From Acidobacteriota bacterium (GTDB lineage: Bacteria > Actinomycetota > Acidimicrobiia > Spongiisociales > ZC4RG35), in contig JACZUI010000014.1 of NCBI GenBank assembly GCA_022573225.1, positions 1 through 49,225 on the forward strand: DNA of 49,225 nucleotides, given 5' to 3'. The notes under the pieces were generated by a model, which had not been told where the DNA came from, made no database searches, and saw only the letters and a program-made list of their open reading frames with translations. Position numbers and translations under genes: made by a program. This document shows, in pieces, positions 1-49,225 of the stretch. Positions within the stretch are counted from its first letter, which is position 1. Each line of letters begins with the position of its first letter.

Positions 1-1593
1 GTCGGCTTCCGCAGCGGCTATTTGCTCAAACGACATGTCGGGGATCCTTCTTGCGGTGAACATCGCCCCGATGACAATGGTGGCGACGACGACCAGTCCA
101 ATCCGGAGGGCCAGCAACTGTCCTGTCATATAGCCGTCGACGATGGCGTTCGCCTCGTCGCTGTCCAGTGACGTTTCGGCCAAGGCCGCAGCAAGATCAT
201 CTGAGTTCACGAAGGAGATCGTGCCGTTCAGCTCGATGCCGATGCTCTGGCTGACCTCGTCCGAAACACGCGGATCGTCTTCTATCTGGTTGACGAAGGC
301 CGTCGCCAAAGCGCTGATGACTATGGCTCCGATCAAGGCCGTCCCAATTGCAGAGCCAAGCTGTTGGGCCGTGTATTGAAGGCCTCCGGCCTCGCTGCGA
401 TCCCTCGGTCCGACCGATGACTGGACCACATTGCCCAACTGCGACGCCAACAGCCCCATCCCCACACCGAGCAACGCCATCGACGTGGCGAACAGGTATC
501 CCTCGAGAACAGCCTCGATCGTGCCGAGCAGCATCAGAACCGCAAGGAGAAGCACCCATAGTGCCGCGCGGACGATCTGTCGTGGGGTCCACTTCTCGCT
601 CATGCGGGCGCCAACGAACGACATGATGAACATCGTCACCGATACTGGGAGCATTCGGATCCCTGTGTCGAGAGCATTCAGCCCCTGCACGATCTGCAGA
701 TAGAGCGGAATCGAGAAGAAGACTCCCATCAGGATCAGATTCTGTGCGAGGAACATCTTCAAGCCTGCGTTCAGCGGGCGGATATTCAATATGTCGGGTC
801 TGAACAAAGGATCAAGCCCGAGCCTCACTCTGCGCTCCAACCAGCGCATGAATAGCCCAAGCACAATCAGGCCCGCCCCCACCACGAATGGCGCCAACGA
901 AAGGCCGAATGGAGTGATCGGGGAGTTGGCGTTGGTGATCCAGCCCCACTCGCTAGCCCGCAGAATCCCGAACACGAGGAGGCCGAGACCGAGAGCCGAT
1001 AGCACGGAGCCAACCCAATCCAGTTTCGGAACAGGCTTGGGACGGGCAATGTCCGTTATCAACCGGACGGAGAGGACGATCAAAAGCGTGAGGATCACTT
1101 CACCCACGAAGACATATCGCCAGGTGTAGTTGGTGGTCACCCATCCGCCGAGGATCGGACCAACGGCGATTCCGGCACCGGCCACGCCTCCGATGACTCC
1201 ATAGGCGATGGCCCGGTCGGTGCCCTGGTAGCTCCCCGCGATCAAAGCGACCAGTGCCGGGAGGACCAGCGCAGCCCCGATTCCTTCGAGAATCGACCAG
1301 CCGAGCAACAATTGTCCGACGGTCTGGCTGACGGCGGTCAACGCGGACCCGGACGCGTAGATGAGGAGACCTATCCAGAAGGCGCGCCTCCGTCCCCACC
1401 GGTCGCCCAGCTTTCCGCCGGTGATCATCAGGGCGGCCATGGTCAGGGCGTAGAACGTGATGACCCCCTGGATGACAGTCACTGTTGTGTCGAAATCCTC
1501 TACCAACTGGCTGATCGAGACATTCATCACTGCCTGGTCCAGCACCATGAGGAATTGGGCCGCAGCCAGGACATACAGCGCGCGCCACTTCAT
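1..1593 (-). CDS. MFS drug exporter, DHA2 (EmrB/QacA) type, partial
   Basis: Proton-driven multidrug efflux permease of the inner membrane, 531 codons visible; the 3' end runs off the window. The start is the ATG at 1593. Visible family motifs are LDQAVMN at residues 18-24 (DHA2 motif D1), GGKLGDRWGRRR at 59-70 (motif A) and GVAGAGIAVGPILGG at 136-150 (antiporter motif C). Many hydrophobic segments follow, consistent with the 14-helix DHA2 architecture, and a larger extracytoplasmic loop lies near the visible C-terminus. No Shine-Dalgarno sequence precedes the ATG; a TAGGGT box 6 nt upstream suggests a leaderless transcript. It points away from the dcw cluster and is probably unrelated to it. 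Family assignment is firm; substrate cannot be told. Confidence 0.9.
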   Translation of the reverse strand, partial: MKWRALYVLAAAQFLMVLDQAVMNVSISQLVEDFDTTVTVIQGVITFYALTMAALMITGGKLGDRWGRRRAFWIGLLIYASGSALTAVSQTVGQLLLGWSILEGIGAALVLPALVALIAGSYQGTDRAIAYGVIGGVAGAGIAVGPILGGWVTTNYTWRYVFVGEVILTLLIVLSVRLITDIARPKPVPKLDWVGSVLSALGLGLLVFGILRASEWGWITNANSPITPFGLSLAPFVVGAGLIVLGLFMRWLERRVRLGLDPLFRPDILNIRPLNAGLKMFLAQNLILMGVFFSIPLYLQIVQGLNALDTGIRMLPVSVTMFIMSFVGARMSEKWTPRQIVRAALWVLLLAVLMLLGTIEAVLEGYLFATSMALLGVGMGLLASQLGNVVQSSVGPRDRSEAGGLQYTAQQLGSAIGTALIGAIVISALATAFVNQIEDDPRVSDEVSQSIGIELNGTISFVNSDDLAAALAETSLDSDEANAIVDGYMTGQLLALRIGLVVVATIVIGAMFTARRIPDMSFEQIAAAEAD

Positions 1594-1599
1594 TTGGCC

Positions 1600-1605
1600 A
1601 CCCTA
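1600..1605 (-). promoter_or_regulatory. Candidate -10 box of leaderless promoter for the MFS exporter
   Basis: On the minus strand TAGGGT is followed by 6 nt and then the ATG at 1593. This TAnnnT placement would put transcription start on or next to the start codon. No convincing -35 is visible. Confidence 0.4.
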
Positions 1606-1677
1606 CCTGGGAGAGACGCGCCATCGCCGGAGCCATCCGGAGCCGGTGCGTGTAGCTCGTCGGGCTTTCTGTGCAGC

Positions 1678-1845
1678 TTTAGGAGCCCGTTGAACCATGC
1701 ATGTCACTCATCTCGACGACCAGATCATCGCCACTCGCGGCGTCCTCAGCCCCGCCATTCCGACCCGAGGAGTGGCGGAACCTCGTTCTTGCGGGTGACG
1801 CGCCTGGCCGCCGATCTGACCAACGGCATTATTCAACAGACTCCT
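1678..1845. repeat. 168-bp dispersed MITE-like repeat, copy 1
   Basis: This stretch matches 22440-22607 without indels, with 14 mismatches in 168 positions by eye. The ends form an imperfect terminal inverted repeat: AGGAGCCCGTTGAAC at the left, AGGAGTCTGTTGAAT when the right end is read in reverse. Inside, CGCCACTC (1729-1736) can pair with GAGTGGCG (1770-1777). No target duplication is evident and no transposase is encoded. A 34-codon ORF starting ATGCATGTC is open in both copies, but 6 of its 7 differing codons are non-synonymous, so it does not look coding. The rest of the 1594-1988 gap holds the mraZ promoter; nothing is recognisable in 1606-1677 or 1846-1880. Confidence 0.85.
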
Positions 1846-1884
1846 AGCGCCATATCTGGCGCCAGATACCTCAGGTAACCAGAA

Positions 1885-1938
1885 GTGGGGCGGGTGGGAC
1901 AAAAGGTTGACATGTGGGGCAAAGTGGGTCATAGTGGC
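1885..1938 (+). promoter_or_regulatory. MraZ-box array (GTGGG direct repeats)
   Basis: GTGGG occurs at 1885, 1894, 1914 and 1924, and GTGGC at 1934. The last three are spaced exactly 10 bp apart, one helical turn. MraZ is known to bind short G-rich direct repeats of this kind upstream of its own gene. The array covers the -35/-10 region of the mraZ promoter, so the simplest reading is autorepression of the dcw operon. Confidence 0.75.
1907..1935 (+). promoter_or_regulatory. mraZ/dcw operon promoter
   Basis: TTGACA (1907-1912), a 17-nt spacer and CATAGT (1930-1935) form a good sigma70-like promoter. Transcription would start near 1942, leaving a leader of about 45 nt before the mraZ GTG. The spacer contains two GTGGG repeats, and a third repeat overlaps the -10. 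Confidence 0.7.
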
Positions 1939-1988
1939 GCTCGCGACCAAGGATGGTCATCGATGCGGACGGACGGAGAAGATCAGAA

Positions 1989-2402
1989 GTGTTTCTTGGC
2001 GAGTACTTTCACAGCCTCGACCTCAAGGGGAGGGTGGTCATGCCCTCCGGTTTCCGTCGTCGTCTCGAGACAGGTTGTGTCGTTGCCAAGGGCCAGGACG
2101 GCCAGCTCGTCGTCTTCTCTGCAGACGACTTTGAAAAAAGGGCCGCCGAGGTGATCGACGCGCCCCAGGACAAGGGTGGCCGGCGTTTCGCCAGGACAGT
2201 GTTCGGTGGAGCGGATCTTCAGACACCAGACAAGTCGGGCCGGGTGCTCGTGAAGCCGGATCTCCGCGAGTTCGCCCATCTGGAGACCTCCTCGGAGATA
2301 GCGGTGATTGGTGTCTTTGATCATGTGGAGTTGTGGAATCGGGATGACTATGTCGCCGATCGGATCGCCGGGGATGAGACCTATCTCGAGGAGGACGTCT
2401 GA
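1989..2402 (+). CDS. mraZ: MraZ transcriptional regulator
   Basis: DNA-binding regulator at the head of the dcw cluster, 137 aa, made of two AbrB-like swapped-hairpin repeats. The signatures are LDLKGRVVMPSGFR near residues 10-23 and DKSGRVLVKPDLR near 81-93, both of the D-x-K/S-G-R type that defines MraZ. I start at the GTG at 1989 because the product then begins (M)FLGEYFHSLD as MraZ usually does and GGAG lies about 10 nt upstream; a GTG at 1953 in the same frame would add 12 non-conserved residues. It forms a dodecameric ring in characterised bacteria and binds G-rich repeats, which are present just upstream. It probably tunes the expression of the division genes that follow. Confidence 0.93.
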   Translation: MFLGEYFHSLDLKGRVVMPSGFRRRLETGCVVAKGQDGQLVVFSADDFEKRAAEVIDAPQDKGGRRFARTVFGGADLQTPDKSGRVLVKPDLREFAHLETSSEIAVIGVFDHVELWNRDDYVADRIAGDETYLEEDV

Positions 2403-2421
2403 ACCCATCGCAAATCTGACT

Positions 2422-2510
2422 GGCTGGCCCATCGCCAGCCCCCCGGAACCAATTGGAAGGCCCCTGACTCCGCCCGCTTCCTGATTGGTACCAGCGCCCG
2501 GGGGGCTGGC
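2422..2510 (+). promoter_or_regulatory. Competing RNA hairpins over the rsmH ribosome binding site
   Basis: A perfect 13-bp stem can form between 2434-2446 (GCCAGCCCCCCGG) and 2498-2510 (CCGGGGGGCTGGC), extended by an inner ACCAAT/ATTGGT stem (2448-2453 with 2484-2489). Its 3' arm contains the G-run that is the only Shine-Dalgarno candidate for the rsmH ATG at 2512. The 5' arm can instead pair with 2422-2428 (GGCTGGC with GCCAGCC at 2434-2440, 5-nt loop), which would free the ribosome binding site. The two folds exclude each other. No T-run follows, so translational control or coupling is more likely than termination. Function is inferred. Confidence 0.6.
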
Positions 2511-2511
2511 C

Positions 2512-3447
2512 ATGAGCCAGGATCCCGCCAGTAGTGACCGTGGTTACCACCGGCCGGTTCTGGTTGATGAGGTGGTTCAACTGTTGACCCCCGTCATCCC
2601 CGGAGTGGTTGTAGATGCCACGTTCGGCGGTGGTGGTCACAGCCACCGGTTGCTGAATGAGTTCGGAGAAGACGTGACAGTGATAGCGGTCGATAGGGAT
2701 CCTGATGCCCTCCGTAACGCCCGGGGTATGGGGCTCACGGTGGTTCAAGGGAACTTCGGCGAACTGGCCGAAGTTGTCGCGCCGATGACAGAAAGACCCA
2801 TTTCGGCGGTCCTTTTCGACTTTGGTGTCTCCTCTCATCAGTTGGACGAGCCCGAGCGTGGGTTCTCCTACCGCCACGACGGGCCTCTCGACATGCGAAT
2901 GGGGCCCGACGCCGCCCGAACGGCTGCCGACATCGTCAACGAATGGCCGGAGGCGGACCTGACCGGGATCATCCGCCGCTTCGGTGAGGAGCCGATGGCG
3001 CCGCGAATCGCTCGTGCCATCGTGGTCGGCCGTCCTTATGAGTCCACCCGCCAGGTCGCCGCTGTCATCGCAGAGGCACTTCCCGCGGCCCGTCGTCGGG
3101 CGGGACATCCCGCCCGACGCACTTTCCAGGCGATCCGGATTGCGGTCAACAATGAGCTGGATGCGGTCGCTTCCGGTCTCGATCAGGCCCTCGAGATGAT
3201 TCAGCCGTCGGGTCGGGTGATCGCCATCTCCTATCACTCGCTGGAGGACAGGATCGTCAAGAGGCGTTTCGCCCAAGGTGCACGGGGCTGTGTCTGTCCA
3301 CCTGATCTTCCCGTCTGCGGGTGTGGCCGAGCGGCTGAGCTCAGAGTTCTCACCCGGAAGCCCATCCGGCCGACAGCCGATGAGATCACTAGAAACAACC
3401 GGGCCCGGTCAGCGATGCTCCGCGCAGTCGAGAAAGTGGCTTCATGA
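2512..3447 (+). CDS. rsmH: 16S rRNA (cytosine1402-N4)-methyltransferase RsmH
   Basis: Methylates N4 of C1402 in 16S rRNA using S-adenosylmethionine; 311 aa, the usual size. The SAM-binding segment DATFGGGGH lies at residues 35-43, with the family's N-terminal HRPVLVDEVV just before it. GHPARRTFQAIRIAVNNEL in the second half and LTRKPIRPT...NNRARSA at the C-terminus are typical of RsmH. The CxC...CxC pair in the C-terminal part is also seen in actinobacterial homologues. I start at the ATG at 2512 rather than the in-frame TTG at 2485, which lies inside the hairpin. The stop overlaps ftsL by 4 nt. Confidence 0.95.
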   Translation: MSQDPASSDRGYHRPVLVDEVVQLLTPVIPGVVVDATFGGGGHSHRLLNEFGEDVTVIAVDRDPDALRNARGMGLTVVQGNFGELAEVVAPMTERPISAVLFDFGVSSHQLDEPERGFSYRHDGPLDMRMGPDAARTAADIVNEWPEADLTGIIRRFGEEPMAPRIARAIVVGRPYESTRQVAAVIAEALPAARRRAGHPARRTFQAIRIAVNNELDAVASGLDQALEMIQPSGRVIAISYHSLEDRIVKRRFAQGARGCVCPPDLPVCGCGRAAELRVLTRKPIRPTADEITRNNRARSAMLRAVEKVAS

Positions 3448-3830
3448 CCGCCCGGCCATTCCATCAAGGGGCCACCGAGGATCGGCTCAGGGTCCTGCAG
3501 GGCCGTGCCCGCAGCCGTCGCTTCGTTGCACCGTGGATGGTCGTCGTCTTGATCGCCGTGATTGGATTCCTCGGTCTGATCTTTGCCCGAACCTCCCTGG
3601 ACAACTCTGCCTTCGAACTGGCAGAGCTCGAACGGTCGGTTGCCGAACAATCGGCGCTGAACCAGCAACTCAGCCTCACCATCGCCCGGCTGGAGAACCC
3701 GGCGCACATTGCGCCGCTCGCCGAGGAGTTGGGAATGGTCATCCCGGTATCGACCAATCAGATTCTCGTTGATCTCTCACCGAGCGGGCCGACGGTGGTG
3801 TCCGTCGAAGCACGCGAGGAAGCCCAATGA
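3444..3830 (+). CDS. ftsL: FtsL-like septum protein
   Basis: Small bitopic division protein of 128 aa that would bridge FtsQ and FtsW/FtsI in the divisome. A basic cytoplasmic N-terminus is followed by one membrane helix at about residues 30-49 and a periplasmic-side coiled-coil stretch at about 56-85 (LAELERSVAEQSALNQQLSL). The short motif ENPAHIAPLAEELGMV is typical of FtsL/DivIC proteins. Sequence conservation in this family is low, so the position between rsmH and ftsI carries much of the weight. Start ATG overlaps the rsmH stop (ATGA), indicating translational coupling. Confidence 0.85.
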   Translation: MTARPFHQGATEDRLRVLQGRARSRRFVAPWMVVVLIAVIGFLGLIFARTSLDNSAFELAELERSVAEQSALNQQLSLTIARLENPAHIAPLAEELGMVIPVSTNQILVDLSPSGPTVVSVEAREEAQ

Positions 3831-3910
3831 CGACCCGACGGCGCGCTGGAGCCGGGCTCGTGGACGGGGTATCACGGCCCCAACCGCCGGAGTCGCGGCC
3901 GGAGAACTGA
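3827..3910 (+). CDS. Possible 27-aa coupled ORF between ftsL and ftsI
   Basis: The ATG overlaps the ftsL stop (ATGA) and the ORF ends with TGA 4 nt before the GTG of ftsI, so it fills the gap exactly as a translationally coupled cistron would. The predicted peptide is Arg-, Pro- and Gly-rich (begins MTTRRRAGAG) with no membrane segment. It may serve only to carry ribosomes from ftsL to ftsI. I do not recognise it, and it may be chance. Confidence 0.3.
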   Translation: MTTRRRAGAGLVDGVSRPQPPESRPEN

Positions 3911-3914
3911 CGCT

Positions 3915-5684
3915 GTGGCGACCAACAGGTTCGCCAAGCGCTTTGACGCCAATCGTGTTCGCATTGCTTTCATTGCCCTTTTCCTCCTGTTCGCATGGGC
4001 GGGAATGGCATACCGGCTGGTCCAGGTTCAGGTGGTCCAGGCGGCCGCCCTGGCCGATCAAGGCCTTTCCCAGCGACTTGTCGCAAGGGAACTCCCTCCA
4101 CAGCGGGGCAAGGTGTTCGACCGAAACGGTGAGCTTCTCGCACTGACTGTTGAAGCTCAGAGCATGTACGCGGTCCCGGGGCAGGTCGATGAGCCGCTCT
4201 GGGTGGCGCAGCAGATCGGCGGGATGCTTGGCGTCGACTCCGACGTCTTGTATGAGCGCCTCACTTCCGATCGGGACTTCGTCTATCTAGACCGTCAGAT
4301 CGATGCAGTCGTCGCCGAGGAGATCCTCGGCCTGGAGATCAAGGGCATCTACGCGCACCCCGAATCGACGAGGATCTACCCGGCAGGCCAGGTGGCGAGT
4401 CACGTCACCGGTTTTGTCGACATCGACGGCAATGGGCAGGAGGGTCTCGAGTACGTCTATGACGAGCAGCTTCGCGGCACACCCGGCCACGCCCTGTTCG
4501 AGCGCGACTTGGGTGGCCGCCCGATACCCCAGGGCATTAGCGACATCGTCCCTGCGGTGCCCGGCGCCGACCTCAACACCACGATCGACTTGCCCCTCCA
4601 GTATCAGGCCCAGCAGGCGTGCTTGGACGCGATCGAGAAGACGGATGCCGAAGCGTGCTGGGTGGTCGTGCTCGAGGTGGAGACCGGGGGAGTGCTCGCC
4701 ATGACCGGCGCTCCGGTCTTCGACCCGGAGTCGCGCCAGACGCTGGACCCGGCCTGTGAAGGGTCTGACGATCCGAATGTCTGCCGTGCCTTCTCCAACT
4801 TCACCGTGAGAGGCATATACGAGCCGGGCTCGACTCAGAAGCTGATCACATTTGCCGCCGCGATCGAGGAGGGCGAGGTCGGTGTCGGCACTGTCATTCC
4901 TGACGTCGCGGATGTGCTGGAGGTGCTGGACGGTGCATGTGACTCCGGGGACTCCGATGTGTATGGGTGTTATCACGATTTCAAGGAGCACGCGACTGAA
5001 GACATGACGGTTGCCGAGATCTTCACCCGTTCATCCAACGTCGGATCCATAATGATCGCCGAGAGAGTTGGTCAGGAACGCCTGGTCAGCTATATCGAGG
5101 CCTTCGGCCTCGGCTCGAAGACCGGCATCGACTACTCGGTTGAGGCTCCGGGCATCCTCAACTTCGCGGCCGGATGTCAGACATGCTGGGCCTCCGCCGC
5201 CATCGGCTACTCAGTGGCGGCAACCCCGCTCCAGATGGCGGCGGCGTACGCGGCCATAGGCAACGATGGGATATGGATGCAGCCGCACATCGTTTCGTCG
5301 ATCGTCGACGTTGACGGAGAGACCGAAGTCTCAGGGTTCGAGACTCGTTTTGTCGTATCCCCGGGCACCGCGCTTCTGATGAGAGAGCTGCTGGCCTCCG
5401 TGATAGAGAAAGGCACCGGCACCGCGGCCCAGGTCGATGGTTACCGGGTGGGCGGCAAGACCGGCACTGCCAACAAGCTTGGTGACGATGATCGGTATAC
5501 CGAGCAGACCCGAGCCTCATTCGTGGGTTTGGCTCCCATCGACGACCCCAAGATAGTCGTGGCCGTTCTGATCGATTCACCGTCCCGAGAGTTCCGGACT
5601 GGTGGAGCGTCCGCGGCTCCGGTCTTCGCTGCAGTCATGGAGCAGGCCCTTCACCGTCTCGGAGTGAGCCCGGATGTCCCCTAA
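3915..5684 (+). CDS. ftsI: Septal peptidoglycan transpeptidase FtsI (class B PBP)
   Basis: Class B penicillin-binding protein that cross-links septal peptidoglycan with FtsW; 589 aa. It has a membrane anchor at about residues 16-36, a pedestal domain starting RGKVFDRNG, and a transpeptidase domain with SxxK at S306-K309 (PGSTQK), SxN at S373-N375 and KTGTA at 515-519. The residue before the catalytic lysine is Gln, where Phe is most common. Eight cysteines occur as four close pairs: 236/248, 281/290, 342/352 and 421/424, all in the extracytoplasmic part. GTG start at 3915, preceded by CGGAGAA. It overlaps murE by 11 nt. Confidence 0.94.
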   Translation: MATNRFAKRFDANRVRIAFIALFLLFAWAGMAYRLVQVQVVQAAALADQGLSQRLVARELPPQRGKVFDRNGELLALTVEAQSMYAVPGQVDEPLWVAQQIGGMLGVDSDVLYERLTSDRDFVYLDRQIDAVVAEEILGLEIKGIYAHPESTRIYPAGQVASHVTGFVDIDGNGQEGLEYVYDEQLRGTPGHALFERDLGGRPIPQGISDIVPAVPGADLNTTIDLPLQYQAQQACLDAIEKTDAEACWVVVLEVETGGVLAMTGAPVFDPESRQTLDPACEGSDDPNVCRAFSNFTVRGIYEPGSTQKLITFAAAIEEGEVGVGTVIPDVADVLEVLDGACDSGDSDVYGCYHDFKEHATEDMTVAEIFTRSSNVGSIMIAERVGQERLVSYIEAFGLGSKTGIDYSVEAPGILNFAAGCQTCWASAAIGYSVAATPLQMAAAYAAIGNDGIWMQPHIVSSIVDVDGETEVSGFETRFVVSPGTALLMRELLASVIEKGTGTAAQVDGYRVGGKTGTANKLGDDDRYTEQTRASFVGLAPIDDPKIVVAVLIDSPSREFRTGGASAAPVFAAVMEQALHRLGVSPDVP

Positions 5685-7158
5685 GACTGCGGCCGAGCTC
5701 GGTCGGCTTGTTTCTGGCTCCGTTGTGGGGGATGCGACCGCAGCGGTAAGCGACGTAACTCATGATTCCAGACAGGCAGGGACCGGGATTCTTTTTACGG
5801 CTGTCGAAGGTGCAACCAAAGACGGCCATGAATACGTGCCGGACGCCGTGGCTGCGGGATCAACGGTGGTCTGTGTCAACCGTCGCCTTGACATCCCAGT
5901 GACACAGATCGTTGTTGAAGACACCCGCGCAGTCATGGGGCTGCTCGCTGCAAGGGTTCACGGCGACCCATCGGCCGAGGTACCGGTTGTCGGTGTGACC
6001 GGCACCAACGGAAAGACGACCGTCACTCACTACATCGAGTCGATCACCGCATCCACGGGTTGGAAACCCGGGCTCATCGGCACGATCCGCACCAGTGTCG
6101 GGGACACCATGTACGAATCGACTCGCACCACACCAGAGGCGACCGACTTCCAACGTTTGCTGGGCCGGATGAGGGACGAAGGCGCCGATGTGATCGCAAC
6201 TGAGGTCTCCTCTCATGCCTTGGATCTCGAACGCGTCGCCGGAACGAGATTCGCGGTGGCGGCATTCACCAACCTCTCCCAGGATCATCTCGATTTTCAC
6301 CATGACATGGCGTCCTACCGACAGGCCAAGGAACGATTGTTCCGGGACTACGACGTCGAGTCGGCAGTGGTGAACGTCGACGACCCGGTGGGCAAGGACA
6401 TCGCGTCCTGGGCGCCGATGCCGGTGACAACGGTGGGTGTTGGAGGAGATGTTTGTGCCGCGAATCTGGTGGCCACTGACCTCGGCGCCGGCTTTGATTT
6501 GGTGGTCGGAGGCGAGGTCGCCAAGGTCGAAACTCCTTTGATCGGCTCGTTCAACGTGCGGAACGCCCTGGTGGCGGCGGCATGTGGACTCGCACTTGGT
6601 CTGACTCTGGACCAGGTGAAGGAGGGACTCGGCTCGCTGGCGGGAGTTCCGGGAAGATTCGAACTGGTCTCCGGCTCCTCGGCTATCCGTGTGATCGTTG
6701 ACTACGCCCACACACCTGACAGTGTTCGCGCAGCTGTGGGGGCCGCTCGAGAGGTCACCAAAGCCAGGGTGATCGCGGTCCTCGGCGCCGGAGGCGACCG
6801 CGACATCGACAAGAGACCGCTGATGGGAGCCTCGGCCGCTCTTGCCGACCTGGTGATTGTCACCAATGACAACCCCAGGTCAGAGGACCCTGGCTCCATT
6901 GCCGACGCGGTATTCGCCGGTATCCCCGAGGCCAGATCGGCGTTGGTCGAACTCGACCGGAGAGCGGCCATCGAGATGGCACTCGACGGAGCCGAGCCCG
7001 GTGACATCGTTCTCGTGCTCGGCAAGGGTCACGAGACCAGCCAGATGATCGGCAATGAGGTCAGGCCTTTCAGCGACCGCACCGTCGTCAGGGAGTTGCT
7101 CGGACTGACCCCGGAATCCGCGGGTTCGGGGCTGACTTCGGGGAGCATGTCGCTGTGA
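5674..7158 (+). CDS. murE: UDP-MurNAc-tripeptide synthetase MurE (meso-DAP type)
   Basis: Cytoplasmic ATP-dependent ligase adding the third stem-peptide residue to UDP-MurNAc-L-Ala-D-Glu; 494 aa. The ATP loop GTNGKTT is at residues 110-116, followed by the carbamylated-lysine region and the ligase C-domain. DNPR at 399-402 is the signature for meso-diaminopimelate rather than lysine, so the peptidoglycan is predicted to be DAP-type. The start overlaps the end of ftsI by 11 nt. In most relatives murF follows directly; here mraY does, and murF is not in the window. Confidence 0.95.
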   Translation: MSPKTAAELGRLVSGSVVGDATAAVSDVTHDSRQAGTGILFTAVEGATKDGHEYVPDAVAAGSTVVCVNRRLDIPVTQIVVEDTRAVMGLLAARVHGDPSAEVPVVGVTGTNGKTTVTHYIESITASTGWKPGLIGTIRTSVGDTMYESTRTTPEATDFQRLLGRMRDEGADVIATEVSSHALDLERVAGTRFAVAAFTNLSQDHLDFHHDMASYRQAKERLFRDYDVESAVVNVDDPVGKDIASWAPMPVTTVGVGGDVCAANLVATDLGAGFDLVVGGEVAKVETPLIGSFNVRNALVAAACGLALGLTLDQVKEGLGSLAGVPGRFELVSGSSAIRVIVDYAHTPDSVRAAVGAAREVTKARVIAVLGAGGDRDIDKRPLMGASAALADLVIVTNDNPRSEDPGSIADAVFAGIPEARSALVELDRRAAIEMALDGAEPGDIVLVLGKGHETSQMIGNEVRPFSDRTVVRELLGLTPESAGSGLTSGSMSL

Positions 7159-8204
7159 TCTCCCTGCTCATCGCGGGGGCCGTGGGCCTTCTGATTGCCA
7201 TCTTCGGGACCCCTTATGCGATCCGTTTCTTCCGCAGACGTGAGATCGGCCAGTTCATCCAGGAGGACATCAAAGGCCACGCCCACAAGCAGGGCACACC
7301 GACCATGGGTGGCCTCGTCTTTGTGGTTGCCGCCATCGTCGGGTACCTGCTGGCTCATGTACGAGTGTGGACGCCCTCTTCCGGGCTGGGGCTCGAGTTT
7401 CAGCCGCTTCAGCCGGGCGGACTGCTTGCAGTGTTCGCACTCCTGGGCATGGCCGTGGTCGGTTTCCTCGATGATTGGATCAAATTCTCCAACCAGCGAA
7501 GTCTCGGTCTCTCCAAGTTGGTCAAGTTCGGAGGTCAGATCGCAATTGCTGCCGTCTTCGCTTGGGGAGCCACCGAGGCGGGTGTTGTCACCGAGATCTC
7601 GTTCGTCCGCCCCCTCGGAATCGATCTTGGTGTCTTCTTCGTGGCCTGGGTGCTGATCATGATCGCCGGCGCCGCCAATGGGGTGAACCTTTCCGACGGC
7701 ATGGACGGACTGGCCGGCGGCTCGGCGGTCCTTGTTGTCGCCTCCTACACCGTGATTGCGTTCTGGCAGTTCAGAAACCCCGACGTCTATCAGGGAGTCG
7801 ACCCGCTCGATCTGGCGATCATCTCGTCGGCGATGTTTGGCGCCATTCTCGGTTTTCTCTGGTGGAACGCCCCACCGGCGAAGATTTTCATGGGGGACGT
7901 CGGTTCCCAGGCAATCGGTGGGCTTCTCGCCGCCCTTGCTCTGTTGACCAACACTCAGCTGCTTCTGGTGATCCTCGGCGCGATCTACGTGGCGGAGACG
8001 CTTTCGGTGATAATCCAGGTGGCGAGTTTCAAGATGTTCGGCCGGCGGGTCTTCCGAATGTCACCCTTGCATTTTCACTTCGATCTCGGTGGCTGGCCCG
8101 AGACGACCGTCGTGATCAGGTTCTGGATTCTCACCGGCATCGGAGTGGCGCTTGGTTTGGGCTTCTTCTATGGGGACTTCCTTCGTCTGGAGGGGATACT
8201 GTGA
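7155..8204 (+). CDS. mraY: Phospho-MurNAc-pentapeptide translocase MraY
   Basis: Integral membrane enzyme that transfers phospho-MurNAc-pentapeptide to undecaprenyl phosphate, making lipid I; 349 aa with about ten membrane helices. Catalytic and metal-site motifs are all present: FLDDWIK with D106-D107, NLSDGMDGL with N178/D181/D184, MGDVGS, and the C-terminal PLHFHFD histidine motif. GTG start overlaps the murE stop by 4 nt (GTGA), and the gene overlaps murD the same way. Confidence 0.96.
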   Translation: MISLLIAGAVGLLIAIFGTPYAIRFFRRREIGQFIQEDIKGHAHKQGTPTMGGLVFVVAAIVGYLLAHVRVWTPSSGLGLEFQPLQPGGLLAVFALLGMAVVGFLDDWIKFSNQRSLGLSKLVKFGGQIAIAAVFAWGATEAGVVTEISFVRPLGIDLGVFFVAWVLIMIAGAANGVNLSDGMDGLAGGSAVLVVASYTVIAFWQFRNPDVYQGVDPLDLAIISSAMFGAILGFLWWNAPPAKIFMGDVGSQAIGGLLAALALLTNTQLLLVILGAIYVAETLSVIIQVASFKMFGRRVFRMSPLHFHFDLGGWPETTVVIRFWILTGIGVALGLGFFYGDFLRLEGIL

Positions 8205-9496
8205 ACCGGATACTGGTACTTGGTGCCGGGGTCTCCGGGCTGGCCGCCGCCCGGCTGGCTCGGTCCCAGAACAAGTCGGTCACTCTCTTCTCCGAAGACC
8301 CGGCACCGGCCGTCCATGGAGAGGGGTTTGCCCTGGCCAGCGGTGGCTGGGATCCCGTTCTTCTCAATGGGATCGATCTGGTGGTGACCAGTCCGGGTTT
8401 CTCGGAGCGCTCCCTGCCGATTGTGGAGGCGCTGGAGTGGGGCATACCGGTGTGGAGCGAAATCGAGTTCGCATCGACGTTTCTCGACGGCCCTGTGGTC
8501 GCCATCACCGGGACCAATGGCAAAACCACGGTGACCGAGGCGACGTCGGCCATGCTGGAGTCATCAGGCCTCACCGCTCCGGCGACCGGCAACATTGGAT
8601 CAGCTCTGTCCGATCAGGTCGACGTCGAGAACGACGTTCTTGTCGTCGAGGTCTCCAGTTTTCAGCTTCGCTTCTCCGAGACGTTTCATCCTCTGGCCGC
8701 GGCGATCACCAACGTCGCGGTCGATCATCTCGATTGGCATGGCTCTGAGATGGCATATCGGGATGCGAAGGCGCGTATCTTCGCCAATCAGACTTCAACT
8801 GATTTGCTGGTGTACGACGCCGATGACCCGGGAGCGTCGTCTCTTGTCGCGAATGCTCCGAGCCGGCTTTACCCGGTGTCGGCAAGTCGAGTCCCGGAAG
8901 GTGGGGGCGGTGTCGCTGGAGGCTTCCTTTCGGTCGAGGATGTTTTGCTCGACATCGACGAGCTGGCCTCACCAGATCCGATTCACCTGACCAACCTGTC
9001 AATGGCCGCGGCTCTCGCAATTCGTGTTGGGGGCACGGCGGAAGGCATCGCTGAAGCGGCTCGGCGTTTTCGCCCTGGCGCCCATAGAAGAGAGGTGGTC
9101 GCGATGCAGCACGGCGTCACCTGGGTGGACGACAGCAAGGCGACCAATGTCCACGCCGCTCTTGCCTCGATTCGCGCTGAGAAGTCTGTGGTGCTGATCG
9201 CAGGCGGGCTAGCCAAGGGGCTCGATGTCACTGACCTCGCCCGGGAGCCAAACCTCCGCCATCTCATCGGGATCGGGACCACCGGCCCTGACCTCGTGGC
9301 CGCAGCGGGAGAACGGGGTCATCTTGCCGGGTCGATGGAGGATGCGGTCGGCCTCGCCTCATCAATTGCCCGCGACGGCGACACGGTCCTTCTCGCGCCG
9401 GGCTGTGCCAGTTTCGACCAGTTCGAGTCCTACTCGGAAAGAGGCGACCGGTTCTCGGAGCTGGCGAGGGAACGGACAGGGGAGCCGCCCAGATGA
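8201..9496 (+). CDS. murD: UDP-MurNAc-L-alanine:D-glutamate ligase MurD
   Basis: Adds D-glutamate to UDP-MurNAc-L-Ala in the cytoplasm; 431 aa. A Rossmann-like N-terminal domain begins ILVLGAGVSGLAAARLA, the ATP loop GTNGKTT is at residues 104-110, and the conserved EVSSFQL and VDDSKATN motifs follow. I place the start at the GTG at 8201 because it overlaps the mraY stop (GTGA) and gives the family's normal N-terminus; the same frame is open for another 700 nt upstream, but that is only a shadow over mraY. Confidence 0.95.
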   Translation: MNRILVLGAGVSGLAAARLARSQNKSVTLFSEDPAPAVHGEGFALASGGWDPVLLNGIDLVVTSPGFSERSLPIVEALEWGIPVWSEIEFASTFLDGPVVAITGTNGKTTVTEATSAMLESSGLTAPATGNIGSALSDQVDVENDVLVVEVSSFQLRFSETFHPLAAAITNVAVDHLDWHGSEMAYRDAKARIFANQTSTDLLVYDADDPGASSLVANAPSRLYPVSASRVPEGGGGVAGGFLSVEDVLLDIDELASPDPIHLTNLSMAAALAIRVGGTAEGIAEAARRFRPGAHRREVVAMQHGVTWVDDSKATNVHAALASIRAEKSVVLIAGGLAKGLDVTDLAREPNLRHLIGIGTTGPDLVAAAGERGHLAGSMEDAVGLASSIARDGDTVLLAPGCASFDQFESYSERGDRFSELARERTGEPPR

Positions 9497-10659
9497 CCGC
9501 TGCCAACGTGACATCGATTGCCGGGCTCAGAGCCGCTGCCCGAAAAAGGGCGGAACGGCTCCAGGTCAACAGTCGGATTGCGACGACTCTCCTCGTGGTC
9601 GTAGTCGTGCTCATCGTTATCGGCCTCGGCGCCACCCAGTCCGCCTCGTCGGCCGTCGGCATCGACCAGGCACAAGACCGTTTCTACTTTTTCAAGCGCC
9701 AGTTGATCGGCGTCGGGATCGGCACGGTTGCGCTTCTGGTAGCCAGCAGGGTGCCATACCGGTTCTATCGGAAGGTCGCTCTTCCAATGTTCGTGGCCAC
9801 TCTGGGGCTTCTCGTGGCAGTCCTTGCCGTCGGCCCTGTCATCGGCGGCGCGCGGCGTTGGCTCCCGGTTGCCGGGTTCACCTTTCAACCGTCGGAGATC
9901 GCCAAGATCTCGATTGTGTTCACCCTCGCGTTCCTTCTGGAGCGCAAACACAAACTGCTGTCCAGCTTCGGGCACTTTCTCGCTCCGATCGCATTCGTAG
10001 TCGGGACAATTGCGATCCTTGTCGTCAAGCAGCCAGATCTCGGCACCACCATCATCATCGGAGCAGCGGCCCTGGCGGTCATCCTCGCCAGTGACGCCCC
10101 GCTGAAGTACGTTGCGTTGCTGACAATGGGGGCCATCGTCGCCGTCGCCTTTCTGGCGTTGTCCGACCAGTACCGGGCCGATCGAATAGTCGGGTTCCTC
10201 GATCCCTGGGGCAACTCGAGCGGCGAGGGCTATCAGCTGATCCAGGGTTACTACGCGCTATCGAACGGCGGAATTTTCGGTGTCGGTCTAGGGGCGAGCA
10301 GAGCACGCTGGTTCTATCTTCCCAACGCGCACACCGATTTCATTTTCGCCATTATCGGAGAAGAGACCGGTCTTGTCGGAGCCTTGACGATCATCGGCCT
10401 GTTCGTGGCGCTCGCCGTCACGGGCTGGTTGGTTGCCGTTCGTGCACCGGATCGGTTTGGTCGGATGGTCGCGGCGGGCATCACCATGTGGCTTTCATTC
10501 CAAGCGCTGGTAAATATTGGAGGTGTTCTCGGGGTCATCCCAATAACCGGTATTGCCTTGCCATTCGTATCCTTTGGGAGCACCGGTCTGATCATGTCCA
10601 TGGCGGCGTTGGGGGTGTTGGTCAACATCGCACAGAGCGGAGTCGAAAGGAAAACGTGA
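9493..10659 (+). CDS. ftsW: SEDS peptidoglycan polymerase FtsW
   Basis: Septal SEDS glycosyltransferase that polymerises lipid II together with FtsI; 388 aa. After a basic cytoplasmic N-terminus of about 28 residues there are about ten membrane helices. Conserved segments include GGARRWL with FQPSEIAK, KQPDLGTT and the C-terminal PFVSFGST followed by a hydrophobic helix. Its position between murD and murG supports FtsW rather than RodA. ATG overlaps the murD stop by 4 nt. Confidence 0.94.
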   Translation: MTAANVTSIAGLRAAARKRAERLQVNSRIATTLLVVVVVLIVIGLGATQSASSAVGIDQAQDRFYFFKRQLIGVGIGTVALLVASRVPYRFYRKVALPMFVATLGLLVAVLAVGPVIGGARRWLPVAGFTFQPSEIAKISIVFTLAFLLERKHKLLSSFGHFLAPIAFVVGTIAILVVKQPDLGTTIIIGAAALAVILASDAPLKYVALLTMGAIVAVAFLALSDQYRADRIVGFLDPWGNSSGEGYQLIQGYYALSNGGIFGVGLGASRARWFYLPNAHTDFIFAIIGEETGLVGALTIIGLFVALAVTGWLVAVRAPDRFGRMVAAGITMWLSFQALVNIGGVLGVIPITGIALPFVSFGSTGLIMSMAALGVLVNIAQSGVERKT

Positions 10660-11735
10660 CGTTCCTGATCGCTGCGGCCGGTACCGGTGGCCATGTATTT
10701 CCGGGGCTTGCCGTTGGCGAGGCTCTAATCGGGGCCGGAGTATCCAAAGATGACGTCCTGTTTGTCGGCGGAAGTCGTCTCGAGGCGTCCGTCTACCCCG
10801 ATCACGGCTTTCCCCTCCTCCAGGTCGAATTGAGGGGCCTACAACGGTCGTTGACCCCAAAGAACCTGGCCCTGCCGCGGGTGGTCATGAGAGCGAAGGA
10901 CGAAATCTCAGATGCGATCGGTCGACACGACGTCAAGGTCGCGTTGGGGATGGGCGGCTACGTGACAGTTCCGACTGCCATGGCGGCAAGACGTGAGAGG
11001 GTCTCCCTGATGATCTCTGAGCAGAACGCCGGTGCCGGGCTCGCCAATCGAATAGTCCAACGATGGGCCACCAGACGGTTCACCTCGTTCCCGGACACTC
11101 ACGGCCTGCCTGGCGGAGAATGGGTCGGAAACCCGATTCGCTCCGGTTTCAGCAGATTCGACCGAACCAGACTTCGATCCGACGTGTCGAGGAGATACTC
11201 GTTCTCAGATGCGATCCCGGTTCTGGGGGTCTTTGGCGGATCCCTGGGTGCGGCAGCGATCAATACCGCAGTCGCAGGGCTCGTGCGGCGGTGGCGGGGA
11301 AGGCCTGTCCAAATCCTTCACCTGACCGGCGAGCGGAATCTCGAGGAGATCGAGAGGCTCCCTGATGGCGAGGTCGCGAGATGGAATCGGATTGCCTTCG
11401 AAGATGAGATGGAGCTTTTCTATGCGGCATGTGATCTCGTCGTTGCCCGTGCCGGCGGCGCCGTGGCCGAGCTCACCGCTACCGCAACTCCTTCGATACT
11501 GGTCCCAGGCGGGTTCGGCTCGTCGGGTCACCAGGCTGCAAACGCTGCATTCCTGGAGAAAGCCGGGGCATCCGTAGTGGTGCCAGAAGACCAGCTCGAC
11601 TCGCTTGATGGCGTAGTCGCCGACCTGATCCATGACACCGACCGACTGGCCGAAATGGCGTCTGCCGCCGTCGGTATCGCCCGTCCCAAAGCTGCTCCAG
11701 TCATTGCCAAGGCGATGATGGATGAAGCCCGATGA
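10656..11735 (+). CDS. murG: Lipid II synthase MurG (GlcNAc transferase)
   Basis: Peripheral membrane glycosyltransferase that adds GlcNAc to lipid I, forming lipid II; 359 aa. The N-terminal loop GTGGHVFP (residues 9-16), GGYVTVP, SEQNAGAG, GGSLGA in the second Rossmann domain, ARAGGAVAEL and GHQAANA in the UDP-GlcNAc site are all present. GTG start at 10656 overlaps the ftsW stop (GTGA). The frame is open further upstream, but only across ftsW. Confidence 0.95.
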   Translation: MTFLIAAAGTGGHVFPGLAVGEALIGAGVSKDDVLFVGGSRLEASVYPDHGFPLLQVELRGLQRSLTPKNLALPRVVMRAKDEISDAIGRHDVKVALGMGGYVTVPTAMAARRERVSLMISEQNAGAGLANRIVQRWATRRFTSFPDTHGLPGGEWVGNPIRSGFSRFDRTRLRSDVSRRYSFSDAIPVLGVFGGSLGAAAINTAVAGLVRRWRGRPVQILHLTGERNLEEIERLPDGEVARWNRIAFEDEMELFYAACDLVVARAGGAVAELTATATPSILVPGGFGSSGHQAANAAFLEKAGASVVVPEDQLDSLDGVVADLIHDTDRLAEMASAAVGIARPKAAPVIAKAMMDEAR

Positions 11736-13090
11736 GCACGGATTCCCTTCGCATCCATATCGTTGGCGCCGGTGGGGCGGGCATGAGCGCCATCGCCAAG
11801 GTGCTGGTCGGCATAGGTCACACAGTTTCGGGCTCCGACCTGCGAGGGGGAGCAACTCTCGACCGGCTGGCCGACTTTGGCATCGCCACCCATACCGGGC
11901 ACCGGCCGGAAGTCGCCGCCGCGGCCGATCTGGTTGTTGCTTCGTCCGCTGTGCCGGATCACGACCCCGAAGTGCGTGCGGCCCGTGAGGCCGGCAAGCA
12001 GGTGTGGGGTAGACCACAACTTCTGGAGGCCATCACCAAGCGGATTCCGTCGATCGGGGCGACCGGGACCCACGGCAAGACGACAACCACGGCCTTGCTG
12101 GTCGCCAGTCTTCGGGCTACCGGCGCGGAACCGTCGTTCATTGTCGGTGGCGATATCGCCGAGCTCAACACCAATGGCCACTTCGGCAGTGAAGAGCTTC
12201 TCGTCATCGAGGCCGACGAGGCTTTCCGCACCTTCGAACATCTCAGGCTCGAAGGTTTGGTTGTGACCAATGTCGAGCCTGAGCATCTCGAGCACTTCGG
12301 CACAGAGCAGGACCTGCTCGACAGTTTCGTGTCAGTTGCCTCGTCCGTCGACGGCCCTGTCGTGGCATGCGCTGATGATTCCGGGTCCATGGAGGTGGTC
12401 CGTCGAACGGATGCGCTCAGCTACGGGCTCTCCGCCGAAGCGCGGTATCGGATAGATGATCTGGAGTCGTTTCAGGGCGGGAGCCGCTTCGTCCTCCATG
12501 GGCCGAGCCTGACTCAGCCGGTAGTGCTGTCGATGCCTGGAATACACGTCGCGCAGAACGCCGCCGGTGCGCTCGCCCTGATTGCCGAGCTCGGTTTTGA
12601 TGTCTCGGCCGCTAGCGAGGGTATCGCCTCGTTCAAAGGGGTAGGTCGTCGCTGGGAGCATCGGGGCACCGTCGCCGGCGTGATGCTTGTCGATGACTAT
12701 GCACACCACCCGACGGAAGTGGCGGCGACGCTCCAAGCCGCACGCGGTGTCGTCCCCGGTCGGGTATGGGCAGTGTTTCAACCTCACCTCTACAGCCGGA
12801 CAGAGCGGTTTCAGCGCGAGTTCGGTCGGGCCCTCTCCGACGCAGACGTCGCGGTCGTGACCGACATCTACGGATCCAGAGAATTGCCAGTGCCGGGCGT
12901 GACAGGCGCCCTGGTGGCCGACTCGGTTCGTGAGCACGGCGGCACCGTTCACTACGTGCCGCATAAAGCCGAGCTGGCCGACTTCCTGGCAGACCGTGTG
13001 GGGGATGGCGACCTGGTCTTGACCATGGGCGCCGGAGACATAACTCTCCTCCCGAGGGAGCTGGCGGCAAGATTGGCGGAGCGGGTATGA
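11732..13090 (+). CDS. murC: UDP-MurNAc:L-alanine ligase MurC
   Basis: Adds the first stem-peptide residue, L-Ala, to UDP-MurNAc; 452 aa. A nucleotide-binding start IHIVGAGGAGMSAIA, the ATP loop GTHGKTT (112-118) and YAHHPTEVAAT in the C-terminal region identify MurC. Two usually strict central motifs are altered: EADEAFRTF at 160-168, where EADES-D/G-x-F is usual, and VEPEHLEHF at 181-189, where I/VExDHxD is usual. It is the only MurC candidate seen here, so I assume it is active. It overlaps murG and murB by 4 nt each. Confidence 0.93.
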   Translation: MSTDSLRIHIVGAGGAGMSAIAKVLVGIGHTVSGSDLRGGATLDRLADFGIATHTGHRPEVAAAADLVVASSAVPDHDPEVRAAREAGKQVWGRPQLLEAITKRIPSIGATGTHGKTTTTALLVASLRATGAEPSFIVGGDIAELNTNGHFGSEELLVIEADEAFRTFEHLRLEGLVVTNVEPEHLEHFGTEQDLLDSFVSVASSVDGPVVACADDSGSMEVVRRTDALSYGLSAEARYRIDDLESFQGGSRFVLHGPSLTQPVVLSMPGIHVAQNAAGALALIAELGFDVSAASEGIASFKGVGRRWEHRGTVAGVMLVDDYAHHPTEVAATLQAARGVVPGRVWAVFQPHLYSRTERFQREFGRALSDADVAVVTDIYGSRELPVPGVTGALVADSVREHGGTVHYVPHKAELADFLADRVGDGDLVLTMGAGDITLLPRELAARLAERV

Positions 13091-13986
13091 GCCCGGTCAA
13101 TCGGATGGTGCGCCACGGGCTGATCCAGGAGAACGTTCCCCTCGGCCCGCTGACTACCTACAAATCCGGAGGCCCGGCCCGCTACCTGATCGACGTCCTC
13201 GACTCCGCGGCCCTCGTCGAACTGGCCGAATCGGGCGACATTGCGGATCTTCCCGTCCTTGTTCTCGGTAGAGGGTCGAATCTCGTGGTCTCCGACACGG
13301 GTTTTCCCGGTTTGGTGATCCGGCTGGGGGAGGGCTTTGCCCGCCTCGGGTTCGACGGCGATCAGGTTGTTGCAGGAGCTGCCATGGCGCTCCCTCGCCT
13401 TGCGCGAGCCGCCGTGGAGCAATCGCTGGCCGGACTCGAATTCTTTGTTGGCATTCCGGGCTCGGTCGGGGGTGCCGTGCGGCAGAACGCTGGATGCTTC
13501 GGCTACGAAACGAGGGACCGGCTGGTTCATGCAACGGTTGTGGAACTGTCAACCGGTGCCAGCTCCGTCAGGACTCGCGAGGATCTCGACCTCTCGTATC
13601 GCCATTCCAATATCGGATCGACCGAAGTTGTCGTTGAGGCCGTGTTCAAGGCAGTGCCAGGGAATGCCGAGGCCTCAAAGTCTGAACTGCGCCGAATAAC
13701 CCGATGGCGCCGGGACAATCAGCCAGGTGGGACATTCAACGCCGGGAGCGTTTTCAAGAATCCACCTCATGTCGCCGCAGGCGCTTTGATCGACTCACTG
13801 GGTCTCAAGGGCATGAGCGTTGGCGATGTGTCGGTCTCGGAAAAGCATGCCAACTTCTTCGTCGCGGGCGCCGGTGCCACCTCTGCAGACATCCTGGAAC
13901 TGGTGATTGCGGTGAAAACCCGCGTCTTCGAGGAATCGGGGACCATCCTCGAGCCTGAGATTCAGTTTGTGGGGTTTGAAACGTGA
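13087..13986 (+). CDS. murB: UDP-N-acetylenolpyruvoylglucosamine reductase MurB
   Basis: FAD- and NADPH-dependent enzyme that reduces enolpyruvyl-UDP-GlcNAc to UDP-MurNAc; 299 aa. It shows the N-terminal NVPLGPLTTYKSGGPA, FAD-binding GRGSN at 61-65, GIPGSVGG, and NAGSVFKNP with catalytic Ser221, then the C-terminal EPEIQFVG glutamate. murB lies between murC and ftsQ, as in several Gram-positive clusters but not in mycobacterial ones. It overlaps murC and ftsQ by 4 nt. Confidence 0.95.
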   Translation: MSPVNRMVRHGLIQENVPLGPLTTYKSGGPARYLIDVLDSAALVELAESGDIADLPVLVLGRGSNLVVSDTGFPGLVIRLGEGFARLGFDGDQVVAGAAMALPRLARAAVEQSLAGLEFFVGIPGSVGGAVRQNAGCFGYETRDRLVHATVVELSTGASSVRTREDLDLSYRHSNIGSTEVVVEAVFKAVPGNAEASKSELRRITRWRRDNQPGGTFNAGSVFKNPPHVAAGALIDSLGLKGMSVGDVSVSEKHANFFVAGAGATSADILELVIAVKTRVFEESGTILEPEIQFVGFET

Positions 13987-14801
13987 CTATCGATCCAAGA
14001 CTGATTGAGCGAAGACAGGAGGTCGCCGAGGACAACGCGCGCCGCAACATTGGCCGTGTTCTCAAATTCCTTGTTGCTCTTTCACTCGTTGGAGCTCTCG
14101 CCTGGCTCCTCCTCTCGCCGTATCTGAGCATCTCCGAGGTCCGCACCGCCGGCATCGCGGTCAGCTCGGCCCACATGACGCTGGCCGAGCTCGGAGTTCT
14201 GGCCGGCAATCCCATGGTGATGGTGCGAACCGGATTGGTGGAGGCGGCGCTGGAACAGGATCCGTGGATAGCGGACGCCAGAGTCCACCTCAACTGGCCC
14301 GACACCGTGATTGTCAGGGTCGAGGAGAGAGTACCGGTGGCCTGGGTCGAGACCGGTGGTGGGTGGGTTCGTCGCGCCGCCGACGGTGTGGCGGTGCCGT
14401 CCCCGGAGAAGCCAGACTCGTCACTTGCGTGGATACAGCTCACCGCCGTTGCGGAGGCCGGCGCAGAGAGCGCTCCCCAGGTCCTGGGCGCAGTCGAGTT
14501 TGTGGCCGCCCTGCCCCCTCATCTTCGTGCTGAGAGCTTGGTGCGCGTCGAGTCGGATGGTGAGTTGTGGGCCCAGGTCGACGGCTACCGGGTCCGGTTG
14601 GGGAGACCGATCGAGATGACCGCCAAGGCACTGAGCCTGGTTGCGCTGCTCGAGCAACGACCCGACCCAAATTCGATCCTGACGCTGATAGCTCCCAGTC
14701 ACCCAGCCGTATCTCCGGGGTTGCGGGCGGCTCCGACGGTGGAAAACCCTGATGCGGAGGTTGACGGAGATGCAGAGTCGGCTTCCACCGAGCAACCCTG
14801 A
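13983..14801 (+). CDS. ftsQ: Cell division protein FtsQ
   Basis: Bitopic divisome scaffold of 272 aa. It has a short charged cytoplasmic N-terminus, a membrane helix at about residues 26-45, then a POTRA domain at about 48-115 (ISEVRTAGIAVSS...) and the FtsQ beta domain. PWIADARVHLNWPDTVIVRVEERVP (written in part) is the family's most conserved stretch. The last 30 or so residues are acidic and probably disordered. GTG start overlaps the murB stop by 4 nt; this is the last link of the tightly coupled chain, since ftsZ follows after 89 nt. Confidence 0.92.
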   Translation: MTIDPRLIERRQEVAEDNARRNIGRVLKFLVALSLVGALAWLLLSPYLSISEVRTAGIAVSSAHMTLAELGVLAGNPMVMVRTGLVEAALEQDPWIADARVHLNWPDTVIVRVEERVPVAWVETGGGWVRRAADGVAVPSPEKPDSSLAWIQLTAVAEAGAESAPQVLGAVEFVAALPPHLRAESLVRVESDGELWAQVDGYRVRLGRPIEMTAKALSLVALLEQRPDPNSILTLIAPSHPAVSPGLRAAPTVENPDAEVDGDAESASTEQP

Positions 14802-14826
14802 ATGTCTAGTAAAAGCTTAGACTTTG

Positions 14827-14859
14827 GGGGTTTACATAACCCCGGGACAACGGTAAACC
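14827..14859 (+). promoter_or_regulatory. Competing hairpins in the ftsZ leader
   Basis: GGGGTT (14827-14832) can pair with AACCCC (14838-14843) around a TACAT loop. The overlapping GGTTTAC (14829-14835) can instead pair with GTAAACC (14853-14859). The folds exclude each other. Neither is followed by a T-run. The region 14802-14890 is the only real gap between ftsQ and ftsZ and probably also holds an ftsZ promoter, but I cannot fix its boxes. Confidence 0.45.
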
Positions 14860-14890
14860 TCTACTTTAGCCTTGGATTTCGAGTGGAGGT

Positions 14891-15937
14891 ATGTCTGTGA
14901 GCACTTCAAGTGGCGGCTATCTGGCCGTGATAAAAGTTGTCGGCATAGGCGGCGGAGGCGTCAACGCGGTCAACCGCATGGTGGAGGCCGGGGTGCGTGG
15001 TGTTGAGTTCATTGCGCTCAACACCGATGCTCAGGCGCTTCTCATGAGCGACGCCGACGTCAAACTCGACATCGGGCGGGAAGTGACCCGGGGCCTGGGG
15101 GCGGGAGCCAACCCCGAGATCGGACGGGCCGCGGCCGAGGAGCACAAGGCCGAGCTCGAGGATGTGCTCAAAGGTTCAGACATGGTGTTCATCACTGCCG
15201 GCGAGGGTGGAGGCACCGGTACCGGTGGGGCACCGATCGTGGCAGAGGTTTCCAGGTCGGTTGGTGCGCTCACGGTAGGCGTGGTAACCCGTCCATTCGG
15301 ATTTGAGGGTCGTCGTCGGGCCGTGCACGCCGAGCAAGGGATCGACTCGTTGAGGGAGTCGGTGGACACACTCATCGTGATTCCCAATGACCGGCTTCTC
15401 GACGTTGGTGACCCGACTGCGCCGATAACGGAGACCTTCCGCCTCGCCGATGAGGTGCTGATGAGCGGTGTTACCGGTATCACGGATCTCATCACCACGC
15501 CGGGTTTGATCAATGTGGACTTTGCCGACGTGAGGACGATCATGTCCGATGCCGGGTCGGCAGTGATGGGCATCGGCCGTGCCACCGGCGAGAACCGGGC
15601 GCGCCAGGCCGCGGAGCGGGCGATTTCCTCGCCGATGCTGGAAAGTTCGATGGAAGGCGCCAAGGGTGTCCTGCTCTCGGTGGCCGGCCCGTCGTCGATG
15701 ACGCTTCACGAGGCAACAGAGGCAGCCCAGGTCGTTTCCGACCATGCCGACGCCGAGGCTGACATCATCTTCGGCGCAATCGTCGACGATGACCTGGGCG
15801 AGGAGATGAAGATCACGGTGATCGCTGCCGGGTTTCCTGAGCGGCGCCCCAACTTTTCCGCCACCTCTCGGAAGACCACGGACTCTTCGAGTCTCTCCGA
15901 CGACACGCTCGATATTCCGACCTTCGTCCAAGGATGA
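14891..15937 (+). CDS. ftsZ: Cell division GTPase FtsZ
   Basis: Tubulin-like GTPase that forms the Z-ring; 348 aa. GGGGVNAVNRM at 20-30 and the tubulin signature GGGTGTG at 106-112 mark the GTP site; NxDFADV of the T7 loop (NVDFADV) is present. The C-terminal linker is short, about 20 residues, and ends in the conserved partner-binding peptide DIPTFV (341-346), the likely SepF docking site given that no ftsA is present. ATG at 14891 is preceded by a strong GGAGG. The stop overlaps pgeF by 4 nt. Confidence 0.97.
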   Translation: MSVSTSSGGYLAVIKVVGIGGGGVNAVNRMVEAGVRGVEFIALNTDAQALLMSDADVKLDIGREVTRGLGAGANPEIGRAAAEEHKAELEDVLKGSDMVFITAGEGGGTGTGGAPIVAEVSRSVGALTVGVVTRPFGFEGRRRAVHAEQGIDSLRESVDTLIVIPNDRLLDVGDPTAPITETFRLADEVLMSGVTGITDLITTPGLINVDFADVRTIMSDAGSAVMGIGRATGENRARQAAERAISSPMLESSMEGAKGVLLSVAGPSSMTLHEATEAAQVVSDHADAEADIIFGAIVDDDLGEEMKITVIAAGFPERRPNFSATSRKTTDSSSLSDDTLDIPTFVQG

Positions 15938-16557
15938 TTCGACCCCCCGGTCATTACGGGGTGGTGTTCACAGAAGCCAGCGATGGAGATCAGCGCTCCA
16001 GCGACCTGGCGCGAGAGAAAGTGTGCGATGTCATCGGTATCTCGAGCAGCTGGGCGACGGTCATGCAGGCACACGGCAATCGAGTGATGCAGGTCGATGG
16101 TCCGGGTATGGCCGGTGAAGCAGACGCCATGTGGACGGTTGAGCCGGGCTTGCCACTCGCGGTTTACACCGCCGACTGCTTCGGAGTCGCCCTCGTGGCT
16201 GATGAGGCCGTGGGGGTGGCCCACGCCGGGTGGCGGGGTGTCGATTCGGCTGTTGTGGCTGCCTTGTTCAATGAGCTGGAACGCGCCGGACATCGTCCTC
16301 ATGCAGCAGCGGCGGGCCCCGGCATCGGGCCGTGTTGCTTCGAGGTGGGCCAGGACGTTGCCGCTCGATTCGAGCCCTTCGTGGACACAACTGCTTGGGG
16401 CACCGCGTCGGTGAACCTTGTCGCCGCACTGAGGGAACAGGTCGCAGGGCTGAAGATGTGGTCGGCCGATAGGTGCACCAGGCACGAACCCAACTTGTTC
16501 TCCCATCGGCGCAACGCGACATCCCAGAGGCTTGCCACTATCGCATGGTTGCCATGA
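15934..16557 (+). CDS. pgeF: PgeF-like peptidoglycan editing factor (YfiH/YlmD family)
   Basis: Member of the former multicopper polyphenol oxidase/laccase-domain family, 207 aa, next to ftsZ as in other actinobacteria. The metal-site motifs are all there: QAHGN at 45-49, ADC at 80-82, HAGWRG at 97-102 and a C-terminal CTRHEPNLFSHRR. In E. coli the homologue hydrolyses wrongly built UDP-MurNAc-L-Ser, which fits this cell-wall context; other homologues act on purine nucleosides. Start ATG overlaps the ftsZ stop. Confidence 0.88.
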   Translation: MIRPPGHYGVVFTEASDGDQRSSDLAREKVCDVIGISSSWATVMQAHGNRVMQVDGPGMAGEADAMWTVEPGLPLAVYTADCFGVALVADEAVGVAHAGWRGVDSAVVAALFNELERAGHRPHAAAAGPGIGPCCFEVGQDVAARFEPFVDTTAWGTASVNLVAALREQVAGLKMWSADRCTRHEPNLFSHRRNATSQRLATIAWLP

Positions 16558-17207
16558 GCTATCAGGACGTAGTCGACCGGATCAGCGCTGCTGCGAGTCA
16601 GGCGGGACGCTCCGAGAGCGAGATAACCCTGATCGCCGTTTCGAAGTTGAAGAGCGTTCTGGAGATCCTCGAGGTATATCAGAAGGGTCACCGCGACTTC
16701 GGCGAGAATCGGGCCAACGAGATGGCCGGGAAAGCGCCTGAGCTGCCAGACGACATCCGTTGGCATTTCGTCGGCTCACTCCAATCCAACAAGGCGCGTT
16801 TGGTGCGGCCGATCACACATCTTCTGCATTCGATGGATCGTGATTCCCTGGCATCGGCCTGGACCAAGGGTCCGGGGCTTCCTCCGACGGTTCTGGTACA
16901 GGTCAACGTCGGTTCGGAACCGCAGAAGTCGGGAGTCGAGCCGGGGGAGGTGGAGGGTTTTGTGGATCAGCTGGTGGCCCGGGGCATGAATGTGGCGGGC
17001 CTGATGGCGATTCCTCCTGTACCGGAGCTGAGTGAACAGTCCCGGGAGTACTTTCGAGCCCTACGCCAACTGCGCGATCAGGTGCGTCGACAACATCCCG
17101 GCGTGATCGAGTTGTCGATGGGCATGACCGACGACTTCGAGGTGGCCATTGCCGAGGGTGCTTCGATGATACGTGTGGGACGGGCTATCTTTGGCCCTCG
17201 CACTTGA
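16554..17207 (+). CDS. PLP homeostasis protein YggS/PLPBP
   Basis: Pyridoxal-phosphate-binding protein of 217 aa with an alanine-racemase-like barrel fold, involved in PLP and amino-acid balance rather than a known catalytic step. The PLP lysine is K31 in LIAVSKLK; HFVGSLQSNKA, LVQVNVGSEPQKSG, GLMAI and ELSMGMTDDFEVAI follow in family order. I use the ATG at 16554, which overlaps the pgeF stop (ATGA); an in-frame ATG lies 9 nt upstream. Confidence 0.93.
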   Translation: MSYQDVVDRISAAASQAGRSESEITLIAVSKLKSVLEILEVYQKGHRDFGENRANEMAGKAPELPDDIRWHFVGSLQSNKARLVRPITHLLHSMDRDSLASAWTKGPGLPPTVLVQVNVGSEPQKSGVEPGEVEGFVDQLVARGMNVAGLMAIPPVPELSEQSREYFRALRQLRDQVRRQHPGVIELSMGMTDDFEVAIAEGASMIRVGRAIFGPRT

Positions 17208-17220
17208 CCGGAGTTGATCG

Positions 17221-17748
17221 ATGTCTTCGCTTTTCTCAAAGACGCTCGTTTACCTGGGACTCGTCGATGAGGACCAAACCGAGGGAGGGCCTTCCGATGG
17301 ACCCCAAGGTGTCCCGGCAGATGACCCCCAGCGGCAGATGACCGTCGATCCGATCTCACAGGAGCGTCGCGTCGAGCCACCGCCGACCTCGAGAGCGGCA
17401 ACCCGACCTGCGTCGCGTAGTGAAGGCCCGGAGGGCGTCGGCGCTATCCGCCCGGTCGAGGCTCAGTCGGACATCCTCCTCATCGAGGAGTTCGGTGATG
17501 CCCGGATTCTTGCCGACCGGGTTCGCGACCGGACACCGGTGGTGCTCGACATGCGGGAGGCCGACGCCGATTTGGTGCGGCGAGTAGTCGACTTTTCTTC
17601 TGGCCTGATCTACGCGCTGGACGGGTCCATGAGGAAGGTGGGCGAGGGCCTCGTCCTCGTTCTGCCGCCTCGGGTCGGGCTCAGCAGGGACGAAAAGCGG
17701 CGGCTGGCGTCTCTGGGTGCGTACGAACTGGATGACATCGACGACTGA
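17221..17748 (+). CDS. sepF: SepF, Z-ring membrane anchor
   Basis: 175-aa division protein that tethers FtsZ to the membrane, essential in actinobacteria that lack FtsA. The N-terminal dozen residues (MSSLFSKTLVYLGL) can form the amphipathic membrane helix. A polar, Pro/Arg-rich linker runs to about residue 85, and the SepF core (ILADRVRDRTPVVLDMREAD...DFSSGLIYALDGSMRKVGEGLVLVLPP, quoted in pieces) fills the rest. GGAG lies about 8 nt before the ATG. The gene order ftsZ-pgeF-yggS-sepF is standard for the phylum. Confidence 0.93.
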   Translation: MSSLFSKTLVYLGLVDEDQTEGGPSDGPQGVPADDPQRQMTVDPISQERRVEPPPTSRAATRPASRSEGPEGVGAIRPVEAQSDILLIEEFGDARILADRVRDRTPVVLDMREADADLVRRVVDFSSGLIYALDGSMRKVGEGLVLVLPPRVGLSRDEKRRLASLGAYELDDIDD

Positions 17749-17751
17749 TCT

Positions 17752-18018
17752 GTGGTAATCGATCTCCTCGTCACGGCTCTTCAGATCTACCTTTATGCGG
17801 TGCTGGCATGGGTGATTCTGTCGTGGATCCCCACTTCATCCGACCATCCGCTGGGCCGTGTCTCGTATTTTCTCGACCGGATCATCGTCCCGGTGATCAC
17901 ACCCCTGCGGAAGCTGATACCGCCCCTCCGGATTGGTGGTGGGATGCTTGACCTCTCTCCGATAGTCCTCCTGATCGGGCTCAACGTTTTGATCCGAGTG
18001 ATTCGCAACCTTGGCTGA
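17752..18018 (+). CDS. YggT family membrane protein
   Basis: 88-aa integral membrane protein with two hydrophobic helices at about residues 5-25 and 66-84, separated by a loop containing the family's DRIIVPVITPLRKLIPP segment. YggT proteins sit between sepF and divIVA in most actinobacteria; their role is poorly known, though osmotic and division links are suspected. Start GTG at 17752, four nt after the sepF stop. Confidence 0.88.
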   Translation: MVIDLLVTALQIYLYAVLAWVILSWIPTSSDHPLGRVSYFLDRIIVPVITPLRKLIPPLRIGGGMLDLSPIVLLIGLNVLIRVIRNLG

Positions 18019-18074
18019 TCCTTGGAAGCAGCCTCCGGCCTTCGTATCCTGGCCCCCGAGCAAGGGAGCGAGTA

Positions 18075-18872
18075 ATGCCACTGACACCCTCAGACGTCGA
18101 GAAGACGACTTTCTCGACCGCCCTGCGAGGCTATGACCTCAATGAAGTCGACGATTTCCTGGACCGGGTTGTCGTCGCGATCAGGGACCTCGAGGATGAC
18201 CTTTCCCAGGCCAAGGTCCGCCTCGCGGGGTCCGAAAGCGGCGGAAGTCCGGCGCCAGGCGCCGATGAGGCAACATTGGGTCGAGTACTTCTTGCCGCCC
18301 AGCAAGCTGCCGACAAACTCATCGAAGACGCCAAGGTCGAATCGGACCAGTGGCGCGAAGACGCCAAGGTCGAATCGGCCGAGTTACTCGAGAACGCCCA
18401 CAACGAAGCCGAATCCTTTGAGACCCAGCGTGCCGAGCGTCGGGCATCGGCGGAAGCCGAGATGGCCGAGTTGACCGAGCGGGTCGCCGGGGTCAGAACA
18501 CAACTGGCGTTGTTGGCTACGTCGGTGGCCGACAAATTGGATGAGATGGATTCAGCGGTCGTCGGCGTCGTAGGGGCTGATGCGCTCGGAGACTTCGTTG
18601 ACGACGATGTCGAAGAGGCTACGGACGACGTAGAAGATGCGGTCGAAGATGCCGCCGATCCCGACACCGAGGCTTCCTGGGCCGACTCGTCAGCCGATGA
18701 GCTCTCCAACGATGACGGCGATGATGAACAAGACGAAGACGAAGACGATGACAATGACACCAACGATGATGTCGACGAGGCGGGACTGGAGCCGGCCGAG
18801 AGTCAAGACGTCGCCACCGACCCCGAGGCTGAAGAGGGCGACGACAAGGCTGAGTTGGTACGGAAAAGCTGA
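18075..18872 (+). CDS. divIVA: DivIVA/Wag31-like polar scaffold protein
   Basis: 265-aa coiled-coil protein recognising curved membrane at poles and septum, where it recruits the wall machinery. The N-terminal lipid-binding domain is clear at residues 3-30 (LTPSDVEKTTFSTALRGYDL...VDDFLD). A central coiled coil holds a tandem duplication (EDAKVESDQWR / EDAKVESAELL). The last ~85 residues are almost wholly Asp/Glu-rich low-complexity sequence, longer and more acidic than in Wag31. GGGAG precedes the ATG. The stop lies only 2 nt from the stop of convergent ileS. Confidence 0.9.
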   Translation: MPLTPSDVEKTTFSTALRGYDLNEVDDFLDRVVVAIRDLEDDLSQAKVRLAGSESGGSPAPGADEATLGRVLLAAQQAADKLIEDAKVESDQWREDAKVESAELLENAHNEAESFETQRAERRASAEAEMAELTERVAGVRTQLALLATSVADKLDEMDSAVVGVVGADALGDFVDDDVEEATDDVEDAVEDAADPDTEASWADSSADELSNDDGDDEQDEDEDDDNDTNDDVDEAGLEPAESQDVATDPEAEEGDDKAELVRKS

Positions 18873-18874
18873 CT

Positions 18875-21800
18875 TCAGGGGGCGTTTGGTGTCACCTCGA
18901 GCCAAACCGGCCTGCCGTCTATGACCCACTCGACTCCGACCGGCTGACTCATCTTCTCGACTGCGGATGCGAGGACCTCTGAGGCGATTTGCTGAGCGTG
19001 CTCACCAATAGCGGCGAGCACTTCGGGATCCTCGGAGTGCCACTTCAGGATGATCCGATCGGTGACCGCAAGTCCCAGCTCTCGCCTGTTTCGCTGAACC
19101 CGGCTGATGATCTCGCGCGCGAACCCTTCCCGGAGGAGTGCGTCATCGACTGTCGTATCGAGGGCGCAGGCAAGATCGACGCCGGTTTCGACCACAGTCC
19201 CCTCGCGGGGGTTTCGCTCTATGGCGACGTCGTCGAGACCGATATCGACTCCCAACACGTTGAGGGTTCCCCCGTCGAGGATGGTTTGGAGATCGGCGGG
19301 CCCGAGGGCGCGAATGGCCTCGGCCATCTCCTGCATCCTGTTCCCTAGGAGCGGGCCGAGCTTGCGGAAGTTGGCCTTGGCCGAGAGCTCCACGAGAGAC
19401 GATTCGTCGCTCGTGGCTCGAACCGACTTAACGTTCAGCTCGCTGGCGATGACTTCCGCATGGCTTTGCACAGCAGTGAGAACCGAAGTCTCGTGACTGA
19501 GAACCGTTAGTGATCTCAGCGGTTGACGAACCCGATAGCCCTCCCGCTTGCGGAGGATTCGGCCCAGCCTCACCACTTCGCGGACGGCTTCCATGGCCTG
19601 TTCGAGATCGGTGTCGATCAACGAGGTGTCAGCATCGGGGTAATCACGGTGATGGACGCTGCGCTTGGCGTCCTCGTCATGTCTGGCGACCAGATCCTGA
19701 TAGATGTGTTCTGTGATGAACGGGAGTACCGGTGCCAGAACCTCGATGAAGGTGGTGAGAACCTCGTAGAGAGTGGCGAAGGCAGCAAGCTTGTCGGTGT
19801 CGGATTCTGCCGACTCTCCTCTGGCGCTCCAGAAACGACGGCGCGACCTGCGGATGTACCAATTGGTCAAGTGGTCGATGAAGCCGAGAGTTGGGGGCAC
19901 GACCTTGTAGAGGTAGTAGTCCTCCATCTGAGTGTTGACCTCGGCAATCAGGCTTTGGAGAACAGAGAGGATCCAGCGGTCGAGCTCTGGCCTGTCAGCG
20001 GGATCGGGAGCCGACTCGAGCTCCGCCATGGTGATGCCGTCCGCCTCGGCGTAAGTCGTGAAGAAGCTGTAGCTGTTCCACATCGGCAGCAGGACTGTGC
20101 GGACGACGCCGGCAACCCCCTCCTTGGTGAATCGAAGAGGCTCGGCACGGAGCACTGGCGAGTTGATCAGGAATGCCCGCAGAGCATCGGCTCCGGAGCG
20201 TTCGAGGATCTCCGAAGGGTCGGGGTAGTTCTTCAGGCTCTTTGACATCTTGCGGCCGTCGTCGGCAAGGATCATTCCGTTGACCACGCAGTTCTCGAAC
20301 GCGGGGCGGTCAAAGAGGGCTGTCGACAGGACCATCAGGGTGTAGAACCAGCCCCGAGTCTGGTCGAGGCCCTCCGCGATGAACTTGGCCGGGAAGGCTG
20401 CCTCAAACCGTTCTACGTTCTCGAACGGATAGTGAAACATCCCGTATGGCATCGACCCGGACTCGAACCAGCAGTCCAGAACCTCCGGAACCCGGATCAT
20501 CGAGCCTCCGCAGGATGAGCACTCCCATCCGATGTCATCGATGATGTGCTTGTGCAGATCGTCGGGCCGCTGTCCGGAGAGCTCTTCGAGTTCGTCGAGC
20601 GAACCGACCGCGGTCTGCTCGTCGCAGGAGCCGCACTCCCAAATCGGGATACAGGATCCCCAGTAGCGGTTTCTGCTGATCGCCCAGTCGCGAGCGTTGG
20701 CCAGCCAGTTGCCGAAGCGCCGCGATCCGACATGCTCGGGCACCCAATGCACCTGTTCATTCAACTCGACCATGCGGTCCCTGAAGCTCTCCACCGCCAC
20801 GAACCAGGTCGGAATCGCCTTGTAGATCAACGGTGTCCCGGTGCGGTAGCAGAACGGGTAGCTGTGAGTGATCCGTCCCGAATGAACCAGCTTGCCGCTG
20901 GCTTTGAGAAGCTCGATCAAGGTGGCGTCGGCCTCCTTGATATTCATTCCCGAGACGTCGGGCACCTCGTCGGTGAAGTTTCCGCCTCCGTCGACCGGGT
21001 CGACCAGGACCGAAATGCCGGCGTTCTGAAGGGTATAGAAGTCGACTTCGCCATAGGCGGGCGCCATGTGGACCAGTCCGGTTCCTTCTTCCTCCACATC
21101 GTCGGATGGGATGACCCTGAAGGCCCCTTTATCCCGCTCCTCCCCGAAATAGTCGAAAGGCGGCTCGTAGCCGACGCCGAGCATCTCCGATCCCTTGGCA
21201 GACGTGAGGATCGTGGGGGACTCCCCAAACACGGTCGACACCTGCTCGGCTGCGATCCAGTAGTAGGAGCCGTCGTCGTCGACACGGACGTAATCGATGC
21301 CCGGCCCGACGGCGATGGCGAGGTTGCCGGGAAGAGTCCAGGGCGTGGTCGTCCAGATCAAGAGAAAGTCTCCGGCTTCAATAGGGCCCCGCCCATCGAC
21401 AACCTTGGCGCGCACGGTGATCGAGGGGTCCTCGACGTCGCGGTAGTCCATGTTGGCTTCGAAGTTGGACAGCGGTGTGGTCGCCCCCCACGAGTAGGGG
21501 AGAACCTTGAAGTCGCGATAGATGAGACCTTTGTCCCATAGCTGTTTGAAGACCCACCACACGGTCTCCATGAAGTCGAGGTCCATCGTCTTGTAGTCGT
21601 CCTCGAAGTCGACCCATCTCCCAATTCGCTCGGTCAACACCTCCCAGGACTCGGTATTGGCCTGGACCCGGAGTCGACAAGCTTCGTTGAACCGGGCTAC
21701 GCCGTATTCGGCAATATCCTTCGGGCCCGAGATTCCCAGCGTTTTCTCCACCTCCATCTCGATGGGAAGCCCGTGGGTATCCCAACCGAATCGGCGTTCG

Positions 21801-22051
21801 ACCCGATAGCCCCGCATGGTCCAGTACCGGGGAACCACGTCCTTGATGACTCCGGCGAGCAGATTCCCATAGTGGGGGCTGCCAGTGGGAAAAGGTGGAC
21901 CGTCGTAGAAGACGTACTCCCGGTCGGCGGGTCGTGCTTCGACGGAGGTGGCGAAAGCATCGATCTTTCGCCAGAACTCCAGTATCGAACGCTCCATCTC
22001 CGGGATGTCGACCGAGGGCTCGACCCTGGTGAATGCCGCCTTTGGTGTCAC
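18875..22051 (-). CDS. ileS: Isoleucyl-tRNA synthetase
   Basis: Class I synthetase charging tRNA-Ile, with an editing domain; 1058 aa. The HIGH-type motif is PHYGN (59-63, H60) within GPPFPTGSPHYGN, a form typical of the longer, eukaryote-like type 2 enzymes, and KMSKS lies at 601-605. The WTTTPWTLPGNLA editing-domain motif and a long anticodon-binding C-terminus are present. Type 2 IleRS enzymes are generally mupirocin tolerant, which I infer but cannot show here. GTG start at 22051 with AGGCGG upstream. A hairpin lies in the leader; no T-box sequence was found. Confidence 0.95.
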   Translation of the reverse strand: MTPKAAFTRVEPSVDIPEMERSILEFWRKIDAFATSVEARPADREYVFYDGPPFPTGSPHYGNLLAGVIKDVVPRYWTMRGYRVERRFGWDTHGLPIEMEVEKTLGISGPKDIAEYGVARFNEACRLRVQANTESWEVLTERIGRWVDFEDDYKTMDLDFMETVWWVFKQLWDKGLIYRDFKVLPYSWGATTPLSNFEANMDYRDVEDPSITVRAKVVDGRGPIEAGDFLLIWTTTPWTLPGNLAIAVGPGIDYVRVDDDGSYYWIAAEQVSTVFGESPTILTSAKGSEMLGVGYEPPFDYFGEERDKGAFRVIPSDDVEEEGTGLVHMAPAYGEVDFYTLQNAGISVLVDPVDGGGNFTDEVPDVSGMNIKEADATLIELLKASGKLVHSGRITHSYPFCYRTGTPLIYKAIPTWFVAVESFRDRMVELNEQVHWVPEHVGSRRFGNWLANARDWAISRNRYWGSCIPIWECGSCDEQTAVGSLDELEELSGQRPDDLHKHIIDDIGWECSSCGGSMIRVPEVLDCWFESGSMPYGMFHYPFENVERFEAAFPAKFIAEGLDQTRGWFYTLMVLSTALFDRPAFENCVVNGMILADDGRKMSKSLKNYPDPSEILERSGADALRAFLINSPVLRAEPLRFTKEGVAGVVRTVLLPMWNSYSFFTTYAEADGITMAELESAPDPADRPELDRWILSVLQSLIAEVNTQMEDYYLYKVVPPTLGFIDHLTNWYIRRSRRRFWSARGESAESDTDKLAAFATLYEVLTTFIEVLAPVLPFITEHIYQDLVARHDEDAKRSVHHRDYPDADTSLIDTDLEQAMEAVREVVRLGRILRKREGYRVRQPLRSLTVLSHETSVLTAVQSHAEVIASELNVKSVRATSDESSLVELSAKANFRKLGPLLGNRMQEMAEAIRALGPADLQTILDGGTLNVLGVDIGLDDVAIERNPREGTVVETGVDLACALDTTVDDALLREGFAREIISRVQRNRRELGLAVTDRIILKWHSEDPEVLAAIGEHAQQIASEVLASAVEKMSQPVGVEWVIDGRPVWLEVTPNAP

Positions 22052-22096
22052 TGCTATGCCGCCTGATGCTCGAAGAGGCGGGAATGGTAGAAGGAG

Positions 22097-22143
22097 GTGG
22101 CCCGTGTGCAGTCGACTGCGGAGCCGTTCATGAGACGGGCCAC
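22097..22143. repeat. Hairpin in the ileS leader, member of a short repeat family
   Basis: GTGGCCCGT (22097-22105) and ACGGGCCAC (22135-22143) are perfect 9-bp inverted arms, with a 12-bp palindrome GCAGTCGACTGC (22108-22119) in the loop. The right arm and its flank agree at 16 of 21 positions with the hairpin at 38601-38637. It lies between divergent ileS and the DUF167 gene, 46 nt upstream of the ileS start. The 22052-22173 gap shows nothing else that I recognise. Confidence 0.55.
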
Positions 22144-22173
22144 GAAGTCGGGCCGGCCTAGGCTCGTGCCGGG

Positions 22174-22455
22174 ATGAGCCCGGTCATGAAAAATGGTGAC
22201 GGTGTGGCGATCTATGTGTGGGTGGTTCCAGGAGTCCACAAGCCAGGGATCAGCGGGCTGCATGGCGAGAAGGTGCGGGTCCGCGTCGGCGCGCCACCGG
22301 AGGGGGGCCGGGCAAACAAGGAGGTGGCAGACCTGTTGACTTCTGCATTGGGCGTCAAGGTCGAGCACACACGCGGAATGAAGGGTCGGGCAAAGGTGTT
22401 CGTGGCGGCTGACATCGATGTCGAGGATGCCGCCCGGCGTTTAGGAGCCCACTGA
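22174..22455 (+). CDS. DUF167 (YggU-like) small protein
   Basis: 93-aa protein of the DUF167 family, function unknown. The family features IYVWVVPGVHKPGISGLHGE, RVGAPPEGGRANKEVADLL (in pieces) and HTRGMKGRAKVFV are present. It is divergent from ileS and separate from the downstream zinc-protein operon. The last four sense codons and the stop (22441-22455, RLGAH with L-G-A-H-stop) fall inside copy 2 of the 168-bp repeat, so an insertion appears to have replaced the natural end of the gene with little loss. Confidence 0.85.
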   Translation: MSPVMKNGDGVAIYVWVVPGVHKPGISGLHGEKVRVRVGAPPEGGRANKEVADLLTSALGVKVEHTRGMKGRAKVFVAADIDVEDAARRLGAH

Positions 22456-22607
22456 ACAATGCATGTCACTCATCTCGACGACCAGATCATCGCCACTCGC
22501 TGTGTCCTTGGCCCCGCCATTCCGCCCCGAGGAGTGGCGAAACCTCGTCCTTGCGAGTGACGCGCCTGGCCGCCGATCTGACCAACGGCGCTATTCAGCA
22601 GACTCCT
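22440..22607. repeat. 168-bp dispersed MITE-like repeat, copy 2
   Basis: This is the second copy of the element at 1678-1845, same orientation and equal length. Its ends are AGGAGCCCACTGAAC and, read in reverse, AGGAGTCTGCTGAAT. Where copy 1 has T:A at the ninth position of the inverted repeat, copy 2 has C:G, so both arms changed together. The left end overlaps the 3' end of the DUF167 gene and the right end lies 58 nt before the next gene. No transposase ORF and no clear target duplication. Confidence 0.85.
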
Positions 22608-22631
22608 GGGTATTTAGCGTCCGGTACTTGG

Positions 22632-22637
22632 TAGGGT
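22632..22637 (+). promoter_or_regulatory. Candidate -10 of the dksA-like/lspA/rluD operon
   Basis: TAGGGT lies 28 nt before the ATG at 22666, just after repeat copy 2. A start site near 22644 would leave a short leader that includes GAGGCG as ribosome binding site. No clear -35 is visible. Confidence 0.35.
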
Positions 22638-22665
22638 TTCGACCCTTTTATTGAGGCGAACTGCA

Positions 22666-23037
22666 ATGGTCAGACAACTTGCGAAGTCCACTGTTGAGCG
22701 CTTCCGAGTGCGGCTCGAAGATGAGCGGAAACATCTCCAGACGCTGATCGAGGAATACGAGCGGGAGCTGGAAGAGGCCCGGCTGACCGAGAGCTCATCT
22801 GATCGGAGTCCCGATCCAGGCAACGCCGAGGCGGGCTCCATGAAGTTCGAGTACGAGAAGGAACTCTCAATCGAGCAGAACACAATCAACCTCCTGGGCA
22901 AGGTGGATCATGCCCTAGAGCGAGTTGCGGCGGGTCAGTACGGCCTGTGTGAAAGCTGTGGCAACTCGATTCCCCTGGAGAGGCTCGATGTCCTTCCCTA
23001 CACGACCTTGTGCGTGACCTGCGCCCAAAAGAGTTGA
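22666..23037 (+). CDS. DksA/TraR-type zinc-finger protein
   Basis: 123-aa protein with an N-terminal coiled coil (about residues 8-50 and 60-85) and a C4 zinc finger C95-x2-C98-x17-C116-x2-C119 at the C-terminus. This matches the DksA/TraR family, whose members bind the RNA polymerase secondary channel; actinobacterial members of this size are often found beside lspA. The coiled-coil tip lacks an obvious DxxDxA pair, so the role need not be that of DksA. I use the ATG at 22666, with GAGGCG upstream; a TTG at 22651 is the alternative. It overlaps lspA. Confidence 0.85.
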   Translation: MVRQLAKSTVERFRVRLEDERKHLQTLIEEYERELEEARLTESSSDRSPDPGNAEAGSMKFEYEKELSIEQNTINLLGKVDHALERVAAGQYGLCESCGNSIPLERLDVLPYTTLCVTCAQKS

Positions 23038-23489
23038 TACGCCGCTATCTCCTTGCGGTCGGGTTGGCGATTTCCGTCGTCATCGTCGATCTCCTGACCA
23101 AACGCCTGGCCTCGATCGAGCTCGTCGATGAGCCAATCGAAATCATCCCCGGTTTTCTGAGCCTGATCTATGTCGAGAACCCGGGAGCGGCCTTTTCGCT
23201 GCTCCCCGGCGCCGGGCCCTTTGTCGGTTTGGCTGCCATTGCGGTGGCCATCGGTGTCCTCTGGTCGCTGCGAAAGGAGCGACCAACCCTCGAAGTTGTC
23301 GCATTCGGGCTGATTGTCGGAGGTGCGATCGGCAATCTCGTCGACAGGATCTTCCGAGGCGACGGATTTCTCGACGGGAAGGTGATCGACTGGATCGATC
23401 TGTGGTGGATCCCGACGTTCAACATTGCCGATATGGCGATCACCGTTGCAGTGGGTTTGCTATTGGTTCAGGCGTGGCTGACACGCTGA
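23010..23489 (+). CDS. lspA: Lipoprotein signal peptidase LspA
   Basis: Inner-membrane aspartic peptidase that cleaves prolipoprotein signal peptides; 159 aa, four membrane helices. The catalytic aspartates are in GNLVDRIF and FNIADMAI, with the conserved VENPGAAFS between helices one and two. The annotated GTG at 23010 lies inside the preceding gene; a TTG at 23034, overlapping that gene's stop, is equally possible and would remove 8 residues. It is coupled to rluD by a 16-nt overlap. Confidence 0.94.
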   Translation: MRDLRPKELIRRYLLAVGLAISVVIVDLLTKRLASIELVDEPIEIIPGFLSLIYVENPGAAFSLLPGAGPFVGLAAIAVAIGVLWSLRKERPTLEVVAFGLIVGGAIGNLVDRIFRGDGFLDGKVIDWIDLWWIPTFNIADMAITVAVGLLLVQAWLTR

Positions 23490-24424
23490 ACCTGGTGGTG
23501 CCGACGGAGCTTTCCGGCTCCAGAGTGGACAAGGCCCTGGCGGTTCTCTTGAAGATCAGCAGAAACGAGGCGCGACTCCTGTTTGAAAGGGGTGTGCTGG
23601 TCGACGGTTCCGTTGTCCGACCTCGGGACCAGGTGGAGGAAGGCTCGGTCATCGAGACCCCGAGGCCCAGTGGTCAACCCATTCTGAAGCCCGAGCCTGT
23701 CGAATTCGGGGTCGTGATCGAGTCTTCTGCGTATCTGGTGGTTGACAAGCCGGCGGGAGTGGTGGTTCATCCTGGGTCAGGACGAACTCTAGGGACTCTT
23801 GCCGCCGGCCTTCTCCACCGATATCCGGATCTCGAGGGCGTCGGCATGCCAGGCCGGTGGGGCCTGGTTCATCGTCTGGACCGGGACACGTCGGGCGTCT
23901 TGCTGATTGCCCGGACCCAGGGAGCCTATGAGTCGCTGACCGCAGACTTGAAGGCCAGGCGTATCAGTCGGGTCTACCTGGCGCTGGTCAACGGGACTTT
24001 CCCGATTCCGACCGGGACCATCGAGGCTCCGATCGGCCGAGATCCGGCACGCCCCACCCGACGTGCCGTGGTCGAGTCGGGGAAGCGCGCCGCCACTCAC
24101 TACGAAGTCATGAAGAGCTATGAGGACCACGACACCACCCTGTTGAAGGTGCGACTGGAGACCGGAAGGACGCATCAGATCAGAGTTCATCTCTCGGCTA
24201 TCGACCATCCCATCATCGGCGACCGAACCTACGGAAAGGGGCCCACGTCGGTCGGATCGCCGAGGACCTTTCTTCACGCCAGTGAAATCGAGTTTGTCGA
24301 TCCGGGCTCCGGAGAGCCGGTTTCCGCCACGGCCCCTTTGCCGCAAGACCTGGAAGCCGTGCTGGACAATCTCGACCCGGAGGACCGGTCTAGTGGTCGG
24401 GGCCATCTACCGTTGACGAGGTGA
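23474..24424 (+). CDS. rluD: RluD-family 23S rRNA pseudouridine synthase
   Basis: Isomerises uridines in 23S rRNA; 316 aa. An S4-like RNA-binding domain occupies the first ~75 residues (SRVDKALAVLL...), followed by the catalytic domain with HRLDRDTSG, catalytic Asp136. RRAVVESGKRAATHYEV and TGRTHQIRVHL are further family motifs. The GTG at 23474 gives the normal N-terminus; the open frame continues upstream only as overlap with lspA. The C-terminus contains the 10-mer TAGTGGTCGG shared with the short hairpin repeats. The exact target uridines cannot be assigned. Confidence 0.92.
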   Translation: MADTLNLVVPTELSGSRVDKALAVLLKISRNEARLLFERGVLVDGSVVRPRDQVEEGSVIETPRPSGQPILKPEPVEFGVVIESSAYLVVDKPAGVVVHPGSGRTLGTLAAGLLHRYPDLEGVGMPGRWGLVHRLDRDTSGVLLIARTQGAYESLTADLKARRISRVYLALVNGTFPIPTGTIEAPIGRDPARPTRRAVVESGKRAATHYEVMKSYEDHDTTLLKVRLETGRTHQIRVHLSAIDHPIIGDRTYGKGPTSVGSPRTFLHASEIEFVDPGSGEPVSATAPLPQDLEAVLDNLDPEDRSSGRGHLPLTR

Positions 24425-25251
24425 CACAGGACCACACCACTGCGGCACCAGCCTGTTATCGCCACCCCAATCGACACACGCTTCTCAGCTGTAGTCGATG
24501 CGGCCGGGCCATCTGTTCCTCGTGCTCGATCGATGCAGCCGTCGGGCAACGATGCCCCGAGTGCGTGCGTGAAGAAGGGACGCAGCAGGTGATTCCGACC
24601 ACGCCGTCGCAGCGGCGTCGCTATGGGGACGCTCCGGCTACCAAGGCATTCATAGGCCTGGCGGTCGCCTTCTTCATCATCACCGGGTTCGGCAGCCCCC
24701 AGAGCACTATCTTTCAGGATCTCGCCCAGGTGAACGCCGCAGTGGCGGCCGGGCAGTGGTGGAGAATCTTCACGGTCGTGCTTCTCCATGCCTCGATCAC
24801 GCACCTTTTGTTCAACATGTGGGCCCTGTGGGTGCTGGGCCCCCAAATCGAACGCGGCGTCGGCACCTGGCCGTTCGTGAGCCTCTACCTGGCCGCGGCC
24901 GGCGTGGGGGGAGTGGCCGCCTTCTACTTTGGCGGCCCGTTCGATGTCGGCGTAGGTGCTTCGGGTGCCATCTTCGGCTTGTTCGGGGTGTGGCTCAACT
25001 GGGCCCTCCACCGGCGCAAGACCCAAGGGGGAAGATCCCTACTCGGTCAGTTGGGGATTCTTCTCTTCATCAATGCGGCGATTCCCTTCCTCATCCCGAA
25101 TATCTCGTGGCAGGCTCACCTGGGCGGCCTGATCGCGGGTTTTGTGATCGGAGAGCTCTGGAGCCATGTCAAGGGTGTCAACGCCGTCCAGATCCGGACC
25201 GCGATCGGTTTTGCCGTGGCCGCCCTGGCGGCCGTCGCGGTACTCGTTTAG
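24421..25251 (+). CDS. Rhomboid protease with N-terminal zinc finger
   Basis: Intramembrane serine protease of 276 aa. A B-box-like zinc-binding module with Cys/His at residues 12-48 (C-x2-HP..., CSRCGRAIC, CSID..., RCPEC) precedes a six-helix rhomboid domain. The catalytic dyad is S181 in GASGAIFG and H233 in QAHLGGLIAG; the oxyanion motif HLLFN is at 128-132. Cytosolic zinc-finger rhomboids of this layout are common in actinobacteria, substrates unknown. GTG start overlaps the rluD stop (GTGA). Confidence 0.92.
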   Translation: MTQDHTTAAPACYRHPNRHTLLSCSRCGRAICSSCSIDAAVGQRCPECVREEGTQQVIPTTPSQRRRYGDAPATKAFIGLAVAFFIITGFGSPQSTIFQDLAQVNAAVAAGQWWRIFTVVLLHASITHLLFNMWALWVLGPQIERGVGTWPFVSLYLAAAGVGGVAAFYFGGPFDVGVGASGAIFGLFGVWLNWALHRRKTQGGRSLLGQLGILLFINAAIPFLIPNISWQAHLGGLIAGFVIGELWSHVKGVNAVQIRTAIGFAVAALAAVAVLV

Positions 25252-25312
25252 CCACACATCTTCCTGCTAAGTTCGGGAACTACAGCTCTGTAACTCAGGC
25301 CCATTGGAAAAA

Positions 25313-28300
25313 GTGTCTTTCGCCCATCTTCATCTACATACCGAATACTCGATGCTCGACGGGGCGGCACGGATCGAGGATGTGGTCGCGGCCGCCGCAG
25401 CAGACGAACAACCGGCCATAGCGATAACGGATCATGGCGTCATGTACGGAGTGGTCGACTTTGTCAAGGCTGCCCGCTCGCTGGGCATCAAGCCGATCAT
25501 CGGGATCGAGGCCTACTTCACTGACGGCTCCCGTTTCGACCGGCCCACCGGCTCCGCCAACAAGCGCTATCACATGAACCTGCTGGCGGAGAACGAAATC
25601 GGCTACCGCAATCTCCTCCAGTTGAGCTCCAAGGCGTTCCTCGAGGGGTACTACTACAAGCCGCGGATGGATTTCGATCTCCTCGCCCAGCACTCCGAGG
25701 GCATCATCGCAACCTCCGGCTGTCTGGGCGGCCTCGTGCCCCAACTCCTGGCTCCTGACTCGGTCAGTGAGGAAGGCAACAAGGGCCAGATCCGGGACTT
25801 CGACGCCGCTATTGCCGCTGCCGGGAGGTTCCAGGACATTTTTGGCAAGGACAACTTCTTCATTGAGGTGCAGGATCATGGGCTGGCAGCACAGAAGGCA
25901 ATCATGGGCGACCTCCTCGACATTTCTGCCAAGACCGGAGCGCCTCTGCTCGCGACCAACGACGCTCACTACACCAAGCGGTCAGAACACGACGCTCATG
26001 ATGTTCTTCTCTGTATCCAGACCGGATCGCTGCGAAGTGACCAGGACCGACTCCGATTCGAGGGCTCCGAGCATTACCTCAAGACGGCCAACGAGATGCG
26101 GGCCCTTTTTCCCGGGGCTCAATACCCTGGGGCGTGCGACAACACGTTGTGGATCGCCGAGCGCGTCAACGTCGATATCGAGTTCGGAAAGATCCTTCTT
26201 CCGCACTTCGAGGTCCCAGAAGGGGAGACCGAGGTCAGCTATCTGCGGTCCCTGGTCGCCAGCGGAGCCGACGAGCGATACGGGCCCAGCCCCAAGCCCG
26301 AGGTATGGGAACGGATCGAGCACGAACTCAAGATCATCGAAGAGATGGGTTTTCCCGCCTATTTCTTGATCGTTTGGGATCTGATTCGCCATGCAAAAGA
26401 GAACGGGATCAGGGTGGGTCCGGGGAGAGGGTCTGCGGCGGGCTCGATCGTCTCCTACTGCCTGAAGATCACCGAGCTCGACCCGCTCGAATATGGGTTG
26501 ATCTTCGAGCGGTTTCTCAACCCGGGTCGGCGTCAGATGCCGGACATCGACATGGACTTCGACGAGCGGTATCGGAGCGAAATGATCCGGTACGCAGCCG
26601 AGAAGTATGGAGCCGACCGGGTGGCTCAGATCGTCACCTTCTCCACGATCAAAGGCAAACAGGCGCTGAGAGACTCCGCCCGGGTCCTTGGTCATCCGTA
26701 CGGCGTCGGCGATCGCTTGGCCAAGGCGATGCCACCGGCGATTCTGGGCAAGGAGGCGCGGCTGGCCCAGGTGCTGAGCCCGCCGCCCTCCGATGCCGAC
26801 TCGACCACAAAAGACTGGTATTCCAACGGCCAAGGCCTCAGGGACCTGTACCAGGCCGATCCTGCTGTCAAGGAGACCGTCGACGCCGCTCTGGGCCTCG
26901 AGGGATTGCGACGCCAGGATTCGATCCACGCTGCCGCGGTTGTCATCGCCCCCGAGCCGATAACGAACATCGTCCCCGTCCAGCAAAAAGGCGAGGGCGC
27001 CGAGATCGTTACCCAGTACGAGATGCACGGGGTGGAGGCGCTCGGGCTCCTCAAGATGGATTTTCTCGGCCTGCGCAACCTATCGATCATCGAGAGATGT
27101 CTCGAGTTGGTGGAGAAGAGCCACGGTACCCGAGTCGACATCGACCGGGTCCCGCTCGATGATGCGAAGACATTCGAGCTTCTCCAATCGGGCGACACGG
27201 TGGGTGTGTTCCAATTGGAGGGCAACGCCATGCGTTCCCTGATCAGGTCGCTCCGGCCCGACTCATTCAACGATGTGATCGCCCTCGTCGCGCTTTATCG
27301 GCCAGGACCCATGGGGGCCAACATGCACACCCTCTACGCCGATCGCAAGAACGGTCGTGTTCCCGTCGAGGAGTTGCATCCGGCCCTGACCGAACTTCTC
27401 GCCGACACCTATCAGATCATGGTCTACCAGGAACAGGTCATGCAGGTCGCGCAGGAGATCGCCGGCTATTCGATGGCCGACGCCGACCAACTCCGCCTGG
27501 CGATGGGGAAGAAGATCAAGTCTGTCATGGCTGCCGAGCGGCAGACCTTTGTTCAGGGTTGCATCGCCCAGGGGTACACCGAGGAGGTGGGTCGTGACAT
27601 CTTCAAGCTGATCGGACACTTCGCCGGCTACGGGTTCAACCGCAGCCACAGCGCTGGGTATGGCCTGGTGGCGTACCAAACCGCCTACCTGAAGGCTCAC
27701 TACCCACCGGAGTATCTGGCTTCGCTCCTCACCGCCACCAAGAAGGACAAGGACCGAACCGCCATCTATCTCAACGAGTGTCGACAGATGGGCATCGAGG
27801 TGCTCGTCCCCGACGTCAACGAGTCGGAGTCAGACTTCGCCGTTCGCAATGGTCGGATCCTGTTCGGGCTGTCGGCGGTGCGAAATGTGGGGGAGGGAGT
27901 CGTCGAGAAGATCCTCGAAGCCAGAGAGGAGGGGCCTTTCGCCTTGTTCCAGGACTTCGTCGACCGTGTGGACATGTCCGCGCTCAACAAGAGAACCATC
28001 GAGTCTCTCGTCAAGGCCGGGGGGTTCGACAGTATGGGCGCACCGCGAAAAGGCCTCATGTTGGTCTTTGAGCAGGTACTCGATGCCACGGTCGAGCGGC
28101 GCAGAAATGAGGAGATAGGTCAGTTCAGCCTCTTTGCCGGGGATGCGGATGCGGTTGCCGAATCGCAAGTCGACGTCCCCGCCCTGGAGTGGCCGAAGAA
28201 GATCCAACTCGCCTTCGAGAAGGAGATGCTGGGTCTGTACGTGTCGGATCATCCCCTTTTGGGAGCAGGTCCCTCACTGGCGGCGGCCACGAGCTACTCG

Positions 28301-28810
28301 ATCAGCGAATTGGGGGAGCTCACCGATCGCACATCGCTCACCATTGGTGGTCTGGTTGGGGCGATAACTCGCAGATGGACCCGCAACGGCGAGCCGATGC
28401 TCTTCTTCCAGCTGGAGGGTCTGGAAGGGTCGGTAGAGGTCATGGCCTTCCCCAAGACGGTTCGCGACTTTGGCCATGTGGTGGTCGAGGATGCGATCGT
28501 AGTCATATCGGGCCATCTCGATCAGCGGGGAGACGAGGTCAAGGTGATGGCGCGAGAGATCACCGAGTTCAAGTTGAGAGATGACTCTGTGGTCAGACTG
28601 AAAGTGGCCGCAGCCCGGCTCACGCCTGAGTTCGTGACACATCTGAAGGCGATTCTCGGCAATCATCCCGGGTCGGCATCGGTCTACCTGCATATGACCA
28701 GTGAGAAGGGAACCAAGGTGCTTCGGCTCGCAGACGGTCACCGGGTGGAGCCGAGGTCCGCGTTGCTCGCCGAGTTGAAGGAATTGCTCGGTCCTAGCGC
28801 CATTCTCTGA
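25313..28810 (+). CDS. dnaE: DNA polymerase III alpha subunit
   Basis: Replicative polymerase, about 1165 aa, DnaE1 type. The PHP domain opens the protein (AHLHLHTEYSMLDG), followed by the polymerase core with catalytic D411 and D413 in PDIDMDFDERYR, GPGRGSAAGS, the helix-hairpin-helix region (FNRSHSAGYG upstream of it) and a C-terminal OB fold (IGGLVGAITRRWTRNGEPM). No intein is present. I prefer GTG at 25313 because the product then begins (M)SFAHLHLHTEY; a TTG at 25304 would add three residues. The stop abuts the stop of the convergent HAD gene with no gap. Confidence 0.96.
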   Translation: MSFAHLHLHTEYSMLDGAARIEDVVAAAAADEQPAIAITDHGVMYGVVDFVKAARSLGIKPIIGIEAYFTDGSRFDRPTGSANKRYHMNLLAENEIGYRNLLQLSSKAFLEGYYYKPRMDFDLLAQHSEGIIATSGCLGGLVPQLLAPDSVSEEGNKGQIRDFDAAIAAAGRFQDIFGKDNFFIEVQDHGLAAQKAIMGDLLDISAKTGAPLLATNDAHYTKRSEHDAHDVLLCIQTGSLRSDQDRLRFEGSEHYLKTANEMRALFPGAQYPGACDNTLWIAERVNVDIEFGKILLPHFEVPEGETEVSYLRSLVASGADERYGPSPKPEVWERIEHELKIIEEMGFPAYFLIVWDLIRHAKENGIRVGPGRGSAAGSIVSYCLKITELDPLEYGLIFERFLNPGRRQMPDIDMDFDERYRSEMIRYAAEKYGADRVAQIVTFSTIKGKQALRDSARVLGHPYGVGDRLAKAMPPAILGKEARLAQVLSPPPSDADSTTKDWYSNGQGLRDLYQADPAVKETVDAALGLEGLRRQDSIHAAAVVIAPEPITNIVPVQQKGEGAEIVTQYEMHGVEALGLLKMDFLGLRNLSIIERCLELVEKSHGTRVDIDRVPLDDAKTFELLQSGDTVGVFQLEGNAMRSLIRSLRPDSFNDVIALVALYRPGPMGANMHTLYADRKNGRVPVEELHPALTELLADTYQIMVYQEQVMQVAQEIAGYSMADADQLRLAMGKKIKSVMAAERQTFVQGCIAQGYTEEVGRDIFKLIGHFAGYGFNRSHSAGYGLVAYQTAYLKAHYPPEYLASLLTATKKDKDRTAIYLNECRQMGIEVLVPDVNESESDFAVRNGRILFGLSAVRNVGEGVVEKILEAREEGPFALFQDFVDRVDMSALNKRTIESLVKAGGFDSMGAPRKGLMLVFEQVLDATVERRRNEEIGQFSLFAGDADAVAESQVDVPALEWPKKIQLAFEKEMLGLYVSDHPLLGAGPSLAAATSYSISELGELTDRTSLTIGGLVGAITRRWTRNGEPMLFFQLEGLEGSVEVMAFPKTVRDFGHVVVEDAIVVISGHLDQRGDEVKVMAREITEFKLRDDSVVRLKVAAARLTPEFVTHLKAILGNHPGSASVYLHMTSEKGTKVLRLADGHRVEPRSALLAELKELLGPSAIL

Positions 28811-29611
28811 TCAGCGGCGCCAGAGCCGAAACTTGCTTTCCGCGAGCGCCGCTGCCCGACCATGATTTCGTCCGAGAACATATGCGATCGCGGCAGAGCC
28901 GCCGGCCACGGTCGCGACGGCACTAGCGGCGAAAGCCCGCTTCGTCTTTCGAGCGAAAATCACCACCGGCCAAGCTCTCTCGTGGGCCACGGCGTCGAGG
29001 TGTGAGTCCGGGTTCACCGCAACGGGGTGACCAACCACCTCCAACATGGGCAGGTCGCTGATCGAGTCGGAGTAGGCGTAACACCGTTCGAGGTCGTATC
29101 CGCGCTCGGCCGCCAGCTTCTCGATCGCGATCGACTTGCCTGCACCGTAGACAAATGGGCCGTCCAGCTCGCCTGTGTAGCGACCGTCGACAACCTTGCC
29201 CTTGGTCCCGATGGCTCCGGTCATTCCAAGTGCGGTTGCCAGCGGCTCGACGATCAGCTGGGGTGATGCCGACACGATCCACGTGTCGCGCCCTTTCTCA
29301 TGGTGCATCTTGAGGAGCTTTCGTGATTCGGGGCGAACTCGCGAAACGAGCTTGGGCAATGCCGCCCGTCCGACCTCGTCCAAAGAGCCGGCCGGGCTAC
29401 CTGCGATTCGGGTGAGGAACGCGCCACGAATCTCATCGGACGCCTCTCCCTTGTCGCCGAGCACCTTGAAACTGAGGGCGGCGAGTCCCCATTTGAGGAT
29501 GTCGGTGTTCGAGGCGAGTCCCTCTCTCCAGGCTTCGACGCCGACGGGGAACGCCGACGCACCTGACATGAGTGTCCGGTCGAGGTCGAAGAAGGCGGCT
29601 GCTTGAGGCAT
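28811..29611 (-). CDS. HAD-IB phosphatase with C-terminal membrane helix
   Basis: 266-aa haloacid-dehalogenase phosphatase of the SerB-like IB class. Motif I is FFDLDRT (nucleophile D9, acid D11), motif II WIVSASPQ, then a conserved lysine and YSDSISDLPML as motif IV. A hydrophobic stretch near residues 228-248 followed by a basic end (KFRLWRR) suggests a membrane tail. Related actinobacterial proteins are involved in phospholipid or morphology pathways, but the substrate cannot be told. The ATG at 29611 has both GGAGG and a TAAGCT box just upstream. Confidence 0.85.
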   Translation of the reverse strand: MPQAAAFFDLDRTLMSGASAFPVGVEAWREGLASNTDILKWGLAALSFKVLGDKGEASDEIRGAFLTRIAGSPAGSLDEVGRAALPKLVSRVRPESRKLLKMHHEKGRDTWIVSASPQLIVEPLATALGMTGAIGTKGKVVDGRYTGELDGPFVYGAGKSIAIEKLAAERGYDLERCYAYSDSISDLPMLEVVGHPVAVNPDSHLDAVAHERAWPVVIFARKTKRAFAASAVATVAGGSAAIAYVLGRNHGRAAALAESKFRLWRR

Positions 29612-29620
29612 GCCTCCAGC

Positions 29621-30661
29621 TTATCCGGCTGAAAATCCCAACTCCGCCCATGGTATGTCTGAGGACGACTTCATCAGATCCGCCAAACCATCGAGATCCG
29701 TAGGTGGATGGGCCGACCAAGGGACCGCGGCGATGTGGGCTCCGTACCGAGACGAAAACTCCTGCCGACTGTCACGCTGGCGGAGGGTTTCGGCAGCCCA
29801 TTGCTCCAGGTTGTGAGCGAGGGCTGCGGGTGTCCCGGGAGGAGCCGTGGCTTCGGCCCACTCGGAAGGCAAGACGCGGTTGAAGACCACTGCTGCGGGG
29901 ACTGATGCCAGCCCGGGGAGCGCTCGGTAGAAGCGAATCGCCTCTCTAACCGGGGCCGGATCGGAGGTCGTGACGACAATCACCGCGGAGGATCCGAGAA
30001 CGGCCTCGATCTCGCGTCCCCGTTGAGCCACGCCGTCGTAGGTGGTCCGAAGGTCGAGAAGGAACTCCGCGACGCGCTCCAGCAGGTCCGAGCCCAGGAT
30101 CGAGTCTGCGATACGCAGGACGGGACGGCCGGCGACGTTGAACAGGAAACGCCGCCCGGGCAAAGGCCCGCCGGTGATCCATCGGAGGAGACGGCCTCCC
30201 ACCAGATCGGCCATCTGGGCCGGCGCCGTGAAGAAATCTATGCCGCCACCCGATGGCGGTGTATCGACAACGACGAGATCCCACGCCTTGGCCTGGACAA
30301 ACGTTGCGGCCTGATCGGCGGCGGCATACGACTGGGACGCGGGGAAGTGCTCCGAGGCGGCTCGAAAGAACTCGTTGTCAACGAGCCGGGCCGCCACGTC
30401 GGGCTCGGCGTGCCGCTCGGCGACAGCCCGCCACGAGGCGGTGGCGTCCAGCATCGCGGCCCACAGGTTTCTTTCAGAGGGGTGAGGTTGAGGCTCATTG
30501 CCGAGGTTCTCGACGCCGAGAGCGGTGGCAAGTCGTCGCGCCGGATCCACCGTGACAACGAGGGTGCGCATTCCGGCGCGCGCCGCGGTGACTCCCACTC
30601 CGGCCGCGATCGTTGTCTTGCCGACCCCGCCTGCCCCGGTCACGAGGAGTGTCTTCGTCAC
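29621..30661 (-). CDS. Get3/ArsA-like ATPase, second of a pair
   Basis: 346-aa soluble ATPase of the ArsA/GET3 class. The deviant Walker A GAGGVGKTT is at residues 9-17, the DTPPSGGG switch and VVFNRVLP follow, and there is an insert rich in hydrophobic residues in the middle, where Get3 forms its client-binding groove. GTG at 30661 overlaps the stop of the first ATPase by 4 nt, so the two are coupled. The pair resembles mycobacterial Rv3679-Rv3680, where the two proteins form a complex; these are not true arsenite pumps. An upstream extension of the frame is shadow. Confidence 0.85.
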   Translation of the reverse strand: MTKTLLVTGAGGVGKTTIAAGVGVTAARAGMRTLVVTVDPARRLATALGVENLGNEPQPHPSERNLWAAMLDATASWRAVAERHAEPDVAARLVDNEFFRAASEHFPASQSYAAADQAATFVQAKAWDLVVVDTPPSGGGIDFFTAPAQMADLVGGRLLRWITGGPLPGRRFLFNVAGRPVLRIADSILGSDLLERVAEFLLDLRTTYDGVAQRGREIEAVLGSSAVIVVTTSDPAPVREAIRFYRALPGLASVPAAVVFNRVLPSEWAEATAPPGTPAALAHNLEQWAAETLRQRDSRQEFSSRYGAHIAAVPWSAHPPTDLDGLADLMKSSSDIPWAELGFSAG

Positions 30662-31503
30662 AGGATTTCCTCCAGTTCGTCGCTGAGATGGGCGGCAACC
30701 TCGCCAGGTGTGAAAAGTCCGAACAGGTATGGGAGCTCGAGATCTGGCGGGAGTGTGTGCAGCCATTCCTGTTGCTCACGCCACAGATCCCGATGCAAAC
30801 TGGCTGCATCCCTGACGGGACCCGTCGGAGCGTCGGCTTCTTCGAGTTCGGAGAGGATCCGATTGGCGATGATCGTCGGCTTCGAGACCAGATTCTCGTT
30901 GTTGATCCAATTCAGAGTCTCGCTCGTCTCGGTCGTGGGCAGCTCCTCCGGCAGAGTCACCAACACCAGTCGGGTCTGGGATGGGTCCCTCAGCGTTTCC
31001 TTCATCATCTCCGCCTGAGCGAGGATCCGCCCTGTCGGCACCAACTCTCCGATGGTCACCGGGGCCCTCAGAAACGATCCGATCTGGCCAGTGGGTGGAG
31101 CATCGGCCACCACAATGTCCCATCGATCCTCTTTGACCTCCCATATGGCCTTTCCGATTGTGATGATCTCCCGGATCCCGGGGGCAGTCGTGGCGAGGGC
31201 ATCGAAAGCACGTGCCACCGGGCCGAATCGCGCGATGCCGCGGACGCCCAACTGGAGAGACAGGTACTCCAGCAAGGCGTCGGATCGCACCATTCGCATC
31301 GCATGGAGCCCCGGTCTGACCTCGCGCGGTTCGAATTCCAGAGGGCCCGAGGTGAGGTGGGTCGACAAGCCCTGGCCGTCTCCCATTTCCATCGCCAGGA
31401 CACGCAGACCGCGGCGCTGTGCCAGGAGCGCCAATCCTGCCGACAGGGCCGACTTGCCGACGCCACCCTTTCCCGAGACGATGACGAGTCGTTTGTCGAT
31501 CAC
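30658..31503 (-). CDS. Get3/ArsA-like ATPase, first of a pair
   Basis: 281-aa partner of the following ATPase. It carries GKGGVGKS at residues 11-18 and DAPPTGQIGSFLRAP, corresponding to the switch region of Get3 (DTAPTGHTL in eukaryotes). Its middle part is shorter than that of its partner. GTG start at 31503, 27 nt after the small upstream gene, so three genes probably form one operon. The likely role is handling hydrophobic or membrane-tail clients or redox stress, by analogy with the mycobacterial pair; the client is unknown. Confidence 0.85.
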   Translation of the reverse strand: MIDKRLVIVSGKGGVGKSALSAGLALLAQRRGLRVLAMEMGDGQGLSTHLTSGPLEFEPREVRPGLHAMRMVRSDALLEYLSLQLGVRGIARFGPVARAFDALATTAPGIREIITIGKAIWEVKEDRWDIVVADAPPTGQIGSFLRAPVTIGELVPTGRILAQAEMMKETLRDPSQTRLVLVTLPEELPTTETSETLNWINNENLVSKPTIIANRILSELEEADAPTGPVRDAASLHRDLWREQQEWLHTLPPDLELPYLFGLFTPGEVAAHLSDELEEIL

Positions 31504-31530
31504 TCGCGACGGGCCACTACTGCCAGGGGA

Positions 31531-31749
31531 TCAGTCGGGCTGGCCCAGAGGAATCCGAAGGACCAGGTGATCGTCCTCAACGGTCCAGTCTGCGGTGCCA
31601 ACCAGGGCGAAGTCGGTGTAGTCGGTCTCGGCCTGTTCCATGAAGAGGCGACGTTCTTCTCCGGCGACAGGCGGTAGTGGTCGGTCTTTCACCGCGGAAG
31701 CGCGCTCCTGATACCTTTTCAGCATTGCGTCTACATCAAATTGAGCCAT
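31531..31749 (-). CDS. Small uncharacterised protein upstream of the Get3-like pair
   Basis: 72-aa acidic, soluble protein (MAQFDVDAMLKRYQERA at the N-terminus, likely helical; then a predicted strand-rich end FALVGTADWTVEDDHLVLRIP). I do not recognise a family. Its position as first gene of the operon, with a start not predicted by any Shine-Dalgarno but preceded by a TACCGT box 6 nt before the ATG, suggests a leaderless operon start. It may be a partner or regulator of the ATPases. Confidence 0.65.
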   Translation of the reverse strand: MAQFDVDAMLKRYQERASAVKDRPLPPVAGEERRLFMEQAETDYTDFALVGTADWTVEDDHLVLRIPLGQPD

Positions 31750-31813
31750 GGTTTTACGGTAGTAAGAGCCGGGAAGGACCTGTACCCGGGATCCGGCCCA
31801 AGTCGGCCGGCAA

Positions 31814-33433
31814 TCAGGGTGACGCGGAGCGACGTCTTTCCTCGGCCTTGCGTTCCCCCTCGAGTCGTTCCAGATCCACGTCGGTGTAATCGACGTATGT
31901 CATCGCGTCCGCAATCAACCGATGACCGGCCACATCACGAATCGCCCGATGCATCTGGTGTGCCACCGCTCTGTAGGCAGGGTGGCCGGCGGACTGGCTC
32001 CTGAGTTCGATGAGGTGAAATGCCTGCCGGGGATTCATCTCCATGACAAATCGAACGTTGAACGCGAACGGAACGACGTACTGCGCCACCTCCCGCCCGA
32101 GATCAGCGCGAATGCGCTCGTAGAGATCCCCGGATTGATCCATCAAGGACGCCCATTCGGCGGAGAGCCTTTCAGTCACTAGTTCGGCTGGGACGTCATA
32201 GCCCAACCTGGTGGAGAACTGCTGCCATTCCAGAGTCATCAGGCGGTGACGTTGCAGGTCACGGAACGCACCGATGTCACACTTGACGTCGAACCGATAC
32301 ATGGTTCGTTCCATTGCTCGCCCCGGCTTGTGTCGCCTGTTCCGGCGACGCCCCACCATTGCAGCCAACACCTGGGCTCGTTCGGCAGTGGACATCGAAC
32401 GGGCGATCTCCTGAAGGCGGGAATCAGGAAGCTCCGAGGCGGCGTAAAGGCCGGCGGCGACGATCTTGGTCTCGGTGTCCGGATCCCAGTCGGTGAGGGT
32501 CACGCTTGGGCCCGGGTCATCCGGCTCACCTAGATCGGAACCAAGCGTCTCCAGGTCTGTGCGCACATCGGCGAGATAGTTCGATGTCATCACACCCCGG
32601 TCCTCCAGATCCACCCTGGTGAGGAAGGATGGGATGATCTTGCGCAGTTCTCCCAGCATCATCTGGCCGTAGTCTCGAACCTCGGCCACCGGGCTTGCCT
32701 GCATTCGCACCAGAGCCATCTCATAGGCCTGTCCCGTGCCGTAGATTCCGACGTTGGACAACGTCGAGACGGGAAGCAGACCCCTCACGGTGTCGCAAGC
32801 CTTGGCCCGGATGGTGGCGTTGTAGATCATCTTCGAGTCGGACTCACTGCGCGGGTGACGCCCCTCGAATACCCGGGTCATCGTGGCCACCATTGTCGAG
32901 TAGGAATCGAATATCCGCTCCATGTGCTCCACGTAGCGTTTCGAGTGCTTCGACGCTGCAATCTCGTCAGGAACCAGGTACCGATACCGGCTTCCAAGTC
33001 GGGCGTCGTATTTGATGTATCGCGTGGATTGCTCGAGATAGGCGGCCAGCCGGCCCCATTCGAGGACCTTGGTGAGAAGGTTGGACGCCTGTTCGCAGGC
33101 AAGATGGGCGCCGCCGAGCTGAGCAACCGAGTCGTCGCCATAGTCGAAGAACACCCGCTCGTAGAGCCGTTCGGCGCGCTGCGTCGAGACGAGTGGATCG
33201 TCCCCTATCTCGGAGGAGATGTTGGCAATACCCGTCTCAGGATCGGAGATGAACTCGTCGAGAAACAATCGCCTCAGGGACTTGGGGGATCTCGAGTATC
33301 GGGCGAAGAGGGCACCCTTGACCACCTCGGGAAGGTTGACGAGGCCAAACACAGGCCGGTCGACGTTGGTGAAGAACCTCGACAGGACAGCCTGCTCGTC
33401 GTGTGTGAAGCTCTCCTGGTGATAGGTTGGCAC
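31814..33433 (-). CDS. Tandem-domain ThyX-like flavin-dependent thymidylate synthase
   Basis: 539-aa protein made of two consecutive ThyX-like domains, about twice the normal ThyX length. The N-terminal half has FFDYGDDSVAQLGGAH and WGRLAAYLEQSTRY, an R-x7-S form of the ThyX signature lacking RHR. The C-terminal half has QRHRLMTLEWQQFSTR, which keeps RHR but with altered spacing to Ser. Thus neither domain alone shows the full RHR-x7-S motif. I start at the GTG at 33433: a TACAAT box lies 8 nt upstream, and the open frame beyond it overlaps the divergent gene. FAD-dependent thymidylate synthesis is likely but not certain. Confidence 0.75.
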   Translation of the reverse strand: MPTYHQESFTHDEQAVLSRFFTNVDRPVFGLVNLPEVVKGALFARYSRSPKSLRRLFLDEFISDPETGIANISSEIGDDPLVSTQRAERLYERVFFDYGDDSVAQLGGAHLACEQASNLLTKVLEWGRLAAYLEQSTRYIKYDARLGSRYRYLVPDEIAASKHSKRYVEHMERIFDSYSTMVATMTRVFEGRHPRSESDSKMIYNATIRAKACDTVRGLLPVSTLSNVGIYGTGQAYEMALVRMQASPVAEVRDYGQMMLGELRKIIPSFLTRVDLEDRGVMTSNYLADVRTDLETLGSDLGEPDDPGPSVTLTDWDPDTETKIVAAGLYAASELPDSRLQEIARSMSTAERAQVLAAMVGRRRNRRHKPGRAMERTMYRFDVKCDIGAFRDLQRHRLMTLEWQQFSTRLGYDVPAELVTERLSAEWASLMDQSGDLYERIRADLGREVAQYVVPFAFNVRFVMEMNPRQAFHLIELRSQSAGHPAYRAVAHQMHRAIRDVAGHRLIADAMTYVDYTDVDLERLEGERKAEERRRSASP

Positions 33434-33441
33434 GGCCGGCG

Positions 33442-33478
33442 ATTGTACGCCTGGTTTGGTCCCTGGACGGTTACCGTC
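33442..33478. promoter_or_regulatory. Back-to-back leaderless promoters with palindrome
   Basis: On the minus strand TACAAT (33442-33447) lies 8 nt before the thyX-like GTG. On the plus strand TACCGT (33472-33477) lies 8 nt before the GTG at 33486. The plus -10 sits inside a 13-bp palindrome GACGGTTACCGTC (33466-33478), a possible operator that would cover both promoters. Confidence 0.45.
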
Positions 33479-33485
33479 ACCAACC

Positions 33486-33764
33486 GTGGCAGTGCTCTTT
33501 GTCCGGCTCGGGATCTTGCTGCTGGCGGGTGTCGCGATTGTGATCGCTGCCTTGCCAATCCTGGTTCTGATCGACCTTCTCGACGGAGGCACCGGATTGG
33601 GCCTGTGTCCCACCGGTCTCGAGGCCTGCGACAACCCGTACACCACAGTGGTCGAGTTTGCGGTAGTTCTGACCCTCGGGTTTCTCGCCTCGGTGTTGGG
33701 CATCCGCTTGCTGGCGAAGCTCGTTCGGAAGCTCCAATCAGACGAGTATCAGGTCTCTCAATGA
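33486..33764 (+). CDS. Small two-helix membrane protein
   Basis: 92-aa protein with hydrophobic helices at about residues 4-33 and 58-82, a central Gly/Cys-containing loop (GLCPTGLEACDN) and a basic, then polar C-terminus. The loop cysteines could form a disulfide if it faces outward. No family recognised. It is divergent from the thyX-like gene, shares its promoter region, and its 3' end overlaps the EamA remnant by 7 nt. The GTG at 33486 is chosen for its leaderless promoter; a GTG at 33456 would add 10 residues. Confidence 0.6.
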   Translation: MAVLFVRLGILLLAGVAIVIAALPILVLIDLLDGGTGLGLCPTGLEACDNPYTTVVEFAVVLTLGFLASVLGIRLLAKLVRKLQSDEYQVSQ

Positions 33765-34159
33765 GCCGGGGACACTGACTCTGCCTCGACCGATGTGCGA
33801 TCCCGCTGTTTGGTGAGGACGATCACGATGGCAACGAGGATCATTGCTCCGCCGATCAAGCCGAGGAGATCGAGGCGCTCGTCAAGAACCAACCACGCCA
33901 CTGCCACTCCGAAGGCCGACTCGGAGGATACGACCACTGCGGCAGTGGTCGCCCCGACGATCGTTTGCGCCCATATCTGGAGGAGAAAGGCACCAGCGCT
34001 GACTCCGAACCCGGTTAGGGCGAGCGCTGCCCAGACCGAGCTCGGAGGGACGCCCACGCCCTCGATGGTCCACGACAGGGGGAAAGCGAGGGCCGCAACC
34101 ACTCCAAATATGCGGCAATACCATGCCTGGAATGCCAGGTTCACGCGCCGACGGGTCAA
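33758..34159 (-). pseudogene. Truncated EamA (DMT) transporter, C-terminal half
   Basis: This frame encodes about 133 residues matching the second EamA domain of drug/metabolite transporters: four to five membrane helices, with GAFLLQIWAQTIVGATTAAVVVSSES and AWLVLDERLDLLGLIGGAMIL (in pieces) as hallmarks. A full transporter has about 300 residues and ten helices; upstream the frame is closed by a stop at 34199-34201 and only a TTG is available as start. Its 5' end overlaps nth on the other strand. Most likely a decayed gene, though half-size members of the superfamily exist. Confidence 0.6.
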
Positions 34160-34824
34160 ACCCCAGTCATGCGGACAGGGGAAAGGCCCGCTCGGTCTTC
34201 AACCGCCTCGTGAAGCGATACCAGATCAGTCACACCGCCCTCGACTATCAGGACGCCTTTCAACTTTTGGTTGTCACCGTTCTCTCGGCCCAAACCACCG
34301 ATGAGAGCGTTAACAAGGTCGCACCGATTCTGTTCGCCAAGTATCAGACCTCCACGGACCTGGCCGAGGCGAACCCCGAAGATGTTGAGAAAATCGTGTA
34401 CTCCACGGGCTTCTATCGACAGAAGACCAGGTCGATCATCAAGCTTGCCCAGGGTCTCGAAGATCTCTACGACGGAGAAGTCCCGCCCGACCTGGATCTC
34501 CTGGTGAAACTTCCCGGCGTCGGCAGAAAGACGGCGAGCGTTGTCCTTGCAGAGGCCTGGAACATTCCAGCCATCGCTGTCGACACTCACGTCAGACGGG
34601 TCACCGGGAGATTAGGGCTCACCTCAGAGTCCGATCCGGCGAAGATCGAGCAAGACCTGAAGGCGCTGTATCCGAAAAGTGCCTGGTCGGGATTGTCGAT
34701 GCGATACATCCAGTTCGGTCGCGACACCTGTGAGGCGAAGCGGCCCAGGTGCGGCGAATGCGAGATGTTCGGCTTATGTGAGTGGCCCGATAGGTTTGCG
34801 TTCGCCGGCCAGTCGAGTAAGTGA
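34123..34824 (+). CDS. nth: Endonuclease III
   Basis: DNA glycosylase/AP lyase for oxidised pyrimidines; 233 aa. The helix-hairpin-helix LPGVGRKTASVVL contains catalytic Lys136, and catalytic Asp154 is in AVDTHVRRV. The iron-sulfur cluster ligands C-x6-C-x2-C-x5-C are intact near the C-terminus (CEAKRPRCGECEMFGLC). ATG at 34123 or 34132; the first ~16 residues overlap the transporter remnant on the other strand and are probably not conserved. Confidence 0.93.
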   Translation: MPGMPGSRADGSNPSHADRGKARSVFNRLVKRYQISHTALDYQDAFQLLVVTVLSAQTTDESVNKVAPILFAKYQTSTDLAEANPEDVEKIVYSTGFYRQKTRSIIKLAQGLEDLYDGEVPPDLDLLVKLPGVGRKTASVVLAEAWNIPAIAVDTHVRRVTGRLGLTSESDPAKIEQDLKALYPKSAWSGLSMRYIQFGRDTCEAKRPRCGECEMFGLCEWPDRFAFAGQSSK

Positions 34825-34870
34825 CGAGGGGCAATCGGACGGATACCTGGGGTGCTGTTTGTCTGCTCGC

Positions 34871-36118
34871 CTATCGAGGCTCGATCGATACCGCAGCCAG
34901 GTCCTGACCGCGGGTTTCGGGGAGGGTGAGGGTGAGAAACGCCGCTGCGGCCATCGCTATCCCGAGCACGGTCACTGTCTCCGCCAGGCCAAACCGATCG
35001 ATGGTGAAAACGCCGATGATCAGACCCGTGGCGGACCCGGCGAGTGACACACTGGTGGAAGCCGTGTTTGCGCTGGCGCGGATGTCGGTCGGGAACAGCT
35101 CGGCGCGGTGACTCCCGCCCGCGGGAACGAAGGCGAAGATTCCGAACGACGAGATCATCACCCCGATGACGAGGATCGGGATCAGGTCAACCCAGTAGAC
35201 GACCAACCCGCCACCAAGAGCGAGGAGGAGGCTGAGGACCGTGGTCTTGCGTCGGCCCCAAGAGTCGGCAAGGTGTCCCCCGACGAAGAAACCGAGGCCT
35301 CCGAGCGTGCCGCCGAGCAGGGCAACGAACACGACCATCCCGGTGCTCATTCCAAGACCCTCGATCATTCGGGTTGTGGAGAACGCCAGAGCCACCGCTG
35401 AGAACGCTGATGCCAGGAAACCGATGACCGCGACTATCAAGAACCGGCGACCGAACACTCCTGTTGTCAGGTCCTTCCATTTGCCGCGATGCCGCTCCCG
35501 ATGCTCATACACGTCGCTCTCCGGGATATTGCGGATGAGGAACGGCAGCAAGAGAAACCCGAGTCCGATGAGCAGGTGAGGAATGCGCCAACTCTGGCCC
35601 CCTCCATCGGCGAGGGGGAGTGTCATCAGAGCCATCCCGCCTCCCAGCGAGACGGCAGCTCCGTAAAAGGCGATGGCGTGGGCACGGATGGTGGGGGAGA
35701 CCTGCTCCGCGAGTAGGACTACCGCCAGCCCGGACATCGCGGCTGTCCCGATCCGCAAGACCGATTGGGTGAGGCCGAAATGCCAGGCCTCGAGCGCGAG
35801 GCCGGAGAGCGTTCCTCCGACCAGGATCAAAGTCATTGCCCAGAGCAGCGGACGTCGTCTGCCCTTGTGGTCACCCAGCCAGCCCAGCGGGAGCGCGGCG
35901 AATGCTGCAAGCCGGGAGAGTCCCAAAAGGAGACTCATTTGTCCCGCGGTAAGACCTAGGCCCACCCTGGTGAATGGAAGGGTTGCCGCGGCCTGGGCCT
36001 GGGCGAACCCTTGAACCACACCCGCCGCCCAGATGATGAAGACAATTCGTCTATCCGACCTGGAGAAACGATCCACCGGGAGCAACGGGTCGACGATCCG
36101 GTGCATCCACGGGGTCAT
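34871..36118 (-). CDS. MFS permease, 12-helix type
   Basis: 415-aa major facilitator. Motif A WLGDHKGRRR follows helix 2, a second copy GGHLADSWGRRK lies between helices 8 and 9, and PETRG closes helix 12, as in the sugar/metabolite porter branch. The substrate cannot be told. I choose the ATG at 36118, since TACCCT lies 6 nt upstream; a TTG at 36160 in the same frame would add 14 residues. It is convergent with nth and divergent from ccdA. Confidence 0.85.
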   Translation of the reverse strand: MTPWMHRIVDPLLPVDRFSRSDRRIVFIIWAAGVVQGFAQAQAAATLPFTRVGLGLTAGQMSLLLGLSRLAAFAALPLGWLGDHKGRRRPLLWAMTLILVGGTLSGLALEAWHFGLTQSVLRIGTAAMSGLAVVLLAEQVSPTIRAHAIAFYGAAVSLGGGMALMTLPLADGGGQSWRIPHLLIGLGFLLLPFLIRNIPESDVYEHRERHRGKWKDLTTGVFGRRFLIVAVIGFLASAFSAVALAFSTTRMIEGLGMSTGMVVFVALLGGTLGGLGFFVGGHLADSWGRRKTTVLSLLLALGGGLVVYWVDLIPILVIGVMISSFGIFAFVPAGGSHRAELFPTDIRASANTASTSVSLAGSATGLIIGVFTIDRFGLAETVTVLGIAMAAAAFLTLTLPETRGQDLAAVSIEPR

Positions 36119-36124
36119 TTGGCG

Positions 36125-36130
36125 AGGGTA
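36125..36130 (-). promoter_or_regulatory. Candidate -10 of leaderless promoter for the MFS permease
   Basis: On the minus strand TACCCT, then 6 nt, then the ATG at 36118. The layout is nearly identical to that of the exporter at 1593 (TAGGGT, 6 nt, ATG), including the sequence CCAA before the ATG. Confidence 0.4.
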
Positions 36131-36258
36131 GATCGTCTCGCGTGAGAAAATAGGAGACAAGCCGACAGTTTGGGCCTGTCCAGCGGGATGAAAGTGTTTT
36201 GTCGACAGTCATCCCCTGTGGTGTCTCTACCTATGAGGAGTGGAGGAAGTTTCCGAGC

Positions 36259-37029
36259 GTGTTCGAGAATGTTGAATCTGCCGCCTATGTCGTCCAGATC
36301 TTGATCGCCTTCGGCGCCGGGATCATCGCCTTCGTCTCACCGTGCGTATTACCCCTGTTGCCGGGGTACCTATCGATGATGTCGGGCTACTCGGCCAGCC
36401 AAATCGAGGCGGGCGAGGTCTCCACCAAGCGACTGGCATGGGTCATCTTCCAGTTCATCCTCGGTTTTACCGCCGTGTTCGCTGCGTTGGGGGCAACGGC
36501 AACGGGCCTTTCGAACTTTCTTGCTCAGAACCTCGATGTGTTCACCAGAGCGGCGGGACTGCTGATAATCGCCTTCGGGGTATTGATGGTTGCGATGGCG
36601 GTCTCCAGCCGGGGCGTCCTGGCAACATTCAGCCAGGAACGAAGAGTCGATGTCCGTCCTTCCAAACTGGGGAGATGGGCCCCTCCCGTGATGGGGGCTG
36701 CGTTCGGATTTGGCTGGACGCCGTGTATTGGCCCGGTCCTGGGTGTGATCCTGCTGACCGCCAGTACTCAGGAGACCCTGGGGAGGGGAGTGCTCCTGCT
36801 CATCACCTTCTCTGCCGGACTCGGCATTCCATTCCTTCTCGCCGGCCTCGGACTGTTCAAGCTGTTCTCGAGGCTCAAGCCGTACATGCGAGGGATCAAC
36901 ATCGCCTCCGGAGTGTTCCTGGCACTCTTCGGGCTGGTGATGCTCACCGGAAACATCGGCGAGCTTTCGGCCTGGTTCTCTCGCATCTTCATCTCCGTTC
37001 CCTGGTTGTCTGATCTTGCAGAGGTCTGA
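36259..37029 (+). CDS. ccdA: Thiol-disulfide carrier CcdA (cytochrome c biogenesis)
   Basis: 256-aa membrane protein of the DsbD-transmembrane/CcdA family that moves reducing equivalents across the membrane. Six helices are expected; the redox cysteines are in SPCVLPLLPG of helix 1 and TPCIGPVLG of helix 4, both with the defining prolines. No CcsA/CcsB or thioredoxin-like partner is adjacent. I use the GTG at 36259, with GGAGG 13 nt upstream; a TTG at 36199 would add 20 residues. The end overlaps the ygfZ-like gene by 14 nt. Confidence 0.87.
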   Translation: MFENVESAAYVVQILIAFGAGIIAFVSPCVLPLLPGYLSMMSGYSASQIEAGEVSTKRLAWVIFQFILGFTAVFAALGATATGLSNFLAQNLDVFTRAAGLLIIAFGVLMVAMAVSSRGVLATFSQERRVDVRPSKLGRWAPPVMGAAFGFGWTPCIGPVLGVILLTASTQETLGRGVLLLITFSAGLGIPFLLAGLGLFKLFSRLKPYMRGINIASGVFLALFGLVMLTGNIGELSAWFSRIFISVPWLSDLAEV

Positions 37030-37822
37030 GCCCCGGCTGGCCCCGGCCACGAAGGATCTGGTTTGGTTTCGGGGCGTCGACACGATCAACTTCCTCAATG
37101 ACCTGATAAGCCAGGAGATTGCGACCCTTGCCCCTGGCTCCGTCACCCGGTCACTACTGCTGGGACCGCGAGGCAAGTTGGACCACATCCTCTGGGTGCT
37201 TCGAGGTGACGATGAGGTCGGTCTGATAACTGACGCAGGGCGCGGAGCCGAATTGGCCGCAACGTTGAGCCGTTATCGAATCAGAGTCAAGGTCGACATC
37301 GAGGAACCGTTATCAGGATGGCTGGTCTTGGGTGATTTCGATATGGATGCGAGTCGGTGGCATCACGTTGACGGTCGAGTGATTGCCGACTTGCCCTGGC
37401 ATGGCCCCCGGATGACCTTGGCGACCGGGGAGAAGCCGGATCTGCCCCAGGTCTCTGAAGAGGAGATGAACCGGATTCGTGTTGAGGCAGCTGAGCCGCA
37501 ATTCGGTGTCGACGTTGACGACTCGACCATCCCCCAGGAGTCAGGCCTGGTGTCGGACACGGTCGACTTTGACAAAGGTTGCTATCTCGGTCAGGAATTG
37601 GTCGCCCGGATCGACAGCCGGGGTCATGTCAATCGCCATCTGAGACGGTTGGAGATTGAGGGCCCGGAGGCCGAGGTTGGGGCCGAGATCGTGAGTGGCG
37701 ACCGGCCGGTCGGAACGCTCACGTCCGTCGCCGGCGATCTCGGGCTGGCCCTGCTCCGGCGCGAAGTCGAGCCGGGGAGCAGGGTCAAGGTAGGAGGAGA
37801 GGATGCAACAGTCCGGTCTTGA
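37016..37822 (+). CDS. YgfZ/GcvT-fold protein (Fe-S maintenance)
   Basis: 268-aa folate-binding protein of the YgfZ family, which supports iron-sulfur enzymes such as MiaB. The diagnostic motif KGCYLGQE is present with Cys189, followed by ARIDSRGHVNRHLRRL. The catalytic residues of the glycine-cleavage T-protein are absent, which favours YgfZ. Start is TTG at 37016, overlapping ccdA by 14 nt; coupling to a redox carrier fits a role in cofactor protection. Confidence 0.88.
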   Translation: MQRSEPRLAPATKDLVWFRGVDTINFLNDLISQEIATLAPGSVTRSLLLGPRGKLDHILWVLRGDDEVGLITDAGRGAELAATLSRYRIRVKVDIEEPLSGWLVLGDFDMDASRWHHVDGRVIADLPWHGPRMTLATGEKPDLPQVSEEEMNRIRVEAAEPQFGVDVDDSTIPQESGLVSDTVDFDKGCYLGQELVARIDSRGHVNRHLRRLEIEGPEAEVGAEIVSGDRPVGTLTSVAGDLGLALLRREVEPGSRVKVGGEDATVRS

Positions 37823-37885
37823 AGGTGCTCACGGGTTGACGACCGCACCCGGAATCTCGTGGAGTAGTCACAAAACGCGAACTTA

Positions 37886-37903
37886 GTTCACCGGTTCTTT
37901 ACA
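37886..37903 (+). promoter_or_regulatory. Possible PHO-box-like direct repeat upstream of the response regulator
   Basis: GTTCACC (37886-37892) and CTTTACA (37897-37903) are two degenerate units 11 bp apart, the spacing used by PhoB/PhoP-type regulators, whose actinobacterial boxes contain GTTCACC. It lies 23 nt before the start of an OmpR/PhoB-class regulator and could mediate autoregulation. No firm -10 was placed. Confidence 0.35.
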
Positions 37904-37925
37904 AGTGTGAAGCCAGACTGGTCCT

Positions 37926-38603
37926 ATGACCGGACCCACCCGAGCCATCCTCCTCGTTGAGGACGACGACGCCATCGCAGACATGCTTCGCGGTTTCTTC
38001 GAGCGCGACGGCTATCGCTTCCTCCATGCATTGACCGGAGAGGAAGCCGTCGAGCGTCTACGGATACGGCCCGTGTCCGCAATCCTCCTCGACATCAACC
38101 TCCCTGGGATGGACGGGGTGGAGACATGCAGGAGGATCAGGCAGTTCTCCCAGACGCCGGTGATCATGTTGACGGCGAGAGACAACGAGGTCGACAAGGT
38201 GCTCGGACTCGAGATGGGCGCCGACGACTATGTGACCAAGCCGTTCTCACCGCGAGAGTTGATGGCAAGGGTGAAGGCGGTCCTACGGAGGGCCGAGCAG
38301 CCACCGGCCAAGCCGCGCATCCTCGAGGTCGAGGGGTTCGAGATCGATGGGGGAAAGCGCACGGTGACCACTCCGACCACCGAGCTGGTCGAGCCCACAG
38401 CGAAGGAGTTCGATCTCCTCTGGTTTCTTGCCGAGAACGCAGGCCTGGCGATGTCCCGCAGCCAGATCCTGGAGTCGGTTTGGGGCTACGAGTACTTCGG
38501 GGAGACCCGCACGGTCGACGTGCATATTCGCCAGCTGAGAAAAAAGCTCGACGGGATCCCGATAGAGACCGTTTGGGGCGTCGGCTATCGGCTGGGTCAC
38601 TAG
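37926..38603 (+). CDS. OmpR/PhoB-family response regulator
   Basis: 225-aa two-component regulator. The receiver domain has the acidic patch EDDD (12-15), phospho-acceptor Asp56 (ILLDINLP), and Lys105 in VTKPFSP; the winged-helix output domain occupies the C-terminal ~100 residues, ending VWGVGYRLGH. It is followed by its sensor kinase, separated only by a 34-nt hairpin region. The signal is unknown; a PhoB-like role is suggested only by the upstream repeat. Confidence 0.93.
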   Translation: MTGPTRAILLVEDDDAIADMLRGFFERDGYRFLHALTGEEAVERLRIRPVSAILLDINLPGMDGVETCRRIRQFSQTPVIMLTARDNEVDKVLGLEMGADDYVTKPFSPRELMARVKAVLRRAEQPPAKPRILEVEGFEIDGGKRTVTTPTTELVEPTAKEFDLLWFLAENAGLAMSRSQILESVWGYEYFGETRTVDVHIRQLRKKLDGIPIETVWGVGYRLGH

Positions 38604-38637
38604 TGGTCGGTCCCACCATTTGTAAGACGGGCCACTA
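38601..38637. repeat. Short stop-codon hairpin repeat between regulator and kinase genes
   Basis: TAGTGG (38601-38606) and CCACTA (38632-38637) are inverted arms that fill the whole intergenic gap; the first three bases are the regulator's stop codon and the last base precedes the kinase ATG. The right part matches 22123-22145 and 48561-48580. The 12-mer TAGTGGTCGGTC recurs at 31675, and the 11-mer ACGGGCCACTA recurs at 31509. Confidence 0.5.
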
Positions 38638-40038
38638 ATGCGTCGTCGGTTGTTCTGGACCATCAATGGCGTCGCCGCCCTCACCGGCCTGCTGGTGCTG
38701 ATCGGCGCTGCCGTTGCCACCCAGCGCGCGGCGATCGACGCCACACAACGCGAGCTGACCAAGTCGTCTGCTGAAGTGGTGTCGGTCATCAATGACACGG
38801 TCCAGGCAGCCGAACGTCGACCGGGTGCGGTTTTTGAGATCTTTCGCCATCTCGAGGGTGAGCTCGGACCAGTGCTGGGGAGGATCCGCCGATCTGCCGG
38901 CAGCTCCGATTTGGCCTTCGCTGCCGTGGCTCCCGACGGGTCGATTCGAACCAGTGCCGACCTCTTTGCCCGGCTTTCCGTTGATCCGGCGACGCTGGCC
39001 CCTGGCGAGTCGAGATTTGTCACGTCCTCGAATGATGAGCTGGTGATGCTGACCGCCACGTCCGTCCCGGTGGGGAATACCGAGATCACGCTTGTCGTGG
39101 CGTTGGCCCGTGAAGCTCCGGTGGTTCGGCTTTCCGACCTGGGTCTCGGTCTCGGGGTCGTTGGCCTGGGAATGATCCTGATCTCGGCGGCTCTGGCCCG
39201 ATTGCTGTCGAATCAGATCGTCTCCCGCCTCGAGCCGCTGTCAGGCGCCTCCCGCCGTCTCGCGGAAGGAGATTTGTCGGTGCGGGTTCCTCCTCTTGGC
39301 GACCCGGATCTGGATCAGCTGGGGGAGTCGTTCAATGAGATGGCGTCGGAGATAGAGGCCACGCGCGATCGAGAGAGGGAGTTCATTCTCGGAGTGGGAC
39401 ACGACCTGAGAACTCCGTTGACGACTATTGCCGGGTACGCGGAAGCCCTTGAGGCCGAGGATCTCGACCCCGAAGATGTGGCACGGATCGGCGGCGTCTT
39501 GGGCACTCAGAGCCGCCAGCTGGGCAGGCTGATCGAGGACCTCTCGCTGCTGGCCCGTCTCGAGCAACCCGAGTTCAGTCTGAGGAGAGAGCGTGTTGAT
39601 GTGGGTGCGCATGTCTCGGAGATCGTCGATGGCTTCCAACGAAAAGCCGGCCAGGCAGGAATCAAGCTCCACTTCGAGGCCGAGTCTGACCTGGTGTTGG
39701 ACACCGACCCGGATCGACTCGGCCAGATCGCTCAAAACCTGGTGGAGAATGCCCTTCGCTACACGCCCGAGGCGGGCCGGGTTTCGGTGACGGTTGCATC
39801 AGGGGAGGGCCCTTCGGTGGTCATCTCCGTTGCCGACACCGGAGTAGGGATTGAAGCCGACGATCTACCCCACATCTTCGACCGGCACTATGTAGGACGA
39901 CACCGCCGTATTCGCAACGAGGGAACCGGTCTGGGTCTCTCTATTGTCGAGGGGCTCACCGAGCGCCTCGGAGGCGATGTGGTTGGGGAATCAAGTCCTG
40001 GCAAGGGGACCACGATCACTGTTCGGCTGCCGATGTAG
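38638..40038 (+). CDS. Sensor histidine kinase
   Basis: 466-aa membrane kinase, partner of the preceding regulator. Helices at about residues 8-30 and 160-188 bracket an extracytoplasmic sensor of about 130 residues with no recognised fold; a HAMP domain follows (residues ~185-240). The H-box is GHDLRTPL with His255, the N-box ENALRY, then DTGVGI and GTGLGLSI. No Shine-Dalgarno is visible before the ATG at 38638, which abuts the hairpin, so translation may depend on coupling with the regulator. Confidence 0.93.
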   Translation: MRRRLFWTINGVAALTGLLVLIGAAVATQRAAIDATQRELTKSSAEVVSVINDTVQAAERRPGAVFEIFRHLEGELGPVLGRIRRSAGSSDLAFAAVAPDGSIRTSADLFARLSVDPATLAPGESRFVTSSNDELVMLTATSVPVGNTEITLVVALAREAPVVRLSDLGLGLGVVGLGMILISAALARLLSNQIVSRLEPLSGASRRLAEGDLSVRVPPLGDPDLDQLGESFNEMASEIEATRDREREFILGVGHDLRTPLTTIAGYAEALEAEDLDPEDVARIGGVLGTQSRQLGRLIEDLSLLARLEQPEFSLRRERVDVGAHVSEIVDGFQRKAGQAGIKLHFEAESDLVLDTDPDRLGQIAQNLVENALRYTPEAGRVSVTVASGEGPSVVISVADTGVGIEADDLPHIFDRHYVGRHRRIRNEGTGLGLSIVEGLTERLGGDVVGESSPGKGTTITVRLPM

Positions 40039-40041
40039 CCG

Positions 40042-40124
40042 TGCCGGAGGTGGGACTCGAACCCACACGCCCATAGGACACAGCATTTTGAGTGCTGCAC
40101 GTCTACCAATTCCGTCACTCCGGC
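40042..40124 (-). tRNA. tRNA-Leu (anticodon CAA)
   Basis: The minus strand reads GCCGGAGTGACGG..., ending CTCCGGCA, a perfect 7-bp acceptor stem plus discriminator A. The anticodon arm is CAGCA-CTCAAAA-TGCTG, so the anticodon is CAA, reading UUG. A long variable arm, as in all bacterial tRNA-Leu, lies between it and the T-arm GGGTTCGAGTCCC. CCA is not encoded. The 3' end is 3 nt from the stop of the convergent kinase gene. Confidence 0.96.
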
Positions 40125-40147
40125 AAGGATATGGGAGTGTATGAGAC

Positions 40148-40465
40148 ATGAATCGGATAGGCGACCCTTGGGGATACGGCGAGCCAAGCTTGAAACGCCT
40201 CCATCGCCGGGTATTCAGGCTGAACGACAAGATCGAGGCCCTAGACCGCGAAGCGAATCAGGTTGCTGCCGAGCTGGAGTATCACCGACACATCAACGAC
40301 GACGCTCAGCGCGATGCAGCCGTGGGCAATTACATCGACCGCGAGGAAGCCGGGCTCACCGCCGGGGACGTGCGCCGATTTGAGAAGACGCTCCAGGATC
40401 TGGCGGCCCGTCGTGACAAACTCGCCAGGAAACGCGACATGTTGATGATGCGTCTTCCCGACTGA
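40148..40465 (+). CDS. Small coiled-coil protein, unknown function
   Basis: 105-aa soluble, highly charged protein. Two long helices are predicted (about residues 15-50 and 66-100), rich in Arg, Asp, Glu and Leu heptads (RLHRRVFRLNDKIEALDREAN; KTLQDLAARRDKLARKRD). No family recognised and no cysteines. GGGAG lies about 12 nt before the ATG. It sits between a divergent tRNA and polA. Codon use looks like its neighbours, so I take it as real. Confidence 0.6.
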   Translation: MNRIGDPWGYGEPSLKRLHRRVFRLNDKIEALDREANQVAAELEYHRHINDDAQRDAAVGNYIDREEAGLTAGDVRRFEKTLQDLAARRDKLARKRDMLMMRLPD

Positions 40466-40515
40466 CGCCCCCCCTGTTTCTCCCCCCAGGAGGTTTCGCT
40501 TCCAGACGCCACCAC

Positions 40516-40521
40516 TACCGT
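40516..40521 (+). promoter_or_regulatory. Candidate -10 of leaderless polA promoter
   Basis: TACCGT followed by 7 nt and the GTG at 40529. This placement decides the start: it overlaps the alternative in-frame GTG at 40520, which therefore would not be transcribed. Confidence 0.4.
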
Positions 40522-40528
40522 GCCTGTC

Positions 40529-43135
40529 GTGCCAACTCTTGCCCTGATCGACGGCAATTCGATCGCCTACCGAGCCTTCTACGCCCTTCCCGAGGACCTT
40601 GCTACCAAGAGCGGTCAGGTGACCAACGCGGTGTTCGGCTTCACCCGGATGCTGATTCGGCTGATCAAGGACCACCACCCCGACGGCATTGCTGTGGCAT
40701 GGGATGTCTCCCGCCAGACGTTTCGCCGCGAGGCATACCCGGATTACAAGGCGCAGAGGGCAAAGGCACCTGACAACCTTCGCAGCCAGCTCCCACTCAT
40801 CGATGAAGTCCTGGAAACCCTCGGGATCAGCCAGACCCGACTCGAGGGGTTTGAGGCCGACGATCTGATCGCCACCATCGCCCGCGATGCCGTCGACGAC
40901 GGATGGGAAGTCCTCATTGTCACGGGTGACCGTGATGCCTTCCAACTGGTTGGCGGGCCGGTGCGGGTCCTGTACACCCGGCGCGGCATCAGCGACACCA
41001 TCATCGCCGATGCCGAGTACATCGAAGAGCGATACGGAATCCGACCCGATCAGTACGTCGACTATGCCGCGCTCCGGGGAGACAACTCCGACAATCTGCC
41101 AGGGGTGCCGGGCGTGGGGGAGAAGACAGCGTCACGACTGGTAGGCGACTACGGCGACCTAGACGCCATCTACGGCGCGGTTGGCGAGCTCACCCCCAAA
41201 CTCGCCGAGAATCTGGCGACCAGCAGGGAGCAGGTTTTCCTCAACCAGGATCTGATGAAGCTGGTCGACGATCTCGATCTCGGTGTGAGCGTTGCCGATT
41301 TCGTTGTAAAGGAGTGGGACCGCGCCAGGGTGAAGGACCTTTTCGACAGCCTCGAGTTCCACTCGATGTGGAACGACCTCCTGGAGGCGATCCCGTCGGC
41401 GCCCGGCGAGGTCGAAGTGCTCGACGTCGACACCCGTTTGGCGACCGCAGATGACATGGATGCCGTGATCGCCTCCGGTCATGCGGTCATCGGACTCGTC
41501 ACCGACGCGGGGGAACCGTTCGGGCTCGCGATATCAAATGAGCCAGGCCAAGCGGTTGTCGTCTCCTTCGACGATGCCGACTCCCTACTCGATGCTCTGG
41601 GATCGGGCAAGGTCGCCGTGTCGGGGCACGACTTGAAAGAAGTTGTCCGGGCACTTCTCGCAATGGATCGCGACATGGCGCGGCTCGAGATGGACACTGC
41701 CCTCGCGGCCTACATCCTCAATCCCGCTCAACGCAGCTACCAGTTGGAGGAGCTGGCGGAGAGAAGTCTCGGCCTGGAGCTGACCTCGCCCGACGATGAC
41801 GAAGAGGCTGGGACCCTTCCTTTCGACAGCGGCCCTGACCTCGCCGCCGAGGGCCGCCGCATCGAGGCGGTCCGGCGTCTCACTGGCGTAATGCGCTCTC
41901 AACTCGAGGAAAGGGACGAGGTCGACCTTTTCGATGAGTTCGAACTGCCACTGGTGCCGGTACTGGCCCGGATGGAGCACGCCGGGATCGGCGTCGACCG
42001 TCAGTATCTCGAAGGGATGGGGGCCGAGCTGAGAGAGAAGCTCGCGGGGCTGGAGAAGCAGATCCATGATCTGGCCGGGGAACCGTTCAATGTGAACTCG
42101 ACCGACCAACTGCGCACGGTCCTTTTCGAGAAACTGGAGCTACCGGTCATCAAGAAGACTTCGACCGGAAAGCCGTCGACCGACGCTTCGGTGTTGAAGA
42201 AGCTGGATCATCCTCTGGTCGACGCTCTGGTCGAATACCGCGAGTACGAGAAACTCCGAAGCACGTATGTCGACGGCTACCTACCTCTCATCGACCCGGA
42301 CGGGCGGATTCGGACCCGGTTCAACCAGATGGCGGCGACCACAGGCCGACTCTCCTCCGATCGTCCCAATCTCCAGAACATCCCGGTTCGATCCGAGTCG
42401 GGCCGGACCATCCGGAGGGCGTTCATTGCCGGTGAAGGGCAGAAATTCCTGGTCGCCGATTACTCCCAGATCGAGCTGCGGGTCCTGGCGCACATGAGCG
42501 AGGACCCGTTCCTCGCCAACGCCTTCAAGCAGGGCATCGATATCCATACCGCTACTGCCGCCCGAGTGTGGGGTGTGTCCGAGTCGGAAGTCACCGGTCA
42601 GCAGCGGAGCAGGGCGAAGATGATCAACTTCGGCCTTCTCTACGGGATGGAGGCATTCGGATTGGCAGATCGGCTGGGCATCAGCCGGGACGAGGCCCAG
42701 GAGCAGATGGATGCCTATTTCGACCAATTCGTAAAGGTCAAGGAGTTCATGTCATCGGTGGTGACCGCGGCCCGCAACCAGGGATTCACCACGACGCTGT
42801 TTGGGCGTAGGCGGTATCTGCCGGAGTTGAAGTCCGACAACTTTCGGATCCGCCAGATGGGGGAGCGGATGGCACTGAACGCCCCGGTCCAGGGGACGTC
42901 GGCCGACATCATCAAGAAGGCGATGATCGATCTCGATGCCGGGCTTCGGTCGGAGGGGCTGGCGTCGACACTGATCCTCCAGATCCACGACGAACTGATC
43001 CTCGAATGTCCCGATGAGGAATTGGCCACGGCCGGCGAGCTGGTGGTTGAGACCATGGAAGGTGTGGCCGGGCTCAACGTGCCGCTGAAGGTTGACGTGT
43101 CCACCGGACCGGACCTGGCTTCCGTTAAGGATTGA
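40529..43135 (+). CDS. polA: DNA polymerase I
   Basis: Repair and Okazaki-maturation polymerase; 868 aa. The N-terminal 5'-3' nuclease domain (LIDGNSIAYRAFYALP, GFEADDLIAT, VTGDRDAFQL, GDNSDNLPGV PGVGEKTA) is intact. The central 3'-5' exonuclease domain has lost its metal ligands: VIGLVTD replaces the usual D-x-E motif and GHDLKEV the N-x-x-x-D motif, so no proofreading is expected. Polymerase motifs are intact: D644 in DYSQIELR, RSRAKMINFGLLYG, and H820-D821 in QIHDELILE. I start at GTG 40529 (product (M)PTLALIDG). Confidence 0.95.
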   Translation: MPTLALIDGNSIAYRAFYALPEDLATKSGQVTNAVFGFTRMLIRLIKDHHPDGIAVAWDVSRQTFRREAYPDYKAQRAKAPDNLRSQLPLIDEVLETLGISQTRLEGFEADDLIATIARDAVDDGWEVLIVTGDRDAFQLVGGPVRVLYTRRGISDTIIADAEYIEERYGIRPDQYVDYAALRGDNSDNLPGVPGVGEKTASRLVGDYGDLDAIYGAVGELTPKLAENLATSREQVFLNQDLMKLVDDLDLGVSVADFVVKEWDRARVKDLFDSLEFHSMWNDLLEAIPSAPGEVEVLDVDTRLATADDMDAVIASGHAVIGLVTDAGEPFGLAISNEPGQAVVVSFDDADSLLDALGSGKVAVSGHDLKEVVRALLAMDRDMARLEMDTALAAYILNPAQRSYQLEELAERSLGLELTSPDDDEEAGTLPFDSGPDLAAEGRRIEAVRRLTGVMRSQLEERDEVDLFDEFELPLVPVLARMEHAGIGVDRQYLEGMGAELREKLAGLEKQIHDLAGEPFNVNSTDQLRTVLFEKLELPVIKKTSTGKPSTDASVLKKLDHPLVDALVEYREYEKLRSTYVDGYLPLIDPDGRIRTRFNQMAATTGRLSSDRPNLQNIPVRSESGRTIRRAFIAGEGQKFLVADYSQIELRVLAHMSEDPFLANAFKQGIDIHTATAARVWGVSESEVTGQQRSRAKMINFGLLYGMEAFGLADRLGISRDEAQEQMDAYFDQFVKVKEFMSSVVTAARNQGFTTTLFGRRRYLPELKSDNFRIRQMGERMALNAPVQGTSADIIKKAMIDLDAGLRSEGLASTLILQIHDELILECPDEELATAGELVVETMEGVAGLNVPLKVDVSTGPDLASVKD

Positions 43136-43168
43136 TTTCGCGATCCGCGCCCAACGGTGGTGCGCGTG

Positions 43169-43198
43169 TTGGCCAAAACCGACTAATCCGCATACACT
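43169..43198 (+). promoter_or_regulatory. Probable rpsA promoter
   Basis: TACACT (43193-43198) is a good -10; TTGGCC (43169-43174) at 18 bp is a weak -35. Transcription would begin near 43205, giving a leader of about 50 nt with GGAGGT before the ATG. Confidence 0.45.
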
Positions 43199-43255
43199 TA
43201 CGCTGCCTGCCGACCCGACGTCAGCAGGGTTCCTTTCGGAGGTAATTCCTTACAC

Positions 43256-44824
43256 ATGTCCAACGATCTAGATAACGCGCCTGCCAGCGCTCCCGAAGAG
43301 GGAAGCGTGGAGGCGCCCGAGACCCCGGCCGAAGAGGCACCCGCGACCACCGAGTCCGAGACCACCGAATCGGCCGCCGATGAGTCTGTTGAAGACTCCG
43401 AGTCCGAGGTTCCGGCCGAAGACGCACCGGTGACGAAGGAACCCGCGGGCGATGTGTCCACGACTGACGCTGCTGGAACCCCCGAGCCAGCAGAAGAGAC
43501 TGCCCATCCCAAAGCTCCCGACAAGCCGGCGATACCCGAAATCGTGATTCGCGAGGCTCTGGTGGCACCTGACCTGAGCGATCTCCCCGATGACATCGGC
43601 GATGACTTCGAGGCCGCCATCGCGGCGACCGTGCTCGAGTTCAAGGAGGGCGACATCGTCGAGGGCACAGTTGTCAGCATCGACGCGGAAGGCGCCATGG
43701 TCGACATCGGTTACAAGTCTGAGGGTCTCATCCCTACCCGTGAGCTCTCGATCAGAAACAACGTCGATCCCGCCGAGGCGGCCAAGCCCGGCGAGCGTGT
43801 CGAGGCCGTGGTCCTCAACAAGGAGGACGACGAGGGGCGTCTGATTCTCTCGAAGAAGCGAGCCATGTACGAGCGCGCCTGGGGCCGCATCCAGGAGATT
43901 GCTCGCGACGAGGGGACTGTTGAGGGGACCGTCATCGAAGTCGTCAAGGGTGGCCTGATCGTCGACATAGGCCTCCGTGGCTTCCTACCCGCATCGCTCA
44001 TCGACATGCGTCGTGTGCGTGATCTCGATCCGTTCATCGGCGAGACAATCACCGCCAAGGTGATTGAGCTCGATCGAGCCCGCAACAACGTGGTGCTTTC
44101 CCGGCGTGCCTATCTCGAGGAGGCTCAGGCCGAGGAGCGCCAGTCATTTCTCGATGATCTCGAGGAGGGCGAGGTCAGAGAGGGTGTCATTTCCTCTGTG
44201 GTCAACTTCGGCGCCTTCGTCGATCTGGGCGGTATGGACGGTCTCGTTCACGTGTCCGAGTTGTCCTGGCAGCACGTCAACCATCCCGGCGAGCTCGTCA
44301 GTGTGGGCGACAAGGTCTCCGTCAAGGTTCTCGAAGTCGATCTCGATCGTGAGCGCATCTCGCTTTCGATTCGCCAGACCAGTGATGATCCATGGGACGT
44401 CTTCGCCGGTGACAACGAGATAGGCGATATCATCGACGGGTCTGTGACCAAGACGGTTCCGTTTGGCGCCTTCATCTCGGTCGCCGACGGCGTCGAAGGC
44501 CTTGTGCACGTCTCGGAGATAGCCGTTCACCGGGTCGAGTCTCCCGAACTGGAGCTTTCGATCGGACAGTCGGTCAAAGTGAAGATCACCGAGAAGGATG
44601 ACGAGCGCCGCAGGATCTCGCTTTCCATCAAGCAGGCCTTGCCCGACTGGAAAGAGCGTGAGGCCCAGATGACGGAGCAGCGCAAGGGTGGGAAGCGCAG
44701 GCCGCCGAAGGAGTTCGAGCGAGAGTTCGGGCCCAGCGAGGAGGAGCGGCCGCCGATGGCCGTTGATGCGTCGCTCGAAGCCATCCTTCAGGAGCTCAAG
44801 GAGCGCGGTATTGGTCGCCGGTGA
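43256..44824 (+). CDS. rpsA: 30S ribosomal protein S1 with long acidic N-terminal extension
   Basis: 522-aa RNA-binding ribosomal protein. Four S1 (OB-fold) domains lie at about residues 128-198, 215-283, 300-370 and 387-457; the motifs GYKSEGLIP, GLRGFLP, FGAFVDLGGMDGLVH and FGAFISVADGVEGLVH mark them in turn. Four-domain S1 is standard for actinobacteria. The first ~100 residues are unusual: Glu/Ala/Pro/Thr-rich, very acidic, low complexity and probably disordered, where relatives have a short leader. The start is fixed by GGAGGT 11 nt before the ATG and by the promoter position. The end is followed by a terminator. Confidence 0.94.
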   Translation: MSNDLDNAPASAPEEGSVEAPETPAEEAPATTESETTESAADESVEDSESEVPAEDAPVTKEPAGDVSTTDAAGTPEPAEETAHPKAPDKPAIPEIVIREALVAPDLSDLPDDIGDDFEAAIAATVLEFKEGDIVEGTVVSIDAEGAMVDIGYKSEGLIPTRELSIRNNVDPAEAAKPGERVEAVVLNKEDDEGRLILSKKRAMYERAWGRIQEIARDEGTVEGTVIEVVKGGLIVDIGLRGFLPASLIDMRRVRDLDPFIGETITAKVIELDRARNNVVLSRRAYLEEAQAEERQSFLDDLEEGEVREGVISSVVNFGAFVDLGGMDGLVHVSELSWQHVNHPGELVSVGDKVSVKVLEVDLDRERISLSIRQTSDDPWDVFAGDNEIGDIIDGSVTKTVPFGAFISVADGVEGLVHVSEIAVHRVESPELELSIGQSVKVKITEKDDERRRISLSIKQALPDWKEREAQMTEQRKGGKRRPPKEFEREFGPSEEERPPMAVDASLEAILQELKERGIGRR

Positions 44825-44838
44825 GTGATGGATCCCTC

Positions 44839-44860
44839 GTCGGACGGTTCCGACCTTTAT
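44839..44860 (+). terminator. Intrinsic terminator after rpsA
   Basis: GTCGGA (44839-44844), a CGGT tetraloop and TCCGAC (44849-44854) form a 6-bp stem, followed by CTTTATATT. It lies 14 nt after the rpsA stop and is the clearest terminator in the window. Confidence 0.6.
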
Positions 44861-44927
44861 ATTCGGGGCTGCCGAGCCATAGAAACGTTTCGGAAACCCT
44901 CAAGGCTTCCCGCATAGGGTCCGAATT

Positions 44928-45023
44928 AATCCTGTGGAATTGGATTTGAAACACCGAGCGGGCGTCGCCCTAGCTGTAGCATGCCCCGAAGCATGCGTCG
45001 GCATCAGGCAAGCGCCCCGCCGA
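44928..45023 (+). promoter_or_regulatory. Structured leader of the Tad pilus operon
   Basis: Four small stems follow one another: AATCC/GGATT (44928-44932 with 44942-44946), GGGC/GCCC (44960-44963 with 44967-44970), GCATGC/GCATGC (44979-44984 with 44991-44996) and TCGGC/GCCGA (44998-45002 with 45019-45023). They precede cpaB by 26 nt and no pilin gene occupies the space. It may be a regulatory RNA leader; I do not recognise a known riboswitch class. The rest of the 44861-45048 gap shows no ORF. Confidence 0.35.
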
Positions 45024-45048
45024 GGCGAAAACAACCGAAGGGTACTCA

Positions 45049-45978
45049 ATGGGTAGGAGAGCCATAGTTCTATTGGTGGCTTTGATCCTGGCCGGCCTAG
45101 CCGGTTGGGCCGTCTGGAATTATCTGACAACCATCGAAGACGAGATTCGCGAGGACCAGGCAATCGTGACTGTGTTCCGCGCAGGCCAGCGAATCAACGA
45201 AGGCAGCGAAGGCAGTATTCTCTTTTCAGACTTCACCAACAACCCCGGCAACCTGATCGTCGAAGGCGAGGACCAGGCAGGAGACGTCCCCCCAGATGCC
45301 ATCACCACACAAGAGCAGTTGAATCAGGTGTTGACCGGCAGGGTCGCTGCAGGCCCGATATCCGAGAAGTCGATCCTGACCGAGGCGCAGTGGGTAGTCG
45401 TGACCGTTGATATCACACCGCTTGCGGAGCTGATCCCCTCTGGAAAGCAGGCACTGACGATCGGCACCGACAGCATCAGGGGCGTGAACGGTTTCGTGGA
45501 GCCTGGGGATCGGGTGAACATGATCATCACCCTTGATCTCGAGTTCGATCTCCTCCCGCCCGAGTTCTCTGGAGTCGTCGTTGCCCCTGAAGGCGAGGAG
45601 CCACCCCCGACAGAGGAAGAAGCTGCCGAAGAGGTGGCCACGGTCACTCTCACCAGATTTGTCATGCAGGGGATACCGGTGATGGCAACCGGCAGAGCAG
45701 TGCGCCCCGACGAGGACGCGCCCCCGACAGTGGACGCCGGCGACCAGCCCGCAGAAGGTGAAGAGGTTGTCGACGAGGGACCTACTGGCAACGAAACAGT
45801 GTTCACCTTCGAAGTGACCCCGGAGCAGGCGGAGAAGATCGTGTTCGCTATGCAGGCGGGTTCGATCTGGCTCACGCTGGTTCCCGAGGACTTTGTCGAA
45901 GTGGAGACTCGCGGCGTCACCATTGATACGCTCTTTGGTGGTGACATTGTTGAAGATATATTCGGAAGCGACGGCTGA
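45049..45978 (+). CDS. cpaB: Flp pilus assembly protein CpaB/RcpC
   Basis: 309-aa envelope protein that guides the Flp pilus through the outer wall layers. A signal anchor spans residues 5-23 (IVLLVALILAGLAGWAVW), and the SAF domain follows (residues ~40-115), with the RcpC/CpaB core (EPGDRVNMIITLD) in the middle. An acidic Pro/Glu-rich insert lies near 185-200 and again near 230-250. GAAGGG precedes the ATG. It is the first gene of the operon cpaB-tadZ-tadA. Confidence 0.88.
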   Translation: MGRRAIVLLVALILAGLAGWAVWNYLTTIEDEIREDQAIVTVFRAGQRINEGSEGSILFSDFTNNPGNLIVEGEDQAGDVPPDAITTQEQLNQVLTGRVAAGPISEKSILTEAQWVVVTVDITPLAELIPSGKQALTIGTDSIRGVNGFVEPGDRVNMIITLDLEFDLLPPEFSGVVVAPEGEEPPPTEEEAAEEVATVTLTRFVMQGIPVMATGRAVRPDEDAPPTVDAGDQPAEGEEVVDEGPTGNETVFTFEVTPEQAEKIVFAMQAGSIWLTLVPEDFVEVETRGVTIDTLFGGDIVEDIFGSDG

Positions 45979-45992
45979 GCTGAGGTTCGACC

Positions 45993-47171
45993 ATGTCATT
46001 GGCTGAGCACAACTTGTTGGTCGTCGACCAGGACGATGACTTCGTCTCGGCGGCCAAGGAGCTATTCGAGGGGCGGCTACCGGTCGCCCGCTCGATAGAA
46101 GAGGCCAGCTCAACTGTCGAGTCTGGCGAGCTCCGGATGCTCCTGTTGGGACCCTCCTTCTCCAACGACGAGTCAATGGAGTCGATCCGCACCCTTCACA
46201 ATCAGGATCCGAGTCTCATCCTGATGTTGGTGGCCGAGAGCGTAACGGCCGACCTTCTCCGGTCGGCGATGCGGGCCGGAGTGTCAGACGTCCTCGAGGC
46301 GCCTCTCAACGAGCCGATGATCGAAGCAGCTATAGAGCAGTTTTCCCATGATGTGCTGAAACGGAAGTCGACCGTCAAAGACATGGCGCCGACAGAGCGA
46401 GAGAGCGGCCAGATCATCACCGTCACTTCGGCCAAAGGGGGAAGCGGCAAGACGGTCATGGCGACCAACGTGGCGCTTCTTCTCAATCGGTTACCCGACA
46501 AGAAGGTGGTTCTGGTGGACGCCGACCTCCAGTTCGGCGACGTCTGCTTGCTTCTCCAGATCGAGCCCCGGTTCACCATGGTGAATGCGGCCCACGAGCT
46601 CCACCACCTTGATCCTGAGATGCTGGATTCGCTCCTGACCGAGCATCCCACCGGTCTCAGGGTGCTCGCCGCTCCGCTCGAGCCGGCCTTTGCCGACGAC
46701 ATCACCACCGCCGGGCTGATGCAGATGCTTGATGTCCTCCAGGAGACATACGACTTTGTGGTGGTCGACACCGCTTCGATGCTCGATGAGTTGATCCTCT
46801 CTCTCATTGAGAAGGCCGACGATGTCCTCATGATCGTCGACATGGATCTGCCGTCTCTGAAGAACGCCAAACTGGCTTTGGAGACTCTTCGTCTCCTCAA
46901 GTTTTCGACATCCAACGTCAAGCTTGTGATGAACCGCAGCAACGCGAAGAACAAGCTGAACAACAAGGAGATCGAGGCAGCGCTGAAGATGGAGATTGCA
47001 GCGGCGGTCCCGTCGGACGCCAGCGTTCCCAACAGTGTCAATGAGGGCCGACCGGTGGTGGAAACCGACCCGAAGGGGAAGGTGGCAAAGGGGTTCGAGT
47101 CCGTTGCTTCTTTGGTTGCTGGAAAGATTCCGGAGGGCACGTCCAAGGGCGGGCTCTTCGGCCGGAAATAG
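45993..47171 (+). CDS. tadZ: Pilus localisation ATPase TadZ/CpaE
   Basis: 392-aa protein placing the Tad machine, often at a pole. The N-terminal ~120 residues are a pseudo-receiver: the acidic pocket VDQDDD is kept, but the phospho-acceptor position reads LLLGPS and the usual KP is replaced by APLNEP, so it should not be phosphorylated. A MinD/ParA-like ATPase domain follows, with SAKGGSGKT at 146-154 and VVDTASMLDE. It ends with a Gly/Lys tail. It starts 14 nt after cpaB. Confidence 0.9.
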   Translation: MSLAEHNLLVVDQDDDFVSAAKELFEGRLPVARSIEEASSTVESGELRMLLLGPSFSNDESMESIRTLHNQDPSLILMLVAESVTADLLRSAMRAGVSDVLEAPLNEPMIEAAIEQFSHDVLKRKSTVKDMAPTERESGQIITVTSAKGGSGKTVMATNVALLLNRLPDKKVVLVDADLQFGDVCLLLQIEPRFTMVNAAHELHHLDPEMLDSLLTEHPTGLRVLAAPLEPAFADDITTAGLMQMLDVLQETYDFVVVDTASMLDELILSLIEKADDVLMIVDMDLPSLKNAKLALETLRLLKFSTSNVKLVMNRSNAKNKLNNKEIEAALKMEIAAAVPSDASVPNSVNEGRPVVETDPKGKVAKGFESVASLVAGKIPEGTSKGGLFGRK

Positions 47172-47188
47172 TGGGAAGGGTCTGAGAA

Positions 47189-48547
47189 GTGCCATCGCTA
47201 TCTGAAAGAGTCGCAGCTGCAAGGCAAAGCGAGACTGCAGACGTCAGCACAAGCCGGTCGGATGCCATGGGGGAGCTGAGAGGCCGCCTCCATTTCAAGG
47301 TAGTCGAGGAACTGGGCCCGACTCTCTACGACCGACAGATGTCCGACGCCGAGTTGAGACTTCGCGTCCTCGAGATGCTGGAGTGGGCGGTAGACCAGGA
47401 GGAGGGCCTGCCTCTTACATCTGCCGATCGAAGAGCCCTGCTCAATGAGATTGCGTCAGACGTTCTGGGGTACGGACCCATCGATCCTCTTCTCAACGAT
47501 CCGGATATCACTGAGGTCATGGTCAACGGCCCGTATGACGTCTACTTCGAGAAGAACGGGAAAATCGAGATTTCGGACATCCGGTTTGTCGACGAGGTTC
47601 ACCTGCGTCGGATCATCGACAAGATCGTGGGACAGATCGGCCGTCGGGTCGACGAGGCCACGCCGATGGTCGATGCGCGTCTTCCCGATGGCTCTCGTGT
47701 CAACGCGGTTATCCACCCGCTCGCCATCGGCGGGCCGTTCCTCACCATTCGTAAGTTCGCTGTCGATCCGTACCAGGAAGCCGACCTGATCAATTTCGGG
47801 ACGATGACGCAGCGAGTGGCCGACTTCCTGCGGGCATGTGTCCGAGGTCGTCTCAACGTCCTCATCTCCGGAGGCACTGGTTCTGGAAAGACCACCACTC
47901 TGAACGTCGTTTCTTCTTACATTCCCTCCGACGAGCGAATCGTGACGGTCGAGGATGCGGCCGAACTTCAGCTTCACCAGGAGCATGTCCTGACCCTCGA
48001 ATCTCGCCCTGCCAACATCGAAGGTGAGGGCATGGTGGCAATTCGAGACCTGGTCCGCAACACGTTGCGGATGCGCCCAGATCGCATTGTGGTTGGCGAG
48101 GTTCGAGGCGGCGAAGCCCTCGACATGTTGCAGGCCATGAACACCGGCCATGACGGGTCGTTGACCACTGTTCACTCCAATAGCCCTCGAGACACCCTCT
48201 CTCGTCTGGAGACCATGGTCCTGATGGCAGGGTTCGACCTTCCGGTACGCGCCATTCGCGAGCAGGTTTCGTCGGCAATCGATCTCATCGTTCACGTTGC
48301 CCGACTCAAAGACGGAACCAGGCGGATCACCCATATCACCGAGGTCGAGGGCATGGAGGGCGAGATCATCACCCTTCAGGACCTGTTCCTCTTCGACTTC
48401 GGCATGGGCGTCGACGACGAGGGTGTCTATCAGGGGCGTCTCAAGGCGACCGGAATCCGGCCGAGTTTCTCCGAAGACCTGGAGATCCAGGGAATCCGTC
48501 TGCCCGCCGACCTGTTCGATCCTGAGCCGTTTGCCCGGGCTCGCTAG
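47189..48547 (+). CDS. tadA: Tad secretion ATPase TadA/CpaF
   Basis: 452-aa hexameric ATPase driving Flp pilus assembly. The N-terminal domain (residues ~30-190) includes the [22 protein letters not shown] signature, quoted in part; Walker [11 protein letters not shown] begins at G228 with K234, the Asp box [11 protein letters not shown], Walker [13 protein letters not shown], and the His box [12 protein letters not shown] follow. GTG start at 47189, 17 nt after tadZ, with GGGAAGGG upstream. The TAG stop begins a short hairpin repeat. Confidence 0.94.
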
Positions 48548-48580
48548 TGGTTCTGGAGTTATGTACGAGGCGGGCCACGA
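48545..48580. repeat. Short stop-codon hairpin repeat after tadA
   Basis: TAGTGG, starting with the tadA stop codon, and CGGGCCACGA (48571-48580) parallel the element at 38601-38637: same left word, same stop-codon position, similar right arm (TGTACGAGGCGGGCCACGA against TGTAAGACGGGCCACTA). It overlaps the region just before the next start codon. Confidence 0.4.
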
Positions 48581-48581
48581 G

Positions 48582-49225
48582 GTGAGGCGAGTTCTTGCAT
48601 TAACTGCGGCCCTGATTCTCGGACTTAGCACCGCGGCGTTTGGCCAGGCCAACGGTCCCGAGATCGAGATCGTGGATTTCGACGGGTTTCGCTATGCCGA
48701 AGGTGGCGTGACGACGCTGGTCGTCGAATTCCGCAACATTGCTGAGGCGCCCGACCCTGCGCTTCTGGTGGTGACCGCCAACGGGGAACCGGTTACCGAC
48801 CAAGAGACGGTGCCGTTAGGCGAGACGTCCGTGCCCGTGGGTGTGGTTTTGGCGATAGATGCATCCGGGTCGATGTCGGGGGCGCCGCTCGCGGCGGCCA
48901 AGGCCTCAGCCAAGGATTTCGTCTCCCAGAAGCGGACAGAAGACTCGATTGCCCTGCTCACGTTCGCCGATGAGGTCATCGTCCAGACCGGCTTCACCAC
49001 GAATGCCGCCGACCTGATCAACCGGATCGACGCCATCGAGGCGGGTGGGGAAACCGCGTACAACGATGCCGTCATCAAGGGCATTGAGATGTATGAGCCC
49101 CAGTCTTCTGCTGGCCTCCTTCCCAACATGATCATCCTCACCGACGGGGAGGACACTGTTTCCGTTGCAAGCCTCGACGAGGCGTTGAGAGTCGTGTCGG
49201 CCAGCAACGTTCGTGTGTTCGGCGT
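48582..49225 (+). CDS. Secreted or membrane-anchored VWA-domain protein of the Tad operon, partial
   Basis: The first 214 codons are visible; the 3' end runs off the window. A signal peptide (RRVLALTAALILGLSTAAFG) is followed by a beta-rich domain (~30-85) and a von Willebrand factor A domain with an intact metal site: D93-x-S95-x-S97 (DASGSMS), GGETAYNDA, and D188 in LTDGED. In many actinobacteria the gene after tadA encodes a VWA domain fused to the TadB (GspF-like) membrane protein, and I expect the same here, but that part is outside the window. The GTG at 48582 gives a good signal peptide; ATG 48561 is an in-frame alternative. Confidence 0.8.
   Translation, partial: MRRVLALTAALILGLSTAAFGQANGPEIEIVDFDGFRYAEGGVTTLVVEFRNIAEAPDPALLVVTANGEPVTDQETVPLGETSVPVGVVLAIDASGSMSGAPLAAAKASAKDFVSQKRTEDSIALLTFADEVIVQTGFTTNAADLINRIDAIEAGGETAYNDAVIKGIEMYEPQSSAGLLPNMIILTDGEDTVSVASLDEALRVVSASNVRVFG

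Follow-up and report, generated by a model that had tools for sequence, protein, structure and literature searches.

The locus described here is an ordinary, divergent BagAB-like pair of ATPases beside a conserved but probably independent small gene. It lies in a window of 49,225 nucleotides (the whole stretch of DNA that was analysed). We consider it probable that two independent things are joined at this place, a divergent single-site relative of BagAB and the small gene, and that the small protein is no dedicated subunit of the pair. The surprising part is that the small gene also occurs in phages.

Genes on the minus strand follow the order thyX, small gene, bagA-like, bagB-like and HAD-IB hydrolase (all positions are window coordinates). 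The small gene (31531..31749, minus strand; ATG at 31749, stop ending at 31531) encodes a 72 aa protein of an unnamed family specific to Acidimicrobiia. Its stop is separated by 27 nt from the start of the bagA-like gene (30658..31503, minus strand; GTG at 31503), which encodes a 281 aa ATPase with the P-loop GKGGVGKS, including the signature lysine. This gene overlaps by 4 nt the bagB-like gene (29621..30661, minus strand; GTG at 30661), which encodes a 346 aa ATPase with the P-loop GAGGVGKT and the switch motif DPARRL. A longer ATG form of the bagB-like gene, from 30766, is also an open reading frame; the GTG at 30661 agrees with homologues. After 9 nt follows the gene for a HAD-IB hydrolase of 266 aa (28811..29611, minus strand; ATG at 29611; TIGR01490, 175 bits). 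Upstream, thyX (flavin-dependent thymidylate synthase; 31814..33703, minus strand) was assigned from profile matches, and its true start is probably nearer 33343. Facing these genes is dnaE (DNA polymerase III alpha; 25304..28810, plus strand), which was identified by eye; a phage relative of its product matches the Pfam DNA polymerase III alpha models. Reading frames, spacing and strand thus confirm the tight cluster of small gene, bagA-like and bagB-like genes, with the HAD gene 9 nt downstream, that an earlier note on this DNA had described. That note also had the small gene starting the operon. It is the first gene of the trio, but not evidently the start of an operon: thyX precedes it on this strand at a distance of 64 nt, and a promoter search of the region (sigma-70 consensus only; 0.9 sites expected by chance) gave no candidate. 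PADLOC found no system.

Both ATPases match PF02374 (4.6e-21 and 4e-23), and one more full-length PF02374 protein is encoded in the window's genome, on another contig (C4; 290 bits). The two proteins had been read as different Get3/ArsA-like ATPases coupled as in mycobacteria, and this holds: the best PDB match of the BagA-like protein is chain A of 6bs3 (Rv3679, 1e-23) and that of the BagB-like protein is chain B (Rv3680, 4e-41). The top NCBIfam families are likewise BagA (122 bits) and BagB (189 bits). Because these scores fall far short of the NCBIfam equivalog cut-offs (400 bits for BagA and 521 bits for BagB), the proteins are named BagA-like and BagB-like; judged by sequence, they are distant relatives of M. 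tuberculosis BagA/BagB. The M. tuberculosis system (Rv3679/Rv3680; PDB 6bs3, 6bs4 and 6bs5) also consists of two Get3-like ATPases with A ahead of B. It differs in that its BagA is longer (340 aa in the 6bs3 chain versus 281 aa) and in its surroundings, the window pair being flanked by a member of an unrelated small family and not by a divergent DUF4177-like gene. In other classes of Actinomycetota, a different small ORF that is DUF4177-like was seen divergent from bagA at 10 of 12 loci (L248-L257); the one such ORF tested against Pfam passes, at 25.5 bits.

In Get3-type ATPases the signature lysine of the P-loop reaches the partner's nucleotide, and the switch aspartate sits in a DPA motif. 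These elements are divided between the window's proteins. The BagA-like protein keeps the signature lysine and lacks the DPAxRL motif; the BagB-like protein has no signature lysine in its P-loop and keeps the DPA switch motif. When tested for a split ATP site, the pair thus has the lysine in A only and DPAxRL in B only. M. tuberculosis has the same split, with GKGG in A, and GAGG and DPAKRL in B. Among the loci of the window's order, GKGG occurs in BagA at 30/31, the lysine of the BagB P-loop is replaced by A, G or S (GAGG, GGGG, GSGG) at 31/31, and DPA[KRQ]RL is found in BagB at 31/31. The split recurs at 22 further loci from the class and phylum (BagA 21/22, BagB 22/22; two of these loci, L102 and L105, belong to a single genome). 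Split motifs as the defining trait of a BagA/BagB pair are our own proposal. Across the phylum, the half-sites of BagA and BagB were seen to be complementary, suggesting a single ATP site per pair.

The complementary half-sites lead us to infer that each heterodimer has one composite ATP site. The products of bagA and bagB would form an asymmetric heterodimer with one working site. P-loop and switch aspartate would come from BagB, and the signature lysine, absent from BagB, would be provided in trans by BagA. A client-binding surface would then open and close as ATP is bound and hydrolysed. We regard heterodimer, trans-acting lysine and client cycle as the most likely mechanism, by analogy with the relatives in 6bs3 and with Get3 and MinD biochemistry.

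The predicted fold of the BagA part matches 6bs3 chain A and the eukaryotic and archaeal Get3/TRC40 structures (PDB 2woj and 3zq6), with which it has the fold in common (Foldseek E of 2e-15 to 5e-15; TM of 0.57-0.60 of the query). The eukaryotic Get3/TRC40 homodimer has a CxxC zinc-binding motif. In contrast, cysteine is absent from both window ATPases, so there is no CxxC zinc site, and the window system would be built from two unlike subunits with split motifs. Phenotypes given for bagAB in mycobacteria, in the available text of PMC10597346 and PMC12216072, are glycerol and nitric oxide tolerance, citrate tolerance and streptomycin survival; no client of BagAB is named in that text. The original studies of BagAB, as cited in PMC10597346, appeared in J Bacteriol in 2019 and 2020. 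Literature searches for bacterial Get3 in Actinobacteria found none, and our statement extends to those searches only.

The small protein was predicted to fold with high confidence (pLDDT 91.0, pTM 0.74) into a helix at residues 6-22, a helix at 30-51 and a beta hairpin of strands 54-58 and 61-65. It is acidic (pI 4.4-5.7 in the cellular copies listed), and R12, R16, A17, V20, R23, P26, P27, G30, R33, F36, D43, D46, L62 and L68 are invariant in 40 sequences. Divergence within genera is mostly synonymous (pS 0.19-0.67 versus pN 0.01-0.10 in 13 pairs), and purifying selection acts on the gene also where bagAB is absent. Searches of the protein against Pfam and NCBIfam gave no match. When Pfam was run on the 40 members, six families were matched weakly (best E 0.06), DUF4177 (PF13783) not among them. 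Against the PDB, Foldseek returned nothing at E 0.001 or better and a profile search gave a best E of 0.31, while the best rows from VIA-align (Z of 5.6 and below) were unrelated, mostly helical chains. Two candidate affiliations were rejected. phrog_33001 was matched by 7/40 members over the C-terminal half only (best E 0.0009), which is too weak, and it was not matched by the phage copies. DUF4177 as the ancestor of the small gene was discarded after an hhalign comparison with the DUF4177-like neighbours of bagA (probability 0.1). The conserved signature proteins of Acidimicrobiia in the available text of PMC5962788 are likewise restricted to the class and without assigned function. None of the five class-wide proteins given there (226, 130, 99, 194 and 185 aa) has the length of the small protein; a 71 aa entry is given there for Acidimicrobiaceae alone.

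The small gene is present in 119/148 genomes of the class; when only genomes with 90% or more completeness and no more than 5% contamination are counted, the figure is 92/109. As it was not found in the other 29 of the 148, it is not universal. In a set of 296 genomes from the phylum, 23/27 class members carry the protein at E 1.5e-31 or better. Outside the class the same set gave only chance-level matches, in 3/269 genomes at E 0.0016-0.0099, and these three were discarded. A scan of public genomes gave 167 stretches that encode a relative; among the 80 of these that were listed, the source is Actinomycetota wherever the record title gives a phylum or lower rank. Ilumatobacter and Desertimonas flava, which are culturable Acidimicrobiia, are among the sources. 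Within the window's family and order, the protein is conserved in 56/60 genomes (window included). Two further observations concern its surroundings elsewhere: in G276 (L056/L120), one of the class genomes from outside the order, it shares a single reading frame with a protein that is, by eye, shikimate kinase-like, and in some other members of the class the gene lies near aroB and aroC.

Values for association with bagAB were derived from the same 60 genomes of the order, of which 45 carry bagA (44/59 and the window). The small gene adjoins bagA in all 45. In 27 the two are co-directional with the small gene first (median of 18 nt between match ends), and in 18 they are divergent (median of 90.5 nt between matches, range 52-138 nt). 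There are 11 genomes with the small gene and without bagA, none with bagA and without the small gene (0/45), and four with neither (G001, G031, G056 and G057, all drafts, 59-90% complete). Mapping of 61 loci gave three states of the interval between dnaE and thyX (arrowheads give gene direction): dnaE> small> thyX<, without bagAB; dnaE> bagB< bagA< small> thyX<; and dnaE> (HAD<) bagB< bagA< small< thyX<, as in the window. The basic arrangement is dnaE-small-thyX. In most of the order the space from dnaE to the small gene is taken by bagAB, and thyX flanks the small gene. In a DnaE tree, the state without bagAB requires 5 changes and the window's orientation 6, with at least 4 of each forced by well-supported branches. 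Note that its 33 rows are those of the 61 mapped loci with family and state listed and a DnaE of at least 250 aa, and that family f6 is missing. Depending on the root, either a single entry of bagAB followed by several losses or more than one entry would account for this. At L128-L166, the small gene was seen to have been flipped in place several times within the order, the orientation of its neighbours being unchanged.

Outside the order the association disappears. Among 18 regions from the rest of the class (5-10 kb each; f77 not counted), none has bagA or bagB near the small gene, and most of the extra-order class genomes examined carry bagAB elsewhere in the genome. Family f77 contributes 28 listed small genomes with the small gene and without convincing bagA or bagB (5e-7 or worse for bagA, 3e-5 or worse for bagB). 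In the two f77 regions that were read, the small gene directly follows dnaE and lies beside a gene that is, by eye, thyX-like. The small gene is therefore not restricted to genomes with the bagAB pair. Conservation of the small gene beside Get3 pairs, which the earlier note proposed to check, applies within the order (45/45) but not beyond it (0/18 regions). Membership of the small gene in the Get3 system is not supported, given the 11/60 order genomes that carry it without bagA, the 28 listed f77 genomes, the phages and the extra-order regions.

Three scans of IMG/VR, with which a fourth agreed, returned 29 distinct phage contigs with the small gene, 8 of them longer than 50 kb. No match to bagA, bagB or thyX was found in 355 kb of these contigs. 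The copies occur in three gene settings (L265-L298), compared over 29 viral loci, the remaining loci being the same contigs again. In the main setting, of 25 contigs, a conserved gene of 121-138 aa lies directly downstream of the small gene in 24 (the 25th contig stops at the small gene). The gene after that is PAPS reductase-like, and L280, the one contig inspected closely, continues with neck and tail-sheath proteins. The second setting comprises 3 contigs, the two longer of which have a terminase, a DNA methyltransferase, RecA and their own DnaE upstream. The third is represented by L298 alone. Overall, neighbours of the phage copies include tail sheath, neck, RuvC, PAPS reductase, RNR, terminase, DnaE and RecA.

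Nine copies of the main phage clade differ mostly at synonymous sites, with pS values of 0.23-0.92 and pN values of 0.01-0.16 (36 pairs). The gene is accessory in phages, being carried by 20/51 contigs with the downstream neighbour gene, some of which end before the small-gene position. As with other host (auxiliary) genes carried by phages, a host-type gene is kept under selection. The nearest cellular relative found of a phage copy, 74% identical, is from a member of the class (G202), and the host is presumed from that match. Phage copies matched no PHROG family at E 0.01. In tblastn searches of 50,697 phage records, neither the window protein nor the L268 copy had a match, and the L266 copy had two, both weak and partial (E of 2 and 8). 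In the small-protein tree (17 distinct proteins of the 29) the phage state requires 3 changes, 1 of them forced; the tree is too short for captures to be counted firmly, and we infer three capture events from the three different gene settings only.

On the reading that we prefer, two independent things at one locus, the small gene would encode an acidic protein of about 70 aa, with a helix-helix-beta hairpin fold, that stands alone. The gene is present in most of the class with no constant partner, lying between dnaE and thyX in the order and in f77; in the window's family, where it points as bagA does, it may be co-transcribed. Most likely, the protein would serve as adaptor or regulator in some central process that phages need as well, since separate copies are carried by one phage clade and by two further types of phage. 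That the process is replication or nucleotide supply is a guess of low probability, made from the dnaE/thyX setting. Slightly less credence goes to a fuller version, in which the protein is a lineage-specific accessory factor for replication or nucleotide supply in Acidimicrobiia, beside dnaE and thyX in two lineages, captured by phages of the class and kept by them under strong selection. Its adjacency to bagAB would then be a later positional accident, and the BagAB pair of Actinomycetota would be a single-site heterodimer with complementary half-sites.

Less likely again, we believe, is that the small protein became an accessory subunit or adaptor of BagAB in this order, recruited from an older general role. 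Its gene adjoins bagA in every order genome with bagA (45/45), is tightly spaced and co-directional in 27 and stays adjacent through changes of orientation. Since bagA never occurs without the small gene and adjacency is kept despite the flips, a real linkage within the order may exist. Against this, the gene occurs without bagA in 11/60 order genomes and without bagAB across the class and in phages. The common position between dnaE and thyX accounts for the adjacency without a common function, although it is compatible with one. When small protein and BagA were folded as a single read-through chain, the fold was confident (pLDDT 92.9), but the linker (residues 70-78) was disordered, below pLDDT 50, and neither confident packing nor a confident relative placement resulted. 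The pTM of 0.78 is by our estimate about what two unlinked domains would give. This is a weak test, with one chain, few paired rows and no interface score. A very improbable reading, in our judgement, is that the protein acts on expression, its place beside bagA being part of a common control region like that of the DUF4177-like gene elsewhere. The divergent arrangement at 18/45 order loci, with 52-138 nt between matches, would suit it, as would the divergent DUF4177-like ORF at 10/12 loci of other classes. Profile comparison nevertheless shows no relationship between the two small families (probability 0.1), fold searches with the small protein recognised nothing that binds DNA, and the phage copies occur without bagAB.

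The HAD phosphatase had been put forward as a tail-anchored client of the pair, which we think improbable, if less so than a role of the small protein in expression. It does lie 9 nt downstream of bagB with a real hydrophobic tail. The window protein has a hydrophobic stretch near its C-terminus followed by 20 residues, and in all nine complete neighbouring HADs such a stretch is followed by 9-24 residues. The neighbourhood, however, is limited: a HAD gene is next after bagB in only 10/61 mapped loci (gaps of -4 to 60 nt), none of them outside the family of the window, and the stretch of these neighbouring HADs is mildly hydrophobic (mean Kyte-Doolittle of 1.2-1.8 over 19 residues). Relatives of the HAD whose C-terminal tails are hydrophobic (1.75-2.2) were found in 7/8 of the genomes without bagAB that gave matches, and the window's genome has a second tailed HAD at another place (G000:C14, L341). 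As genomes lacking bagAB have tailed HADs too, bagAB is not a requirement for a HAD of this kind. HAD-IB paralogues with a clear C-terminal hydrophobic tail were also observed to be widespread in the order, with or without bagAB.

Taken as two probably independent things, the locus warns against a tempting guess: being conserved next to a Get3 pair does not by itself make a gene the partner of that pair. For bacterial BagAB, it offers a testable model with a single ATP site. It also brings to light an unnamed protein of about 70 aa from a large and predominantly uncultured class. Most members of the class encode it, those with the smallest genomes among them, and so do the presumed phages of the class.
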